A stretch of 64,000 bases of DNA from Anaerovorax odorimutans. Its GTDB lineage: Bacteria > Bacillota > Clostridia > Peptostreptococcales > JAAYPU01. The position numbers and the translations under genes are program-made. The notes beneath the pieces were generated by a model. That model was not told the DNA's origin, searched no databases, and saw only the letters and a program-made list of their open reading frames with translations. Positions within the stretch are counted from its first letter, which is position 1. Each line of letters starts with the position of its first letter. Location of the stretch: positions 1-64,000 of the forward strand of contig JAENZQ010000007.1 in assembly GCA_016841185.1 (NCBI GenBank). The letters are read 5' to 3'. This document shows, piece after piece, positions 1-64,000 of the stretch.

Positions 1-434
1 TTTAAATGTTCTGCTATTTCTTTTTGCTTGTCACCGTATTCGTCATACAGATTCGTATCAATATATTCTATTCCTATCCCGTAGGATGTATCTTTGATTG
101 CAACGATCTGATTCCTATATGAATACAGTTTGCTTTGAACATCATGAATCTCGTAATACTCAATATCCGCATCCAAAGACTCAATGAGCGCTTTGCACAT
201 ATTATCTATCGATTTTGCGATGCGCCTTTCATTAATCTTGTCCTTTTTTTCGGAATGCAAAGTAGAAAGTATCCAACTTGCAACAGCTGAAAAAACAATA
301 CTGAAAATAACAAGCCCTATTTCAAAACAAATATTTGTTGAACAAATCCCCAATACCCCTAAAAAAATCGCACCCACCAGACATACAACAGCAATGATTT
401 TTCTCTCGTCTATTGATTCAGTTTTCCTGTACAA
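1..434 (-). CDS. Two-helix membrane protein, candidate toxin partner of Panacea antitoxin (C-terminus cut by window)
   Basis: An open frame of 144 codons runs off the left edge, so the C-terminus is missing. I see no ATG near the 5' end. The likely start is TTG at 434, which overlaps the antitoxin stop (418-420) by 17 bases, with an AAGG about 15 bases upstream. The N-terminus is charged (YRKTESIDERK). Two hydrophobic segments follow at about residues 12-32 and 37-57, then a soluble Lys/Asp/Tyr-rich region. I recognise no catalytic motif. Panacea (SocA/DUF4065) antitoxins are known to sit beside very diverse toxins, some of them membrane proteins, so position and overlap suggest a membrane-acting toxin. 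That role is inferred. Confidence 0.6.
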   Translation of the reverse strand, partial: MYRKTESIDERKIIAVVCLVGAIFLGVLGICSTNICFEIGLVIFSIVFSAVASWILSTLHSEKKDKINERRIAKSIDNMCKALIESLDADIEYYEIHDVQSKLYSYRNQIVAIKDTSYGIGIEYIDTNLYDEYGDKQKEIAEHL

Positions 435-849
435 TATGTTTAAAGTAATCCTTAATTAGATTTTTGTTTATAATGGTGTCAGAGGCTTCATGCCAAAGCT
501 TCTCACCTCTTGAGATTTTCCAGGGGGTCTCATTATGAGTCATTTCAGAAAGTTCCATCCCATTAAATCTTCCGTATTCTTCATATATTGCGTCCAAATA
601 TGTTTTATCTGCTTCTGATATCCTGCCAATGTCACCTTCTCCAAGGGAGTTATTGTATCTGATTTCATTATAAAGTTCCCGGCATACGGGGCCATGTACC
701 CAAGCCTCAAATTCATCACCGAATAACGGCTCTTCTTTCAATCCTAAATGCCATCCCTGAGCAAAATAACATAATTTTTGAATCTTGGTATTATCGATCA
801 TCCCTTCTTTCCGAACAAAATATTGGGCAACATCAAAAATACTTAACAT
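418..849 (-). CDS. Panacea (SocA-like, DUF4065) domain antitoxin
   Basis: Small soluble protein whose N-terminus (MLSIFDVAQYFV), QKLCYFAQGWHLGL and the FEAWVHGPV segment are the hallmarks of the Panacea/SocA-like domain, also annotated as GepA. In Caulobacter SocA this domain acts as a proteolytic adaptor for its toxin; in PanAT systems it neutralises unrelated toxins by direct binding. The frame extends upstream to 912. The ATG at 849 is preferred because it gives the canonical domain N-terminus and is preceded by GAGG; an ATG at 891 with AAGGAG is the alternative. It overlaps the downstream membrane-protein gene, as in two-gene toxin-antitoxin operons. Family call is firm; antitoxin role is inferred from family and context. 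Confidence 0.8.
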   Translation of the reverse strand: MLSIFDVAQYFVRKEGMIDNTKIQKLCYFAQGWHLGLKEEPLFGDEFEAWVHGPVCRELYNEIRYNNSLGEGDIGRISEADKTYLDAIYEEYGRFNGMELSEMTHNETPWKISRGEKLWHEASDTIINKNLIKDYFKHIVQEN

Positions 850-918
850 ATTAGTTTCCTCTTTCCCTTTTAAAAATATTACCTTATCCATACAACATTT
901 CTCCTTAAACAATTACTT

Positions 919-935
919 ATTACATAATATGTAAT
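919..935. promoter_or_regulatory. Inverted repeat in the Panacea gene leader
   Basis: ATTACAT-AAT-ATGTAAT has perfect 7-bp arms and lies between the predicted promoter and the ribosome site of the Panacea gene. This is where an autoregulatory operator of a toxin-antitoxin operon would be expected. Function is inferred only from placement. Confidence 0.35.
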
Positions 936-1000
936 TGTCTTCTTAAGTGAGAAATATAATATACTATAGACAAGATTCTTATATTCACCCTTTGTATTTC

Positions 1001-1029
1001 ATTATAACCATTTTTTTACATTTAATCAA
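1001..1029 (-). promoter_or_regulatory. Sigma-A type promoter for the Panacea operon
   Basis: On the minus strand TTGATT and TATAAT are separated by 17 bp, about 150 bases upstream of the Panacea start. The -10 is perfect and the -35 matches five of six consensus bases. Confidence 0.5.
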
Positions 1030-1086
1030 TATCTCGTTATAATGTTTATCAATATATAACTCATTTAGTATATTTTTATGTATTTC

Positions 1087-1134
1087 AAAAAGTAAAAATG
1101 ACTAAGTACCCGTCCTACTTAGCCTTTTACTTTT
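1087..1134 (-). terminator. Long hairpin downstream of tRNA-Pro
   Basis: Arms AAAAGTAAAA-GACTAAGTA and TACTTAG-CCTTTTACTTTT surround a 7-base CCCGTCC loop. The stem base is A/U-rich in both directions, so it can end tRNA transcription on the minus strand and any transcript reading the other way. Confidence 0.6.
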
Positions 1135-1166
1135 CTCTTTTTTTTAAAACGTAAGTAAGTAACTTA

Positions 1167-1243
1167 TGGTCGGGACGACAGGATTTGAACCTGCGACCTA
1201 CTGATCCCGAACCAGTCGCGCTACCAAACTGCGCTACGTCCCG
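1167..1243 (-). tRNA. tRNA-Pro(CGG)
   Basis: The minus strand folds as a full tRNA. The acceptor is CGGGACG/CGTCCCG, the D arm contains AGCGCAGTTTGGTAGCGC, and the anticodon stem ACTGG/TCAGT encloses loop TTCGGGA. The T arm contains GGTTCAAATCC. Loop positions 34-36 are CGG, reading proline codon CCG. The 3' CCA is encoded (1167-1169). It stands alone, not in a tRNA cluster. Confidence 0.93.
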
Positions 1244-1333
1244 AAAAATTTAAACCATCCGTACCTTAAGCTACGCATTTCAGTATAATACATTTTAATG
1301 GCTGGTGTCAATATATTCTCCATCATAAATCCA

Positions 1334-1816
1334 TTAAGATATTTTTAGAGAAACAATCTCCGATGAAACAGATTGGCGCTGCAGATCAATCAAAGCAAAG
1401 GAAGGTGGATTCCCTCCCTTTGGCATGGTCGGGCTTCCGGGATTTAAAAATAATATGCCTTTATTACGAATATTGACGGGTATATGGGTATGCCCGAATA
1501 ATACGGCATCACAAGATAAGGAAACCGTTTTATAATAAAGCTGCAAAAGATTGGATTTGACTTTTTCCATATGACCGTGGGTTAATAAGATTTTATGTCC
1601 CTCGATCTCAATCACCTTGTAGGACTTTTCGCTGAATTCGCCGTCGGTATTCCCTTTAACACAAACCATTTTTGAATTAACCAATTCTTTAATTCGCAGG
1701 GCATCTCTGTGATAATCCCCCAAATGTATAATCATATCTATATTTTTAAATTTCTGATACTGATCGACTACATCTTTTATCCGTCCGTGTGTATCACTAA
1801 CTACCATAATTCTCAT
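1334..1816 (-). CDS. YfcE/MJ0936-family metallophosphoesterase
   Basis: Calcineurin-like phosphoesterase of about 160 residues. It shows the family metal motifs in order: SDTHG near the N-terminus, HLGDYH, KGNTDGE for GNxD, LLTHGH and FGHTHIP, ending with the typical NPGS segment. Relatives hydrolyse phosphodiesters with Mn2+; the natural substrate is generally unknown. The ATG at 1816 (MRIMVVSDTHG) is chosen since it gives the usual N-terminus and follows GGGTGA; a GTG at 1825 is possible. It lies directly downstream of rdgB on the same strand, a common pairing in Firmicutes (rph-rdgB-yfcE). Confidence 0.88.
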   Translation of the reverse strand: MRIMVVSDTHGRIKDVVDQYQKFKNIDMIIHLGDYHRDALRIKELVNSKMVCVKGNTDGEFSEKSYKVIEIEGHKILLTHGHMEKVKSNLLQLYYKTVSLSCDAVLFGHTHIPVNIRNKGILFLNPGSPTMPKGGNPPSFALIDLQRQSVSSEIVSLKIS

Positions 1817-1901
1817 TTTTTTCACCCAATTAGACCATTTATGGTTTTATGTAGAAACAATATTTCTCAACTTATTATTTCTTATCCGTTATCTTTAATT
1901 A

Positions 1902-2486
1902 TTATCTCATCTTCTCCAGCTCTTCCCTCAGTTTCTTCAGGGCATTTGCTCTATGGCTTATTTTATTCTTTACGTCGCTTTCCAACTCACCAAAGGTTTT
2001 ATCATAGCCATCCACGATAAACAGAGGATCATAACCAAATCCGTTATTTCCTTTCTCTTCATAACCGATTTTCCCCATACACTCTCCTCTTACGGATATT
2101 TTTCTCCCGTCAGTAAAACATAAGGAAATAACAGATACAAACTTAGCTGATCGATTTTTAATCCCTTCCATCATAGTTAATAATTTTTTATTATTATCCT
2201 TATCCGTTGCATTTTCTCCTGAAAACCGTGCTGAATACACGCCCGGCTGCCCTCCAAGATCATCCACAGAAAGGCCTGAATCGTCGGCAATAGCATTTCT
2301 GCCGCTGAGTTTCATGATCGTCTCGGCTTTTTTCATGGAATTCTCTTCGAATGTATCTCCGTCTTCAACAATTTCCACATTTCCCAGCCCTGCTTCATGG
2401 ACAGATATCACATCCATTCCGAGAGGGATTAATATTTCCTTTATCTCTTTAAGCTTGTGTTGATTTTGAGTTGCAGCTATAAACAT
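1902..2486 (-). CDS. rdgB: XTP/dITP diphosphatase (RdgB/HAM1)
   Basis: House-cleaning pyrophosphatase that removes XTP, dITP and ITP from the nucleotide pool to prevent mutagenic incorporation. The N-terminal ATQNQHKLKEI matches the substrate-binding (S/T)xNxxK motif. DDSGLSVDDLGGQPGVYSARF and GFGYDPLFI are family signatures, and SHRANALKK is the C-terminal motif. Length (194 residues) is normal. The frame opens at 2504, but AGGAGAGG sits just before the ATG at 2486, so that start is preferred, 15 bases after the rph stop. Confidence 0.95.
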   Translation of the reverse strand: MFIAATQNQHKLKEIKEILIPLGMDVISVHEAGLGNVEIVEDGDTFEENSMKKAETIMKLSGRNAIADDSGLSVDDLGGQPGVYSARFSGENATDKDNNKKLLTMMEGIKNRSAKFVSVISLCFTDGRKISVRGECMGKIGYEEKGNNGFGYDPLFIVDGYDKTFGELESDVKNKISHRANALKKLREELEKMR

Positions 2487-2500
2487 TTTGCCTCTCCTGT

Positions 2501-3250
2501 TCATGATTTTTTCTCTATGAAATCAATATCTCCGATGATTTCCTCCTGTTTTTTAAAGAGCAGTTTACAACCTTTTTCAGCGAGAAAAAGCATATCCTGA
2601 AGCTCCCTGCCGTTAAACGGTGAAGTTTCTCCGGTCCCCTGAATTTCGATAAATTCTCCTTTATCCGTCATCACAATATTCATATCAACCTGGGCTCTGG
2701 AATCTTCCTCATAGCACAAATCCAGCATAATATCATCATCGACGATTCCAATACTGATGGCAGAAACAAAATTCTTTATGGGGTTGTTGTTGAGCTGCCC
2801 TTTTTCATGCATTCTTTTAAGGGCCTCGATCAAAGCGATATATGCCCCTGTAATAGAAGCCGTCCTCGTTCCGCCGTCCGCTTGTATCACATCGCAGTCA
2901 ATCCATACGGTTCTTTCTCCAAGAATATTTAGATCCACCACAGATCGAAGTGCACGTCCGATAAGTCTTTGTATCTCCTGTGTCCTTCCGTCTATTTTTC
3001 CTCTGCTGGAATCTCTTATTTTTCTCACTTCAGTAGAACGGGGCAGCATACCATATTCGGCCGTCACCCACCCGGTTCCGGACCCTTTTAAAAATGGAGG
3101 CACTTTTTCTTCCACCGATGCCGTGCATATTACCTTTGTATTTCCCATTTCTATAAGAACAGAACCTTCCGCATGCATCAAATAATTGTTTGTGATCCTG
3201 ACTTCTCTTATATCATCAAACTTTCGTCCGTCGTTTCTGAGTTTTTCCAT
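2501..3250 (-). CDS. rph: Ribonuclease PH
   Basis: Phosphorolytic 3'-5' exonuclease that trims tRNA 3' ends. Conserved blocks: R.DGR at the N-terminus, GxTxVxCxAxVE-like [31 protein letters not shown](T)[34 protein letters not shown] and the C-terminal GTGETSPF. Length of about 249 residues fits the family. The start at 3250 is chosen because AGGAGG lies 6 bases upstream; the frame extends to 3274. First gene of an rph-rdgB-phosphoesterase operon. Confidence 0.95.
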
Positions 3251-3406
3251 TCCAATCCTCCTATCATTTATCATTCCTATTTAAGTTTTTTCTAAAGCAC
3301 ATTAAATTATTTTTAAAAGCACCAAACTATATAACAATTATTTTACCACAATTACCATTTGTTTTCATTAATAATACCGGTCAGATATTAAATCCATCCG
3401 GTAGAC

Positions 3407-3438
3407 AAAAAAAGAATTTTGCCATATAAGCAAAATTT
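3407..3438 (-). terminator. Terminator downstream of the GerM lipoprotein gene
   Basis: Minus strand: stem AATTTTGC/GCAAAATT with a 7-base loop (TTATATG), followed by CTTTTTTT. It lies just past the stop at 3469. Confidence 0.75.
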
Positions 3439-3468
3439 AAAAAATCACCTGAATAATTTAGAAATCCT

Positions 3469-4491
3469 TCAGTATTGATTTGGATAGCTGGGAACGTCAA
3501 AGATATCTATTCCGTTTGCCGTTTTGAGAGATTCTCCATTTACAAATATCCTTACTCCTGTTAAATTCTTATAATGCTCTTTCATGGTTAGCGCTATGCA
3601 TTGAACTGCTCTTTCAAAAAGGTTTTCATCCTCTTTTAATGAAAGGATTTCTTCTGATAGATATACTTCTGCAATGGAATCCGTTATCTCAACCCCTATT
3701 ACCTTTGTATTTAGCGGAATTCTGCTTTGCAGACCGCTTTCGGAAGGCGGTTCTATCATCAGACTATCCAGAACATCTAATATGTTGGTGTTGCTGACAT
3801 CATCAATAACCTCTATAGGTTTTGTTACCGGAACAAACATGGGATTCATTGAATCGGTATTTTCGTAATATACCAACACCGTATCCGGCGCAGGCTTTTG
3901 GCCTAAATAATTAATATTCTCTCTTTTAAGGGCCTCTCCTGTAAAGGTCCCATAAGGTAAGCTTGAAATTACTTCACCTTCAATAAAAATCTGAACTCTA
4001 TCAACAGTGGGAAACTCTGTAAGTGTATATACCACGGATTGTAGTAAGACTTCTTCCTCTTTTTTATCTTTTATATTAAGAAACTCTTTTGACAGATCTA
4101 CTTTGCATAATCCCTCCCGGATGGTCATCCCGAGAATTTGAGTATTAGAAGGTATAACAGGATATAATCCTACTTTCATCATATCATCACGATTTGCCTG
4201 AGTATCAATCATTGCTTTTAATGTTTCTTTTGCAATTCCTTTCCCTTCTGGCCACGGTATCTTTCTCATGACTGGTATCAATAACCCATTTTCATCCTTA
4301 TAATACAAAATAGTGTCTCTCAGTTCAGGATCTGCAACTTGCTGTCCGGAAGTATCTATTACATCTATAGAGGCTTCTTCATTATCAGTACCCAGCCATC
4401 CTTTCAACATGGCTATGGGATTGCTGCACGCAGACAGGATCATGACCATCATCAATAGCAAAATCAATGCTGTTTTTTTCTTTATGTTCAA
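3469..4491 (-). CDS. GerM-domain sporulation/germination lipoprotein
   Basis: Lipoprotein with a lysine-rich N-terminus, a hydrophobic stretch and lipobox LSAC. Two GerM domains (PF10646) follow, visible as repeats of similar plan: DTILYYKDENGLLIPV...VDLSKEFLNI...VQIFIEGE and DTVLVYYENTDSMNPMFVPV...VYLSEEILSL...VRIFVNGE. GerM in Bacillus is needed for normal sporulation and germination and anchors in the sporulation septum channel. The start codon is ambiguous. TTG at 4491, 8-11 bases after GGAGGTGA, gives a clean signal peptide; GTG 4515 or ATG 4500 are possible. It is followed by its own terminator. Confidence 0.85.
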   Translation of the reverse strand: MNIKKKTALILLLMMVMILSACSNPIAMLKGWLGTDNEEASIDVIDTSGQQVADPELRDTILYYKDENGLLIPVMRKIPWPEGKGIAKETLKAMIDTQANRDDMMKVGLYPVIPSNTQILGMTIREGLCKVDLSKEFLNIKDKKEEEVLLQSVVYTLTEFPTVDRVQIFIEGEVISSLPYGTFTGEALKRENINYLGQKPAPDTVLVYYENTDSMNPMFVPVTKPIEVIDDVSNTNILDVLDSLMIEPPSESGLQSRIPLNTKVIGVEITDSIAEVYLSEEILSLKEDENLFERAVQCIALTMKEHYKNLTGVRIFVNGESLKTANGIDIFDVPSYPNQY

Positions 4492-4597
4492 TATTATCAT
4501 CACCTCCATTTTCACACTTAATAATATATATTAAGAAAATGGACCAACTATGCCATGAATTAGGAAAAGAGAAAAGAGAAAAGTAATAAAGGAATAG

Positions 4598-4634
4598 AAA
4601 AAAGGAAAAGAATTTGCCGGAAGCAAATTCTTTC
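4598..4634 (-). terminator. Terminator downstream of the amidase gene
   Basis: Minus strand: AAGAATTTGC-ttcc-GGCAAATTCTT followed by TTCC and a run of T residues. It sits about 35 bases after the amidase stop. Confidence 0.75.
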
Positions 4635-4668
4635 TTGATACTTATCTTATTACGATTGATACATCTTT

Positions 4669-6747
4669 CTATTTCAGCAGATAGCTATCCACATAGCTTT
4701 TTATGCCGTTGAAGAGCGCTTGCGCGCATTGTTGCCTGTAGTAGTCCTGAACCAATAAACTTCTTTCATAATCATTGGTCATGAATCCCAATTCCGCAAG
4801 TGCGGAAGGCATATTGGCCTCTCTTGTTACCACAATCTTGGGTCGGTTCTGGAGTCCTTTGTCCGGAGCCGGCAGCCCCTTGGCCATTTCTCTTTGAATG
4901 GTTTTAGCAAATTGTGTTTTTGAAGCCGAGTTCCCGTCATATACCGTTAACACGCCTTGAACCGATGTATTGGACGGAAGTGCATTATGATGGACACTCA
5001 GGAATAAATCCGCCTGCAGTGCATTGGCCAACGATGCTCTCTCGTACAATCCGGGATAAGAATCATCGCTGCGTGTCATGGCTACTTTAAAACCTGCTTC
5101 CTCAAGCAAATCCTTTAGTTTCAGAGAGGTATCCAGATTTAAATTCTTTTCTGCCACTCCACCGTAGTAAGCACCTGAATCCTTGCCTCCATGTCCGGGG
5201 TCAAGTACGATCAACACATTTCCATAAACCGGATTGGTGATAGTGCTTTCTTTTCCGGTAAACTGTACCGCTACTTCTCTTGAAGTTGTATTTCCTGTGA
5301 TCACCTGGGCAGTTGTCTCACTGTCATATTTTATGGTTAGAATATAAGAACCTCTTTCAGAATCTCCATCGATTTCAATATATTTGATAATACTATCATA
5401 ATAATCAAGCTTAACATCATCTAATAAACTGATCTGATCCTTATCCACTTTTATGGTCATTATCTTATTGACCTCATCATTTGTGATATTAGAACGGCTT
5501 TCCCGATCCAATTCCAATGTTAAAACAGAGCTGACCAATGTCGGGTATTCATACTTCAATTGATTCATAGGATCAGTAGTGGTATAAGCAATGATGTCGT
5601 TATTGATGGCATCTATATACATGTTCTCGCTAAAACTGATTCCCGGCTGAAGATCAAAAACAACTCTTGTTACTTTATCATATTCGGGATAATCCGAATC
5701 ATACTGCGAATACCTTACTTGCTCTACAACATCGTTATGTATATCTATCCCTTCATCCCCTCGGACATTCAGAACCGAATCAAAGATATCAACAGCAACC
5801 CTGTCTCCCAGATCAATCACATTAAATATGGGCGTTTCTTCCGTTTCAATAACCACTGCTTCCGAATCTCTTTCAAAACTGATATTTTCAATTTTGTTAT
5901 TAAAGGTTAAATATAATGTATCCGTCTCTTTATCATAATGCGTATTGTGTCGGCTATGCATTTCCAGCTCAACTGTTACTCTTACAACCTCACGTGGAGA
6001 AGTCTCATAGAGAGATGCCCTATACCCTAAGATACCGTTTTTGTTCACCTCATCAGATAAATAATTTCTGGATCCTAAATCTGTATTTGGAATATCCACT
6101 ACCAATTGGTCCGTCATGCCCAATTTCACCGCCGGCAGATACATGGAATTGTAATTTATTTTACCGTCCGCTTTAACGGCAATAGCCGGAATCCCGTTAT
6201 AAGTGGTATATTCTACGTCGGTGATAGTCCTGTGGGGATAATCTATCACGGCTGTATAAGTATCTGAAATCCATTCTATCTCCATACCAAGCTGCTCTGA
6301 AATGAACCTGAAAGGCACAACAGTTCTGGCATTTCCTTTATAGCTTACGAGCTTAGCAGGCACTCCATCAGGAAGCTGCACTTTTTTTCCGTCTACTATT
6401 GCTTCACTGCTGTCAATGGTTAAAATAATTTCTTTGCCGTCTTTATATATGACCGCCTGCCTGTCTTCCTGGTTCCAATCTACATCTGCATCCAAGGTAT
6501 CCACAATAAACCTTATGGGTACCAGTGTTCTTCCGTTTAAGATAAAAGCCGGTACATCTGTTGACAGAATATCATCTTTACCAAACATTAAACTTACAAC
6601 CGGAACTGTTTCCGTGAAATAAGCATCTTTTGATAAATCATATACATCAACAGCAGCTGTTGCATCCATCCCATGATCCCCTTCAGCAAATACCGTTCCG
6701 GTAATAGCAAGAACCACAAGAAGCATTATACTTATGTACTTTTTCAT
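4669..6747 (-). CDS. Secreted N-acetylmuramoyl-L-alanine amidase with stalk and AMIN domains
   Basis: Exported cell-wall hydrolase of 692 residues. A signal peptide ending near FAEG is followed by two copper-amine-oxidase-N-like repeats (about 50-170: GRTLVPIRFIVDTL and ARTVVPFRFISEQL). A long beta-rich region with AMIN-like repeats spans about 180-500, and a C-terminal Amidase_3 domain about 510-690. The zinc ligands are visible in LDPGHGG, the Glu of AEKNLN and SVHHN, with catalytic Glu in ALAELGFMTN. The enzyme cleaves the lactyl-amide bond between MurNAc and the stem peptide. AGGAGGAGA precedes the ATG. Monocistronic, flanked by terminators. Confidence 0.92.
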   Translation of the reverse strand: MKKYISIMLLVVLAITGTVFAEGDHGMDATAAVDVYDLSKDAYFTETVPVVSLMFGKDDILSTDVPAFILNGRTLVPIRFIVDTLDADVDWNQEDRQAVIYKDGKEIILTIDSSEAIVDGKKVQLPDGVPAKLVSYKGNARTVVPFRFISEQLGMEIEWISDTYTAVIDYPHRTITDVEYTTYNGIPAIAVKADGKINYNSMYLPAVKLGMTDQLVVDIPNTDLGSRNYLSDEVNKNGILGYRASLYETSPREVVRVTVELEMHSRHNTHYDKETDTLYLTFNNKIENISFERDSEAVVIETEETPIFNVIDLGDRVAVDIFDSVLNVRGDEGIDIHNDVVEQVRYSQYDSDYPEYDKVTRVVFDLQPGISFSENMYIDAINNDIIAYTTTDPMNQLKYEYPTLVSSVLTLELDRESRSNITNDEVNKIMTIKVDKDQISLLDDVKLDYYDSIIKYIEIDGDSERGSYILTIKYDSETTAQVITGNTTSREVAVQFTGKESTITNPVYGNVLIVLDPGHGGKDSGAYYGGVAEKNLNLDTSLKLKDLLEEAGFKVAMTRSDDSYPGLYERASLANALQADLFLSVHHNALPSNTSVQGVLTVYDGNSASKTQFAKTIQREMAKGLPAPDKGLQNRPKIVVTREANMPSALAELGFMTNDYERSLLVQDYYRQQCAQALFNGIKSYVDSYLLK

Positions 6748-6862
6748 TCATTCTCCTCCTACCCGATGTCGACAAAATCCACTATAAAAATATCATTTTT
6801 TTTTAAAAGAAGCAATTGATTTAGAAAAATGTAATTTAATTGTAAAATGTATAGATAAAAAC

Positions 6863-7846
6863 TTAAATAACTTTATACAGTTCGTCACTGACAGGCGGTT
6901 GGATTTCCACTTCTGATCCGTCCTTCAACATATATCTTCTCTTTTCCGTAATGATACCGATTTGGGAAGCCTGTATCTGCTCCTTTTGTAAAGCATACAA
7001 AAGCTCCTCCGCATTTTCTTTGGAAATAACAATCATCATACACCCGCTGGAAATGAGCTTGAGACAATCCAGTCCAAATGTCTGGCAAATTTTAAGGGTT
7101 TCCGGCATGATGGGAATATTATCATATTCGATTCGGGCACCTGTTCCGGTCCTTTCGCAAATCTCCCAAACCGCTCCCAAAACGCCGCCTTCAGTCACAT
7201 CATGCATTTCTAAGGCCCCTGCCTTACCGGCTATGATGCCTTCTTTCACCACACTTAAATGATTCAGCATTTCTTTCGCCCGTTTCAGCTCATCATCCGA
7301 AAGACATTTTTCCAGCTTTTCCGAAAAATCCGTTGCAATAATCCCGGTACCTTCCAATCCGGCATATTTTGTCAAAATGATTGCATCCCCCGGTTTAACA
7401 CGGGTCTTGTTGAGCACTTTTTTCTTCGGGCTTTTCCCTATGGCTGTAGATACGATCACCGTTTTATTGACAGCATTGGTGATTTCCGTATGACCCCCGA
7501 TAATTTCTACATTGAGTTTTTCCGCTTCTTCTGAAGCCTGCTTCATTATTTCCTCAATCTGCTCCTCTGTAGTTCCTTCCGGTACCATGATGGTCAGCAT
7601 AATCCCTAAAGGTTCCACTCCTGAAGAAGCAATATCATTACACGAAATATGAACGGACAAACGTCCGACTTCATTGGCTGCTCCTGTAATAGGGTCAGTG
7701 GAAAGGACACAGGCCTCTTCTCCAAAATCAACTACTGCACAGTCTTCACCTATTGCAGGTCTTACCAGAACCTCTTCTCTTCTAAGTTTTATATGCTTGA
7801 AAACAATTTTTTCTAATAATTTGCTGTCCAATTTTCCAGCTTTCAT
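6863..7846 (-). CDS. AIR synthase-related (HypE/PurM-like) protein
   Basis: A 327-residue protein of the PurM/HypE/SelD/ThiL ATP-binding superfamily. The N-terminal half carries RPAIGEDCAVVDF and LSTDPITG, where the family binds the nucleotide phosphates. IGGHTEIT and HDVTEGGVLGAVWEI in the C-terminal half are typical of the HypE branch. True HypE ends in a PRIC-type cysteine; here the C-terminus is PPVSDELYKVI with no terminal cysteine, and no other hyp gene is in the window. A role in [NiFe] hydrogenase maturation is therefore doubtful and the substrate is unknown. A 20-bp-arm palindromic repeat begins 30 bases upstream of the start. Confidence 0.8.
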   Translation of the reverse strand: MKAGKLDSKLLEKIVFKHIKLRREEVLVRPAIGEDCAVVDFGEEACVLSTDPITGAANEVGRLSVHISCNDIASSGVEPLGIMLTIMVPEGTTEEQIEEIMKQASEEAEKLNVEIIGGHTEITNAVNKTVIVSTAIGKSPKKKVLNKTRVKPGDAIILTKYAGLEGTGIIATDFSEKLEKCLSDDELKRAKEMLNHLSVVKEGIIAGKAGALEMHDVTEGGVLGAVWEICERTGTGARIEYDNIPIMPETLKICQTFGLDCLKLISSGCMMIVISKENAEELLYALQKEQIQASQIGIITEKRRYMLKDGSEVEIQPPVSDELYKVI

Positions 7847-7876
7847 TTCTCACCATAACCCTTCTTTTTTCGTAAC

Positions 7877-7938
7877 GAAAGGGACGGTTCTTTTTGTTAC
7901 GAAACCGATAATTGAAACAAAAAGAACCGTCCCTTTTG
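7877..7938. repeat. Dispersed palindromic repeat, copy 1
   Basis: Perfect 20-bp arms, AAGGGACGGTTCTTTTTGTT at 7879-7898 and its complement at 7916-7935, enclose 17 bases. A second copy with the same core lies at 34814-34886. The element is GC-richer than its surroundings, and in RNA would form a very stable stem-loop. It lies between two minus-strand genes. Confidence 0.85.
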
Positions 7939-8000
7939 TTTTGTCCCTTTTGTTTTTTCCTTCTTTCTTTATTAATTGTAATAACTGCCTTCGATACTTG

Positions 8001-8591
8001 TCAAATAATTTCACAATATTTCTTTTTCCATTCCTCCGGACTGAATCTTTTATGAGAAGAAATAATAAATTCAATCTCTATATTCTCAGGCAGAATATTA
8101 TGAAGAATAAGTACTTCCGCATTGTACCCCTCTCTTAAATCCATTCTTTTCTCGAGATTATCCTTAAAACTCAATGAAGTCTCCCAATAATCCTTCAAAA
8201 GCTTTTTTCCTTTTTTATTCAAATATACATTTGCACCGTTAAATGCATCGATTTCCCTTAGAAAAAACGGCGCATATGTTTCATTTGCAAGATTCTCATT
8301 TGCCACCCAACATCTTTCCGGTTCTATTTTGATACCCAGAACAACACTATTGGAGTAGAAAGCAAAAGACTTTTTATAATTTAAGCTCCCGAAAATCGCT
8401 TTTTTCCGCACCACCCATCGGGGAATTTTCTCAGTCTTTTCCTGTTCTATAAAGCTGTGAAATCCTTTGTATTTCGTATTATAAGTGACCTTATCATCAT
8501 AATTGATACCTGTCTTAAGGGTTTCTTTTAAATCATACATACTTATAATATGATATATTCTCTGAGTTTCAGTATAATCTTTAAAAATCAA
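8001..8591 (-). CDS. Uncharacterised protein, 196 aa
   Basis: I do not recognise a named family. It has no signal peptide or membrane segment. The N-terminus (RIYHIISMYDLKETLKTGI) has the pattern of DarT/DUF4433-type and other ADP-ribosyl-transferase-fold proteins, which begin with a Tyr/His beta strand and a helix ending in Gly-Ile/Leu. No catalytic residues could be aligned by eye, so this is only a hint. The middle has KSFAFYSNSVVLGIKIEPERCW, and the C-terminus ends WKKKYCEII. The start is TTG at 8591, with GGAGG 7-8 bases upstream. It is separated from its downstream neighbour by the palindromic repeat, so it is probably expressed on its own. Confidence 0.65.
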   Translation of the reverse strand: MIFKDYTETQRIYHIISMYDLKETLKTGINYDDKVTYNTKYKGFHSFIEQEKTEKIPRWVVRKKAIFGSLNYKKSFAFYSNSVVLGIKIEPERCWVANENLANETYAPFFLREIDAFNGANVYLNKKGKKLLKDYWETSLSFKDNLEKRMDLREGYNAEVLILHNILPENIEIEFIISSHKRFSPEEWKKKYCEII

Positions 8592-8736
8592 AGCAATCCT
8601 CCTGATAAGTTTTTCTTTTTAGGATGTTTATTTCAGAATATTTATATACATTTTGAAAAGTATACAAAAGAAGCTGCATAAAATATTATTTATTATTTTT
8701 TTTATTTTGTCCATACTAATAACGGGAGGAAATAGA

Positions 8737-8892
8737 ATGGAATTTTGTAAATTTGATGATTGTATTTTTTATGAGAATGGAAAATGTACTTTGCAGCAAA
8801 TGCTTTTTTCATATTCACCGCATAAATCCTGTATTTATTACAGACCAAGTGAAAGTCATATACAAGAAAGCCCGGAGACATTTATTTATTAG
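8737..8892 (+). CDS. DUF1540-like cysteine-rich small protein, 51 aa
   Basis: ATG at 8737 is preceded by GGGAGGAAATAGA, an excellent ribosome site. The product has cysteines at residues 4, 9, 17 and 32 in the order CKFDDC, GKC, KSC, followed by aromatic residues. This resembles the Cx4CxYx4-5C...C pattern of DUF1540 proteins, which are often found in spore formers and may bind metal. The frame can be read from 8653, but that extension lacks a ribosome site. Function unknown. It lies convergent to the sigma-54 activator. Confidence 0.6.
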   Translation: MEFCKFDDCIFYENGKCTLQQMLFSYSPHKSCIYYRPSESHIQESPETFIY

Positions 8893-8948
8893 CACGCTTT
8901 TTCACGCTTTTTCCCGGCTGCTGAAAAAAGCAAATAGGTTTGATGTAC

Positions 8949-10718
8949 TCAGAAATTTAATTCTTTGATTTTTCTGTAAAGGGTAGATTCGCTTATTCCT
9001 AAATTCTGTGCTGTTCTGTTCTTGCCTTCAACAGAATATCCGGTTTTTTGAAGACTTTCAAGAATTACTCTCCTCTGAAAGTCATCTGTCATTTCCTTTA
9101 GAGTTTGCCCGTCCGTCACAGAAAACCTTTTTGTGTTCCTCACTCTTTCAGGCAGATTTTTAAAAAGAATCAAATCAGAACCTTCCATATTGACTGCATA
9201 CTCTACAACATTCTCTAATTCTCTCACATTCCCGGGCCATTCGTACTTTAAAAGCAAACTCAAAGCGTCCTTATGAAAGTGCCTGATCCTTTTATTTAAT
9301 TTTTTGTTGAATTTATTCAATGCGTACTCCAAAAGAATCGAGATATCTTCCTGACGGCTGCGAAGTGGCGGGATATGAATAGGTATCACATTTAATCTGA
9401 AAAACAGATCTTCCCGGAACTCATTGCTTAATATCATTTCTTCAAGATTCTTATTGGTAGCTGCTACGATTCTCACATCGACAGGAATAAACCTTGTGCC
9501 ACCAAGCCGCTGGATTTGTCTGTTCTGAATAACATGAAGCAGTTTTACCTGAAGGTGCAGGGGCATGTCCCCGATTTCATCCAAAAAAATGGTTCCCTTA
9601 TCCGCCATCTCAAATTTTCCCGGCTTACTCTTTTCAGCACCTGTAAAAGCACCCTTGTCATATCCAAAGAGCTCGCTTTCCAATAACGTCTCAGGGATCG
9701 CTCCACAGTTGACAGTTATAAATGAATTTTCTTTTCTTGGACTGGCAAAATGTATAGAACGGGCAAAAATCTCTTTTCCTGTTCCGCTTTCTCCGGTTAT
9801 AAGCACTGTAGAATTGCTGCTTGAAACCTGTAATGCCCGTTTTTTTGCTTCAGTGATCTCTTTACTGCTTCCGATAATGTCATCAAAGCAAGTAGCTTTA
9901 TTTTGATGCGTCATATGATAAATACGTGTCCTGACCTCTGAAATATCCTGAAATGATATGACGGCCCCCATAACATTATTTCTTCCCGATGCTTCATTTT
10001 TTATATCGACTATAGGCATGATGGTGCACAAAAAATGCTTTGCCGTTTTATTTTTTTCTTCATATATTTCTTCTTTGTCTTTTACGGGTATTCCGGTCCG
10101 GATCACTTTTTTAGTTTCTTCATCACACCAGATTGTGGAGAGTCTTGCTCCTGAAATATCACTTTCATATTTGCCCAACAGCTGTTTGGCCATATGGTTA
10201 CAGGACATAATCTCCAACTCTTTATTAACGGAAATAATACCATCATGAATAGATTCGATGGTTGCAGCCAGTTCATTACTGTTTTTAGTTTCGGCTAATT
10301 TGCTTGCAATGAGATACGCCATGCGATTCAAAAATAAAAATAAGTTATTTTTATTTTCAATGATTTTTCCTTTCTGTTTTTCAGTAAAAGCCACCAGCCC
10401 AATCAAACCGATTACTTTTCCTTCATATTTAATGGGACAGCACAGTTCTGCAAGCTCACCTTCCAAAGCATTATATTCCTTATCCTCGGCAGGTTCAAGA
10501 TTGATATATTCTTCCCCTGTCTTTAATAATCTGGAATAAATAAAACCGGAATTCAAATCACCATTTTCCTCAAAAGTTCCGATTTTATTTTTATAGCGGC
10601 CGGTTCCTCCGATGATTCTCATCCGGTTATCGATAATTTCCGTTTCAATTCCTAAAGCTTCGGTGATGGCTTCCGCAACCTGCACAACAGTGGTCTGGAT
10701 AACAGATAAACTATACAT
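8949..10718 (-). CDS. Sigma-54-dependent transcriptional activator (sensor-PAS-AAA-Fis)
   Basis: Enhancer-binding protein of 589 residues. Residues 1-145 form a GAF-like or ligand-sensing domain, about 150-260 a PAS domain (ESIHDGIISVNKELEI) and about 280-520 the AAA+ domain. Walker A is GESGTGKE at 309-316, and the sigma-54 contact loop GAFTGA is at 356-361. The C-terminal Fis-type helix-turn-helix contains RTAQNLGISESTLYRKIK. All residues needed for ATPase and sigma-54 remodelling are present. It is divergent from an aminotransferase gene that has a -24/-12 promoter and dyads 65-100 bp upstream, so that gene is the likely target. The sensed ligand is unknown. Confidence 0.92.
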   Translation of the reverse strand: MYSLSVIQTTVVQVAEAITEALGIETEIIDNRMRIIGGTGRYKNKIGTFEENGDLNSGFIYSRLLKTGEEYINLEPAEDKEYNALEGELAELCCPIKYEGKVIGLIGLVAFTEKQKGKIIENKNNLFLFLNRMAYLIASKLAETKNSNELAATIESIHDGIISVNKELEIMSCNHMAKQLLGKYESDISGARLSTIWCDEETKKVIRTGIPVKDKEEIYEEKNKTAKHFLCTIMPIVDIKNEASGRNNVMGAVISFQDISEVRTRIYHMTHQNKATCFDDIIGSSKEITEAKKRALQVSSSNSTVLITGESGTGKEIFARSIHFASPRKENSFITVNCGAIPETLLESELFGYDKGAFTGAEKSKPGKFEMADKGTIFLDEIGDMPLHLQVKLLHVIQNRQIQRLGGTRFIPVDVRIVAATNKNLEEMILSNEFREDLFFRLNVIPIHIPPLRSRQEDISILLEYALNKFNKKLNKRIRHFHKDALSLLLKYEWPGNVRELENVVEYAVNMEGSDLILFKNLPERVRNTKRFSVTDGQTLKEMTDDFQRRVILESLQKTGYSVEGKNRTAQNLGISESTLYRKIKELNF

Positions 10719-10873
10719 AATGTATTTCCTTTCGTATATAGATAAAGATTTATGGTCTCTGATATATGATGTTTAATCTATGATCTATGTATATAATTTA
10801 AATCCTCCTACTGTCTATATTGCTGATAACAAATAATTGATTCTATTTTCCATTCTACTCTCCCGGATTTTGA

Positions 10874-10911
10874 TTTGTCAATATTGATAAAAATTTTGCA
10901 AATTTGACAAA
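10874..10911. promoter_or_regulatory. Paired dyads, candidate upstream activator sites
   Basis: TTTGTCAAT/ATTGATAAA (10874-10891) and TTTGCAAA-TTTGACAAA (10895-10911) share TTTG(T)CAA half-sites. They lie about 65-100 bp upstream of the -24/-12 promoter, the usual distance for enhancer-binding protein sites. Two adjacent dyads would fit dimers assembling into a hexamer. Confidence 0.5.
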
Positions 10912-10972
10912 TTCAAATCTTTTATTATATGCCGCTGAAACTAAAATCCCTTAAAATCAGTGATTTTTGGGT

Positions 10973-10989
10973 TTGGCATAACTTTTGCT
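10973..10989 (+). promoter_or_regulatory. Sigma-54 (-24/-12) promoter of the aminotransferase operon
   Basis: TTGGCATAACTTTTGCT matches the consensus TTGGCAC-N5-TTGCT at nearly all positions. The invariant GG (10975-10976) and GC (10987-10988) are exactly 12 bases apart. It is 41 bases upstream of the aminotransferase ATG and faces it. Confidence 0.85.
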
Positions 10990-11029
10990 GAAATAAATAA
11001 TACCCTCTCTTGAAAGGAGATTAAAAAAG

Positions 11030-12379
11030 ATGATTAACAGAGAAAAGCTCCGAAAGCAATATAAAAAGGAAATGGATTATTTTGAAAAAAACAATCCAAA
11101 GTCCCGAGACCTTTATTTTAAGGCGAAAAAAAGTCTCCTCCAAGGTGTTCCTATGAATTGGATGGTTAAGTGGGCAGGGAGTTACCCTATTTCCGTCATG
11201 GAAGCAAAAGGGGCTCATTTTATCGATGCTGACGGTCATGATATCATTGATTTTTGTCTGGGTGATACCGGCTCTATGACCGGCCATGCCCCTGACCCAT
11301 CTGTGAAAGCTATTATTGACCGTGTAAAAAAAGGAGTCACTTTCATGCTTCCGACAGAAGATGCAATTTCTGTAGGTGAGGAACTGCAAAGAAGATTCGG
11401 GCTTCCTTATTGGCAGTTTACAACTTCCGCAACAGATGCCAACAGATTTTCTTTAAGACTGGCCAGAATGATTACCAAAAGGCCTAAAATACTGGTCTAT
11501 AACTGGTGCTATCACGGAAGCGTTGATGAAACTTTTGCAACCATAGATGCCAATGGTAATGTGGGGCCAAGAGAAGGCAACATCGGCCCGCAGGTTGATC
11601 CTTCCCAGACTACAAAAGTGGTGGAATGGAATGATATTGATGCTTTGGAAGCTGCATTGAAAGAAGAAGACGTAGCCGCAGTTCTTGCCGAACCTGTCAT
11701 GACAAATATAGGTATCGTCCATCCGGAACCCGGATACCATGATGCCTTAAGAAAATTAACCAAAAAATACGGCACTATTTTGATCATCGACGAGACACAT
11801 ACCATTTGCACAGGCCCGGGCGGGTATACTGCTGCCAAAGGATTAAAACCTGATATGCTGACAATAGGAAAAGCAATCGCCAGCGGTATTCCTTCAGCTG
11901 TTTACGGAATGAGCGAGGATCTGGCTGAAAAGGCAATTGATTCCATTGACCTTGAACATTGTGATGTCGGTGGGATCGGCGGTACCTTAGCCGGTAATGC
12001 ACTTACCATGGCAGCCATGCGGGCAACTTTAGACAATGTCCTGACGCAGGAATTCTTTAACCGAAATATTCCTCTTGCCTCCAGATTCAATGAAGGTGTA
12101 CAAAATGTCATCAAAGAATTTGACTTGCCGTGGAATTCTACTCAATTGGGCTGTAGAACGGAATACTGGTTCAGAAAGAAACCTGCTGAAAATGGAGCTC
12201 AGGCAGCAGCTGCATGTGATTTTGAGCTTGAACAGTATATGCATCTGGCAACCCTTAATAGAGGCATTCTGATGACACCATTCCATAACATGGCCTTGAT
12301 TGCTGCCCAAACCACGGTTGAAGATATCGATAAGCATACCGAAGCTTTCAGAGAAATGGTACAGAATATTTTAGATTGA
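11030..12379 (+). CDS. Class-III PLP-dependent aminotransferase
   Basis: A 449-residue fold-type I enzyme of the class-III group, close in plan to glutamate-1-semialdehyde aminomutase and beta-amino-acid aminotransferases. YNWCYHGSVDE is the phosphate-binding region, LIIDETHT carries the PLP-nitrogen aspartate (Asp254), and MLTIGKAIASG carries the Schiff-base lysine (Lys281). It is unlikely to be HemL because no haem genes are nearby and it is driven by a sigma-54 promoter with a dedicated activator, a pattern typical of amino-acid catabolism. The substrate cannot be told from sequence; an omega- or beta-amino acid is my best guess. AAAGGAGA precedes the ATG. Confidence 0.88.
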   Translation: MINREKLRKQYKKEMDYFEKNNPKSRDLYFKAKKSLLQGVPMNWMVKWAGSYPISVMEAKGAHFIDADGHDIIDFCLGDTGSMTGHAPDPSVKAIIDRVKKGVTFMLPTEDAISVGEELQRRFGLPYWQFTTSATDANRFSLRLARMITKRPKILVYNWCYHGSVDETFATIDANGNVGPREGNIGPQVDPSQTTKVVEWNDIDALEAALKEEDVAAVLAEPVMTNIGIVHPEPGYHDALRKLTKKYGTILIIDETHTICTGPGGYTAAKGLKPDMLTIGKAIASGIPSAVYGMSEDLAEKAIDSIDLEHCDVGGIGGTLAGNALTMAAMRATLDNVLTQEFFNRNIPLASRFNEGVQNVIKEFDLPWNSTQLGCRTEYWFRKKPAENGAQAAAACDFELEQYMHLATLNRGILMTPFHNMALIAAQTTVEDIDKHTEAFREMVQNILD

Positions 12380-12511
12380 TTTCCAATGTCTTTGAAACAA
12401 GATATAATTAAATTACTCGTAAAAAGATTCATGAGCAGAAAAAATAACAAAAGGAAAAAAAGAAACATATGATGTCTCAAAAGTGAACATCTTTTTTAAG
12501 GGAGTGATGAG

Positions 12512-13285
12512 ATGAGTGCGTTTATAGATAAAGTGGTTTTGATTACAGGTGGAAGCAGTGGTATAGGAAAAGCAACTGCCGAAAAGTTCGCTCAGGAGGG
12601 TGCAGCCGTTTTCATTTGCGGCAGAAACGGCGAAAAATTATTAAAAACTGAAAATGAATTTTATAATAAAGGCCTGCTGCTGCAAACAATTCCGGGGGAT
12701 ATTTCAAAAATTTGTCAATGCAAAAAAATCATAGATCAGGTGGTTGGGATTAGAAAAAAAATTGATATTCTGGTTAATTGTGCAGGTGTTTACATAGAGG
12801 GAAAATCGGATGCCATGACGGAAGAAATGTGGGATACCGTTATAAATACAAACCTGAAAGGTACATTCTTCATGACGAGATATGCAATACCCTTCCTGGA
12901 ACAAAGCAAGGGATGTATTGTAAATGTCTCTTCTGATTCAGGGCTTGTGGGCAACACAGAAGCTGCTGTCTATTGCGCTTCGAAAGGCGGCGTTACGTTA
13001 TTGACCAAAGCCCTCGCTGTAGAACTGCTGAAAAGAAATATCCGGGTCAATGCAGTCTGTCCCGGTGAAGTAGACACCCCCATGTTAGATAAATATATTG
13101 AGGAAAGGGGTATAAATAAAAAAGATTATCTCGCTCAAACTCTCGAACATTATCCTGCAGGAACCGGCCGATTCATAAAACCGGAAGAAGTAGCAGATGC
13201 TATTGTCTTTCTCGCATCCCCTAAAAATAAAGCTATAAATGGAGCTTGCTTTTCTATTGACTTTGGTTTGACCTCAGGGTATTGA
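12512..13285 (+). CDS. SDR-family oxidoreductase
   Basis: Classical short-chain dehydrogenase/reductase of 257 residues. The NAD(P)-binding motif is TGGSSGIG (12-19), NCAG is at about 89-92, the catalytic Ser is in NVSSDSG, and Tyr154 and Lys158 are in YCASKGG. The C-terminus (GACFSIDFGLTSGY) is typical of the glucose/3-oxoacyl-ACP reductase-like subgroup. It lies 132 bases downstream of the aminotransferase with no clear terminator between, and has a good ribosome site (GGGAGTGATGAG). It is therefore probably co-transcribed and may reduce the keto or aldehyde product (inference). Confidence 0.88.
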   Translation: MSAFIDKVVLITGGSSGIGKATAEKFAQEGAAVFICGRNGEKLLKTENEFYNKGLLLQTIPGDISKICQCKKIIDQVVGIRKKIDILVNCAGVYIEGKSDAMTEEMWDTVINTNLKGTFFMTRYAIPFLEQSKGCIVNVSSDSGLVGNTEAAVYCASKGGVTLLTKALAVELLKRNIRVNAVCPGEVDTPMLDKYIEERGINKKDYLAQTLEHYPAGTGRFIKPEEVADAIVFLASPKNKAINGACFSIDFGLTSGY

Positions 13286-13364
13286 ATATAAAGAGATTAA
13301 AATTCTTTTATATTAGAAAAAAATGCTTAGTGAATAATGAAATTTTAGATGAAAAACGAGTGCA

Positions 13365-13396
13365 GAGATTTTGCCAGCAGGCAAAATCTCCTTTCA
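13365..13396 (+). terminator. Hairpin terminator downstream of the SDR gene
   Basis: GAGATTTTGCC-AGCA-GGCAAAATCTC has a perfect 11-bp stem and tetraloop but only a short U-rich tail (CTTTC). It lies between convergent genes. Confidence 0.6.
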
Positions 13397-13466
13397 TTAC
13401 CGGAATCCGTTTTTCCTGATTGGAGCCGGATAGGTAGATATTTTTTAGATATTAGATTTGAACAAA

Positions 13467-13925
13467 TTAGTCTTTCAGCTCTAATTTAAATGAATCGATT
13501 TTTCCGTCTACATTAATCCTGACATCTATTATATCTTCCGGCCCTTCGATAATATCAATGTCTCCACCTGTTTGCGCACCTCGCATGGTTATGATCAGAG
13601 GTTCATTCTTGCTGCTTTCAAAAATTTCTTCAATGCTTTTTCCTGATGAAGTATCGCCTACGCTGTAGGTGATATACTCCGCATCTGCCAAATCCTCCGA
13701 CTTTCCTTTATACTTAAGTGTAATAACAAATACTTTGTCTGCTTTTTGCAGACTTTTTCCATCTTCAACAGATTCTTTAATAACTGCTCCCATCAGGTAT
13801 TCGACCATCCATTCATTTCCCTCACCGATATATAACCGCTGAATGATTTCTTGTTCCGAATTATTCATGCATCCTGAAATCAATATGACCCCGATAATAA
13901 AAATTATTATTATTCCCTTTTTCAT
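13467..13925 (-). CDS. Uncharacterised lipoprotein, 152 aa
   Basis: N-terminal MKKG, a hydrophobic stretch and lipobox ISGC predict a lipid-anchored extracellular protein. The mature part (SEQEIIQRLYIGEGNEWMVEYLM...) is acidic and beta-rich, in the style of small Firmicute lipoproteins with an immunoglobulin-like domain. No enzyme motif was found. Monocistronic. Confidence 0.75.
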   Translation of the reverse strand: MKKGIIIIFIIGVILISGCMNNSEQEIIQRLYIGEGNEWMVEYLMGAVIKESVEDGKSLQKADKVFVITLKYKGKSEDLADAEYITYSVGDTSSGKSIEEIFESSKNEPLIITMRGAQTGGDIDIIEGPEDIIDVRINVDGKIDSFKLELKD

Positions 13926-14071
13926 TTATGTTCTCCTTGATTGAAGCGGAATTGAGAGCATAAATATTATATCATATTTTTTGGTAATTTATGGTATAAT
14001 ATTTATTGCTTAATCATCCGTTACGTTACGCCCCAAGGATATTGAACTTATAAATCAATGGAGGTATGGAC

Positions 14072-14938
14072 ATGCCTGAAACCACCGCAATAGTATACTT
14101 TTCCGGGACCGGTAATACCGAAGCAGTTGCCGGCTTTATAGAAAATTCAATAAAAAGATACTTCAATGTAGAGGCTTTTAAAATAGAGGACATTACAAAA
14201 AGAAAAGTAGATTTCGATTTTAAAAAGTTTCATATGATTGGAATCGGCTATCCCATATACGGCTTCAATGCTCCCAGAATTGTTTTTGATTTCATTGAAC
14301 ATCTTCCCGTCTCTAAAATGATAAACGCTTTTGTTTTCTCAACCTGTGCAGGGCCTTTGTATTTTAATGATATTGCTTCATACAAAGTTAAAAGGTTGCT
14401 TGAAAGCAAAGGTTTTAATGTATTTTACGAGCGACAATTCTATATGCCTGCCAATATTGCATTGAAGTACAATGACGAAGTTTCAAAACAGTTATGCAAT
14501 GCTGCTGCAGACAAATCGAAAATAATGGCGGAGGAAATAAGTAATAAGCTTGTCAGGAGCAGAAGAGATAAGATAGGCCCTATGCTTATATCATGGCTTT
14601 ATGCAATAGAAAAAAGAGCATGGAAAATGATTCCGAAAGATTTTTTAGTCCTCGAAACATGCACAAAATGCAAGAAGTGCATTCAAGCATGCCCCTTAGA
14701 TAATATTTCACTGTCACAGAATAAAATATCATTCGGCGATAACTGTTTAGCATGCTACAGATGCGTCTACTCATGTCCAGCCAGAGCGATTACTGCCAAA
14801 AAATATAAATTCGCCATATTCAAAGACGGGTATGATATTAAGCAGATCATTAATAATGACAATTTAAAAGGAAATTTCATCACTGAAAAAACCCGAGGCT
14901 ATTATAAAATATTCAGAAATTACCTGTTTAAAGAATAA
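14072..14938 (+). CDS. EFR1-type flavodoxin-ferredoxin fusion protein
   Basis: Electron-transfer protein of 288 residues. An N-terminal flavodoxin domain has the FMN phosphate loop FSGTGNTE and GYPIYGFNAP. A C-terminal bacterial ferredoxin domain has two CxxCxxCxxxCP motifs (CTKCKKCIQACP and CLACYRCVYSCP) for two [4Fe-4S] clusters. Such proteins are common in strict anaerobes and link ferredoxin pools to unknown partners. The frame opens at ATG 14066, but GGAGGT abuts that codon, so ATG 14072 with a 6-base spacing is preferred. Confidence 0.9.
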   Translation: MPETTAIVYFSGTGNTEAVAGFIENSIKRYFNVEAFKIEDITKRKVDFDFKKFHMIGIGYPIYGFNAPRIVFDFIEHLPVSKMINAFVFSTCAGPLYFNDIASYKVKRLLESKGFNVFYERQFYMPANIALKYNDEVSKQLCNAAADKSKIMAEEISNKLVRSRRDKIGPMLISWLYAIEKRAWKMIPKDFLVLETCTKCKKCIQACPLDNISLSQNKISFGDNCLACYRCVYSCPARAITAKKYKFAIFKDGYDIKQIINNDNLKGNFITEKTRGYYKIFRNYLFKE

Positions 14939-14965
14939 AAACCTTTTTTTATTTAAGGTTTATTC
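14938..14965. terminator. Short hairpin between convergent genes
   Basis: AAACCTT, a T-rich loop and AAGGTTT lie exactly between the EFR1 stop and the regulator stop. The stem is short, so function is uncertain. Confidence 0.35.
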
Positions 14966-15454
14966 TTTGGTCATATTATTGTTAGTAGTTCTAAATCTCC
15001 AATTAAGGCAGATCGTGACCGCAACTATCACAAATGTCCCTCCATATATAATAACAGTTTTTCCAAACATTATATGTCCGTTCCCATGATCAGGAAACAT
15101 CACATATTTTCCAATCATGAATACAACAATAATGGAAAGAAAGGCCACCAAAACACTAATAATTAAAAATTGGCGATTTCGGGTAAGCGCCTGTTGGTTC
15201 AATATATTTTTCTGTTGCCGTTCCAGCATAGATGTTTTTATCATCAAATCGTCAGTTGCACTTGGCTTCAAAAGATAATCTGTATTTGTGTCAAATATTT
15301 CAGCTAATTTAACGATCTTATCCAACTCCGGAGTTGCTTGATTTGATTCCCATTTTGATATTGATTGCCTGGTAACGCCTAATTGTTCCGAAAGTTCTTC
15401 TTGTGAAAGTCCATTTGTCTTTCTTAGTTTCTGAATTTTTTCTGATAAATCCAT
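14960..15454 (-). CDS. XRE-family regulator with C-terminal membrane helices
   Basis: Residues 5-60 are a Cro/C1 helix-turn-helix (LRKTNGLSQEELSEQLGVTRQSISKWESNQATPELDKI), followed by the LAEIFDTNTDYLL motif common in Firmicutes. The remainder has two hydrophobic segments, FLIISVLVAFLSIIVVFMIG and VIIYGGTFVIVAVTICL, so it is probably membrane-tethered. Similar proteins are poorly characterised. It has a good ribosome site (AGGAGGTTATCAAG) and stands alone. Confidence 0.85.
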   Translation of the reverse strand: MDLSEKIQKLRKTNGLSQEELSEQLGVTRQSISKWESNQATPELDKIVKLAEIFDTNTDYLLKPSATDDLMIKTSMLERQQKNILNQQALTRNRQFLIISVLVAFLSIIVVFMIGKYVMFPDHGNGHIMFGKTVIIYGGTFVIVAVTICLNWRFRTTNNNMTKE

Positions 15455-15640
15455 CTTGATAACCTCCTATTGATTTGTTTTGTTTTTAGTGTAAAACAAA
15501 AATCAGAAGCATGTCTATCAACTAATCATGGAAATATGTCAACTATGGGTTGCGATTAGATGCAATTATCAAATAAAAATCATTTAGATAGGCAAATAAT
15601 TAATTTAAGACAAGGGACAAGCGAAACGTGCCTCGTCCTG

Positions 15641-16423
15641 TTAATTATTTTTTTTAGCTTGCATGAGTGAAAATTTATCTGCAATCTTTCCAACAATTCT
15701 TTTCAGAATACCAAGGTTTGTATCATAATAGTATTGAGAATCGAACCATCCCTGTTTCTTATAATACTGATAATCCTTAACAAATTCTTTGCTGGGATTA
15801 TTTTTATGAAAAGTCCTGATTAATCTAAACATGAACAAACGCTTGAATGAAGGCACTGGGGGTTTTTCAGCAGTCAGCACTTTGGAGAAAGTTCGTGCCC
15901 TTTTATTTAGCTCTGCATTAATCTTTTCTGTTTTCCGTTTCATTACTTCATTAACAGGCAATGTGAAACAAGCTCCTTTACAAACATCAAAACCCCAAAA
16001 ACTTCCTAAAGAATTCAAATATTTTAATATGCTCTTACCTCCATATGCCCCCTCTACAATTATTGGAATCCAGGCTCTATGAAAGAAACAAGGCCTATGA
16101 AAAACGTATGCCAAACGGTCAAAAAAAATTTTTGTAATAGAAGAAACCTGCAGTGAGTAGTTCGGAGAAGCAATAATAATACCATCCGCCTCTTTCATTT
16201 TATTAAAGAGAATAGAAATATCATCTTTAAGGGGACAGTATTCCTCTCCTTTTTTGAGACAAGCTTCACAGCCTGTGCAGGTATTTATATTGTAATCTTT
16301 CAAATAGACATATTCTATATCAGCATTAACAAACTTATTAATATTTTCTCCAAACATTTTTGCAACTTTTTGTGTTCTTCCGGACTTTCTCGGACTCCCT
16401 ATAATAGCTGTTATTTTCTTCAT
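15641..16423 (-). CDS. Flavodoxin-family (iron-sulfur flavoprotein-like) oxidoreductase
   Basis: FMN-binding NADPH-dependent reductase-like protein of 260 residues. GSPRKSGRTQKV is the FMN phosphate loop and SPNYSLQVSS the isoalloxazine-binding segment. The compact cysteine motif CTGCEACLKKGEEYC resembles the [4Fe-4S] site of archaeal/clostridial Isf proteins. The C-terminal 80 residues are basic and aromatic, longer than in minimal Isf. It may transfer electrons from ferredoxin to an unknown acceptor. Confidence 0.85.
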   Translation of the reverse strand: MKKITAIIGSPRKSGRTQKVAKMFGENINKFVNADIEYVYLKDYNINTCTGCEACLKKGEEYCPLKDDISILFNKMKEADGIIIASPNYSLQVSSITKIFFDRLAYVFHRPCFFHRAWIPIIVEGAYGGKSILKYLNSLGSFWGFDVCKGACFTLPVNEVMKRKTEKINAELNKRARTFSKVLTAEKPPVPSFKRLFMFRLIRTFHKNNPSKEFVKDYQYYKKQGWFDSQYYYDTNLGILKRIVGKIADKFSLMQAKKNN

Positions 16424-16609
16424 GACTGTTTACCCTCCATTACTTCAAGTTATCTTATATGTTCATTTATTGTAATTATATACAAGTTACTACAAAAAGC
16501 CAAAAGTTATACAAGAAACCAGCAGGACTAATGTCTAAAAAACTCTTTTTGAATACCCAATTTCATCTGTCACCCCCAAAAATATATAGGTAATAATAAA
16601 AAACAATTT

Positions 16610-16642
16610 AAAAAACCTACTAAATATTTAGCAGGTCTTTTT
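16610..16642 (-). terminator. Terminator downstream of the AOR gene
   Basis: Minus strand ACCTGCTAAAT/ATTTAGTAGGT followed by TTTTTT, with one mismatch in 11 pairs. It ends the GntR-FeS-AOR operon. Confidence 0.7.
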
Positions 16643-16705
16643 CAGTATCATTAATTTCCCAACAACCCTCATTAGGGATATATTATACATCATAATATCA
16701 AATAT

Positions 16706-18640
16706 TTATTCTTTGCCTATTTTTCCGATCCTCTCCAGCTCGTCTGCCACATAATCAAGTCCGTACTTCTCCAATATCCTGCGGGTCGGGTAAGCAGTTT
16801 CTTTATCCCAATCATGGATCGTATAATACTCATCCAGCATTTTATTATACTTGTCCATATCAAGTTTCCAGCCATCCATCTTTCCTTTTCTCATGGGTTC
16901 TGTCTGGTCACGTAAAGTTGGCATATCGTCTTTTCTGGAAAAATCAGTGAATCGTGCATTAATAGCCTTTTCAAGGTTTAATTGCCTCATAGCAATATCC
17001 CTGAGATCTTGCGCCGATAATTCAATACCTGTGGCATACGTCAACAATTCTGCAATATCCGGTATATCTATATAGTCGAGATTGTTATAAATCGTATTTT
17101 GATGGCATATTCCGGTACAATTATTGATCCTGTGCAATATTTCATACAGGTATGTGATCTCTGCTTTACCTTCATATGTCAGTGGATCATCTACATTCCG
17201 AACGCCTAATATCTTATAGGCTTTCTCGTTGTCTACCGAAAGCATTTGTTCAAACCCACAAGTCCCGGTGGTGTGTCCTCCGCCTCTTGTTGACACGATT
17301 GCCCCTAAAGCCCAGGCATTAGAACCGCGAAGGCATTCATATAAGTCCTGTCCCTTTATATGTATTGCATAGTATGAACTATTACGCCCAATAATATCAG
17401 AAGCGCGTTTGCATCCTTCAGCCAAAATATTTCCAAACCCTTCACGATAAGAAATTTTTCTGATCATTTCCAGAATAACCGGTTCGTCTCCCCATTCAAG
17501 GGCCATGCCGTCAGTATCTTCTTTTGTGAGAATTCCTCTTTGATAACATTCCATTGCCCAGGCAATAGCACCACCTGCCAGGTTGAAATCCACACCCAGC
17601 TCATTACAGTATGCGCTGACTTTTACCATAAAAGTAGGCTCCTTACAACCGCAGCGTGCAACAATGGTACCAAAAGGTTCCCAATGATTTCCTTCTGTTA
17701 CAAGGCCTTTATACGGCCCGTCCGTAATCTCCATATGGCGCCCGCAACCGATGGGGCATCCGGGAAAATTTTGTTTTGCAACCGTATATTTATCCACTAT
17801 CGGAGCCGGGTCCATAGAAACATCAGTATCTTCAGGAAATACGCTTTCCTGGCAATTTTTATAAGGAATTGCACCCATATCCTGTTTTTTTTGAAAAATC
17901 CCTAAAGTACTATATTTTGAAAATTTATCAGTATTTGAGGCATTTAAAATCCGGTTTCTTAGTTCCATTGCCTTTTTCATAAACTTATCGCCATTGGCCA
18001 CTTTAATGGGTGATTTTCCTTTACAAACAAGTGCTTTCAAGTTTTTCGAACCCATAACAGCTCCGGTCCCGCACCTCCCGAAACCCCTGTTGCGATCTTG
18101 GATGACACTTGCTCCCCTGACCAGATTCTCTCCTGCAGGTCCGATGGAAACAATATGTAATTTGTTATCATTTAATTCTTCTCGAATGGCATCTAACGTA
18201 TCCCATGTGGTTTTTCCCCATAATGCTGTTGCATCTTTTATTTCTACCTTTTCATCTGTTATCCACAGATAACAGGGAAAATGCGATCGTCCTTCTACGA
18301 TGACAGCATCATATCCTGCATGTTTCAGTTCCATTGCAACATAACTGTCACTGGACCCTGTTGCCCAACCGCCTGTCATGGGACCAATGGTGCTGATATT
18401 CATTTTACATGCCCCTGGCGCCACTGTTCCAATAAGAACTCCTGCTGAAAATATGATTTTGTTTGCAGGATCAAACGGAGTCACCCATTCCTTGATTTCA
18501 TCATATACTATTTTAGCGGCATACCCGCTTGAAGTCAGCCACTCCTTAAAATATTTTGTGTTATCCTCAACTTTTATTTCTTTGCTTGTGAGGTTAATTC
18601 TTAGTGTTTTGCCTGTAAACCCATAATTTTCTTTACTCAT
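16706..18640 (-). CDS. Tungsten-containing aldehyde:ferredoxin oxidoreductase
   Basis: AOR-family catalytic subunit of about 644 residues. These enzymes oxidise aldehydes to carboxylates, or act in reverse, with ferredoxin using a W-bispterin cofactor and one [4Fe-4S] cluster. Visible features: the N-terminal YGFTGKTLRINLTSKEI, GPAGENLVRGASVIQDRNRGFGRCGTGAVMGSKNLKA, cluster cysteines in FPGCPIGCG and a later CTGICHQ, and pterin-contact regions around GVDFNLAGG. It overlaps the upstream FeS gene by 8 bases (ATGAGTAA), so the two are translationally coupled. The frame extends to 18655, but the coupled ATG at 18640 is preferred. Substrate unknown; aldehydes from amino-acid breakdown are plausible. 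Confidence 0.92.
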   Translation of the reverse strand: MSKENYGFTGKTLRINLTSKEIKVEDNTKYFKEWLTSSGYAAKIVYDEIKEWVTPFDPANKIIFSAGVLIGTVAPGACKMNISTIGPMTGGWATGSSDSYVAMELKHAGYDAVIVEGRSHFPCYLWITDEKVEIKDATALWGKTTWDTLDAIREELNDNKLHIVSIGPAGENLVRGASVIQDRNRGFGRCGTGAVMGSKNLKALVCKGKSPIKVANGDKFMKKAMELRNRILNASNTDKFSKYSTLGIFQKKQDMGAIPYKNCQESVFPEDTDVSMDPAPIVDKYTVAKQNFPGCPIGCGRHMEITDGPYKGLVTEGNHWEPFGTIVARCGCKEPTFMVKVSAYCNELGVDFNLAGGAIAWAMECYQRGILTKEDTDGMALEWGDEPVILEMIRKISYREGFGNILAEGCKRASDIIGRNSSYYAIHIKGQDLYECLRGSNAWALGAIVSTRGGGHTTGTCGFEQMLSVDNEKAYKILGVRNVDDPLTYEGKAEITYLYEILHRINNCTGICHQNTIYNNLDYIDIPDIAELLTYATGIELSAQDLRDIAMRQLNLEKAINARFTDFSRKDDMPTLRDQTEPMRKGKMDGWKLDMDKYNKMLDEYYTIHDWDKETAYPTRRILEKYGLDYVADELERIGKIGKE

Positions 18641-18947
18641 TTTCATATCCCTCACTTTTCTGCTGTGATCTTAAAGTTGCTCTGAATGCATTGATGATGG
18701 TCCTTAAATCGTCACTTTTACGGCAATATTGCACACATAAAGGGTCTCCTTCAATATCGATACAACCGTCGCAAACAATCCTGTCGCCGCAGTTATCATG
18801 ATGGATCCGAACTTTATAACCGGGCTTATCTTCCCTTTCAATAATTTCGATAGCGGATACTAAGTGGTTGAATTCACCTGTATGCTTATAGGAGCATGCT
18901 ATTTCGCAAGTCAGACAGCCCCCGCATAGATTCATATTATAATCCAT
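18633..18947 (-). CDS. Ferredoxin-like partner subunit of AOR
   Basis: A 104-residue protein with two cysteine sets, CGGCLTCEIAC (CxxCxxCxxxC) near the N-terminus and CDGC...PLCVQYC (CxxC-x8-CxxxC) in the C-terminal half, enough for two [4Fe-4S] clusters. It resembles the HycB/AOR-associated electron-transfer subunits encoded next to AOR genes. GGAGGG precedes the ATG. The 3' end overlaps the AOR start, which supports a stoichiometric complex. Confidence 0.85.
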   Translation of the reverse strand: MDYNMNLCGGCLTCEIACSYKHTGEFNHLVSAIEIIEREDKPGYKVRIHHDNCGDRIVCDGCIDIEGDPLCVQYCRKSDDLRTIINAFRATLRSQQKSEGYENE

Positions 18948-18977
18948 ATTCCCTCCAAATAGACTTCAACAAAAATA

Positions 18978-19688
18978 TTAATCCAAAGACTTATAATATT
19001 TATTAACTAACTCCGGTACATGTTCCAAGTGATTTAAGAGATTTTTTTTGGTAATTGATACGATTTCATCTTTGTCCCTTTTTATCAGACAGTCTATATA
19101 TTTTCTGTGCTCTATTCTGATTTCCTCTGAATAATCTTTCTTACCGGCCAATAAAATTCTGTAGAGTGATAGATTCGTCCATAGATTTTCTATCATTTCA
19201 CATAACTTAGGCATTTGAGAAATTTTGTACATTTCCATATGAAATTTTTCATTTAGATAGTATAGTTTTTTACCGTTAACCGGTGTTCCATCCAGCCTTT
19301 TTTCGATCTCATTCTGTATTGAGCTAATTGTTTCTATATCTTCCTGAGTCACATTCTCAATAACCATTTCCAAAGCAAACGTCTCAAGCTGCATTCTGAT
19401 AATATATATCTCTTCGATCTCTTTAATGGTCAATTTTCTGACATAAGCACCTGTGTAAGATTTAAAATGAACTAACCCTGTCTTTTCCAAAGATTTTAAA
19501 GCTTCCCTGACAGGTGTACGGCTGACATTAAAAGACTTAGCGATATCATCCGGGTTTATTCGTTGGTTGAGTTCTAATTCACCGTCAACAATCAGGTTTA
19601 AAACCATATCATAAACCTTATCCGAGAGTGTTTTATGATTGCTATCCAATATCACATTTTCATATTTGGAAAATAATTCATTATTCAT
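18978..19688 (-). CDS. GntR/FadR-type transcriptional regulator (FCD domain)
   Basis: A 236-residue regulator. The winged helix at about 18-85 contains INPDDIAKSFNVSRTPVREALKSLEKTGLV, and an FCD effector domain at about 95-225 contains His/Asp/Glu positions that usually bind a metal and a carboxylate ligand. It is the first gene of the operon with the FeS protein and AOR. A 26-bp perfect palindrome containing TTGTATACAA lies 20-45 bases upstream of its ATG. Autoregulation of the whole operon by an organic acid is likely (inference). Confidence 0.9.
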   Translation of the reverse strand: MNNELFSKYENVILDSNHKTLSDKVYDMVLNLIVDGELELNQRINPDDIAKSFNVSRTPVREALKSLEKTGLVHFKSYTGAYVRKLTIKEIEEIYIIRMQLETFALEMVIENVTQEDIETISSIQNEIEKRLDGTPVNGKKLYYLNEKFHMEMYKISQMPKLCEMIENLWTNLSLYRILLAGKKDYSEEIRIEHRKYIDCLIKRDKDEIVSITKKNLLNHLEHVPELVNKYYKSLD

Positions 19689-19708
19689 TTCACACCCCCT
19701 CTCTGGAA

Positions 19709-19734
19709 ATAATATATTGTATACAATATATTAT
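19709..19734. promoter_or_regulatory. 26-bp perfect palindrome, candidate GntR operator
   Basis: Centred at 19721/19722 with core ATTGTATACAAT. FadR-type GntR proteins commonly bind TNGTATACNA-like dyads, and this one lies just upstream of the regulator gene that heads the AOR operon. Confidence 0.7.
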
Positions 19735-19931
19735 ATATTATGTATAATATCATATTAGCATATATTTTATATATATACAATACGCACCTAAACAGATTTC
19801 ACAAAAAAAAAGATACCTTTAACTTTTATGTTAACGATACCTGTTAAATTTCACGTTTTTCTAATTAGACCTTGCCAAAAACGAATATCACCCTTAAGTA
19901 GCCCTCATTTTCATCTTATATCTTTTACCTG

Positions 19932-21911
19932 CTATTTTTTTTGGGATTTCCCCTTTTTCAGCCATTCATTGAACTCCTTTTCTGTGATAATGGGAATGCC
20001 CAATTCTTTTGCTTTTTTATTTTTCGATGAATTGGATTGATAATCATTATTTATGAGATAATCTGTTTTTGAAGTAACAGAATCCGTCACTTTTCCGCCT
20101 CTGTCCTCAATAAATTTTTTTAATTCATTTCTGTTTGCATATTGCTCCAGTGAACCTGTAATGACAAAAGTCATATTACTTAATGTTCTTTCAACGTTTG
20201 AAATATCGGTTTTCTCAAATTCAATTTCTGCCAATAAATTTTGTATGGCCTTCCGATTCTTATCTTTTTTAAAAAAATCAACATAGGCCTCTGCCATGAT
20301 TTCTCCGATTCCGTTAATTTCAATAAGTTCATCATAGGATGCGCCTGCAATGCGCTCCCAGCTATTATCAAAGTGTCTGCATATTGATTTTGCGTTTGAT
20401 ATACCGATATTGGGGATTCCCAAGCTGTACAGAAACCGGACTACACTTGTTCTTCTGGATTTATGAATTGAAGTAATTAGATTCATAAAAGATTTCTCTC
20501 CAAAACCTTCCATTTCGATTATTTCTTCTTTATATTTTTCTATACGGAATATATCGACAAACTCTTTTATAAATCCCTTTGCAATAAACTTTTCCAGAGT
20601 CGCCTCCGATAACCCGTCAATATTCATTGCATTTCTTCCGACAAAATGTGTGAATAATTTGATTTGCTTTGCAATACAATCATCGTTCAGGCAACGCAAA
20701 GTCCTTACGCCTTTTTCCTGCCTTATTTCAGTTCTTCCCCCGCAAACAGGGCACGTATCCGGTATTTTAACCGTACCGCTTTTAGTAATATTTCCTGATA
20801 CTTGAGGGATGATCATATTTGCTTTATATACTTCAATGGTATCGCCGACACCCAGCCGCAGCCCTTCCATGATACTTATATTATGGACGCTGGCCCTGCT
20901 TACGGTGGTCCCTTCAAGCTCTACAGGTTCAAATACCGCAATGGGATTAATGAATCCTGTTCTGGAAGCGCTCCATTCCACCTTCAACAGCTTAGTCTCC
21001 TTTATCTCATCCCGCCACTTAAAAGCAATAGAGTCTCTCGGGAACTTTGACGTTTCTCCCAACGATTCGCCGTATGCAATATCATCATATGTCAAAACCA
21101 ACCCATCTGAGGGAAAATCGTTTTCAATGACATGGGCTTCAAACCATGTTACGGTTTCTTCCATATTAGAAGAATACACTATTTTGAATTCCACCACATC
21201 GAATCCCTGACTCTTAAGCCAATTCATCTGATTTATCCTTGAGTTATCAAAATCTTCCCCTTCCGCATTCACGATGGAAAATGCAAAGAAATGCACATTT
21301 CTTTCAGCCGTTACTTTGTTATTCAACTGTCTTACCGACCCGCTGCAGAGATTCCTTGGATTCTTATACTTCGCTGCCACATCCTCTATTGCATTGTTGA
21401 TTTTTTTAAAATCGGAGTAACGGATAACCGCCTCGCCTCTCAACGTCAGATTTCTCTTATGTGCAATATTTAAAGGTATATTGGTAAACACCCTGGCATT
21501 GTTTGTAATAATCTCCCCAATTTCACCGTTTCCTCTTGTAACAGCCTTTTGCAGTTTACCATCCAAATAAGTCATAACAATGGTCAGTCCGTCCAATTTC
21601 CAGGACAAAATACCGGTTTTATCTCCGATCCATTCCTTTAGATCCGCCACATCTTTCGTCTTATCCAATGAAAGCATCGGCCTTTCATGAGCCTGCTTCG
21701 GCAAATCTGTTAATAATTCATACCCAACATGGATGGATGGGCTGTTGGAAAGAACGGTCCCGGTTTCCTTTTCCAGTCTGAGTAATTCATCATACAATTC
21801 GTCATATTCTTTATTGGACATGATTTCTCTGTTTTCCTGATAATAGGTCTTGGCTGCCTGATTCAAAATTTTTATTTTTTCTCTCATTAGTTGAATCTTA
21901 TTTTCACTCAT
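19932..21911 (-). CDS. ligA: NAD+-dependent DNA ligase
   Basis: Full-length LigA of about 659 residues. N-terminal Ia domain (YYQENREIMSNKEYDELY); adenylation domain with Lys105 in SWKLDG; OB domain; four-cysteine zinc finger (CPVCGG...CLNDDC); HhH region (GIGEIMAEAY); C-terminal BRCT domain (TFVITGSL...GGKVTDSVTSKTDYLI). It seals nicks during replication and repair. The motif-I context SWKLDG differs from the common (C/V)E(L/P)KxDG, but this variant occurs in some Clostridia. GGAGG lies 5 bases before ATG 21911, preferred over the upstream in-frame TTG. It lies downstream of pcrA on the same strand. Confidence 0.95.
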   Translation of the reverse strand: MSENKIQLMREKIKILNQAAKTYYQENREIMSNKEYDELYDELLRLEKETGTVLSNSPSIHVGYELLTDLPKQAHERPMLSLDKTKDVADLKEWIGDKTGILSWKLDGLTIVMTYLDGKLQKAVTRGNGEIGEIITNNARVFTNIPLNIAHKRNLTLRGEAVIRYSDFKKINNAIEDVAAKYKNPRNLCSGSVRQLNNKVTAERNVHFFAFSIVNAEGEDFDNSRINQMNWLKSQGFDVVEFKIVYSSNMEETVTWFEAHVIENDFPSDGLVLTYDDIAYGESLGETSKFPRDSIAFKWRDEIKETKLLKVEWSASRTGFINPIAVFEPVELEGTTVSRASVHNISIMEGLRLGVGDTIEVYKANMIIPQVSGNITKSGTVKIPDTCPVCGGRTEIRQEKGVRTLRCLNDDCIAKQIKLFTHFVGRNAMNIDGLSEATLEKFIAKGFIKEFVDIFRIEKYKEEIIEMEGFGEKSFMNLITSIHKSRRTSVVRFLYSLGIPNIGISNAKSICRHFDNSWERIAGASYDELIEINGIGEIMAEAYVDFFKKDKNRKAIQNLLAEIEFEKTDISNVERTLSNMTFVITGSLEQYANRNELKKFIEDRGGKVTDSVTSKTDYLINNDYQSNSSKNKKAKELGIPIITEKEFNEWLKKGKSQKK

Positions 21912-22051
21912 GATTTCCTCCAACAACTCTCATCTCTCATCATGGAATCAGTTTATTGTTTATGTGTCGTGGATATTTTCACCTTGCGGGTATCTCAAAA
22001 ATGTTTCAGTAAAAATATGTTATCTTTTATCTTTCTTGATTCTTTGTCCCT

Positions 22052-24280
22052 TTATTCAATTTTCTCCAGCGGGGCAATATCCAGTGCCAGATTTTTAATA
22101 CCGGCGTTTTCAAAGGCAATGGTCGCCGTCTTGCTGCTGTCTTTGGCATTCACCGATATGATGATACCCTGTCCGAATTTTTTATGACGGACCTTATCTC
22201 CGGTCTTAAAGCCGGATTTATTATCCTGAATCTTACTGTTCTCTCCAGACTTTAAATATTTCATTTGTTCAAAAGGGGAAAAACTATCATTTCTAAAGGA
22301 AACAGCAGGTATTTTCTCATTAATGGTATCTTCAAAAAGATCTTCTTCTATTTCTTTTATGAACGTGGATATTGGAGCAGATTCAGGCCGCCCGTAAAGC
22401 ATACGCTGCTCCGAATGTGTCAGATACAACTTTTCTCTTGCCCTTGTAATTCCGACATAACATAATCTCCTTTCCTCTTCCAGACCGTCTATGGATTCAA
22501 AAGACCGCCTTCCGGGAAAAAGTCCTTCCTCCATGCCAGGCATGAAAACCACCGGGAATTCAAGACCTTTTGCACTGTGCAGCGTCATCAGGAGTACGGC
22601 ATCTTCTGTTGCATCATAATTATCAATATCGGTCATTAATGATATCTTCTCAAGAAATTGAAATAAACTCCCCTCTTCACTCTCATGTTCAAAATCATAG
22701 ATAACTGATTTGAACTCCTGTAAATTCTCTATTCGTGTCGTTGATTCCACCGTTTCCTGATTTTCAAGTTCTCTTAAATACCCGGTATCTTTTAAAAGCC
22801 CCTCATATATTTCTGATACGTTCATATGATCTTTCTCTTCCTGATACTTTACAATCACAGAAGCAAAATTGTTTAATCCTTTTCCTGCTTTTGCAGACAT
22901 TCCCCCAATAATTTCCTCATCCTTTACAACATCAAAAAGGCTTTCATTTCTAACCTGAGCTATTTTTTCAAGCTTTTCTATCGTTTTTTGACCAATACCT
23001 CTTTTGGGTTCATTGATGACACGTTTGATACTGACCTCATCGACGGGATTTTGTACCAGTCTTAGATAGGCCACCATATCTTTTACTTCTTTTCTGTCAT
23101 AGAATCTCAACCCTCCAAAGATCCTGTAAGGTATTTCATATAAACTCAAAGCTTCTTCAAGGGCTCTTGATTGAGCGTGTGTCCTGTATAAAACAGCAAA
23201 ATCCGAGAATTTCTCATTTATCCCTTTAAGCCGGTGAATTTCATTTGCAATAAAATGCGCCTCATCTTTTTCGGTATATGCTCTATAATATCTTATCTTG
23301 TCCCCTTTGTCCTTGTCGGTCCAAAGCTTTTTTGCCTTTCTGCCGAAATTGTTTTTGATCACATTATGGGCTGCTTCCAAAATTGTGGAAGTGGATCTGT
23401 AATTCTGTTCCAGTTTTATAATTTTCGCATTTGGAAAATCTTTTTCGAAATCCAATATGTTCCGTATATCCGCACCTCTCCACTGATAGATACACTGATC
23501 GTCATCTCCCACCACGCATATATTATGATGCTCCTCTGCAAGGAGCTTTACGAATCGATATTGTACATAGTTGGTATCCTGATATTCATCCACCATTATG
23601 TACCTGAATTTATTCCGATATTGATTCAAAATTTCCTTGTTTTTTTCAAATAATTCCACTGTCTTCAGGAGCAGATCATCGAAATCCAAAGCATTATTTT
23701 TTTTCAAGGTATTTTCATAGTATTCATAAACCTTTGCTATCTTATACTCTTTACTTCCAATAGCATAAGGCTCTTCATAAGCTTTTGGAGATATGCCTTT
23801 ATTTTTACAGTCTCCTATTATTTTTTGAATATATGGAACGGAAAATACCTTCTCATCGAGATTTTCTCTTTTCAAACACTCCTTTATAACGGTTTTTTGA
23901 TCTTGTGCATCATATATGGTAAAGTCTCGTGAATAATCCAGGCTCTCGATGTTCTGCCTCAAAATTCTCATACACGCAGAATGAAAAGTCATGATCCACA
24001 TATTCAAATTTTTCCCTATAAGTGCCTCCACTCTTTGACGCATCTCCGCAGCCGCCTTGTTTGTAAAGGTAACCGCTAAAATGTTATAAGGAGAAACGCC
24101 TTTTTCCTCTATTAAATAAGCAATCCTGCTGGTCATGGTTTTAGTCTTGCCGCTTCCGGCTCCGGCAAGTATCAGCAAGGGACCTTCCGTTGCCAGAACT
24201 GCTTCTTTTTGCATTTCATTAAGGTTATTTTTCATTTCATCTCTCATCAATAAATTATCATTGCCCATTTTATTTACCAC
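22052..24280 (-). CDS. pcrA: ATP-dependent DNA helicase PcrA/UvrD
   Basis: SF1A 3'-5' helicase of about 742 residues, used in nucleotide-excision repair, plasmid replication and removal of RecA filaments. Motifs in order: Q motif (LNEMQKEAV), Walker A (GAGSGKTKT), Ia (TFTNKAAAEMRQRV), II (VDEYQDTN), III (VGDDDQCIYQWRGADI), IV (LEQNYRST), V/VI (LMTLHSAKGLEFP and EERRLCYVGITRAREKLYL). The C-terminal KVRHKKFGQGIIISV is the Tudor-like RNA polymerase-binding tail of PcrA. The start is GTG 24280 with AGGAAAG, or ATG 24268. Confidence 0.95.
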   Translation of the reverse strand: MVNKMGNDNLLMRDEMKNNLNEMQKEAVLATEGPLLILAGAGSGKTKTMTSRIAYLIEEKGVSPYNILAVTFTNKAAAEMRQRVEALIGKNLNMWIMTFHSACMRILRQNIESLDYSRDFTIYDAQDQKTVIKECLKRENLDEKVFSVPYIQKIIGDCKNKGISPKAYEEPYAIGSKEYKIAKVYEYYENTLKKNNALDFDDLLLKTVELFEKNKEILNQYRNKFRYIMVDEYQDTNYVQYRFVKLLAEEHHNICVVGDDDQCIYQWRGADIRNILDFEKDFPNAKIIKLEQNYRSTSTILEAAHNVIKNNFGRKAKKLWTDKDKGDKIRYYRAYTEKDEAHFIANEIHRLKGINEKFSDFAVLYRTHAQSRALEEALSLYEIPYRIFGGLRFYDRKEVKDMVAYLRLVQNPVDEVSIKRVINEPKRGIGQKTIEKLEKIAQVRNESLFDVVKDEEIIGGMSAKAGKGLNNFASVIVKYQEEKDHMNVSEIYEGLLKDTGYLRELENQETVESTTRIENLQEFKSVIYDFEHESEEGSLFQFLEKISLMTDIDNYDATEDAVLLMTLHSAKGLEFPVVFMPGMEEGLFPGRRSFESIDGLEEERRLCYVGITRAREKLYLTHSEQRMLYGRPESAPISTFIKEIEEDLFEDTINEKIPAVSFRNDSFSPFEQMKYLKSGENSKIQDNKSGFKTGDKVRHKKFGQGIIISVNAKDSSKTATIAFENAGIKNLALDIAPLEKIE

Positions 24281-24308
24281 ACTTTCCTGATGTCTTTTTT
24301 GCCTATTA

Positions 24309-25058
24309 TTATTGTACTAAAAGCCGTACCACCATCGCAAGAATCATAATGGTCAGAAGGATCTTGATCCATTTCTCTCCTTTTGACACAGCAAAAATAC
24401 TGCCCAAGTAAGCCCCAATGCCATTACCTGCTGCTAAACAAAACCCCAATAAAAAATCTACTTTTCCGTTAAGGATAAATACCAGTAAGGAAGATATGGT
24501 ATAAGCACCTACAATAAATACCTTTGCAGCATTTATCCGAACAAGATCATAGTCCGTAAGAAAGGACATGGCAGCGATAATAATAAAACCTACACCTGCT
24601 TGAATGATCCCGCCGTATAAACCGATGAAAAAAAATATGATCTGCCCTGGTATTTTGTATTTAAGCCCGGTTTCTCCCTCAGAATCCTGAAGTTTTTTTT
24701 GAGGCTTTAGCAAAATCTGAAAAAGAATTAAAACCATTATAATTGCCAGAATTTTATTAAAAACCTGATCAGAAATATTGACTGCTATGTTTGCCCCTAT
24801 GACAGAACCTGCTATAGCTGGAATAGCTAAAGTCAGATTCATTTTTAGATCAAAACAATCCTTACGCTTAAAACTGTATACAGCTGAGATGTTCTGAATC
24901 AGCAGTGCAATCCTGTTGGTTCCGTTAGCTACTGCCGAAGGTATACCAAAAAAAATCATCATAGAAACGGTAATAACCGATCCGCCGCCTCCTATGGTAT
25001 TTATAAAACCTGCCCCTATGCCTAACAGGTTCAATAATAGTATCTCATAAATCTCCAT
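24309..25058 (-). CDS. TSUP (TauE/SafE) family membrane transporter
   Basis: Integral membrane protein of about 249 residues with seven to eight predicted helices. The family signature GFINTIGGGGS is near the N-terminus, with its repeat (GLYGGIIQAGVGF) in the second half. TSUP members export or import organosulfur compounds, sulfite or small carboxylates. The chosen ATG 25058 follows AGAAGAGG; the frame extends to 25079. It is the last gene of an mgsA - DMT-like - TSUP operon. Confidence 0.85.
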   Translation of the reverse strand: MEIYEILLLNLLGIGAGFINTIGGGGSVITVSMMIFFGIPSAVANGTNRIALLIQNISAVYSFKRKDCFDLKMNLTLAIPAIAGSVIGANIAVNISDQVFNKILAIIMVLILFQILLKPQKKLQDSEGETGLKYKIPGQIIFFFIGLYGGIIQAGVGFIIIAAMSFLTDYDLVRINAAKVFIVGAYTISSLLVFILNGKVDFLLGFCLAAGNGIGAYLGSIFAVSKGEKWIKILLTIMILAMVVRLLVQ

Positions 25059-25093
25059 AAATGCCTCTTCTCCGGCCATTAAAATTCAGCCTA

Positions 25094-25537
25094 TCAGCTG
25101 TTCAGGCCTTTTATGAATATAACGCCTAAAACCATCAGAATCATCCCAAAAACTCTTGTGAAACTCAGAGGAACCTGTTCGATACCAAACACACCATAAT
25201 ATTCCAAGCAGACAGAAAGAATTACCTGAGATGCAATGGCTATAGAAAGAGCTGTTGCCGGGCCAAGTATCCTCACCGAAAAAGCAGAGCCTACTACAAT
25301 TATAAGACCCAAAACGCCTGCTAACAAATAATATTTCGGAACTGCCGTAACCTTGCTAATATCTCCCTTTCCCAAAAAAGCTACTGTTAAGAGCATAATT
25401 GAGACCGTTGTTAAAATACTGATTAAACTTGCTTCTAAGGCACCTGCCTGTTTCCCGATATTAGAAATAAATATCGGTTGTAAGCATAAGCATGCACCGA
25501 CCAAAACTGCAATAAAAATGGAAAAAATACTACTCAT
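25094..25537 (-). CDS. DMT-superfamily YdcZ-like (DUF606) membrane protein
   Basis: Very hydrophobic 147-residue protein with about four or five transmembrane helices and the conserved internal [21 protein letters not shown] and [27 protein letters not shown]. This is the DUF606/YdcZ family, often a half-size drug/metabolite transporter working as a dimer. Its ATG overlaps the mgsA stop (ATGAGTAG), with AGGAGA 8 bases upstream. Substrate unknown. Confidence 0.8.
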
Positions 25538-26003
25538 TTTTTTTATCTCCTATGCTGCTAAGTCTCGACGAATAATCCAGGACCCTTCTTTCATATGCCT
25601 CATCCATATAATCTGAAGAAAACAGAAAGTCTGCCGTGGATTGGTTCATTGCAATGGGTATATCGTACAAAACAGCAATCCTGAGCAGCGCTTTTACATC
25701 CGGATCATGAGGCTGGGCGGATAAAGGGTCCCAGAAAAACACCATAAAGTCGATATCTCCCTCGGCAATTCGGGCACCTATCTGTTGATCGCCGCCGAGA
25801 GGCCCGCTTAGAAATGCTTTTATTTTTAATCCCGTTTCTTTTGATAGGAGTTTAGAAGTTGTTCCGGTTCCATATAGGCAGTGTTTTTCGAGATGTTCTC
25901 TATTTTGAGCTGCCCATGTTAAAAGATCCTGTTTTCTATGATCGTGTGCTATAAGTGCAATATTCTTCCTTTTTTTCATCTCAACTTTCTTCATTTCAAA
26001 CAC
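25530..26003 (-). CDS. mgsA: Methylglyoxal synthase
   Basis: Converts dihydroxyacetone phosphate to methylglyoxal and phosphate, relieving sugar-phosphate stress. MgsA signatures are [60 protein letters not shown] and NQSTADFL, including the catalytic aspartates. Length (157) is normal. The start is GTG 26003 with GGGAGGA upstream, or in-frame ATGs within the next ten codons. It heads a three-gene overlapping operon with two transporters, which may export the product or a derivative (speculative). Confidence 0.94.
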
Positions 26004-26148
26004 CCCATGTCCTCCCTAAACTTAAACTGATAACGCAGTATTCCTTCAATGGTCCAATTTTGTCTATTATACTATAAAGCAAAAAAAATATCGCGCATAT
26101 TGAATACAAAAAAACTGATCTAATATTCTGAATTTTATAATAACTTTA

Positions 26149-26178
26149 TTGACATTTATTGTAGTATTCTGTTATAAT
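26149..26178 (+). promoter_or_regulatory. Consensus sigma-A promoter of the intergenic small RNA
   Basis: TTGACA (26149-26154) and TATAAT (26173-26178) are both perfect, with an 18-bp spacer. No plus-strand gene lies downstream before the terminator at 26308-26351. Confidence 0.85.
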
Positions 26179-26184
26179 ACAGTT

Positions 26185-26351
26185 GAGCAAAATATTTTGC
26201 AAGGCTAAAAAAAAACAGCAGAAAGAGGTGATTCCCCCTAAAGATTGAGTGTAATACAATTGAAAGAGGGTGGTTCCACCAAAAACAATAAGCATTGAAA
26301 GTTATTAGAGCCAATCCAGTAAAAATTAATGGATTGGCTCGGGTTTTTTTT
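26185..26351 (+). ncRNA. Candidate small RNA, about 167 nt
   Basis: A consensus promoter and a strong intrinsic terminator delimit about 167 bases in the 362-base gap between mgsA and gltS, transcribed towards the gltS 3' end. The 5' end can fold at GCAAAATATTTTGC. The middle holds two related units, GAAAGAGGTGATTCCCCC (26221-26238) and GAAAGAGGGTGGTTCCACC (26262-26280), each pairing a purine-rich GGTG with a C-rich segment. Pyrimidine-rich UUCCCCC/UUCCACC segments resemble anti-Shine-Dalgarno seed regions of trans-acting small RNAs. I see no convincing ORF. I cannot place it in a known Rfam family from memory. Confidence 0.7.
26308..26351 (+). terminator. Strong intrinsic terminator of the small RNA
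   Basis: GAGCCAATCCA / TGGATTGGCTC forms a perfect 11-bp stem with an 11-base loop, followed by GGG and eight T residues. Confidence 0.9.
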
Positions 26352-26365
26352 GCCTTTAACTCATA

Positions 26366-27739
26366 TTATTCTTTACTTGAAATTAGTTTCTTCCTAAGCA
26401 TTACAAATAAAATAATCAGTATATACACCATTAAAATAATGAGTGTCACCCAATACAATAAGGAGTTATTCCGTACATAGCCGATGACAGGGATGTTTAA
26501 AACCAGCAGAAGCGGAAAAGCCACAAATAAGGCTACTGCTGAGCCCAAAACGAGATTCTCCGCAACTCTGGTATTAAAATAAGGATCTGTTTCTTTCAAT
26601 AACGCAAGGGCCGTAGATACTGTTCCCGTCATCATACCATAAAGAGATATGGTATATTCCAGAGTATACTTTTTGTATACCTTCTTGCAAATAAAAATCG
26701 AATAACCCATTGTCAATATACCTCCAAAAAAACTAAGCAATAAGATAGGTACAAAATACTCTTTAACTGCAAAAAAGGAAATTGCCGAGATAGCTGCTGC
26801 TACAAGAAAATCAAAAGATCCTCCGGATATTCGCTGCAGTAAATAGTCATTGGGAAACAATTCGATCTGTACTTTTCTTTTTTTAAGGAAATCAAACAGA
26901 TATCTGAAAAAAATGGCGTAAATGATCCCAAAGAGAAAATTAAATCCCCATAAAATCTGAGCAATAGTCGCACCAAAAGAGCCCAATGGCAATAATAAGG
27001 TGTTTAGGCCGGAAATGGTCATATAGGTTATAAAATAGATTGCACCGATAATGGCTAATTGAATGGTTATCTTATCCATGGATTGGCTAAGAGGAACATC
27101 GCCTGCTTCGGATAATTCTGTGATATGATTAATCTTTCTTTTTTTCAGGTCATTCTTAATAGTAAAATGTCTTTTTCTGATCAAATAGTTCAGCATCAAA
27201 ATCCCTCCGATGCTACCCCATATGTATCCCAGTGTGGCAAGAGCAAGGCCTACATTCCCCATATATTCAAACCCCATTTTCTCCCACTGGCTTCCGATAG
27301 AATAGGCGAATCCTGGCCCCTGTCCATAAGCTAAAGGGAGGAGCAGGCCGATGCCGGGAAACAATTCATGGTATAAAAAAAGCATCAGTATTATGGCAAT
27401 AACAAATCCGATAATTGCCTGAAACAAATAAGTTGAAACAATGAACAACCCGGTACTGATGACTTCTTTCGTTTTATTCTTTTGTCTTTCCTTAAGAGCC
27501 ATGGCAATAAACCCTATCGATAACATGTGGTAGACAATTCCCTCTAAATTTTGAGATTGAGTTTTAAAAACGTCTAAAACCTGCGGCCCTGCCAGCAATC
27601 CTATGAAACCGGCAATAATCGATGTAGGAATAATGTATTTATCAAATACTTTTATCTTCGTTTTAAGAATAGATGCCGCAGCAAGGCAAACAGATATATA
27701 CATGAAATCCATTATAAATCCCCATTGTTCGCTCATCAT
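26366..27739 (-). CDS. gltS: Sodium:glutamate symporter (GltS family)
   Basis: Polytopic membrane protein of 457 residues with about eleven to twelve helices. IPTSIIAGFIGLLAG near the N-terminus and PLAYGQGPGFAYSIG in the middle match the conserved Gly-rich/discontinuous-helix motifs of GltS (PF03616). GMMTGTVSTALALLKETDP is the inverted-repeat counterpart. It couples glutamate uptake to sodium, in keeping with the sodium-pumping pyrophosphatase elsewhere in the window. It is longer than E. coli GltS (about 400), mainly through a charged loop near 190-215. AAAGGA precedes the ATG; it is the last gene of a four-gene run. Confidence 0.85.
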   Translation of the reverse strand: MMSEQWGFIMDFMYISVCLAAASILKTKIKVFDKYIIPTSIIAGFIGLLAGPQVLDVFKTQSQNLEGIVYHMLSIGFIAMALKERQKNKTKEVISTGLFIVSTYLFQAIIGFVIAIILMLFLYHELFPGIGLLLPLAYGQGPGFAYSIGSQWEKMGFEYMGNVGLALATLGYIWGSIGGILMLNYLIRKRHFTIKNDLKKRKINHITELSEAGDVPLSQSMDKITIQLAIIGAIYFITYMTISGLNTLLLPLGSFGATIAQILWGFNFLFGIIYAIFFRYLFDFLKKRKVQIELFPNDYLLQRISGGSFDFLVAAAISAISFFAVKEYFVPILLLSFFGGILTMGYSIFICKKVYKKYTLEYTISLYGMMTGTVSTALALLKETDPYFNTRVAENLVLGSAVALFVAFPLLLVLNIPVIGYVRNNSLLYWVTLIILMVYILIILFVMLRKKLISSKE

Positions 27740-27764
27740 TCAGTCCTTTCTCATCATATTCAGA

Positions 27765-28925
27765 TCAACCAAAATTACTTTTAATCATATTAAGAGATAA
27801 TGCCCACTTATAGGCAGAAGAATACCCATCCAGAAATACGGCCCTGTAGAGTTTTTTCCCATTATAGAACTCCAGCATATCATTGGATTGAACATTAATG
27901 CCGTCAATGTCGGAAATATGTATCGTTAAAGGGCTCTGTAAAGAATCAAACAAAAAAACATTTCCCCGGATTTTAATACTGCCTTCTCCTTCTCTGGTAA
28001 AAGGTTTCAATCTGCTGCTTGAAAACACTCTGACACTCTCTGCCTGAATTACAGCGTCTTTTCTGAGATAATCCTTTAAAACCCCGATTTGCCATTGATT
28101 CCACTCCTTTATGTCTGAAAAATACTTAAACCGGGACTGGAGAAATCCGAATTCATCATATTCCCATGTTGCTTCACAGGACATACATTTAAAAATATTT
28201 CCTTTGGAACGCAAAGAATCTATGTCCTTACAAACGGGACAAATAAATAAACCCAATTCAAGTTTTTCTGCCAGGTTTTTCCCTTTATATCGGATCATTT
28301 TATTACTTTGGAATTTATATTCGTCATGCATGATCCCCCGGCTTATAACTTTATAAATATCTTCATAACTCATATTCTGTAAAGAATCTTTTTTTATCAA
28401 TACTCTACTGGATAGAAAGACCTTGCCTTTTCTGGAATTTAAAGCCCATCTGGGTTGAGAAAGATACCCTCCTTTGATGGTTACTCCAATAACATCTATA
28501 TTCAACAATTTAATAAGCTTTGACGTAGAAAAAACCAATTCACCGGTCCTTCCGTCCCAGTTCCTTCTGCCTTCCGGGAAAAGCCCGACAGCCCCTCCAT
28601 CATGAATAATTCTCTGTATATCTTTTATGGCATGATAGTCGTTTCTGAACTTGGTTTTTGGCAAGGCACCATAACGCCTGAGAAAAAAGCCTTTTACAGG
28701 ATGGATAAATTGTCGGTCGGAAGCAACAAAATGAAGTGGGTATTTTGTATAAGCCGCTATAATAAACGGATCATAGTTGGTAATATGATTGGAAATCATA
28801 AGGCAAGGGGGTTCATAATCTTTGCAAAAATGATTTGAATCGTCTATATTAAACCTTGCGCTCAGATACTTTCTTATCAGCAATTTAAGGAGCCTATAAT
28901 CCAAAATTTCTACTTTCTGTTTCAT
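27765..28925 (-). CDS. PlsC-type acyltransferase fused to a zinc ribbon and C-terminal domain
   Basis: Residues about 35-210 are a 1-acylglycerol-3-phosphate acyltransferase domain, with motif I NHITNYD (HxxxxD) and motif III FPEGRRNWDG. At about 235-265 is a four-cysteine zinc-ribbon (CPVCKDIDSL...CMSCEATWEY), followed by about 120 residues with PH/GRAM-like beta character (IKIRGNVFLF...LTIHISDIDGINVQ...LEFYNGKKLYRAVF). The acyltransferase would make phosphatidic acid or remodel lipids at the membrane; the C-terminal part is not usual for PlsC. AAGGAGG lies 6 bases before the ATG. Confidence 0.82.
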   Translation of the reverse strand: MKQKVEILDYRLLKLLIRKYLSARFNIDDSNHFCKDYEPPCLMISNHITNYDPFIIAAYTKYPLHFVASDRQFIHPVKGFFLRRYGALPKTKFRNDYHAIKDIQRIIHDGGAVGLFPEGRRNWDGRTGELVFSTSKLIKLLNIDVIGVTIKGGYLSQPRWALNSRKGKVFLSSRVLIKKDSLQNMSYEDIYKVISRGIMHDEYKFQSNKMIRYKGKNLAEKLELGLFICPVCKDIDSLRSKGNIFKCMSCEATWEYDEFGFLQSRFKYFSDIKEWNQWQIGVLKDYLRKDAVIQAESVRVFSSSRLKPFTREGEGSIKIRGNVFLFDSLQSPLTIHISDIDGINVQSNDMLEFYNGKKLYRAVFLDGYSSAYKWALSLNMIKSNFG

Positions 28926-28947
28926 TGAAAGCCTCCTTATGTCCGCT

Positions 28948-29796
28948 TCAGGACAAAACTTCTCTGAGCATGGCTATTTCATCCCCGTGGCCTTTTGTAT
29001 CAAGAGGAGTTTCAAGTATAAAGGGCAGGTGCTTTAATTGGGGATGAATCACAAATCTTATGATTGCATCCAATCCAATGCTTCCTTTACCAATTTCCGC
29101 ATGTCTGTCCTTTTTACTATTAAAAGGATACTTGCTGTCATTTAGGTGGACTGCCTTGATTCTTGAAATTCCTATAACATTTTCAAAGGCTTCTAAAACG
29201 CACTCCAAATCATTGACAATATCATAACCGGCACTGAAAAGATGACACGTATCCAAGCATACTCCCATTTTTTCAGATAATTCAACTCTGTCTATTATAT
29301 CTCTTAATTCCTCAAAAGTATGTCCTATTTCGCTGCCCTTGCCGGACATTGTTTCAAGTAAAACTATTGTATCCATATCCTCAGTAAGGATATCGTTGAT
29401 GATCCAGGCAATTTGACAGATTCCTTGTTTCCGGTCTTGTCCTGAATGGCTTCCGGGATGAAAATTATATAAATTACAGGGCATTTTTCTCATCCTGTTC
29501 ATATCATCCTTAAAAACCATTTTCGCAAATTCCCTGGATTTGGGGTTTGCCGAAGCCATATTCAATGTATATGGAGAATGTACCAACACATTCCCAAAGT
29601 TATTCTCTTTTAAAAGCACTCCCAACGCATCCAAGTCCGGCTGGTTCAGTGATCTTGCAGCACCGCCTCTGGGATTTCTGGAAAAAAACTGAAAAGTATT
29701 GGCTTTGATAGCTATTGCGGTTTCTCCCATCCTCCTATATCCTTTTGAAGAAGACAAATGACATCCAAGCAGATACTGATATTTTTTTTCAGTCAT
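28948..29796 (-). CDS. nfo: Endonuclease IV (AP endonuclease)
   Basis: TIM-barrel AP endonuclease of about 282 residues that cleaves 5' of abasic sites. Zinc-ligand motifs in order: GCHLSSSKG, VHSPYTLNMAS, NFHPGSH, LLETMSGKG, VCLDTCHLFSAGYD, AVHLNDSK, RHAEIGKGSIG and LETP. The ATG at 29796 overlaps the stop of the preceding nucleoside kinase (ATGACTGA), giving translational coupling; a TTG at 29814 is the in-frame alternative. Confidence 0.94.
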   Translation of the reverse strand: MTEKKYQYLLGCHLSSSKGYRRMGETAIAIKANTFQFFSRNPRGGAARSLNQPDLDALGVLLKENNFGNVLVHSPYTLNMASANPKSREFAKMVFKDDMNRMRKMPCNLYNFHPGSHSGQDRKQGICQIAWIINDILTEDMDTIVLLETMSGKGSEIGHTFEELRDIIDRVELSEKMGVCLDTCHLFSAGYDIVNDLECVLEAFENVIGISRIKAVHLNDSKYPFNSKKDRHAEIGKGSIGLDAIIRFVIHPQLKHLPFILETPLDTKGHGDEIAMLREVLS

Positions 29797-31459
29797 AAAA
29801 ACAACTTCTTCCAATGAATTCTTTTATGATGGAATTATTCAATATGGCGTTTTCATTTTCAATGGACAAAAAATAGCTTAGAAATTTTAACAAGCGTTTT
29901 GCTTCAACATACTCTTCTTCATCTTCTTTGATTTCATTTAATAAGGGTTCTGCATATTTTTTCAAAACCGCCAATTCATAGACCAAAGCAGAGTTAAACA
30001 TAGCATCCGAATGTTCCTGAAATGGGAATATGTTTCTTTCCTCTCCTCTTCTGACAGATGTCCAAAGCTGCAATGTTGTTTTGGCAGAATGTCCTCGGAA
30101 TTGACTGTCACGGACGATTCGCCTTAATAATCTTGTATCAGTAGTGGGAATACGATTATGATTATCAATATTCAACTGGGTCAAAGCACTGACATAGATC
30201 CTGAACTTATCATGATCCGGAATTTTTTCCGTTAATTTATCGTTCAAGCCATGAATACCTTCTATAATAATAGGTTGATTTGACGAAATCTTTAGAATCC
30301 GCTTTCCAAATTCTTTTTTCCCTTCGATAAAATTGAAAACGGGAAGATCAACTTCCTTTCCTGCTATTAAATCTTTCAGATGTTGGTTAAATAAATCTAA
30401 GTCAAGAGCCTTTAAAGATTCATAATCATATTCACCGTTTTCATCTACAGGTGTTTGTTCCCTTTCTACAAAATAGTCATCTGTAGAAAAAGCAATGGGA
30501 TCCAAACCATTAACTTTTAATTGTATAGACAGCCTTTGGGCAAAAGTCGTCTTTCCGGATGAAGACGGTCCGGCAATCAGAATAATTCTTTTCGTATCCT
30601 TATTAATCCGGTCTGCAATTTGGGCGATCTTTTTCTCATGTAATGCTTCAGCTATTCTTATAACTTCCTCATATGTCCCTGTTTCTATCCTTTCATTTAA
30701 ATCGGATACATAAGAAAGCTTCATCAGGTCGCCCCAATCTTCAGCTTCTTTGAATATTCCGGCAAGCTTATTCTGTTCAAAATAATCCGGCAAGCAGCTT
30801 GGATTATCGGTTTGAGGAAATCTGAGTATGACACCCGGTTTGTAGAATTTAAGATCAAATATTTTAACATACCCTGTACTGGGAACCATATAGCCATAAA
30901 AATAATTCTTGAGCCATCCGCAAGTGTATATTTTTATATAATCTTTTTGTCTAAACTTCAGGAGTTTTACTTTGGAATCCATTCCCTGATCTTTAAAAAT
31001 AGTCATTGCCTCGCTGCATTTCATCTCTTCTTTGTCAAAAGGGATATCCTGATCAATGATTTCTTTCATTCGTGCTTTAATATCCTCTACATCTTTTTCA
31101 TTTATTTCCCTTGAATATTTTATTTCGCAATACAGGCCTTTACTTAAAGAATGTTCAATGGTCACAGAACAATTTCCTAAAATCTCTCTGGCAGCTTTAA
31201 TAAAAATAAAACTTAAACTTCTTTGATAAATCCTGTTACCGTCCAAATTGGATAAATCAATGAACTCTATCCGGCAATCTTCTGATAATGTATAAGTCAG
31301 CTCCCGGATGTTGTTGTTCACCTTTGCCGCAACAATAATTGATGCAGATTCAGTATTTACCAACGGTAATAATTCCTTAATATGCACTCCTATCTTGACA
31401 TTCTTTTTCATGCAATGACTCTTCCATTTTATTTCAACTTTGATCATATTATTGTTCAT
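29789..31459 (-). CDS. Nucleoside kinase (uridine kinase-like) with N-terminal TGS/SAD-like region
   Basis: A 556-residue protein. The N-terminal 270 residues resemble the TGS and second-additional domains of threonyl-tRNA synthetase (HSLSKGLYCEI; YKPGVILRFPQ). The C-terminal half is a phosphoribulokinase/uridine-kinase P-loop domain with GPSSSGKTTFAQRLS, FSTDDYFVER and IIIEGIHGLND. Such fusions are widespread in Clostridia and annotated as nucleoside kinases; the N-terminal role is unclear. ATG 31459 follows AGGAGTGATTGGAG. First gene of the run nucleoside kinase - nfo - acyltransferase - gltS. Confidence 0.87.
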   Translation of the reverse strand: MNNNMIKVEIKWKSHCMKKNVKIGVHIKELLPLVNTESASIIVAAKVNNNIRELTYTLSEDCRIEFIDLSNLDGNRIYQRSLSFIFIKAAREILGNCSVTIEHSLSKGLYCEIKYSREINEKDVEDIKARMKEIIDQDIPFDKEEMKCSEAMTIFKDQGMDSKVKLLKFRQKDYIKIYTCGWLKNYFYGYMVPSTGYVKIFDLKFYKPGVILRFPQTDNPSCLPDYFEQNKLAGIFKEAEDWGDLMKLSYVSDLNERIETGTYEEVIRIAEALHEKKIAQIADRINKDTKRIILIAGPSSSGKTTFAQRLSIQLKVNGLDPIAFSTDDYFVEREQTPVDENGEYDYESLKALDLDLFNQHLKDLIAGKEVDLPVFNFIEGKKEFGKRILKISSNQPIIIEGIHGLNDKLTEKIPDHDKFRIYVSALTQLNIDNHNRIPTTDTRLLRRIVRDSQFRGHSAKTTLQLWTSVRRGEERNIFPFQEHSDAMFNSALVYELAVLKKYAEPLLNEIKEDEEEYVEAKRLLKFLSYFLSIENENAILNNSIIKEFIGRSCFYD

Positions 31460-31543
31460 CTCCAATCACTCCTAAATACTCTTCTATAAATTTATTATAA
31501 CAGAATGTCCTTCCCATATATACATAAACTGCCACTTCATAAA

Positions 31544-31582
31544 ATAAAAAGAATGCTTTTCCTTGTTTGAAAAAGCATCTTT
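31544..31582 (-). terminator. Terminator downstream of the CBS gene
   Basis: Minus strand GATGCTTTTTC-AAACAAG-GAAAAGCATTC followed by TTTTT. Confidence 0.75.
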
Positions 31583-31598
31583 ACAGGGTAAAGAAAAC

Positions 31599-32021
31599 CT
31601 AGCTGAAATGACCCGGTTTTGATATAGCACTCAAGGCGTCTCCAGCTTCATCAACATAAATATTTTTTCTCGCGATATCTGCCATGGCAAGCATTCCAAC
31701 AAGTTTATTATTTTCCACCACCGGCAGTCTTCTGATTTGATTTTTTGCCATAAGATTTGCTGCTTCATGGGCATTGGTGTTAGAATCTGCATATACAAGA
31801 TTGCTGCTCATGACATCACGGGCAGTAGCCTTCTGGACTCCTGAAGAAACTGCTCTTAAAACAATATCTCTGTCTGTTACAATTCCAACAGCTTCGCCAT
31901 TATCATTGCATACAGGTATAGAACCTACATCATGTTGTTTCATATATTGTGCGATTTCCTCAAGAGATGTATCCGGTTTTGCATAAAGGACATTACTGGT
32001 CATTAAATCTTTTACTTTCAT
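31599..32021 (-). CDS. Tandem CBS-domain protein
   Basis: A 140-residue stand-alone CBS pair. The first repeat is VKDLMTSNVLYAKPDTSLEEIAQYM...GSIPVCNDNGEAVGIVTDRDIVLR; the second is ARDVMSSNLVYADSNTNAHEAANLM...RRLPVVENNKLVGMLAMADIAR. CBS pairs bind adenine nucleotides (AMP, ATP, SAM or c-di-AMP) and act as energy sensors; the partner is not evident. AGGAGG precedes the ATG. It lies 75 bases after rnr, where smpB is often found. Confidence 0.9.
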   Translation of the reverse strand: MKVKDLMTSNVLYAKPDTSLEEIAQYMKQHDVGSIPVCNDNGEAVGIVTDRDIVLRAVSSGVQKATARDVMSSNLVYADSNTNAHEAANLMAKNQIRRLPVVENNKLVGMLAMADIARKNIYVDEAGDALSAISKPGHFS

Positions 32022-32096
32022 TAGATTTCCTCCTAAAAAATTCTTTCCTCTTTTAGGATGTACATTTTTAGGAAAAATTATTAATCATTATTTTTT

Positions 32097-34226
32097 CTAT
32101 TGCTGAGGATTTTTTAATTCAAAATCAATCTCATGGTTGGGAATGTTCACACCGGTAACCTTTATGGTCACTTGATCTCCCAAAGAAAAAGCCCGCTTTG
32201 TTCTTTCACCGACAAGCTGATACTTTTCTTTATTATATATATAGTAATCATCATCAATACTGCTGATCCTTACCAATCCTTCAATAGTATTTTCAAGCTC
32301 AACAAATACACCAAATGAGGTAACCCCGCTGATAATACCTGTAAATACTTCTCCTATATGCTCCGACATATATTCGGCTTTCTTAAGGTCTTCCACTTCC
32401 CTTTCGATGTTCTCGGAATTCTTTTCCGCTTCCGAGGATTTTCTGGCAGCCTCTTCCACCATATTATCCAGCTGTCTTATTCTTTTTTCAGACAAATGTC
32501 CGTTTTCGATGGTCTCTTTAATAATGCGATGAATCATTAAGTCAGGATATCTTCTTATAGGTGATGTAAAATGACAGTAAAATTCTGCTGCCAGTCCAAA
32601 ATGCCCCAGACACTGAGGAGAGTAAAAAGCTTTTTTCAAAGAGCGCAGCATGACGGTACTAATCACATTTTCTTCCCTTTTTCCTTTTATTTTTTTTGTG
32701 ATTTCCTGAAGCATTTTAGGCCGGATCGTGTCCGGATTCCCTTTTAACGCATAGCCGAAATTATATATAAACTTCTTAAATTCATTGATTTTTTCTATTT
32801 CCGGCTCCTCATGTACCCTATATATAAAAGGCATATCCATCCAGTGAAAATGCTCTGCTATGGTTTCGTTGGCCTTTAACATGAATTCTTCAATAATTCT
32901 ATTGGCAATTCTTCTTTCGGCAGTCTCGACCTTTATAGGAATTCCTTGTTCATTTAAATGAATATAGGCCTCATCAAAATCAAAGTCTATACTGCCTCTC
33001 TCATCCCTGCTTTTATTAAGGATTTCCGCAAGTTCCTTCATGAGTAATAAATCATTATAAATATGCTGATACCTGTTGATCAACTCTTCATCCTCATTTT
33101 CCAGAATATCGGATACTTCTGTATAAATCATTCGCTCTTTTGTATTGATAATACTATTGAATATATTATGGGATAAGACTTTCCCTGAAGCGTCGATTTC
33201 CATTTCTACAGAAAGTGTCAGCCTATCTGCCTTAGGATTAAGACTGCAAACGCCATTGGAAAGATTCTCAGGAAGCATCGGTAATACTTTATTAATCAGA
33301 TAAACACTGCACCCTCTTTTTAATGCTTCCTTGTCCAAATAACCTTTTTCTTTTACATAATAGCTGACATCGGCAATATGTACACCTAAAAGGTAATGCC
33401 CATTGCTCATTTTCTCTACAGAAACAGCATCATCCAAGTCCTTGGCATCTGCCCCGTCTATGGTAATAATACTTTTTTTACGATAATCCTTACGCTTTAT
33501 AATCTCCTCCTGCGGTATCTCTACGGGAATATTGTCCGCCTCTGTACGGACTTTCTGCGGAAAAGTTTCCGAAAGCTTATACTGCCGAATGATAGCAGCA
33601 ATATCTGTACCTGCTTCATCTTCTTTTCCCAGAATCTCAATTATTTTCCCTTCAGGACTTCTCCTTTTCTCAGGCCATACTACTATTTTTGCTACAACCT
33701 TGTCACCTGTTACGGCTCCTTTGATATTTTCCTGCGGGATAAATATATCCGTCCCCAGTTTGGTATCATTAGGAATAACAAATCCAAAACGATTACCTCC
33801 CTCAAAGGTGCCCACTACTTCGTAATTTTCTCTTTTAATGATTTTTATAATTTCTCCTTCTCTGTTCTTTTCGCCCTCTTTATCATACAGCAACCTTACA
33901 GCAACTTTATCTCCGTTCATTGCCCCATTCATTTCACCTGAAGAAATATAAACATCATCTTTATCATCACTTTCCGGCAGTACAAAGCCGAAGCCTTTTC
34001 TGTTCATTCTCAGTACGCCTACCACCAGATTAATCCTGCTTGGCAGCACATATTTATTCTTTTTAGTCTTAAATATAATACCTTCTTGCTCCAATCTGTC
34101 CAATTCTGCAAGAAACTTACCCACTTGAGTTCTTTCTATATCCAGATGACTGATAATAGCTTCGTCTGTCATAGGGCTATAATTCTTATTACTAAGTACT
34201 TCTATAATTTTTTTGTCAATATCCAT
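32097..34226 (-). CDS. rnr: Ribonuclease R
   Basis: Processive 3'-5' exoribonuclease of 709 residues that degrades structured RNA and takes part in tmRNA quality control. Order of domains: N-terminal winged helix (MTDEAIISHLDIERTQVGKFLAEL), two cold-shock domains (about 65-210), the RNB catalytic domain with DGADAKDLDDAVSV aspartates (about 255-580), and a C-terminal S1 domain (GEVFTGIISGVTSFGVFVELENTIEGLV). The usual neighbours smpB and ssrA were not found here. Confidence 0.95.
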   Translation of the reverse strand: MDIDKKIIEVLSNKNYSPMTDEAIISHLDIERTQVGKFLAELDRLEQEGIIFKTKKNKYVLPSRINLVVGVLRMNRKGFGFVLPESDDKDDVYISSGEMNGAMNGDKVAVRLLYDKEGEKNREGEIIKIIKRENYEVVGTFEGGNRFGFVIPNDTKLGTDIFIPQENIKGAVTGDKVVAKIVVWPEKRRSPEGKIIEILGKEDEAGTDIAAIIRQYKLSETFPQKVRTEADNIPVEIPQEEIIKRKDYRKKSIITIDGADAKDLDDAVSVEKMSNGHYLLGVHIADVSYYVKEKGYLDKEALKRGCSVYLINKVLPMLPENLSNGVCSLNPKADRLTLSVEMEIDASGKVLSHNIFNSIINTKERMIYTEVSDILENEDEELINRYQHIYNDLLLMKELAEILNKSRDERGSIDFDFDEAYIHLNEQGIPIKVETAERRIANRIIEEFMLKANETIAEHFHWMDMPFIYRVHEEPEIEKINEFKKFIYNFGYALKGNPDTIRPKMLQEITKKIKGKREENVISTVMLRSLKKAFYSPQCLGHFGLAAEFYCHFTSPIRRYPDLMIHRIIKETIENGHLSEKRIRQLDNMVEEAARKSSEAEKNSENIEREVEDLKKAEYMSEHIGEVFTGIISGVTSFGVFVELENTIEGLVRISSIDDDYYIYNKEKYQLVGERTKRAFSLGDQVTIKVTGVNIPNHEIDFELKNPQQ

Positions 34227-34305
34227 TTTCCCCTCCGTTAAATTTATTGTACAGCATTATTCTTTCCTTTTTTTGTAATTATATCATAAAGAGTTAAAGA
34301 AAAAA

Positions 34306-34344
34306 TAGAAGAAGCACTTCGCAGACAGCGAAGTGCTTTCTCTG
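34306..34344 (-). terminator. Bidirectional terminator downstream of the acidic lipoprotein gene
   Basis: AAGCACTTCGC-AGACA-GCGAAGTGCTT has a perfect 11-bp stem. It is U-rich on the minus-strand side (CTTCTATTTTTTC) and partly so on the plus side. Confidence 0.8.
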
Positions 34345-34351
34345 TTTTTCC

Positions 34352-34726
34352 TTATCCGATTACTTCTATTTCTTTGATAATATTTTGTCCCTGATCATTG
34401 GTCACATAAGTAACACGGACATTTTTACCATCAAGGGTATCGTCCGGCATGGTAACATCCTCGCTAATTCTTATGGCATAGGGCGTATCGTTTACCATAA
34501 CTTCAAAACTATTATTGTCTATCCATCCGGTAAAGGTACCTTCTATTGTCTGCTCCTGGTTTTCGTCTTCTGTTTCGTTACCCTCTTCGATGGCTCCCTC
34601 TCCTTCTTCTTCAATAGGGGTTTGGTCCGGATTATTATTGTCGGCATCATTGTCTGCGCCGGCACACCCTAATGAAATCAATGAGATAATAAGTAAAAGA
34701 ACAAAAAGCATAGATAATCTTTTCAT
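34352..34726 (-). CDS. Acidic lipoprotein, 124 aa
   Basis: Signal sequence with lipobox ISLGC, then a 45-residue linker very rich in Asp, Asn and Glu. A C-terminal beta-rich domain of about 60 residues (EGTFTGWIDNNSFEVMVNDTPYAIRISEDV...GKNVRVTYVTNDQGQNIIKEIEVI) has an OB/SH3-like pattern. Predicted cell-surface protein; function unknown. Confidence 0.78.
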   Translation of the reverse strand: MKRLSMLFVLLLIISLISLGCAGADNDADNNNPDQTPIEEEGEGAIEEGNETEDENQEQTIEGTFTGWIDNNSFEVMVNDTPYAIRISEDVTMPDDTLDGKNVRVTYVTNDQGQNIIKEIEVIG

Positions 34727-34813
34727 AATATACTCTCTCCTTTCATATTTTATTATTTCATATTATTAAATTTTTAAACAAAAATTTAAGAAATAATTTC
34801 CATAAACAGAGGG

Positions 34814-34886
34814 CGAAACGGAAGGGACGGTTCTTTTTGTTTCACTTTTGTTGAGGTAAGCAAAAAGAACCGTCCCTTCCGTTTCG
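34814..34886. repeat. Dispersed palindromic repeat, copy 2
   Basis: Perfect 26-bp arms (34814-34839 and 34861-34886), core GGGACGGTTCTTTTTG, with a 21-base loop. The core is identical to copy 1 at 7879-7935, while the flanks and loop differ. Located between the acidic lipoprotein gene and hppA. Confidence 0.87.
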
Positions 34887-35000
34887 GTTCCTTTTGTTTC
34901 ATTGAATTATTTTGCACCTTAAACCTTGAATTTCTCCCCCATTTTTATCTTCCAAGATAAGTACAAAATAACTCCTCAAATACTAAAACTTGAATAAATC

Positions 35001-36989
35001 CTATAGAAGTCCGCCGTTTATGAACAAAGGACCAAATACCACGGCCACGATAGTCATTAGCTTAATCAGTATATTGATGGAAGGACCTGATGTATCCTTG
35101 AAAGGGTCACCTACGGTATCTCCTACCACAGCAGCTTTATGTGCTTCACTGCCTTTACCGCCATGATTGCCTTCTTCAATATATTTCTTGGCATTGTCCC
35201 AGGCACCGCCTGCATTGGCCATCATAATCGCAACCAAGACACCGGCTACAAGCGCTCCTGCAAGCAAACCTCCCAAAGCCTCGGGCCCCAGAATGAATCC
35301 TATTAATATTGGGGCAACAACCGCCATGATTCCGGGAACCAACATTTCTTTTAATGCTGATGCCGTACTGATATCAACACACTTAGCATACTCGGGTTTT
35401 CCCGTACCTTCCATAATTCCGGGAATTTCTCTGAACTGTCTTCTAACTTCTTCAATCATTTGATTGGCAGCACGTCCCACAGCATCCATTGTAAGGGCTG
35501 AGAACAGGAATGGAAGCATCCCGCCTATAAAAAGTCCTGCAACCACTTTAGGGTTCAGAATATCAATAGAAGTAAGACCAACAACCTGTGAATACGAAGC
35601 AAACAACGCAAGAGCCGTTAAAGCAGCTGATCCGATAGCAAACCCTTTTCCTATTGCTGCAGTTGTGTTTCCTACTGCATCCAGTTTGTCTGTGATTTGT
35701 CTGACTTCCTTTGGAAGTTCGGACATTTCTGCAATACCTCCGGCATTATCGGCTATAGGCCCATATGCATCTACAGCAACTGTGATCCCTGCTGTCGACA
35801 GCATTCCCACAGCAGCCAGAGCAATACCATATAAGCCTTCCAGTTTAAAAGCAACAAGGATGCCTACGGCAATTAAGAGTATCGGCCATGCTGTTGACAG
35901 CATTCCTACACCAAATCCGCTGATAATCGTTGTTGCCGGACCCGTTTCAGACTGCTGTGCAATTTTTTTAACAAATTTATAATCCCCGGAAGTATATATT
36001 TCTGTGATCTTTCCGATAAGAATTCCCACTATTAATCCTGCTGCAACCGCATAGAAAGGATTCAAATTTCCAAAAAATGTCCTGCTCATTACAAAAGCAG
36101 CCACTAAGACCACCAATCCGCTGACATATGTACCCTTATTCAAAGCATTTGCAGGATTAGAATTCTCATCACCCTTAACAAATAAAGTTCCGATTATGGA
36201 AGCAATGATGCCTGAAGCTGCAAGTAAAAGAGCAAAAATGGATCCGTTTAATGGATCAATTTCCGGAAGCATTACGGCAAGTGTGATTGCAGAAACAATT
36301 GAACCAACATAGGATTCAAACAAATCTGCTCCCATTCCGGCAACATCTCCAACATTATCTCCCACATTATCGGCTATAACCGCGGGATTTCTTGGGTCAT
36401 CTTCAGGGATACCGGCTTCAACCTTGCCCACCAGATCTGCACCTACGTCTGCTGCCTTTGTATAAATACCGCCGCCAACTCGTCCAAAAAGAGCAATGGA
36501 AGAAGCACCCAAACTAAATCCTGTAATAATACCGATTTTATCTAATCCAAGAACCGCAAAAAGCCCGCCGATTCCAAGAAGACCAAGTCCAACAACTGAC
36601 ATCCCCATAACAGCTCCGCCCTTGAAGGAAACACTTAAAGCTTTGTTCATGCCGCCTTCTCTGGCTGCATTGGCTGTTCGAACATTTGCTTTTGTGGCAA
36701 CCCTCATTCCGAAAAATCCTGCAAGTGCAGAAAAGCAAGCGCCTATAAGGAATGTTCCTGCTGTTCCCCAGCCAATTCCAAAACCAAGTACAACAAACAA
36801 AATTGCTGCAAATATAACAAGAGCTTTATATTCTCTTGTAAGAAAAGCCATTGCACCTTCACGAATATAGGATGATATTTCTTTCATTCTGTCAGTGCCT
36901 TCATCGACTTTGCCTATATAGCCGGCAAGAAGAAAGGCAAAGACAAGTGCTACAATTCCTGCAATAGGCGCAAGTATCTCATAACCCAT
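35001..36989 (-). CDS. hppA: Membrane-bound pyrophosphatase, predicted K+-dependent Na+ pump
   Basis: Ion-pumping PPase of 662 residues with about 16 helices. PPi/Mg-binding acidic motifs are DNVGDNVGD and the C-terminal [15 protein letters not shown]. The segment [11 protein letters not shown] places Glu where sodium-pumping members have it; plant-type H+ pumps have [19 protein letters not shown] has Ala and Gly at the positions typical of K+-dependent enzymes, where K+-independent ones have Lys and Thr. These two calls rest on my recollection of family residues. It would recycle biosynthetic PPi into a sodium gradient usable by GltS and the Na/Pi transporter. It lies between secG and rnr on the same strand. 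Confidence 0.93.
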
Positions 36990-37077
36990 TTTTATACTGC
37001 CTCCTTATTTTATGTTTAGATTGATTTTAATGATATTTGAAAGGTAAATTCATGTTAAGCACAGTACGTTTAGTTAT

Positions 37078-37308
37078 TTATTCTATTGTTACCAGTAATA
37101 ATGAACAAACAATGAATATAATTGCACCGACAGTTGTAATCTTGCTTAAAAGTGCCTCATATCCTCTTCCTTTTTTCTTTCCAAACAGCTGTTCGGCACC
37201 GCCGCCGATAGAACCGGACAATCCGGCACTTTTTCCTGACTGCATTAAAATACTTGCAATCAAAATCAACGATGCTATCACCTGGAAAATCATCAGAAAT
37301 ATTCTCAT
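37078..37308 (-). CDS. secG: Preprotein translocase subunit SecG
   Basis: A 76-residue protein with two transmembrane helices (FLMIFQVIASLILIASILMQ and TTVGAIIFIVCSLLLVTIE) separated by the conserved SGKSAGLSGSIGGGAEQLFGKKKGRG loop. It assists SecA-driven export through SecYE. GGGGAGGTG precedes the ATG at 37308. It lies upstream of rnr as in many Firmicutes, but with hppA and a lipoprotein gene between. Confidence 0.94.
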   Translation of the reverse strand: MRIFLMIFQVIASLILIASILMQSGKSAGLSGSIGGGAEQLFGKKKGRGYEALLSKITTVGAIIFIVCSLLLVTIE

Positions 37309-37470
37309 CAATACACCTCCCCGGAACAATAATATAATGAATGATTTGATTTTTATGATATTATTATCACACTTAATATATACAAATATCGCTTAAAAAT
37401 CAGCAGAAAAATTATATCATATGCACTATTTAAAATCAATGTATATATTTATCCGATGTTTGATAATTCG

Positions 37471-37508
37471 CTTGTACCCGAAAGGGTAAAAACTCCATTT
37501 GATACAAG
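37471..37508. other. Nested stem-loop upstream of secG
   Basis: CTTGTA (37471-37476) pairs with TACAAG (37503-37508), enclosing a hairpin ACCC-GAAA-GGGT with a stable GNRA-type loop. It lies about 165 bases upstream of the secG start. No riboswitch class was recognised. Confidence 0.3.
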
Positions 37509-37537
37509 AACTTGTTTATAATGACTCAAATATATCT

Positions 37538-37576
37538 AAAAAGCTTATTGCTCTTTATGCTCGCAATAAGCTTTTT
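37538..37576 (-). terminator. Terminator of the acyl-CoA synthetase operon
   Basis: AAAAAGCTTATTGC/GCAATAAGCTTTTT is a perfect 14-bp stem with an 11-base loop, U-rich in both directions. It lies 59 bases past the stop at 37635. Confidence 0.85.
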
Positions 37577-37634
37577 AATATTGTGCCTTAAAACCAATGA
37601 TTTATGCAAGTCTTATACATATTTTCCCATATGC

Positions 37635-39056
37635 CTATTTATTGAATTTTTCTTTTATCTTTCCATACTTTCTCAATGCGACTATGGCATTTACTGCCTG
37701 CTCCGGAGTCGGATATGCAGGGATCCCATGCTTTCTTAATTTCATGATGGCTTCATTACACTCTTCGCCTCCCTGAGCCTCCATAATAAATGGTTTTCCA
37801 AGGTATTTATATGTATCATAAATATCTATATAGATATTCGTGACAGCAGATACATCTGTCACAGACGTCGGGCAAATCGAACCATATATCGCATCAACCT
37901 TCGGGTCACGAACTGCTTGGGTAATGGCTCCTTTATAGTTTTTGGGACTTGCTGTTCCGGAAATATCAACAGGATTTAAAGGCGAACCAAACATTGGCAT
38001 ATAGGCCCTTATTCTGTCTACTAATTGTGGCGAGATATCTTTAAGTTCTCGCATCGGCATGTTCATTCTTTCAAAATGGTCACATGATAATAATCCGGAT
38101 CCTCCACCATTAGTGATCATAACAACATTATCGCTTTTTAATGGCGGCTGCAATCCCAAAGCTAATGAAACATCTAAAAATTCCTGCCAAGTTGTTGCCC
38201 GAATAACTCCAGCTTTTTCAAATATTTCGTCATAATGTGCATCGTTTGTACCCTCATTCTCTGATGCAGTATGTGCAAAGGCTGCCTTAACACCTATTTG
38301 TGATCCACCAACTTTGATGGCAACTACCGGTTTTTTAGGAACTACACTTTGACAGGCCTGCATAAAAGCTTCCGGGCAATCCAGTCCTTCTATATAAGTA
38401 GAAATACAATGCGTATTCTTATCTTCAGCACCATAGGCAATAAACTCTGAAAAATCCACATCCGCTTTATTTCCTAAGCCTACAAAAAAACTCATGCCAA
38501 AGTTCAGCATTTGGGAAGTTCCGAGGGCGGCAAGAAGGTTAGCCCCTGACTGAGAAATCATAGCCACAGGACCTTCAACGGGAAGATATGGAATGAATCC
38601 ACAGTTGAAATTGAGATAAGGACTTCCCATCCCCACAAGATTGGGCCCTATCAACGGAAGTTTATTGTCACGGCAATATTGTGTCAACTCATCTTGTAGA
38701 ACACCCCTCCCAATTTCTTTAAAAGCGCTGGTTGCGATAACTGCAATCTTTGCCTTTTTTGTCACTGCATGCTCCAGTATCATTTTTACCAAATGGGCCG
38801 GAACAGCAACAAACACCAAGTCTACCGGTCCGGGTATTTCGGTTATGGTTTTATAGGCTTTCAGCCCATGAACTTTCTCTGCTCTTGGGTTTACAGGGTA
38901 TATGGTGCCTTTATAGCCCCATTTATTTAATCCCTCAATGACCTTATATCCGACTTTTCCGTCATACCGGGACGCTCCTACTACTGCAATAGATGCGGGA
39001 TTCAAGGCATACTTCAGATTATCTATAACATACTTACGGGGAACATTTATTTTCAT
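37635..39056 (-). CDS. ADP-forming acyl-CoA synthetase, alpha (CoA-ligase) subunit
   Basis: A 473-residue protein with a CoA-binding Rossmann domain (about 18-130, PASIAVVGASRYDGKVGY) and succinyl-CoA-synthetase-like ligase domains (about 155-300). The phospho-acceptor histidine is at residue 262 in AAFAHTAS. This is the alpha subunit of ACD enzymes, which make ATP from acyl-CoA, ADP and Pi in peptide-fermenting anaerobes. The ATP-grasp beta part is not fused here and no beta gene is in the window. Ribosome site AAGGAGGGG. The ATG overlaps the stop of the short frame upstream (ATGGAATGA region). Second unit of a sigma-54-driven operon. Confidence 0.87.
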   Translation of the reverse strand: MKINVPRKYVIDNLKYALNPASIAVVGASRYDGKVGYKVIEGLNKWGYKGTIYPVNPRAEKVHGLKAYKTITEIPGPVDLVFVAVPAHLVKMILEHAVTKKAKIAVIATSAFKEIGRGVLQDELTQYCRDNKLPLIGPNLVGMGSPYLNFNCGFIPYLPVEGPVAMISQSGANLLAALGTSQMLNFGMSFFVGLGNKADVDFSEFIAYGAEDKNTHCISTYIEGLDCPEAFMQACQSVVPKKPVVAIKVGGSQIGVKAAFAHTASENEGTNDAHYDEIFEKAGVIRATTWQEFLDVSLALGLQPPLKSDNVVMITNGGGSGLLSCDHFERMNMPMRELKDISPQLVDRIRAYMPMFGSPLNPVDISGTASPKNYKGAITQAVRDPKVDAIYGSICPTSVTDVSAVTNIYIDIYDTYKYLGKPFIMEAQGGEECNEAIMKLRKHGIPAYPTPEQAVNAIVALRKYGKIKEKFNK

Positions 39057-39193
39057 TCCATCCCCTCCTTACTAAATAAACATCTTTCCGGTTCTTGCCC
39101 TACTGTACGATCTTCAAGAAAGTCGTCTGTGAAAACACATTCTTCCCAAAATCCGTTTTTTTCGTCCAAGCGGCAGACCCAACGTCTGTACAT
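39053..39193 (-). CDS. 46-aa small ORF in frame with the preceding Lrp-like gene
   Basis: ATG at 39193 opens a 46-codon frame with several charged and aromatic residues and three cysteines (MYRRWVCRLDEKNGFWEE...). Its TGA overlaps the acyl-CoA synthetase ATG. No separate ribosome site is seen (only AAGG touching the ATG). The frame is continuous with the preceding 353-aa gene: reading on from its TAA (39227-39229) gives 11 sense codons (IEDIKEADITR) and then this ORF. It may be a small coupled gene or, more likely, the detached C-terminus of a 411-codon protein split by one nonsense codon. Confidence 0.45.
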   Translation of the reverse strand: MYRRWVCRLDEKNGFWEECVFTDDFLEDRTVGQEPERCLFSKEGME

Positions 39194-39226
39194 CCTTGTT
39201 ATATCTGCTTCTTTTATATCTTCTAT

Positions 39227-40288
39227 TTAAGCATAACTTGAAATATTTTCTTTTAATGCATTGATATCTGATATTTCATTATAGGCACATACTAAAATAT
39301 CATAAAAAGAATCAGAAAATTCAAGAACAACATTATAATCGGCAATCTGGGATAATTCATCAGCGATCTGGGCTTTGCGATAACATGGAATATTTTGAAA
39401 TGTTCGAATAACAAACATATGATTGGTTAAATTCAATTTCATGAAATTCAAGAAGAATACAGGAACTAAGATACGCTTTTCTTCTACTATCTCTTTTATT
39501 CCTATCTTCATATCGTTAGGATCCAATCCTGAGATTCTTGACAATACCTCAAAATCAAAATATTCTTCAACAGGCCGCTTAGCATTAAGTGCCTGGAACA
39601 ATTTCAAATCTTTCAAATCCATTAGATTCTGCATTTTGGCAAGTTTTTCTAATTGATTTCCGCCCCAATAGTCCTGTCTGTATGTATCCGGCCTTGCATC
39701 CCACATATTGATATGTGATTCACGGATGTCACGTCGAATAGGACATATATGAGCAAACTCAACCTCCGGATTATTCTTCCAAGGTTCTATAACACTTGAT
39801 ATAAGATTATCCAGAACCCTCATATGGTTTCCATTAAAAAAGTCAAAATCCCCTTTTGCTTCGAATCCCGTACATATGTCGTCCTTATTCTGATACCACT
39901 CTGATAATTTTGACTTTTCTTCTTTGGTTGTTCCTTCTTTTAGCTTTACAAACCAATAGTAAAGGCCCCAACCATAAACCTGAGTTGCCGGATTCATAAC
40001 AAACATAATCAAATGCTCATCATATAGTCTGTGCATGCGTTTAACGATATCATCCTTTGATAGTCCGGTGGCTTTTGTCAAATAATCCATATTAAATACT
40101 TCAGGATGTATTTGATATGAAGATTTTGCCACATTATATGCACTCATCTTTGAATCGTCCAAACCCACAATGCCTGGTTCAAGAAATCCTACCCCTCTTG
40201 GATCAAAAAAGTAATCACGCTTCCATTCCTGTTGGCTATCGGTTCCAAGAATGTATTCTGCCTGCTTTTTTTCATTATTTTCTTTCAC
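39227..40288 (-). CDS. Lrp/AsnC-like two-module protein, possibly truncated by in-frame TAA
   Basis: A 353-residue protein with two apparent copies of a winged-helix plus ferredoxin-fold unit. FNMDYLTKATGLSKDDIVKRMHRLYDEHLIMFV and FDFEVLSRISGLDPNDMKIGIKEIVEEKRILVPV are Lrp-type HTH segments. Each is followed by an effector-like beta-alpha region (YWFVKLKEG...; HMFVIRTFQN...YNVVLEFSDSFYDILVCAYN). The Lrp/AsnC fold also occurs in AhbA/B and NirD-type enzymes, so a non-regulatory role is possible. Start is GTG 40288 after AAGGAGGT. The frame continues for 58 sense codons beyond the TAA. It is the first gene behind the sigma-54 promoter at 40384-40400. Confidence 0.6.
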   Translation of the reverse strand: MKENNEKKQAEYILGTDSQQEWKRDYFFDPRGVGFLEPGIVGLDDSKMSAYNVAKSSYQIHPEVFNMDYLTKATGLSKDDIVKRMHRLYDEHLIMFVMNPATQVYGWGLYYWFVKLKEGTTKEEKSKLSEWYQNKDDICTGFEAKGDFDFFNGNHMRVLDNLISSVIEPWKNNPEVEFAHICPIRRDIRESHINMWDARPDTYRQDYWGGNQLEKLAKMQNLMDLKDLKLFQALNAKRPVEEYFDFEVLSRISGLDPNDMKIGIKEIVEEKRILVPVFFLNFMKLNLTNHMFVIRTFQNIPCYRKAQIADELSQIADYNVVLEFSDSFYDILVCAYNEISDINALKENISSYA

Positions 40289-40383
40289 TAATTTACCTCC
40301 TTCTTATAGTTTAATTACTGAAAAGAAAGTCTCCTTTTATCATTCACCTCCTTATTAAGTTTTCTCTTCACACACATACTAAA

Positions 40384-40400
40384 AGCAATTGATATGCCAT
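40384..40400 (-). promoter_or_regulatory. Sigma-54 (-24/-12) promoter of the acyl-CoA synthetase operon
   Basis: Minus strand TGGCATATCAATTGCT matches TGGCAC-N5-TTGCT, with GG and GC 12 bases apart. It lies about 97 bases upstream of the GTG at 40288. A TGTAA-N7-TTACA dyad at about 40480-40497, roughly 85 bases further upstream, is a candidate activator site. Confidence 0.8.
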
Positions 40401-40425
40401 AATAAGAAAATTTAAGTAAATAAAT

Positions 40426-40448
40426 AACAACCTTGAAAAAAGGTTGTT
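40426..40448 (-). terminator. Hairpin downstream of the second sigma-54 activator
   Basis: AACAACCTT/AAGGTTGTT with a 5-base loop, followed on the minus strand by ATTTATTTA. It separates the activator transcript from the sigma-54 promoter just downstream. Confidence 0.5.
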
Positions 40449-40514
40449 TTCCATTATCCTAACTAAAACGGCCTGAAAAATGATGTAAAATTATATTACA
40501 AATGATAATTAATG

Positions 40515-42467
40515 TTACGATATACCCCTATCTTTAAGTTTTCTATATAGTGTCGGTCTGGATATTCCTAATTGAATGGCTGCCTTAGTGATATTTCCTT
40601 TGCATTCGTCCAAAACCCTGCTGATAATTTGTCTCTCTGCTTCATCCAGTGAGCAATCCTTATCATAATAATTATATTTACCGGGTGAGATCATATAATC
40701 CGAAAGATGCTCCGGCAAAATTGTATCGCCGGATAAAAAAGCAAGAATCCGTTCCACAGTATTTTCTAATTCTCTAACATTTCCAGGCCATTGATAATCC
40801 ATAAGAATGTTGAGTGCTTTTTTATCCAATATGCATTTTGAAGAGTCCCGGGCATATTTATTTATAAAGTACTCCATTAGTAAAGGAATATCTTTTTTTC
40901 TTTGGCTGAGAGATGGTATATGAATCTGTATAACGTTCAGTCTCCAGAATAGGTCTTCTCTAAAATTGCCCTTTTTGATTTCATGAATTAAATCTTTATT
41001 GGTAGCAGCAATAACTCTTACATCTACGGGAATAATTTCATTACCCCCTATCCGGGTTATTTCTCTTTCCTGGAGTACCCTCAGGAGTCTGATCTGTAAA
41101 TTAGCAGGCATCTCTCCTATTTCATCAAGAAAAATTGTTCCGCCCTTAGCATTTTCAAATTTTCCCGGATTACCATTTTTATTGGCACCTGTAAAAGCAC
41201 CTGCTTCATATCCGAAAAATTCGCTTTCAATTAAATCTTTAGGAATTGCACCACAGTTTACAGGTATAAAAGGCCCATTAGAACGGGTGCTGGCATTATG
41301 GATTGCCTGTGCGAAAAGTTCTTTGCCGGTACCGCTTTCACCGATAATCAGTATATTGTAATCATTTTTGGATGCAACTTCTGCCTGATTTTTGACTTTA
41401 ACTATCTCTTCGCTCTTACCAATAATGTTTGAAAAGTTAAATTTTGCTGTATTCTTACTTTTTCTTATGCCCTCTTTTTCAAAAATATTAATACAGCCAT
41501 TCACCTTATCTTTATCCATAATAGGAATTACTTTTTTTATTTTATAATGCATTTTCTTGTTTTTAGTATCGATCAATGTTTTATTAACGGATAATTCTTT
41601 TCCTGTTTTCAATACGTCTAATATGACAGGATAAAAACCTAACACGTCTTTTACTTTTTCTCCTATTAACTTATCCGTATCTTCTCTGAGTATTTCTTTT
41701 GCAGTCTGATTAATATCAGTAATTATACCATCACGGTCTACTGCTACTATTGCATCTGAAACAGAATCAAAAATAGTTTTATAATATTCGTTTACAATAC
41801 GTACTTTTTCGTTCATCTTCAGCATTCGCAACTGGTTCTCAACAGCCATCTCGACAGCCATTAGTATCCCTACAAGCTGAGGGTTTTGTATTGGAGTAGT
41901 AGCCGCAATTCCTAATATTGCTACAATCTCATCCTCAATATTTCGAATTGGAACCGCTGCACATGCCCTTTTTTTCAATTCATAACAATATTTTTCATCA
42001 GCCATGAAAGGCACAGGTTTTCCTTCTATCATAACCATGGAAACAGCTGTCGTTCCAACTGCTCTCTCACTCCAAGCAACGCCTTCTCTAAAATTATACA
42101 TTCGTGCAAAATCCTTCAGGACAATGTCTTCGCCTGATACATATAGAATATTCCCTTCATTATCAGTTAAAAAAACAATACAACCGAGGTCTTTTATGAT
42201 TTTATCGATATTATCTATATAGGGTGAAATGAAACCAATCAGCTTTTTATATCGATCAAGCTTCTTTTTCAACTCGCGAGGGGCCAATATAATATGAGAT
42301 TTTCCTTCTCCATAAGCATCTATCTTTAATTCTTTACTTCTTTTCCACGAATCAATGATCTTTTCATTTAAATTTGTTGGCTTTTCCCCGAACTTTACAA
42401 ATCTGTACCATTTTTTTATAATCATATTCTCATCAATGGAAATTGCAGGTAATAAACAATCTTCCAA
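40515..42467 (-). CDS. Sigma-54-dependent activator, AcoR-like (GAF-PAS-AAA-Fis)
   Basis: Enhancer-binding protein of 650 residues. An N-terminal region typical of AcoR-type regulators (SWKRSKELKIDAYG) is followed by a GAF domain at about 85-215 (FREGVAWSERAVGTTA) and PAS at about 228-330 (FDSVSDAIVAVDRDGIITDIN). The AAA+ domain at about 345-580 has Walker A GESGTGKE (376-383) and GAFTGA (423-428). A Fis-type HTH closes the protein (ITKAAIQLGISRPTLYRKLK). TTG start at 42467, 8 bases after GGGGTGG. It precedes, on the same strand, a -24/-12 promoter driving the Lrp-like and acyl-CoA synthetase genes, its probable targets. Confidence 0.92.
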   Translation of the reverse strand: MEDCLLPAISIDENMIIKKWYRFVKFGEKPTNLNEKIIDSWKRSKELKIDAYGEGKSHIILAPRELKKKLDRYKKLIGFISPYIDNIDKIIKDLGCIVFLTDNEGNILYVSGEDIVLKDFARMYNFREGVAWSERAVGTTAVSMVMIEGKPVPFMADEKYCYELKKRACAAVPIRNIEDEIVAILGIAATTPIQNPQLVGILMAVEMAVENQLRMLKMNEKVRIVNEYYKTIFDSVSDAIVAVDRDGIITDINQTAKEILREDTDKLIGEKVKDVLGFYPVILDVLKTGKELSVNKTLIDTKNKKMHYKIKKVIPIMDKDKVNGCINIFEKEGIRKSKNTAKFNFSNIIGKSEEIVKVKNQAEVASKNDYNILIIGESGTGKELFAQAIHNASTRSNGPFIPVNCGAIPKDLIESEFFGYEAGAFTGANKNGNPGKFENAKGGTIFLDEIGEMPANLQIRLLRVLQEREITRIGGNEIIPVDVRVIAATNKDLIHEIKKGNFREDLFWRLNVIQIHIPSLSQRKKDIPLLMEYFINKYARDSSKCILDKKALNILMDYQWPGNVRELENTVERILAFLSGDTILPEHLSDYMISPGKYNYYDKDCSLDEAERQIISRVLDECKGNITKAAIQLGISRPTLYRKLKDRGIS

Positions 42468-42788
42468 AATAAACCACCCCTATTTTAAAAATAGAATTTG
42501 TATGAGTTGATATTCATTTTAGCTCAACTGTTGATCTTTGAATTTTAGCATATCATACGAATACTGTTGAAATGAGTTAATGCAGTGCCTTTAAAATAAT
42601 ACTAATAATAATAATAGAAGGTCTATCATTTGGCTGTGGGCATGAAATATGAATTGCAAATTAAGATTCGATTTTAAATCCTGACTACTGGCATATTCTA
42701 TTAATTTATCATGTATCGTAAATCAATTATAGAATAAATTATACATATTATCAATGAAAAAGCCGAAAGAAAACTTTCGGCTTTAGGT
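42468..42788. other. Intergenic region upstream of the second activator
   Basis: This 321-base gap holds the eno terminator at its right end and the leader of the activator gene. Visible structure: an (ATT)n-like run near 42600-42617 and inverted GAGTTGA/TCAAC segments at 42507-42530 close to the activator start, possibly regulatory. No gene or convincing promoter was found. Confidence 0.4.
42755..42784 (-). terminator. Terminator of the glycolytic operon
   Basis: Minus strand AAAGCCGAAAG-TTTT-CTTTCGGCTTT followed by TTC. Perfect 11-bp stem with tetraloop immediately after eno. Confidence 0.9.
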
Positions 42789-44078
<1,290 letters not shown>

Positions 44079-44086
44079 TTACCTCC

Positions 44087-44833
44087 TTAAAAATTTACGA
44101 TTTCTATAAAATCTTTCGGCTTAAGACTTGCTCCTCCTACCAGAGCGCCGTCAATATCTTCCTGATTCATGATGTCTGATGCATTCTCCGGCTTGACACT
44201 TCCACCGTATTGTATTCTTATTTTTTCAGAAATCTCATCATTAAACATCTCTTTAATAATTTCTCTTATCAGAGCAATGGTTTCATTTGCTTGCTCAGGC
44301 GTCGCAGTTTTTCCGGTTCCAATGGCCCAAATAGGCTCATATGCAATAATCAACTGCGATACCTGTTCCGCATCCAAACCTTTTAAGTCCGCATTTACCT
44401 GTCGCCTCACGACTTCTTCGGTTTTAGACCCTTCCCTTTCTTCAAGAGACTCTCCTACACACAAAATCGGAACAATATCATTTTTAAAAGCGGAATGCAA
44501 TTTTTTATTTATTGTTTCATCTGTCTCACCAAAATACTGTCTACGTTCCGAATGTCCGATAATACAGTAATCGATTCCGATTTCTTTTAACATAGCTGCT
44601 GATATTTCTCCTGTAAAAGGGCCTTTATCTTCATAGTGCATATTCTGAGCTCCGATCTTTATACTTGATCCTTTTAAAGCCTCTTTCACGGCCCAAAGTT
44701 GAGTAAAGGGAACACATAAAGCGACTTCAACATCTGTGTTTCCCATTAATCCTTTGAATTGATTTATAAAATCTACAGCTTCTGAAGCTGTTTTATGCAT
44801 TTTCCAGTTTCCTGCAATAATTGGTTTTCTCAT
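44087..44833 (-). CDS. tpiA: Triosephosphate isomerase
   Basis: TIM barrel of 248 residues interconverting DHAP and glyceraldehyde 3-phosphate. AGNWKMHK at the N-terminus carries the catalytic lysine, CIIGHSERR the histidine and AYEPIWAIGTGKTAT the glutamate; QYGGSVKPENA and GALVGGASL bind phosphate. TAAGGAGAG precedes the ATG. Confidence 0.97.
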   Translation of the reverse strand: MRKPIIAGNWKMHKTASEAVDFINQFKGLMGNTDVEVALCVPFTQLWAVKEALKGSSIKIGAQNMHYEDKGPFTGEISAAMLKEIGIDYCIIGHSERRQYFGETDETINKKLHSAFKNDIVPILCVGESLEEREGSKTEEVVRRQVNADLKGLDAEQVSQLIIAYEPIWAIGTGKTATPEQANETIALIREIIKEMFNDEISEKIRIQYGGSVKPENASDIMNQEDIDGALVGGASLKPKDFIEIVNF

Positions 44834-44852
44834 TCTGTTCTCTCCTTAATAC

Positions 44853-46046
44853 TTATTCCTTATCATCCAAAGCAGCAACACCCGGAAGCTCAATACCTTC
44901 CAAAAACTCCAGAGAAGCCCCTCCTCCGGTAGAGATATGTGTCATCTTATCGGCAAATCCCATTTGTTCTACTGCAGCAGCGCTGTCTCCGCCTCCAATA
45001 ATCGTTACTGCAGTGCTTTCTGCCAATGCTTTTGCAATGGCTTCTGTCCCCTTGGCAAAATTCGTCATTTCAAATACGCCCATTGGACCATTCCAGATAA
45101 TCGTTTTGGATTGCAAGATTTCTTCTCTGAACATATCAATGGTTTGGCTACCGATGTCAAGGCCCATGAGGTCAGAGGGAATCTTATCCTTTTGGACACA
45201 CTTGAATTTCGTTTCATTTTTAAATTCTTCAGCTACTACTACATCCTCCGGAAGCAGTAATTTTACATTTTTGGCTTTTGCCTCATCATACAGGGACTTT
45301 GCCAGTTGGATTTTATCTTCTTCGAGTATGGACTTTCCAACTTCATATCCTTTTGCTTTTAAAAAAGTATATGCCATGCCTCCGCCTATGATCAGCGTAT
45401 CCACTTTATTTAATAAATTCCGGATAACGCCGATTTTATCGCTCACCTTGGCACCACCGAGAATGGCTGTAAAAGGTCTTTCAGGATTCTCCAATGCACT
45501 TCCTATAATATCCAGTTCCTTTTTTATAAGATACCCGGATACGGAAGGAAGAAACTCTGCAATTCCGGCTGTAGAAGCATGAGCACGATGGGCAGACCCG
45601 AAAGCATCATTTACGAATATTTCTCCCAAAGAAGAAAGCTCTTTTGAAAAATCAGGATCATTTTCTGTTTCTTCCTTACGGAAACGCATATTTTCCAGAA
45701 GTACTATTTCACCCTTTTTCATTTCCTTAACATTTTTTTTCGTCTTATCACTTACAACCAAATCATCTTCGGAAAAAAGAACTTCACTTCCCAAGAGCAG
45801 GCTTAAATGCTTTGATACCGGTTCTAAACTGTACTTTTTATCCGGATTTCCTTTTGGCCTTCCTAAATGAGACATCAGAACAATCTTGGCCTGATGCTTC
45901 TGCAGATATCTGATAGTAGGAAGTGCACTTCTTATGCGCCTGTCATCGGTAATATTTCCTTGTTCATCCATTGGCACATTAAAATCACACCTGACCAATA
46001 CTATTTTTCCGTCTATAGATATATCCTCTATACTTTTCTTCATCAT
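44853..46046 (-). CDS. pgk: Phosphoglycerate kinase
   Basis: Monomeric kinase of about 397 residues making ATP from 1,3-bisphosphoglycerate. [13 protein letters not shown] and MSHLGRPKG are N-domain substrate motifs, [14 protein letters not shown] starts the nucleotide domain, and [36 protein letters not shown] is the C-terminal signature. The frame opens at GTG 46055, but GGGGGTGG is best placed for ATG 46046 or 46043. Confidence 0.97.
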
Positions 46047-46112
46047 CAATACCACCCCCTAATGATCTATTGGATTTAAGATTACTTATCTATGATTTAA
46101 AAGGTTGAAGGA

Positions 46113-46142
46113 GGGTTTTGCTTTATATATAAAACAAAACCT
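46113..46142. other. Intercistronic hairpin between gap and pgk
   Basis: GGGTTTTGCTTTATA/TATAAAACAAAACCT forms a 14-15-bp stem with one mismatch. On the operon strand it is followed by CTCCTTC, not U residues, so it is more likely an mRNA processing or stability element than a terminator. On the plus strand a T run follows. Confidence 0.5.
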
Positions 46143-46186
46143 TTTTTAATGCTTAATTTGTTCTAAAATTGTCAATTATCAATTGA

Positions 46187-47212
<1,026 letters not shown>

Positions 47213-47269
47213 TTATAATTTATTTTGATTTTAATTAGATTGCTTGGTTTTAAAAAAATCACTATATCA

Positions 47270-48304
47270 CTAACCGTTAAGAATCGCTTTTGCCAAATCC
47301 TCATCTATGACTAAAACCAGATTAGAATTCAATTTGCTGACAGCCTGTATTGCCGATGCTTTTTCAACTCCGGATGCAACACAGATAATATGTTTAAGCT
47401 TGTTATACTGTTCCAGCGTAATTCCTACGGTATTTACCACATCCACTATTTTTCCCTTCTCATCAAAATAATATCCAAAAGCTTCTGCAACGGCGCCTTT
47501 TTCATTAAGAATCATCTTTTGAGAATCGTTAAGATGACGTTTTTCAGCCATGACATCGGCTCTTCCGACACCAAATATAAGGGTATCGATTTTTTTTATG
47601 TATTCCATAGTACCTTTTATTTCAGGATATTCTCTCAATGATTCCAGTAATTCTTTAGATAAATTCTCTGCAAGGTGGAGAAGTTGGTACGAACAGTTGA
47701 GTCTTTCAGCCAAAGTTGCAGCAATATTATTCGCCTGAATTTCCACATCAACACCAAGTCCGCCCCTTGCAGGTATAATGGTAATATTTCTATTCTTAAA
47801 ATTAAATCTCGGCATCTCCTTGACTGTGGCTGCCATTGTGGTTCCGCCAGTAATTCCAATATTCATATTATCAGAAATAATAGACTTGAGATATTCTGCC
47901 GCTTTCTTCCCGGTTTCCTGCATGATAATCATTTTGTTATTGGTCTCACGAAAAGATATGATCACCTTTTTTATAGACAGTACACCTGCCAATTTTTTCT
48001 CCAAATCATCCAAAGCCCTTAACTTATTTATCCAGGGTGCAGCCTCCTCCAATAACTTTTTACCTTTATCTGTAATACACATTCCTTGATTGTTTGTATG
48101 TACTAATAGTTTATCCTGCAAAAACCCGGCTTCGTTTCGTACTATTTTCTCTCCTAATCCAAGTAAGACAGATATATTTCTACGTCCAATGGGCCCATGC
48201 GATGAAATGGTTTTGAGTATTTCATATCTTCTGAAAAAAATCGTCATCATTTCCGGAACAATAATACTCTGTATCCTAAGAGCCTCACACAAGATCGTTT
48301 CCAT
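47270..48304 (-). CDS. cggR: Central glycolytic genes regulator CggR (SorC family)
   Basis: DNA-binding repressor of about 344 residues. An N-terminal winged helix (RYEILKTISSHGPIGRRNISVLLGLGEKIVRNEAGFLQ) precedes a SorC sugar-phosphate-binding domain with NIGITGGTTMAATV and FGVGRADVMAEKR. In Bacillus CggR represses the gapA operon and is relieved by fructose-1,6-bisphosphate. Here it also heads the gap-pgk-tpiA-eno operon. The best start is ATG 48304, 6 bases after GGGAGG; the frame runs to 48334. A GGACC/GGTCC operator-like array covers its transcription start. Confidence 0.93.
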   Translation of the reverse strand: METILCEALRIQSIIVPEMMTIFFRRYEILKTISSHGPIGRRNISVLLGLGEKIVRNEAGFLQDKLLVHTNNQGMCITDKGKKLLEEAAPWINKLRALDDLEKKLAGVLSIKKVIISFRETNNKMIIMQETGKKAAEYLKSIISDNMNIGITGGTTMAATVKEMPRFNFKNRNITIIPARGGLGVDVEIQANNIAATLAERLNCSYQLLHLAENLSKELLESLREYPEIKGTMEYIKKIDTLIFGVGRADVMAEKRHLNDSQKMILNEKGAVAEAFGYYFDEKGKIVDVVNTVGITLEQYNKLKHIICVASGVEKASAIQAVSKLNSNLVLVIDEDLAKAILNG

Positions 48305-48316
48305 TTCCATCCTCCC

Positions 48317-48385
48317 GGGACCTAATAGGTCCAATGCTTCATGATTTGGTCCCTATAATTATATCACATTAATTTCCAAAATCAA
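48317..48385 (-). promoter_or_regulatory. Promoter and candidate CggR operator of the glycolytic operon
   Basis: Minus strand -35 TTGATT (48380-48385), 16-bp spacer, -10 TATAAT (48358-48363). From the expected start site onward come GGGACC, a second GGACC and an inverted GGTCCC (48317-48353), so the first and last form an inverted repeat. The Bacillus CggR operator also uses CGGGAC-type half-sites just downstream of the promoter. The GGGAGG ribosome site directly follows. Confidence 0.7.
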
Positions 48386-48431
48386 CTAAAAATATTGTTA
48401 TGATTTTTAGAATATAATATTCTTATTTATT

Positions 48432-48466
48432 AAAAAAAGCTTTATCTGAAACCAGATAAAGCTTTT
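48432..48466 (-). terminator. Terminator overlapping the rpoN stop codon
   Basis: Minus strand AAAAGCTTTATCTG-GTTT-CAGATAAAGCTTTT then T residues; perfect 14-bp stem with tetraloop. Its 5' arm includes part of the rpoN stop. Confidence 0.88.
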
Positions 48467-49895
48467 AATATCTCCGTCGTTTTGAAGAAGATGCAATGTT
48501 CATTTCTTCTCTGTATTTAGCAATAGTTCTTCTTGAAATCTCTATTTGCTTTTCATTAAGCATCTTGGTTATTTGCTGATCACTGAGAGGCTTTTTAGGA
48601 TCTTCCTCATCTACCAATTCTTTTATCATGGTTTTTATACTTTCAGATGCTACTCCCTGACCATGAGCATAGGAAACACCGCTTGAAAAGAAATATTTTA
48701 TTTCATATATCCCTCCCGGGCACTGAAGGTATTTTCCGTTGATCGCCCTGCTGACCGTAGATTCATGGATTCCTACTTCCTCGGCAACTTGTTTAAGTGT
48801 CATGGGGACAAGATATTTCTTTCCATATTCAAAAAAATCATGTTGATAATCTACGATGGTCTTTACTACATTATAAATGGTTTGTCTTCGTTGCTCAATG
48901 CTCTTTATCAGCCATAAAGCAGAATTCAGCTTTCCTGTCAGGTATTTGGATATTTGTGATTCCTTTTCGGAATCCATCAGCATTCTTCGATAGTATGAAT
49001 TAATGTAAAGCCTGGGAGCTGTTGTATCATTGACAATGATAATATACCTGTTTCCTACTTTTTCCAATGTTACATCAGGAACAATATATTTTATATCCGT
49101 ATCAGAGCTGAATTGCCTTCCAGGTTTAGGCTCGAACTTTTTTATAATATCCGCATACCTTTGAACTTCCTCTACAGGTATATTTAATGATTTGGAAATA
49201 TTATTCAATCTATTATCTGCAATATCATGAAGATGATTCTGTATAATGCTTTCCAGATTTTTGTCCTCAATTTTAGCATTCTTCACCTGAAGCAGCAGGC
49301 ACTCCTGCAAATTGCGTGCTGCAACTCCCGGCGGTTCAAAACTTTGTATCACAGACAGGGCATCTTCAATAATTTGATTATCTACTTTGAACTTATCTGC
49401 TATTTCTTCGACAGACAAAGTCATATAGCCATTTTGATCAAGAGATTCTATAATATATCTTCCGACTTTTTTTAGATATTTATTGCCATCAGAAAATTGT
49501 AATTGAAACATCAGATGCTCAGATAGAGTTATATCATTGGATACAAACTGCTCATAGGACATTTCTTTAGACTCATCCCGATACTCTTTCTGCCTGTAAC
49601 TGATGTCGTCATAGTCTTTGAAATATTCTTTCCAATCCATGTCGTTAGGGTATTCTTCATCATAATGTTTTTCTTCATTCTCAGGCTCTTTTGTGTCTTC
49701 CTCCTGCTGCTTTTCAGTATTTTCGGTTTGATTTGCAGTGCTTGTATCTAATAAAGGGTTTACTAATAACTGTTCATCAATGAAGCTCTCTAATTCCTGT
49801 GTATTGAATTGGAGTATCTGTATCGCCTGAATCAACTCAGGTGTCATCACAAGTTTTTGAATTTGTTCAATACTCAAGTCAAATCCCAGTCTCAT
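48465..49895 (-). CDS. rpoN: RNA polymerase sigma-54 factor
   Basis: Alternative sigma factor of 476 residues that recognises -24/-12 promoters and requires AAA+ activators. Region I is Gln-rich (QIQKLVMTPELIQAIQILQFNTQELESFI), region II acidic (about 55-95), followed by the core-binding domain (FEPPGVAARNLQECLLLQ), an HTH (LKQVAEEVGIHESTVSRAINGKYL) and the C-terminal RpoN box SRRTIAKYREE. GGAGGTGGTGAGTAG precedes the ATG. Neighbouring cggR places it beside glycolysis genes, a frequent arrangement in Firmicutes. Two cognate activators and two promoters lie in this window. Confidence 0.96.
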   Translation of the reverse strand: MRLGFDLSIEQIQKLVMTPELIQAIQILQFNTQELESFIDEQLLVNPLLDTSTANQTENTEKQQEEDTKEPENEEKHYDEEYPNDMDWKEYFKDYDDISYRQKEYRDESKEMSYEQFVSNDITLSEHLMFQLQFSDGNKYLKKVGRYIIESLDQNGYMTLSVEEIADKFKVDNQIIEDALSVIQSFEPPGVAARNLQECLLLQVKNAKIEDKNLESIIQNHLHDIADNRLNNISKSLNIPVEEVQRYADIIKKFEPKPGRQFSSDTDIKYIVPDVTLEKVGNRYIIIVNDTTAPRLYINSYYRRMLMDSEKESQISKYLTGKLNSALWLIKSIEQRRQTIYNVVKTIVDYQHDFFEYGKKYLVPMTLKQVAEEVGIHESTVSRAINGKYLQCPGGIYEIKYFFSSGVSYAHGQGVASESIKTMIKELVDEEDPKKPLSDQQITKMLNEKQIEISRRTIAKYREEMNIASSSKRRRY

Positions 49896-50061
49896 CTACT
49901 CACCACCTCCCAATCAAACAATTATAGCCTGCCTTTCAATTATAACATAATTCAACATGATTCAGCAAAACAATTTTGCAAACATGGCATCATTTTTGCA
50001 TTGTTTAAATGTGTGATATATGCTTCTATTACAAAAGATTTAGAAATGTTCAAGTGAATGT

Positions 50062-50097
50062 ATAAGTGTAAGTGTAAGTGTAAGTATAAGTGTAAGT
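50062..50097. repeat. Hexanucleotide tandem array, short
   Basis: Six consecutive six-base units, ATAAGT or GTAAGT. The complement of the unit is ACTTAC/ACTTAT, the same family as the long array at 60315-60416. Confidence 0.85.
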
Positions 50098-50118
50098 TGT
50101 AGGGCCTTGCGGCTGTCC
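50097..50118. repeat. GC-rich hairpin repeat, deleted copy
   Basis: TTGTAGGG-CCTTGCGGCTGTCC is the 27-base repeat seen at 50137-50163 with five bases (ACAGC) missing, which destroys its left arm. Confidence 0.75.
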
Positions 50119-50136
50119 GACAAATGCAAATATATA

Positions 50137-50163
50137 TTGTAGGGACAGCCCTTGCGGCTGTCC
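50137..50163. repeat. GC-rich REP-like hairpin repeat
   Basis: TTGTA followed by GGGACAGCC-CTTGC-GGCTGTCC. The arms GGACAGCC/GGCTGTCC are perfect. An identical copy in the opposite orientation lies at 55111-55137. Confidence 0.85.
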
Positions 50164-50280
50164 TTATAAGGGGTATAAGTTTAGAGTCAGATAACAGATA
50201 ACAGTTATGGTCAGAAGCTATGACACAGTCATAGTTTCTACCTTAATTATTCATTATTCATTATTAATTGGCTTCTCTTG

Positions 50281-51228
50281 CTATCCATTCATCCTTTCCA
50301 CATATTTTTCCGCCTCTACAGCTGCAACGGCACCGTCGGAAACAGCAGTAACAACTTGCCTCAAGGGTTTTACCCGTATATCGCCTGCTGCAAAAACACC
50401 TTCTACATTGGTAGCCATTTTTTCATCTGTCATGATATATCCCGAAGAGTCTGTTTTGATTACATTTCCAAGGAACTTTGTATTAGGTGTATATCCTATG
50501 AAAATAAAAACGCCGATAATGCCATCTTTTGGATCTGCATTATATTCGGTTAATTCACCTGATACAGTATCTTTAAAAACTATAGTTTCTACTGCTCCTT
50601 CTCCCTTTATTTCTTCTACAACTGAGTTAAACCTGAATTCTATTTTTTCATTTTTAAATGCTTTTTCCTGCAAGGATTTTGCCGCTCTTAACGCATCTCT
50701 TCTATGGACAATGGTCACCTTTCTCGCAAACTTCGTAAGAAAAACTGCCTCTTCAACTGCAGCATCACCGCCGCCAACAACAAATACTTCTAAACTTGAA
50801 AAAAAACTTCCATCACAGGTGGCACAATATGACACACCTTGTCCAATATGTTCCTTTTCTCCTTCACATCCAATTGTTTTCGGCAAAGCCCCTGCTGCTA
50901 TAATAAGAGATCTGGCTTTATACTCATTCATGGTTCCTTCTACCATCTTAATATCTTCCTTCACACTTACCTTCAGAACTTCATCTGTTACAAATTCAGC
51001 TCCGAATTCCTCTGCCTGCTGTTTCATCCTCTCGGATAGTCCCGGTCCGGTGGCATTTTCCATGGATCCCGGGTAATTATCCACTTCACTGGTAGTAAAG
51101 ATCAATCCGCCGGCGATTCCTTTTTCTATTATCAATGTCTTCATTTTGGCTCTTGCTGCATAAAGTCCCGCAGATAATCCTGCCGGTCCGGCCCCAAGTA
51201 TAATCACATCATATATATGGTTTTTCAT
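50281..51228 (-). CDS. trxB: Thioredoxin reductase
   Basis: FAD/NADPH-dependent disulfide reductase of 315 residues. GAGPAGLSAGLYAARA binds FAD, SYCATCDG holds the redox-active CxxC, VVGGGDAAVEEAVFL binds the pyridine nucleotide, and GVFAAGDIR is the C-terminal FAD motif. Reduces thioredoxin in the cytosol. The reductant could be NADPH or, as in some clostridia, ferredoxin/flavin; the HRRDA motif (VTIVHRRDALRA) favours NADPH. AGGAGGAG lies about 11 bases before the ATG. Confidence 0.95.
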   Translation of the reverse strand: MKNHIYDVIILGAGPAGLSAGLYAARAKMKTLIIEKGIAGGLIFTTSEVDNYPGSMENATGPGLSERMKQQAEEFGAEFVTDEVLKVSVKEDIKMVEGTMNEYKARSLIIAAGALPKTIGCEGEKEHIGQGVSYCATCDGSFFSSLEVFVVGGGDAAVEEAVFLTKFARKVTIVHRRDALRAAKSLQEKAFKNEKIEFRFNSVVEEIKGEGAVETIVFKDTVSGELTEYNADPKDGIIGVFIFIGYTPNTKFLGNVIKTDSSGYIMTDEKMATNVEGVFAAGDIRVKPLRQVVTAVSDGAVAAVEAEKYVERMNG

Positions 51229-51322
51229 AATATACTATTCTCCTCCTATATATATTATTATTTACTATAATTATACCAAAAAAACAGTCCGATAATCATC
51301 GCAACTGTCTTTTTGATTCACA

Positions 51323-52942
51323 CTATTTAGTCGTATCAATAACAAAATAAGCTATTTTTTCCGCATGGTCCGCAATTCGTTCCATATTGCTGATGGCATC
51401 CAAGAAAATGATGCCTGAGCCGGTAGAGCACTGCTTCTTATTTAGCCGTTCAATATGGCTTGCTCTCAAATCTTTTTCAATAGCATCTATTCTGATTTCC
51501 CGGGAAATAATTTTACGGGCAAGTTCCACATTGCTTGTTTCAAGTGCTTCAACAGCCTGCCTGCATGATTTCATTACTTTTTGATGCATCATCATGATCT
51601 CTTCAACAGCTTGTTCACTGAAAGGAAGATTGTTTTCTATCCTGTAATCGGCAAGTTCTGCAATATTTTCAGCGTGATCCCCGATTCTTTCTATATCACT
51701 GATGATCCCTATCATCAAATTCACTTTTTCATGTTGTAGCGACGACAGACTTTGATTGGTCAATTTAACCAAATATTCTTCAATACTTCTTTGCTTGACA
51801 TTGATTACTTCTTCCATCTTAAAAACCTTATCAATATACTTCTGATTTTTTTCGCTTACCGCATGAATACTCAAATCATAATTTTCCAAAGCCATCTCGG
51901 CCATTCCCACAATTTCCTTATTCACCTGTCCCAGAGCAATACTTGGCGTACCGAGCATTCTGACATCAAGATAAGTAACATATTCATCTTTTTCATCTTC
52001 ATGAATGGGAATAATCTTAGTGGCAAGCTTGACAAGATAATCTGCAAAGGGCAGCAGAATAAGCGTATTACTGATGTTGAACAATGTATGTGCATTTGCC
52101 AGCTGTCGGGCAACATTATCCGGCGATATGGTTTTAGCAATATAAATTGCAACATTTCTGAAGAATACAACAAAGATTAAAGTTCCGATTATATTAAACA
52201 GCATATGGATAGCAGCAGCTCTTTTTGCAGTCCTGCTGGCACCGATACTCGAAAGCAAAGCCGTAACACAGGTTCCGATATTGGTTCCAAAAATAATAGG
52301 CAAAGCAATTTCCAAAGAAATTAATCCCTCAAATGCCATAGCAATTAAAATTCCTGTGGTTGCACTACTGCTTTGAACCAAAGCGGTAAATGCAAACCCG
52401 ATAAAAATAGCAGCAATGTAAGCCTTCATAGAATTTGGGTCAAATGAAATAACCATATCATGAAAAGCTTCCATCTCTCTTAGCGGCTTTAACGATTCTT
52501 TCATAAATTCCATTCCTAAAAATAATACACCGAAACCTATAAATATTTCTGCCATATTCTTAGTTCTCTTATCTTTAGAAAAAATCCATATTGCAACAGA
52601 TATACCAACTACAGCGGGAGCAATTTTACTTAAATCAAGTGCAACCATCTGGGCTGTAACGGTTGTCCCAATATTAGCACCCATAATCACGCCGGTAGCT
52701 TGTATCAATGACATGATTCCTGCATTGACAAATCCAACAACCATAACAGTTGTTGCACTGCTGCTTTGAATGATCATAGTCACAAGCGCGCCCATCATTG
52801 TACCGATGATTTTATTAGTGGTGAGGACCTCAATGGCTTTTTTCAGTTTTGCTCCTGCAGATTTCTGTAATCCGTCTGCCATGATGGTCATTCCATATAT
52901 AAACAGCCCTAATCCTCCTATAATTCCGACTATGATTTCAAT
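51323..52942 (-). CDS. Na+/phosphate cotransporter with PhoU-like C-terminus, probable AUU start
   Basis: NptA/PF02690-family transporter. Two inverted repeats carry the QSSSATT motif (IIQSSSATTVMVVGF and VQSSSATTGILIAMAF). About 170 C-terminal residues form a PhoU-like helical domain (MIGIISDIERIGDHAENIAELAD and ISNMERIADHAEKIAYF). The first in-frame ATG (52891) would remove most of helix 1. Upstream, the frame reads EIIVGIIGGLGLFIYGMTIMADGLQK, the usual N-terminus of the family. The only codon well placed after GGAGGAGGAG is ATT at 52940-52942, so translation probably begins at a non-canonical AUU, 15 bases after the trmL stop. Confidence 0.85.
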   Translation of the reverse strand: MEIIVGIIGGLGLFIYGMTIMADGLQKSAGAKLKKAIEVLTTNKIIGTMMGALVTMIIQSSSATTVMVVGFVNAGIMSLIQATGVIMGANIGTTVTAQMVALDLSKIAPAVVGISVAIWIFSKDKRTKNMAEIFIGFGVLFLGMEFMKESLKPLREMEAFHDMVISFDPNSMKAYIAAIFIGFAFTALVQSSSATTGILIAMAFEGLISLEIALPIIFGTNIGTCVTALLSSIGASRTAKRAAAIHMLFNIIGTLIFVVFFRNVAIYIAKTISPDNVARQLANAHTLFNISNTLILLPFADYLVKLATKIIPIHEDEKDEYVTYLDVRMLGTPSIALGQVNKEIVGMAEMALENYDLSIHAVSEKNQKYIDKVFKMEEVINVKQRSIEEYLVKLTNQSLSSLQHEKVNLMIGIISDIERIGDHAENIAELADYRIENNLPFSEQAVEEIMMMHQKVMKSCRQAVEALETSNVELARKIISREIRIDAIEKDLRASHIERLNKKQCSTGSGIIFLDAISNMERIADHAEKIAYFVIDTTK

Positions 52943-52956
52943 CTCCTCCTCCGTAT

Positions 52957-53427
52957 TCAGAATAAACCCTTAAAACCGGTCTGCCTTAATGCCTCATAAA
53001 GAATGATGTTTGCCGAATTTGCAAGGTTCAGTGATCTTTCTTCGGTTTCTTTACTCATAGGAATCCTGATATTCCTTTCCGGGTATGTATCCAGCAACCA
53101 TTTGGGTAATCCGGCTGTTTCTTTCCCAAAAAGAATATAACAGTTATTCTCATAGCATACATCCGTATATAGAGTATCTCCCTTAGTTGTTGAAAAAAAC
53201 ATCTTTGAACCAGTATTTTCCTTCAGGAACTCTTTCAGACTGTTGTGGATTTTCAGGTCCACATACTTCCAATAATCCAGACCTGCCCTCTTAAGGTACT
53301 TGTCCTCTAAAGAATAACCCAAAGGTTTAATAAGATGGAGTCGTGTTCCTGTTGCAGCACATGTTCGTGCAATATTTCCCGTATTAGGCGGAATTTCAGG
53401 CTCCACCAGTACAATATTAAAAGCCAT
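52957..53427 (-). CDS. trmL: tRNA (cytidine/uridine(34)-2'-O)-methyltransferase TrmL
   Basis: SPOUT-fold methyltransferase of 156 residues that 2'-O-methylates the wobble base of tRNA-Leu. EPEIPPNTGNIARTCAATG near the N-terminus, LFGKETAGLP as the SAM-binding knot, and IRIPMSKETEERSLNLANSANIILYEALRQ at the C-terminus are diagnostic. AAAGGTGATAAG precedes the ATG. Followed closely by the Na/Pi cotransporter gene. Confidence 0.95.
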   Translation of the reverse strand: MAFNIVLVEPEIPPNTGNIARTCAATGTRLHLIKPLGYSLEDKYLKRAGLDYWKYVDLKIHNSLKEFLKENTGSKMFFSTTKGDTLYTDVCYENNCYILFGKETAGLPKWLLDTYPERNIRIPMSKETEERSLNLANSANIILYEALRQTGFKGLF

Positions 53428-53542
53428 CTTATCACCTTTTTCATCATCATTACCGAGTTTATATTATAACATCTTTTATACTGATTTTTGTATCTTTTTT
53501 AATTATTTTTGTATTTTTTCTGTTTTTTATTTCCTTTTTCTA

Positions 53543-53571
53543 AAGACAAACGATTATCAGTGTAATATAAT
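53543..53571 (+). promoter_or_regulatory. Probable promoter of hom
   Basis: TATAAT at 53566-53571 with an AAGACA -35-like element 17 bases upstream, 32 bases before the hom start. The -35 is weak. Confidence 0.45.
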
Positions 53572-53603
53572 ATGTTATATTCACGAAAAGGAGGTATTTT
53601 TCA

Positions 53604-54887
53604 TTGAAAAAAATCAACATAGGACTATTAGGATTAGGAAATATCGGAACCGGTGTCTATGAAATCATTCAAACAAATGGTCCTAAAATAAACCTTTCAG
53701 CAGAAAAAGAACTGCACATAAAAAAAATACTTGTAAACAATTTAAATAAAGAAAGAAAAGTATCCGTATCGCCGGAGGTTTTAACAACATCCATAGACGA
53801 ATTACTTAAAGATCAGGAAATTGATATTATTGTAGAATTGCTTGGCGGTATTCATCCTGCCTATGAATATATGAAGGAAGCTTTGATTTCTAAAAAACAT
53901 GTGGTAACAGCAAACAAGGCGGTCATTGCAACTCACGGAAGAGAATTAATGAAGATTGCAATTGATAACAATGTAGCATTAAGATATGAAGCAAGTGTTG
54001 GGGGTGGTATTCCAATAATAAATACGCTTTCAAAGCCTTTAAGTATTAATCAGTTTGAAGAGTTAATGGGTATTGTAAACGGAACAACCAATTATATCCT
54101 TACTCAAATGACAGATTTTGGATTAGAATATGACGAAGTATTAAAAACAGCGCAAGAGAAAGGTTTTGCAGAAGCAGATCCTTCTTCGGATGTAGAAGGT
54201 GAAGACGCTGCATATAAATTATCTATCCTTATTTCTACTGCTTTCGGTTTAGAAGTAAGCCCGGACAACATTCCACGGGAAGGCATCACAAAAATCACTA
54301 AAGACGATATTGAATATGCCTCTCAGTTTGGTTATAAAATAAAACTGCTTGCAACCGCAAAAAAAACCGGAAACCATCTGGAATTCCACGTTCATCCCAC
54401 TCTCATCCCGGATTCTCATCCCCTTGCTTCCGTAAGCAACGAATTTAATGCACTGTTTTTAAAAGGAAATGCGGTAGATGATCTGATGCTGTACGGCAAA
54501 GGGGCAGGACCATTGCCAACAGGGAGTGCCGTTATAGGAGATATTGTTGAGATTTCTAAAATAATAGGGACAAATTTTGATCCAACCATTTCTTTTCCTG
54601 AAAATATCGATCAGCTTCAACTTTCCGGTGAAGGAACCAGTAAATATTACATTCATTTCAGAGTTGAGGACAAACCTGGTGCCTTGGGTTTTATTTCAAC
54701 TGCTTTTGGTAACAACGGCATCAGTATAGAAACAGTTATGCAGCGATCAAGGGGCGAAAAATATGTTCCTGTTATATACATCCTTCATAATTGTAAACGT
54801 GAGCAGTTAAACAAAACCTTTGAAGAAATCACAAAGGATGAAACCGTAAAAGAGATTCGAAGCATACTGAGAGTCGAAGAATTTTGA
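53604..54887 (+). CDS. hom: Homoserine dehydrogenase
   Basis: Reduces aspartate semialdehyde to homoserine in the threonine/methionine branch. A 427-residue monofunctional enzyme: NAD(P) fold GLLGLGNIGTGVYEI, the catalytic domain with GIVNGTTNYILTQM and GFAEADPSSDVEGEDAAYKL, and a C-terminal ACT domain (YYIHFRVEDKPGALGFISTAFGNNGISIETV) for feedback control. Start is TTG 53604, 8 bases after AGGAGGT. The usual partners thrB and thrC are not adjacent. Confidence 0.95.
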   Translation: MKKINIGLLGLGNIGTGVYEIIQTNGPKINLSAEKELHIKKILVNNLNKERKVSVSPEVLTTSIDELLKDQEIDIIVELLGGIHPAYEYMKEALISKKHVVTANKAVIATHGRELMKIAIDNNVALRYEASVGGGIPIINTLSKPLSINQFEELMGIVNGTTNYILTQMTDFGLEYDEVLKTAQEKGFAEADPSSDVEGEDAAYKLSILISTAFGLEVSPDNIPREGITKITKDDIEYASQFGYKIKLLATAKKTGNHLEFHVHPTLIPDSHPLASVSNEFNALFLKGNAVDDLMLYGKGAGPLPTGSAVIGDIVEISKIIGTNFDPTISFPENIDQLQLSGEGTSKYYIHFRVEDKPGALGFISTAFGNNGISIETVMQRSRGEKYVPVIYILHNCKREQLNKTFEEITKDETVKEIRSILRVEEF

Positions 54888-55210
54888 TTTAAGAAACAAA
54901 TCTAAGAGTTGTAAGGTCAAAAGGTTGGAAGGATAGAGGGATAGAAAGAGATAAAAGATAACAGATAAAAAATAATAGTTAATGGCAATTTTAGATTAGA
55001 AGGATAGAAGGATGATAGTTATTAATTTAAGAGTTATGATTGAAAATTGAAGGTTGAAATTTTGATGACAATCAAAATTTCTGACCATCACTACTCACTA
55101 ACCTCTTATCGGACAGCCGCAAGGGCTGTCCCTACAAAGATAGCAGAAATCCTAATCCACAATCTATAAACTATAAACTGATTTAAACTAATACATTATG
55201 AGGTGCGAAA
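54888..55210. other. Intergenic region downstream of hom
   Basis: This 323-base gap has purine-rich low-complexity sequence (repeated GGATAGA and GATAACAGATAA). A perfect 11-bp hairpin GAAATTTTGAT-GACA-ATCAAAATTTC (55056-55081) has no U tail and may still terminate or protect hom mRNA. One GC-rich REP-like repeat is also present (listed separately). No gene was seen. Confidence 0.5.
55111..55137. repeat. GC-rich REP-like hairpin repeat, inverted copy
   Basis: Reverse complement of the element at 50137-50163, identical over the compared bases, with arms GGACAGCC/GGCTGTCC and the TTGTA flank on the right. Confidence 0.85.
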
Positions 55211-55714
55211 ATGAAAATATACGAAAAATGGCAGGAAATAATATCCAACCAAACAGAAGAATCTTTTTCTTCCTTCTGGGAGGAATACAGTGCAACTGAA
55301 AAAAGAATCTATGAAGATATTCTGGAAAATCATCAAAAACCTTTTAATGGTATTTTTATAGATCTTGTAGAGAAATATAATACCACTGAAGTGCTTTTCA
55401 TGGGATTCTTAGACGGTATTAACTCCAGTTTAACAAATACTCTGAATTTGGATGAAATCCACAAGGATTCTCAAATCGATCTTCAAATTGATTTTGAAAA
55501 ACTGCTTTTTAACATGCTGGATGCAAAAGCCGATTATTTATTTACATTGCCCCAGTGGGAATCCGTCCTAAGCCCTGAAAAAATCAGCGAAATAACAAAG
55601 ATCCAGAAGCGGTCCAAAACAATTATAAAAGATAAAAAAATCGGAAGAAATGATCCCTGCCCCTGCGGCAGTGGTAAAAAATATAAAAAATGCTGTCTTA
55701 AAAAGGAAGAATAG
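55211..55714 (+). CDS. SEC-C metal-binding motif protein, 167 aa
   Basis: About 140 residues of acidic helical sequence are followed by the C-terminal zinc-binding SEC-C motif ([18 protein letters not shown]), the same module that ends SecA. Similar clostridial proteins carry SEC-C alone; function is unknown, possibly a link to SecB or ribosome. GAGGTGCGAAA precedes the ATG. Confidence 0.82.
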
Positions 55715-55726
55715 TACAAATAGTAT

Positions 55727-55754
55727 AAAAGGTTTTGATAATCAAAACCTTTTT
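55727..55754 (+). terminator. Terminator of the SEC-C gene
   Basis: AAAAGGTTTTGAT-A-ATCAAAACCTTTTT: strong stem directly after the gene, with U residues on the plus strand and matching A residues on the other side. Confidence 0.8.
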
Positions 55755-55793
55755 ACTTTTTCATTATCTTTTATGCATTCTTTGCCCATCTTT

Positions 55794-57065
55794 TCAACAA
55801 AGCTTGATATCTGTTGCTCCTGATGTATTTATGATTTTGTGCTCCATTTTGTTACGGCGGCTTGCAACAATGTGAATCTTTTCATTATCAACAGAAGAAT
55901 AGACAACCGATGTTTTCTTCTTCGCCTCCATAACAATCCATTTCAAATTTCCGAGCTCCAGATAATATAAGTCTTTCATTTGAAAATGCCTTTTTAAAGT
56001 AAAAACTCTGTGATCCGTTTTTATATGTATCTTTCCATTACCGGAAACAATAATTCCCAGATACTCTTTTTCTCCAATCTCCGCCTTTGTATAATGCGGC
56101 ACTGTTTTCCCGGAAAGGATTTTATGTATGATTGAGAAGCTGTTTGTCACTAACCCTGTATGGGAAACGTTTTGTATACAGTATCGGATTCCTGTCATTT
56201 CTTCGGCACTTTTTTGAAGAACTGTCCCGTCTCCTTCATATGAATTGGATTTTCCAATTACTCTTCCGGGGTCAGAAACACGCCCGGATTCATCAAAAAT
56301 AACATCGTCCAGTTGAAGATATTTTCCGGTTGCTTTTCCCGATCCATAAATCAAAAATGTCTGGACACCTTTTTTTTCATAAGTTTCTTTATTTCTGTTT
56401 AATTGATCAAGAAAAGTATTCTGATACTTTAAATTCTGATATGGAATATATCTCATAATCTTATCTTTATCCAAATAGTAAATATATCTTCCAAAATCCA
56501 ACGAAGGCAGAAGCTCTTCAATGCCATTAAATTCTTCATGGACAAGCTCTCTTACAGATGTATTTTGGCTGATAAAAGTATGAATGATAAGAAACCCTTC
56601 CAGCAGAATATTATATAAAAAGGGTCTCAATCCAATTCTCTCAGGAACTTTACCATCAACCCATACATAATAAGCATCTGTTGCACCTGAATTAGGACAT
56701 CCGATCAATATCAGCTTGGAAACATCGTTTTTGTATTGCCTGCTGCATATATAACTTCGAGATACCAAGCCACCCATACTGTGGGCTATAACATTCACCT
56801 TACTGCATCCGGTTTTAATTTTAGCTTTCTCGATTTCTTTAGAAAGATATTTTTGCATATTATAGGCACATGGCTTCTTCCAATTGTAAAAGCAAATGAA
56901 AAGATTCTTCCCCTTTTTATACCCAACGGATTCCAGTTTATGTATGAACTCATTGTACACGATACCGGCAGGGCCAAAGTTAAAATCTCCGGTTCCGGGT
57001 ATGATTTCATCTCCCAATGTCCCCAACAATCCGGGAACAATAATCAACGGCAGATTTGAGCCCAT
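55794..57065 (-). CDS. LCAT/PGAP1-like alpha/beta hydrolase
   Basis: Esterase or lipase-like protein of 423 residues without an evident signal peptide. PLIIVPGLLGT is the N-terminal oxyanion segment and VNVIAHSMGGLVSR the nucleophile elbow (GxSxG variant AHSMGG). GDGTV holds the likely acid Asp, and SHTGLVTN the catalytic His, the order seen in lecithin:cholesterol-acyltransferase-like enzymes. The last 100 residues are beta-rich (YLGIIVSGNGKIHIKTDHRVFTLKRHF) and of unknown role. ATG 57065 is preferred; AAGGA is too close to GTG 57077. Confidence 0.83.
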   Translation of the reverse strand: MGSNLPLIIVPGLLGTLGDEIIPGTGDFNFGPAGIVYNEFIHKLESVGYKKGKNLFICFYNWKKPCAYNMQKYLSKEIEKAKIKTGCSKVNVIAHSMGGLVSRSYICSRQYKNDVSKLILIGCPNSGATDAYYVWVDGKVPERIGLRPFLYNILLEGFLIIHTFISQNTSVRELVHEEFNGIEELLPSLDFGRYIYYLDKDKIMRYIPYQNLKYQNTFLDQLNRNKETYEKKGVQTFLIYGSGKATGKYLQLDDVIFDESGRVSDPGRVIGKSNSYEGDGTVLQKSAEEMTGIRYCIQNVSHTGLVTNSFSIIHKILSGKTVPHYTKAEIGEKEYLGIIVSGNGKIHIKTDHRVFTLKRHFQMKDLYYLELGNLKWIVMEAKKKTSVVYSSVDNEKIHIVASRRNKMEHKIINTSGATDIKLC

Positions 57066-57104
57066 ATTGTCTATCACTCCTTATATATTATCTTTTATCT
57101 TGTC

Positions 57105-57626
57105 TTAATCTTCATTCCATATTTTTCCATCCCTTATAATGTGTCCTTCAAGTTCTAAAAGTTTAACTTTTTTTTGAATTCCTCCTGAAAAGCCGGTCAA
57201 TGATCCGTTACTTCCAACAATACGATGACAGGGTATTATGACAGGGATCTTGTTAGAACCGGCAGCCCCGCCTACACTTCTTGATCCGGCAGGCTTTCCT
57301 ATCCTGACAGCAATATCTTTGTATGAGGCCGTTCTTCCATAAGGAATCTTTTGAAATTCTTTCCACACGGATTTCTGAAATTCGGATCCGATTAAATGAA
57401 TATCCGCCTGAAATTCTGTCAATTCTCCTTTAAAATATTCCTTTAATTGATTTATTATATTTATATTGTATTCGCTGCTTTCTTCCACAATGTCAAAATA
57501 TTTGTACAACCAGATAAATATATCAGGATCCTTTTCAATCCAAATACCACACAATCCTTCTTCCGATGAAGAAATTTTTAACTCTCCAATAGGTGATTGC
57601 ATGCGGCTAATATATGCCTTTTTCAT
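57105..57626 (-). CDS. ogt: Methylated-DNA-protein-cysteine methyltransferase
   Basis: Suicide repair enzyme removing O6-alkyl groups from guanine. A 173-residue protein: ribonuclease-like N-domain, helix-turn-helix GRTASYKDIAVRIGKPAGSRSVGGAAGSN, active cysteine in IPCHRIVGSNGSLTGFSGG. ATG 57626 lies after AAGGAGAAAAGA; the frame extends to 57644. Confidence 0.95.
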   Translation of the reverse strand: MKKAYISRMQSPIGELKISSSEEGLCGIWIEKDPDIFIWLYKYFDIVEESSEYNINIINQLKEYFKGELTEFQADIHLIGSEFQKSVWKEFQKIPYGRTASYKDIAVRIGKPAGSRSVGGAAGSNKIPVIIPCHRIVGSNGSLTGFSGGIQKKVKLLELEGHIIRDGKIWNED

Positions 57627-57697
57627 TCTTTTCTCCTTTCTCATCCATTATTTATTTCAATTTTATCACCCTTTAAGAAAAGACAAAAGAGTTCAAT

Positions 57698-57730
57698 ATA
57701 TTAGACATGAAAAAATATTAGACATGAAAA
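57698..57730. repeat. Tandem duplication of 17 bases
   Basis: ATATTAGACATGAAAAA occurs twice in direct tandem in the ogt-lysA gap. Likely replication slippage. Confidence 0.7.
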
Positions 57731-57765
57731 AAGAAAATTAACTATATTTTATCCATATAATTGAG

Positions 57766-57812
57766 AAAAAAAAAGCTTTTGAACTTTAGCCGATCATAGT
57801 TCAAAAGCTTCC
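57766..57812 (-). terminator. Terminator of lysA
   Basis: Minus strand AAGCTTTTGAACT and AGTTCAAAAGCTT (perfect 13-bp stem, 12-base loop) followed by nine or more T residues. Confidence 0.88.
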
Positions 57813-57854
57813 TTAATTGTTATATATTCATTATTTATTGTTCATTTCATTGCT

Positions 57855-59135
57855 TTATATATCTCTTGCAATTAAGTCGTCATATGTTTCCCTTCTTACA
57901 ATTACACGGGATTCTCCTTTATTTACCATGACGACAGCCGGCTTCGGCAGTTTGTTGTAATTGCTTGACATAGAATCATTATAAGCTCCGGTACTCATTA
58001 CTGCAAGAATATCTCCTGATTCAACAGCAGGTACTTTTAGGTCCTCTATCAATATATCTCCTGATTCACAACATTTACCTGCAACGGTCACCGTCTTGTC
58101 TCTTTTTTTATCATACTTATTAGCAATCACTGCCTTATATTTTGCATTATAAAGTGACGGTCTGGGATTATCCGGCATTCCTCCGTCTACACTGACATAG
58201 GTTCTGACTCCTGGAATCTCTTTCATTGCCCCTACAGAATAAAGCGTAATACCTGCTTCACCGACAATCCATCTCCCCGGTTCTATAATAACCTGAGGAA
58301 TTGAAAGCACATACCGCTGACAATAGTCAAATATTTTTCCCATCATCGGATCAGTAAAATATCGAATATTTCTTTGTTCATCTTCTTCAGTATAACAAAT
58401 GCCAAAACCACCGCCCAGATTAACTTCTGAAGTCACAAACCCTAATTTGTCTTTCAAACCTCTAATCAAAAGTAGCAGCACTTCCAAAGCATTTAAATGG
58501 GCGTCATTATTCAGCAGCTGTGAGCCTACATGAAAATGAAAGCCTCTCAGGTTAATTCGTTTCATGTTTTGTGATTTAACAACATAGTCATAAAGCATAT
58601 TATTATGCATCGGAATTCCGAACTTCGAATCCACCTGGCCGGTAGAAATAAATTTGTGGGTATCCGCATCTATACCGGGTGTGATTCTGAATAAGATATC
58701 TGCTGTTTTATTGTGTTCTTCAGTGATTTGATTTAACCTGTCAAGCTCATAACCATTATCCACAACAATCCTTCCTACATCATTTGAGACTGCCATTTTC
58801 AATTCATCCTGACTCTTATTGTTGCCGTGGAAAATAATATTTTCCATAGGAACACCTGCTTTTAGCGCCGTATACAGTTCTCCGCCGGATACGACATCCA
58901 AGCCTAAACCTTCACAAGTGATCAACTTACACATTTCCAAATTTAAAAATGCTTTACTGGCATATACCGCTCTTGTATTATTGTATTTTGACAGGAAATC
59001 CTCTTTGATTTCTCTGCATTTATTTTTAATCATAGCTTCGGATACAACATAAAGGGGGGTTCCGTATTGCCCTGCTAATTCCACTGTATCACAACCGTCA
59101 AAAATAAAATGATTTTGTCCTAAATTCTGATTCAT
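57855..59135 (-). CDS. lysA: Diaminopimelate decarboxylase
   Basis: PLP enzyme for the last step of lysine synthesis from meso-diaminopimelate. About 426 residues: AVYASKAFLN carries the Schiff-base lysine, then GLDVVSGGEL, FHFHVGSQL, NLGGGFGICY, EPGRWIVGEAG, CCESGDIL and the C-terminal AYNDSMSSNYN. GAGGAGGAAA precedes ATG 59135; the frame extends to 59165. No lysine riboswitch was seen upstream; nth lies 75 bases before it on the same strand. Confidence 0.95.
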   Translation of the reverse strand: MNQNLGQNHFIFDGCDTVELAGQYGTPLYVVSEAMIKNKCREIKEDFLSKYNNTRAVYASKAFLNLEMCKLITCEGLGLDVVSGGELYTALKAGVPMENIIFHGNNKSQDELKMAVSNDVGRIVVDNGYELDRLNQITEEHNKTADILFRITPGIDADTHKFISTGQVDSKFGIPMHNNMLYDYVVKSQNMKRINLRGFHFHVGSQLLNNDAHLNALEVLLLLIRGLKDKLGFVTSEVNLGGGFGICYTEEDEQRNIRYFTDPMMGKIFDYCQRYVLSIPQVIIEPGRWIVGEAGITLYSVGAMKEIPGVRTYVSVDGGMPDNPRPSLYNAKYKAVIANKYDKKRDKTVTVAGKCCESGDILIEDLKVPAVESGDILAVMSTGAYNDSMSSNYNKLPKPAVVMVNKGESRVIVRRETYDDLIARDI

Positions 59136-59209
59136 TTTCCTCCTCTTTCTGCTTAAATTATTCATTGTCCTATACTGTGCACTTAGAATATAGGTACAAG
59201 TGTGATCTG

Positions 59210-59851
59210 TTATCTATTATCTTTTCTGCTATACCGGCAAAGATCTTTCAATTTACAATCGTCGCACTTTGGATTTCTTGCAAAACAAACCCTTCTGCCG
59301 TGCCAGATAAGCATATGATGTGTCTGCGTCCATTTTTCTCTTGGCACCACATCCATCAGTTGTTTCTCAGTATCCAATACATTGTTGGAGCCGGCAAGAC
59401 CGATTCTGTTGGATACTCTGAAAACATGAGTATCTACTGCTATAGCAGGAACATGAAAAGCATTGCTTAAAATCACATTGGCCGTCTTTCTTCCTACGCC
59501 CGGAAGCTTTATCAGCTCATCATATGTACCGGGAACCTGACCTTCATATTGTATTTTAAGCATCCTGCACAGATTCACAATATGTTTTGCTTTATTTCTG
59601 TATAATCCTATTTTCTTGATTATATTCTGTATTTCTTCTTCCGACAACGTCAGCATTCTGTCCAGATCAGGGTAATCTGAAAAAAGAAGTTCCGTAACTT
59701 CATTTACTTTTTTATCTGTTGTCTGGGCAGACAGAACAACTGCAATCAGCAATTGAAAAGGTGTCCTGTAATCCAATTCGCACCCTGCACTAGGATACAT
59801 CTCCTCCAATTTATCCAATATCAAATTTACTTCTTCCTCAGTTAAACCCAT
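59210..59851 (-). CDS. nth: Endonuclease III
   Basis: DNA glycosylase/AP lyase for oxidised pyrimidines, 213 residues. HhH motif LPGVGRKTANVIL contains the catalytic lysine, AVDTHVFRVSNRI the aspartate, and C-x6-C-x2-C-x5-C (CFARNPKCDDCKLKDLC) binds a [4Fe-4S] cluster. Upstream of lysA on the same strand. Confidence 0.96.
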   Translation of the reverse strand: MGLTEEEVNLILDKLEEMYPSAGCELDYRTPFQLLIAVVLSAQTTDKKVNEVTELLFSDYPDLDRMLTLSEEEIQNIIKKIGLYRNKAKHIVNLCRMLKIQYEGQVPGTYDELIKLPGVGRKTANVILSNAFHVPAIAVDTHVFRVSNRIGLAGSNNVLDTEKQLMDVVPREKWTQTHHMLIWHGRRVCFARNPKCDDCKLKDLCRYSRKDNR

Positions 59852-59976
59852 AACAAATAGTCCTTTCTATTCTTAACTATAAAATTTTGAAATCTGCAGA
59901 GTGAAGTTTTGCCAAATAGTCGAAATCTACCTAACTGTTATCTTTTATATGTTATCTATTATCCTTTTTGAACTTT

Positions 59977-60273
59977 TTATTCCTCAAACAGGCTGACATA
60001 CTCTATATCCTGCGTTATTATTTCAACTCTTCCGTCCCTTTCAATAAATGATATTACATTATTCAGCATTTGATTGGCATGTTTTGTTTGTGTACTCACA
60101 CAGGCAAACCCTATGGCTGAACGCCCCCACAAATCATGTGCGCCTACTTCGGAAACAGAAATATTAAATTTTGCTTTTATACGTCCTATAATACTTTTTA
60201 TGATCATACGTTTTTCTTTCAGAGAATTCACCTCAAAAAGAATCAATTCAATTCTACATATTCCTGTTATCAA
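59977..60273 (-). CDS. DUF503 (YlxP-like) protein
   Basis: A 98-residue protein with the family pattern: an N-terminal strand (GICRIELILFEVNSLKEKRMIIKSI), a helix, FNISVSEVGAHDLWGRSAIGFACVS and a C-terminal helix. In Bacillus ylxP sits in the nusA-infB cluster; here it is away from that cluster. Start is TTG 60273, about 9 bases after GGGAGGG. Function unknown, possibly RNA or ribosome related. Confidence 0.85.
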   Translation of the reverse strand: MITGICRIELILFEVNSLKEKRMIIKSIIGRIKAKFNISVSEVGAHDLWGRSAIGFACVSTQTKHANQMLNNVISFIERDGRVEIITQDIEYVSLFEE

Positions 60274-60314
60274 AACATCACCCTCCCGTAGGATTAATAT
60301 TCCTCCACTAACTT

Positions 60315-60416
60315 ACTTACACTCATACTTACACTTCTACTTAAACTTATACTTACACTTGCACTTATACTCACACTCATACCCATACTCATACTCATAC
60401 TTATACTTAAACTTTT
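60315..60416. repeat. Hexanucleotide tandem array, long
   Basis: Seventeen consecutive six-base units of the form ACYYNN, mostly ACTTAC, ACTTAT and ACTCAT, in unbroken register. This is the reverse complement of the unit in the array at 50062-50097. It lies between DUF503 and the RND promoter. Confidence 0.9.
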
Positions 60417-60485
60417 ATTTATTGTCAATTGTAAATTAGATCAAGCTCTCTGTTCTTTATTTTTATTTTCATAATATATTTTCTA

Positions 60486-60514
60486 TTGACATAATAAAAG
60501 TGAATTAGTATCAT
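60486..60514 (+). promoter_or_regulatory. Promoter of the RND efflux operon
   Basis: TTGACA (60486-60491), 17-bp spacer, TATCAT (60509-60514); 46 bases before the adaptor ATG. Confidence 0.75.
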
Positions 60515-60530
60515 GGATTAAGAATAAAAC

Positions 60531-60544
60531 CGACCCGCGGGTCG
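60531..60544. promoter_or_regulatory. GC-rich perfect palindrome, candidate efflux repressor operator
   Basis: CGACCCGCGGGTCG, 14 bp and fully symmetric, stands out in AT-rich sequence. It lies about 10-24 bases after the expected transcription start and just before the ribosome site, a roadblock position typical of TetR-type control of efflux pumps. No repressor gene is in view. Confidence 0.6.
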
Positions 60545-60559
60545 ATGGAGGTAGGAATT

Positions 60560-61708
60560 ATGTCTAATAAAGAAAAAAAAGATGAAATAAAAGTGGAAAA
60601 TTCAATAAAAAAGAAAAAATCAAGCAAGAAAAAAATAATAGGAATCATTGCTATAGTTGTCATTGTTCTGGCCGGAATAAGAATTATTACTCTTAAAGAT
60701 TCTTCAACACCTCCGCAAATCAGCGATAAAAGCATTAATGTAAAAACAACCAAGGTTATCCGTACAGATCTGGAAGTCACAACACCGCTTTCAGGAAGGA
60801 TTCAACCTGTTAAGGAAGCCTCAATTGTCCCGTTGATTTCCGGTGAAGTCACAAAAGTGCATGTAAGTCTTGGAACAAAAGTATCAAAGGGTTCACCTCT
60901 CTTTGAATTGGATAAAGAACAGATGCAGAATGCATATAATCAGGCGCTTGCCGGTTATAACCAGGCAAATGCAGCATATTCAAATGCAAAATCGGATTTT
61001 GAAAGAGTTGAATTGTTATATAATGAAGGCGCCGTCTCCAAACAGCAATACGAACAATCACAGCTTCATTATAACAATTCATTACAAGCATTGACTCAGG
61101 CACAATCCTCATTGGACAATGCTGAGGATGCTCTTGATAATTGCATCGTAACCTCACCTATAGACGGCCATGTTACACTTATAAACGTCAATGAAGGTGA
61201 GATAGCATCTCAGGCTATGGCCGCTGCGGCTGTAGCAAATCTTGATACAGTAGAAATCGAAACAAGTATCTCGGAAAACCTGATCAATCGAGTGCAGATA
61301 GGAGATCCGGTAAAGGTTCTGGTCAAATCGGCTTCCGATGAGGAATTCAACGGCACCATATCCGAACTGTCGCCTGCACCGGCTCAGGGTTCATTGACTT
61401 ACCCTCTCAAAGTATCCATCAACAATGATGAGGCCATTATAAAATCTGGCATGTTTGCTGAAATTAAAATTGTTTCCGAAAAGAAAGAGAATGTATTGGC
61501 GATCCCTTCGGACTCTGTAATGATCAAGGGCGGAGAAACAGTTGTTGCAGTACTGGAAGGAGATCACAATACATTTAAAAAAGTCCTGACGGGCATTGAT
61601 AGCGGCGAATATGTAGAGATCATCCAGGGTTTAAATGAAGGAGATACGGTTATCACCGATGGACAATATTATTTAGATGAAGGCAGTAAAGTAACTGTAA
61701 TCAACTAG
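60560..61708 (+). CDS. RND efflux periplasmic-adaptor-like (HlyD/MFP) subunit
   Basis: Membrane-fusion protein of 382 residues. A very basic N-terminus and one transmembrane helix (IIGIIAIVVIVLAGIRIITL) are followed by a beta-barrel/lipoyl half (VTTPLSGRIQPVKEASIVPLISGEVTKVHVSLGTKVSKGSPLFELD). Then come a coiled-coil hairpin rich in Gln/Ala/Asn (about 125-185), the second lipoyl half (IVTSPIDGHVTLINVNEGE) and a barrel domain. In a Gram-positive cell it would act at the outer face of the membrane. ATG 60560 follows GGAGGTAGGAATT; the frame opens at 60545. Next gene starts 9 bases later. Confidence 0.9.
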   Translation: MSNKEKKDEIKVENSIKKKKSSKKKIIGIIAIVVIVLAGIRIITLKDSSTPPQISDKSINVKTTKVIRTDLEVTTPLSGRIQPVKEASIVPLISGEVTKVHVSLGTKVSKGSPLFELDKEQMQNAYNQALAGYNQANAAYSNAKSDFERVELLYNEGAVSKQQYEQSQLHYNNSLQALTQAQSSLDNAEDALDNCIVTSPIDGHVTLINVNEGEIASQAMAAAAVANLDTVEIETSISENLINRVQIGDPVKVLVKSASDEEFNGTISELSPAPAQGSLTYPLKVSINNDEAIIKSGMFAEIKIVSEKKENVLAIPSDSVMIKGGETVVAVLEGDHNTFKKVLTGIDSGEYVEIIQGLNEGDTVITDGQYYLDEGSKVTVIN

Positions 61709-61717
61709 GAGGATTTT

Positions 61718-64000
61718 ATGAATATATCAAAATTTTCTGTGAAACGCCCTGTCACAACACTGATGTTTATGCTTATTGTCATCGTTTTGGGATTTGTATC
61801 TTATACGCAAATTCCTTTGGATCTTTATCCTGACATGGATATTCCTGTTGCCATCACCATGGTACAATATCCAAATACTTCTCCGGAAGAAATAGAAAAT
61901 CTGGTTACAAAACCCATAGAGTCTCAGATGGCAACTGTTGAAAATCTAAAGGGCATGACATCCATTTCCAGAGAAGGCATGTCATTAATCATTGTAGAAT
62001 TTGAATATGGCACAGATATGAATTTTGCATCTCTGGAAATGCGCGAAAAGGTAGCATTGATCAGTGATTTTCTGCCTGAAAATGCCGGCGACCCTATGGT
62101 CTTTAAATTAAATCCTCAGATGATGCCTATAATGGAAGTGGAGTTTTCTTCCGATAAACCTTTATCAGAGCTTTATTCGCTGGTGGACAAAGAAATCGAT
62201 TCAAAGCTTGAGAGAATAAACGGAGTGGCTTCTGCAGATATTTTCGGAGGATTGGAAAAGGAAATCTCAATCAGAATCGATCAGGAAAAGCTGAAAGGTT
62301 ACAATCTTAGCCTGTCACAAATAAGTTCCACCCTTTCAGGAGAAAATATCAATCTTCCAAGCGGAGATGTCAATAAAGGATCAAAAGAGTTGCTGGTCAG
62401 AACGATCGGTGAATTTGCATCTTTAAACGATGTAAAAAATATACCTATTATGCTTCCTACAGGAGAAGTCATTCTTTTATCCGATATCGCCTATATACAA
62501 GAAGATTATAAAGAACAGGATTCCATAAGCAGAGTCAACGGAATACCTGCTGTTGCCATAAGCATTACAAAACAATCCACGGCAAATACCGTAACAACCG
62601 CGGATAATATCATTCAAGTGCTCGATGAAATTAAAACCCAATATCCCGACATCCAGGTCACCATAGGGTTCAATCAGGCCGAATTCATCAATAAATCCGT
62701 ATCAAATGTTGCTACAAATGCTATTTCCGGAGGCGTCTTAGCAGTTCTGGTCCTGTTTGTTTTCTTGAGAAATATTCGGTCTACTTCCATCATTGCCATT
62801 GCCATACCGGTATCTGTTATTGCAACTTTTGCACTGATGTATTTTAACCACATGACCCTGAACATTATTTCATTAGGCGGTTTATCTTTAGGTATCGGGA
62901 TGCTTGTGGACAATTCAATAGTAGTACTGGAAAATATATACCGTTTACGGGAAGATGGCCTGTCCCGCACCGAAGCTTCCATCAATGGCGCAAGAGAAGT
63001 AATGGTAGCTATCTTTGCTTCAACCATGACGACCATTGCCGTATTTTTGCCCATCGTCTTTGTAAAAGGATTTACCGCCATATTGTTTAAAGAGCTTTCA
63101 TTGACCGTAACTTTCTCATTGCTGGCATCTTTTGTCATCGCTGTTACCGTTGTCCCTATGCTCTGCTCAAAGTTTTTAACAATCAGTAAAGTCAATGAAA
63201 ATCCAAAATGGAAATATAAATTCAAATTATTACCCTTTTTTACAAAGATTTTAGAAACAATTTCAAAGGAGTATATCGTTCTTCTGGATAAAGCTTTGGG
63301 TATGAGAAAACGCATCATCGCTTTTGCCGTCATTCTGTTTGTTGTTTCCCTGAGTCTTATTGGAATCGTAGGCGGTGAGCTTTTCCCAAGCGCAGATGAA
63401 GGCAGTTTTACCGTTACTATGGAAACTCCTTTTGGAACTTCTTTAAAAGAAACGGATGAATTGGTATCCGAAATCGAAGGATTCATCTTGAATATTCCTG
63501 AAGTAAAAACCTGTACGGTATCCATCGGAGCAACCTCTATGATGTCTATGGAAAATACATCGAATACTACAACGATTCGTGTAAATCTTATTGATATAAA
63601 GGAACGAAATCGCAGTACTTCAGAAATCGCCAATGAGGTGAGAGAAGAATTGCAAAATATTGTGGGAGCAGAAACTTCCATTTCCGAATCTTCGCAATCC
63701 TCCGGAGGGACAGGTGCCGCCGACCCCATTAGCATACAAATACAAGGCGACAATCTTGAAACATTGAATCAGATTTCAGAAGATTTTAAAGAGATTTTAC
63801 GCTCTATAGACGGGACTATAGAAGTATCTTCCGATGTAGAAGAAGGTAATCCTGAAGTACGTGTATATCTTGACAGGCAAAAATCAGCTTTTTACGGTGT
63901 TACCGCTTATCAGCTTGCCACAACATTGCAATCATCACTGTCCGGAGATACTGCCACCCAGTATAAAGTCAATGGGGATGAAATCGATATCACATTATCC
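61718..64000 (+). CDS. RND-family efflux transporter (AcrB/HAE type), C-terminus outside window
   Basis: At least 761 codons, open to the right edge. ATG 61718 lies 5 bases after AGGAGG. The N-terminus (SVKRPVTTLMFMLIVIVLG, then PDMDIPVAITMVQYPNTSPEEIENLVTKPIE) is diagnostic of AcrB-like pumps. Porter domain motifs follow, then helices 2-6 with GLSLGIGMLVDNSIVVLENIYR. This has one Asp followed by Asn where classic AcrB has an Asp-Asp pair, as in many Firmicute homologues. A second RND repeat starts at about residue 530 (RKRIIAFAVILFVV). With the adaptor it forms an export system for an unknown drug, lipid or peptide. Confidence 0.92.
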   Translation, partial: MNISKFSVKRPVTTLMFMLIVIVLGFVSYTQIPLDLYPDMDIPVAITMVQYPNTSPEEIENLVTKPIESQMATVENLKGMTSISREGMSLIIVEFEYGTDMNFASLEMREKVALISDFLPENAGDPMVFKLNPQMMPIMEVEFSSDKPLSELYSLVDKEIDSKLERINGVASADIFGGLEKEISIRIDQEKLKGYNLSLSQISSTLSGENINLPSGDVNKGSKELLVRTIGEFASLNDVKNIPIMLPTGEVILLSDIAYIQEDYKEQDSISRVNGIPAVAISITKQSTANTVTTADNIIQVLDEIKTQYPDIQVTIGFNQAEFINKSVSNVATNAISGGVLAVLVLFVFLRNIRSTSIIAIAIPVSVIATFALMYFNHMTLNIISLGGLSLGIGMLVDNSIVVLENIYRLREDGLSRTEASINGAREVMVAIFASTMTTIAVFLPIVFVKGFTAILFKELSLTVTFSLLASFVIAVTVVPMLCSKFLTISKVNENPKWKYKFKLLPFFTKILETISKEYIVLLDKALGMRKRIIAFAVILFVVSLSLIGIVGGELFPSADEGSFTVTMETPFGTSLKETDELVSEIEGFILNIPEVKTCTVSIGATSMMSMENTSNTTTIRVNLIDIKERNRSTSEIANEVREELQNIVGAETSISESSQSSGGTGAADPISIQIQGDNLETLNQISEDFKEILRSIDGTIEVSSDVEEGNPEVRVYLDRQKSAFYGVTAYQLATTLQSSLSGDTATQYKVNGDEIDITLS

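Follow-up and report, generated by a model that had tools for sequence, protein, structure and literature searches.

Between mgsA and a convergent gene, the window (the whole 64-kb stretch of DNA that was analysed) holds a predicted stand-alone RNA gene with two copies of a short unit. Across this RNA and its relatives we observed a conserved architecture, variation resembling that of start and proline codons, complementarity to 16S rRNA, fusion of the unit to a peroxiredoxin gene and independence from the neighbouring genes. The reading that we favour, while judging it a little short of probable, is that a stand-alone RNA made of repeated M-x-Pro-Pro mini-ORFs recruits and delays ribosomes. 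That the units are translated is the firmer part of this reading and has moderate support; recruiting and delaying ribosomes would be the purpose of that translation. We infer the whole sequence of events, from transcription through unit translation and ribosome pausing or drop-off to a benefit to the cell.

The sole 12/12 site found by the promoter scan in this region is a sigma-70 promoter on the forward strand, TTGACA-18-TATAAT, at 26149-26178 (-35 at 26149-26154, -10 at 26173-26178, with TG before the -10). This near-consensus promoter, at the head of the locus 26149-26352, predicts a transcript that would start near 26185. The predicted RNA has a 5' hairpin in the fold (GCAAAATATTTTGC, 26187-26200, forward strand; GCAAAGTATTTTGC is its counterpart in the close relative G001) and ends at an intrinsic terminator with a U tract (GAGCCAATCCA/TGGATTGGCTC, 26308-26351, forward strand), which is seen in the sequence and the fold and is kept in G001. 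The terminator has an 11-bp stem (26308-26318 and 26330-26340), an 11-nt loop and a U tract at 26344-26351, with a folding energy of -19.1 kcal/mol; the mechanical terminator scan overlooked it solely because it limits loops to 8 nt. The scan and the fold thus bear out an earlier note on this DNA, which had described a perfect TTGACA/TATAAT promoter and a strong terminator. Together, promoter and terminator predict an RNA of about 168 nt. Its whole-RNA fold reached -43.7, compared with -28.8 +/- 3.6 for shuffled sequences (z = -4.2), and beat 200 of 200 shuffles, the terminator supplying much of this advantage.

Upstream of the -35 lies an AT-rich palindromic box, AATATTCTGAATTTT (26122-26136, forward strand), matching AATTTTCWGAAAATT at 12 of 15 positions; it may be a CodY-like box or part of an UP element, an uncertain assignment. 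In relatives from families f1 and f10, boxes matching at 11-14 of 15 positions (up to 14 in some f10 relatives) lie close to the -35 or directly against it, whereas f2 has none; the CodY protein is present in all 11 genomes tested, G000 included. CodY control was dropped for the family as a whole, given that f2 lacks the box and that it may instead belong to an UP element; control by starvation is a possibility. The divergent upstream neighbour (25530-26003, reverse strand) is the methylglyoxal synthase gene mgsA, as previously named, and matches TIGR00160 and NF003559. The convergent neighbour (26366-27739, reverse strand) encodes a hydrophobic protein of 457 residues that had been called gltS; Pfam and NCBIfam searches returned no family for it, though its sequence is transporter-like, and the name found no backing. 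The gap to this gene, estimated at about 14 bases, is 14 nt, the U tract ending at 26351 and the stop codon lying at 26366.

Unit 1 (GAAAGAGGTGATTCCCCC) occupies positions 26221-26238 and unit 2 (GAAAGAGGGTGGTTCCACC) positions 26262-26280. They are the only two matches in 64 kb at up to 3 mismatches, in keeping with the two related repeats first described, and at least two matches arose in 2 of 100 shuffles. Each unit has a purine tract, AGAAAGAGG (26220-26228, forward strand) in unit 1 and GAAAGAGGG (26262-26270, forward strand) in unit 2, predicted to be a strong anti-SD site overlapping a start codon. The region had been described as having no ORF, which holds for conventional lengths only, since an in-frame mini-ORF begins at each unit on the forward strand. 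The first, suggested by the sequence and the family pattern, is GTG ATT CCC CCT AAA GAT TGA (26228-26248), encoding M-I-P-P-K-D-stop, and its counterpart in G001 is GTG ATT CCC CTT AAA GAT TAA. The second, GTG GTT CCA CCA AAA ACA ATA AGC ATT GAA AGT TAT TAG (26270-26308), would encode M-V-P-P-K-T-I-S-I-E-S-Y-stop and terminates at the terminator stem. In the predicted G000 fold, units 1 and 2 are base-paired to one another, and about 16 kcal/mol is needed to open the two. A GGUG/CACC hairpin as the basis of the unit was a weak candidate, as it shows no compensatory changes and is broken in unit 1.

Relatives were found through the unit 2 pattern in Acidaminobacter hydrogenoformans and several Anaerovoracaceae-like genomes, and DNA searches added others. 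G001, the only close relative, carries a full-length homologue in another genus of the same family; this homologue adjoins nfo (endonuclease IV), is 78% identical over 200 nt and keeps the promoter, the terminator and both units, which are nearly unchanged. R1, a sequence-only model built from 15 relatives, matched the window at 26259-26312 (E = 1.6e-10; its training set includes that sequence). At E < 1e-4 it matched 35 of 247 genomes of Peptostreptococcales, the order as assigned from A. hydrogenoformans, some of these matches being R1 training sequences, and over 291 genomes of the class it found nothing better than 1e-3 outside the order. Judged by this model, relatives lie in at least 35 genomes of the order, and matches elsewhere in the class stay at background level. 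The only candidate outside the order was a Carnobacterium maltaromaticum contig (L077:5948, JUUF01000249) with two unit-like sequences about 120 nt apart upstream of glnR/glnA, reading VSPPKYEIE-stop and VIPPKY-stop; it could be a chance match or a misassigned contig. Partial BLAST matches (such as L003, L007, L008, L009 and L025) were discarded as chance or coding. BLASTN searches of plasmid and phage records with the RNA, and exact-pattern searches of viral contigs, gave no match and hence no sign of a mobile element.

A strong promoter, mostly with an extended -10, precedes the RNA in nearly all relatives, and in family f2 roughly 180-350 nt separate the two units, with the terminator following shortly after the second. 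The neighbouring genes differ by lineage (mgsA, nfo, a gene for an FMN-reductase-like protein, feoB/corA, atpC, coaE and typA, with atpC and typA named by eye), which indicates that the RNA gene is independent of its surroundings. In part of f10 (L084:6202-6355 in G279, L076, L080 and L075), the RNA lies between feoB and a co-directional gene for a CorA-type Mg2+ transporter, an arrangement that possibly reflects a lineage-specific regulatory link. In a second f10 subgroup (L086, L087, L096, L094 and L132), an insert of about 60-200 nt lies within the terminator stem, AATACCRRTTG..CAAYYGGTATTATT, which shows compensatory changes.

Rfam release 15, a search suggested in the earlier note, gave no match at the gathering threshold at the locus, the best hits at E <= 10 being far below threshold, and likewise no family at the unit loci of the relatives. 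A T-box was rejected at the locus, where the resemblance of AGGGTGGTTCCACC is superficial and neither an RF00230 match nor a T-box architecture was found. One Rfam T-box (L120:1747-2017), below the gathering score (E = 2.4e-13), lies separately, about 230 nt downstream of a unit, and is probably the leader of the next operon. Promoter, terminator and the lack of an Rfam match support the original description of an unannotated stand-alone small RNA, and its two units are indeed kept in related genomes. The RNA family is real, widespread in an order of gut and sediment bacteria that includes gut anaerobes, and absent from Rfam 15, even if the mechanism proposed here is wrong; its novelty rests mainly on that absence and on general knowledge.

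About 70 units share one pattern: 6-9 purine nucleotides, NTG, a variable codon (ATT, ATA, GTT, GTC, AGT or AGA), CCN CCN and mostly AAR or GAR. After removal of one spurious match, TG was kept throughout and the first position of the start codon was G in 62 units, A in 5 and C in 3 (variants are exemplified by L194, L200 and L204-L206). The regular-expression census presets the C positions, and the evidence by codon position was therefore taken from model matches. Among 57 complete units found by the model, codons 3 and 4 differed six times, always at the third position and never at the first or second (CCG in L121, L135, L207, L208 and L211, and CCT in L196); the chance of six out of six is about 0.001 if positions are equal, a figure that takes no account of shared ancestry. 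CCC, CCT and CCG also occur in the internal units of f1 and f2, the one exception being CTT in G001. As a counterpoint to the codon reading, an A-to-G change in CCA would still leave a G-U pair if the site lay in an RNA duplex. At codon 5 the synonyms AAA and AAG replace each other, as do GAA and GAG. Many relatives have [AG]TG directly after codon 5, but a start there was rejected, this triplet being ACA, ACG or GTT in others and ACA here. In L125, L126, L127 and L130, units 1 and 2 often share their second codon (AGT/AGT or AGA/AGA), as if a common partner set it, and other lineages deviate from this.

Within the RNAs, the in-frame stop of an internal unit usually lies 0-4 codons past the prolines, giving the reads MIPP, VIPPK, MIPPK, MIPPI, VSPPK, VIPPKD and VSPPKY, each followed by a stop. 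Over all units, the distance to the frame-0 stop was not significantly shorter than in other frames, and in G001 and L128 the frame between unit and terminator is lost. The largest array (L221:2624-3000, G212:C15) has five units in tandem about 85 nt apart, with near-identical spacers (ACAGACATT..GGAAAGAGAAAAAAGTGATC), one promoter-like region and one terminator, and faces a convergent typA/bipA-like gene. With NTG as the start, these units would read MIPPKQS, MIPPKLA, MIPPK, MIPP and MIPPKYE, each ending in a stop. In family f9, from three genomes of one genus, the unit forms the start of an AhpC/TSA peroxiredoxin (bcp-like) gene, at L197:606, L198:696 and L199:521 and 725, and a conserved leader of about 170 nt precedes it. 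For L198, no in-frame start other than the unit's GTG lies between the stop codon upstream and the AhpC/TSA domain.

The 16S rRNA of the relatives ends in GGCTGGATCACCTCCTTTCT, and duplex energies were computed against its last 16 nt. Units 1 and 2 reached -19.5 and -18.4 kcal/mol, respectively, with a median of -18.4 over all units, compared with a median of -10.5 and a best value of -19.4 kcal/mol for the 52 long ORFs of the window. Within the RNA, it is exactly units 1 and 2 that pair most strongly with the 16S tail in these calculations. The letters of the purine tract vary (AAAGGAGTG, AAAGAGGTG, AAGGAGGGTG and AAAGGGTG) while the predicted pairing stays strong, which points to the ribosome as the conserved partner. 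In the units the SD overlaps the start codon without a spacer, whereas genes in the window mostly use 5-10 nt, and initiation at the GTG of a unit would therefore be atypical.

We propose that this RNA, about 168 nt long and driven by a strong promoter, contains two modules for starting translation, each made of a 16S-pairing purine tract, an adjoining NTG, a variable codon, two proline codons, a short unconstrained tail and a stop. The modules would recruit ribosomes, which would make fMet-x-Pro-Pro and then slow down, or lose the short peptidyl-tRNA, at the proline pair, a step normally eased by EF-P. Peptidyl-tRNA drop-off, which EF-P relieves, becomes more likely both with consecutive prolines and with short nascent chains (PMC8934632), and EF-P is present in G000 and seven other genomes. 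The RNA would thereby act through ribosome occupancy, catching ribosomes or sensing translation, and not mainly through pairing of its C-rich parts with messages. A broader proposal, which we regard as possible but doubtful, is that tandem super-SD/start/Pro-Pro mini-ORF RNAs with 1-5 modules form a new class across Peptostreptococcales that serves as a ribosome trap or an EF-P-dependent translation sensor, acting on the ribosome pool and not on target messages.

The strongest rival is the one advanced in the earlier note, a trans-acting base-pairing sRNA whose UUCCCCC and UUCCACC segments pair with ribosome-binding sites in target messages; such pairing would block translation. An RNA with its own promoter and terminator, no fixed neighbours and a C-rich conserved core, which a G-rich partner could mask, would suit such a regulator. 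The search for targets did not support these segments as seeds. Across 19 genomes, the complement of the extended unit occurred without mismatch only at the unit itself and at one extra site in G242, and one-mismatch sites were about as frequent as those of the reversed pattern; short, distant or lineage-specific targets may still exist. Seed complements were not enriched near the locus, where they occurred at 1 of 66 gene starts against 0.8 expected after shuffling. The C-rich part shows the variation expected of Pro-Pro codons (CCA, CCG, CCC and CCT), and the preceding NTG varies among initiation codons. The purine half, for which a C-rich seed has no need, is conserved as a predicted strong 16S-binding site, and the unit serves as a gene start in the peroxiredoxin fusions. 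On balance, we consider seed pairing unlikely.

Slightly less likely still is 30S anchoring without translation, with the purine tracts serving as SD sites without a useful start that shield the RNA from a 5' exonuclease, in the manner of STAB-SD, or sequester 30S subunits. Very strong 16S pairing at zero spacing is consistent with this, and messages in Bacilli gain stability from a strong SD that has no start codon behind it (PMC3997798). Anchoring leaves unexplained the NTG, the CCN CCN, the synonymous variation at codon 5, the short in-frame stops and the peroxiredoxin fusion, and whereas STAB-SD occupies the 5' end, the units lie in the middle and 3' part of the RNA.

The same codon-level evidence that supports ribosome-delaying modules would also fit a bicistronic messenger for functional micropeptides beginning with M-x-P-P-K/E, and peptides such as VIPPKD, VSPPKY and VIPPEMLSEDFK recur. 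We consider such a messenger improbable, as protein-level constraint ends at codon 5 and lengths vary from 4 to about 30 residues. Past codon 5, substitutions fell evenly over the three codon positions (37/45/49) and were mostly nonsynonymous (60 against 15 synonymous), and a conserved peptide in this part was rejected. Only the start and the first five codons appear to be kept, as expected if what matters is initiation followed by Pro-Pro. Very improbable is a leader-peptide attenuator, in which ribosome progress over Pro-Pro would decide terminator formation and reading of a downstream gene: final units do have their in-frame stop beside the base of the terminator stem in most relatives, and a co-directional CorA-type gene follows in part of f10, but in the window, G001, G268, the f2 genomes and G212 the RNA is followed by a convergent gene, leaving nothing downstream to control.

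If the units are translated, the conserved functional part of this RNA family would be a ribosome-binding start plus two proline codons, present up to five times in one transcript, the remainder being filler. The family would then offer a natural, testable case of a cellular RNA that acts by capturing ribosomes or by causing peptidyl-tRNA to be lost early, and EF-P activity would be tied to a regulatory RNA. A caution also follows, namely that C-rich 'seeds' of small RNAs can be Pro-Pro codons.

In the literature, of which our coverage was partial, we found no precedent for a stand-alone tandem array of such units, and several known systems share some of their features. C-rich sRNAs of Gram-positive bacteria (RoxS/RsaE, LhrC and csRNAs) are short independent transcripts with C-rich conserved stretches. 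The RNA described here has in common with the RoxS/RsaE or LhrC type its own promoter and terminator and its independence from neighbours; unlike these sRNAs and csRNAs, it has no Rfam match, its C-rich stretch is codon-like and no conserved complementary targets were found. Proline uORFs and leader peptides of the MgtL type likewise have early proline codons expected to slow ribosomes and a stop beside a terminator, whereas most lineages here, the window included, have no downstream gene. The STAB-SD of cryIIIA, like similar 5' stabilisers in Bacillus, is a purine-rich SD with strong 30S binding that is not required to drive a normal gene (PMC3997798). The units have strong predicted 16S pairing too, but STAB-SD belongs to the 5' leader of a long message, whereas the units lie in the middle and 3' part of a short RNA and are followed by NTG and Pro-Pro codons. 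Minigenes and translation-aborting sORFs, which have a short ORF behind a strong SD and a stop within a few codons, have the same arrangement as the units, whose spacing is atypical. The phage lambda bar minigene is a very short ORF behind a strong SD, and its effect arises from early ribosome behaviour and not from the peptide. The translation-aborting sORF mgtQ of Salmonella is likewise very short, lies behind a strong SD and owes its effect to early ribosome behaviour, not to its peptide (PMC8092293). Lambda bar and mgtQ sit in phage RNAs or inside operons; by comparison, the units described here make up a terminated RNA of their own, occur in up to five copies and have a Pro-Pro start in common.
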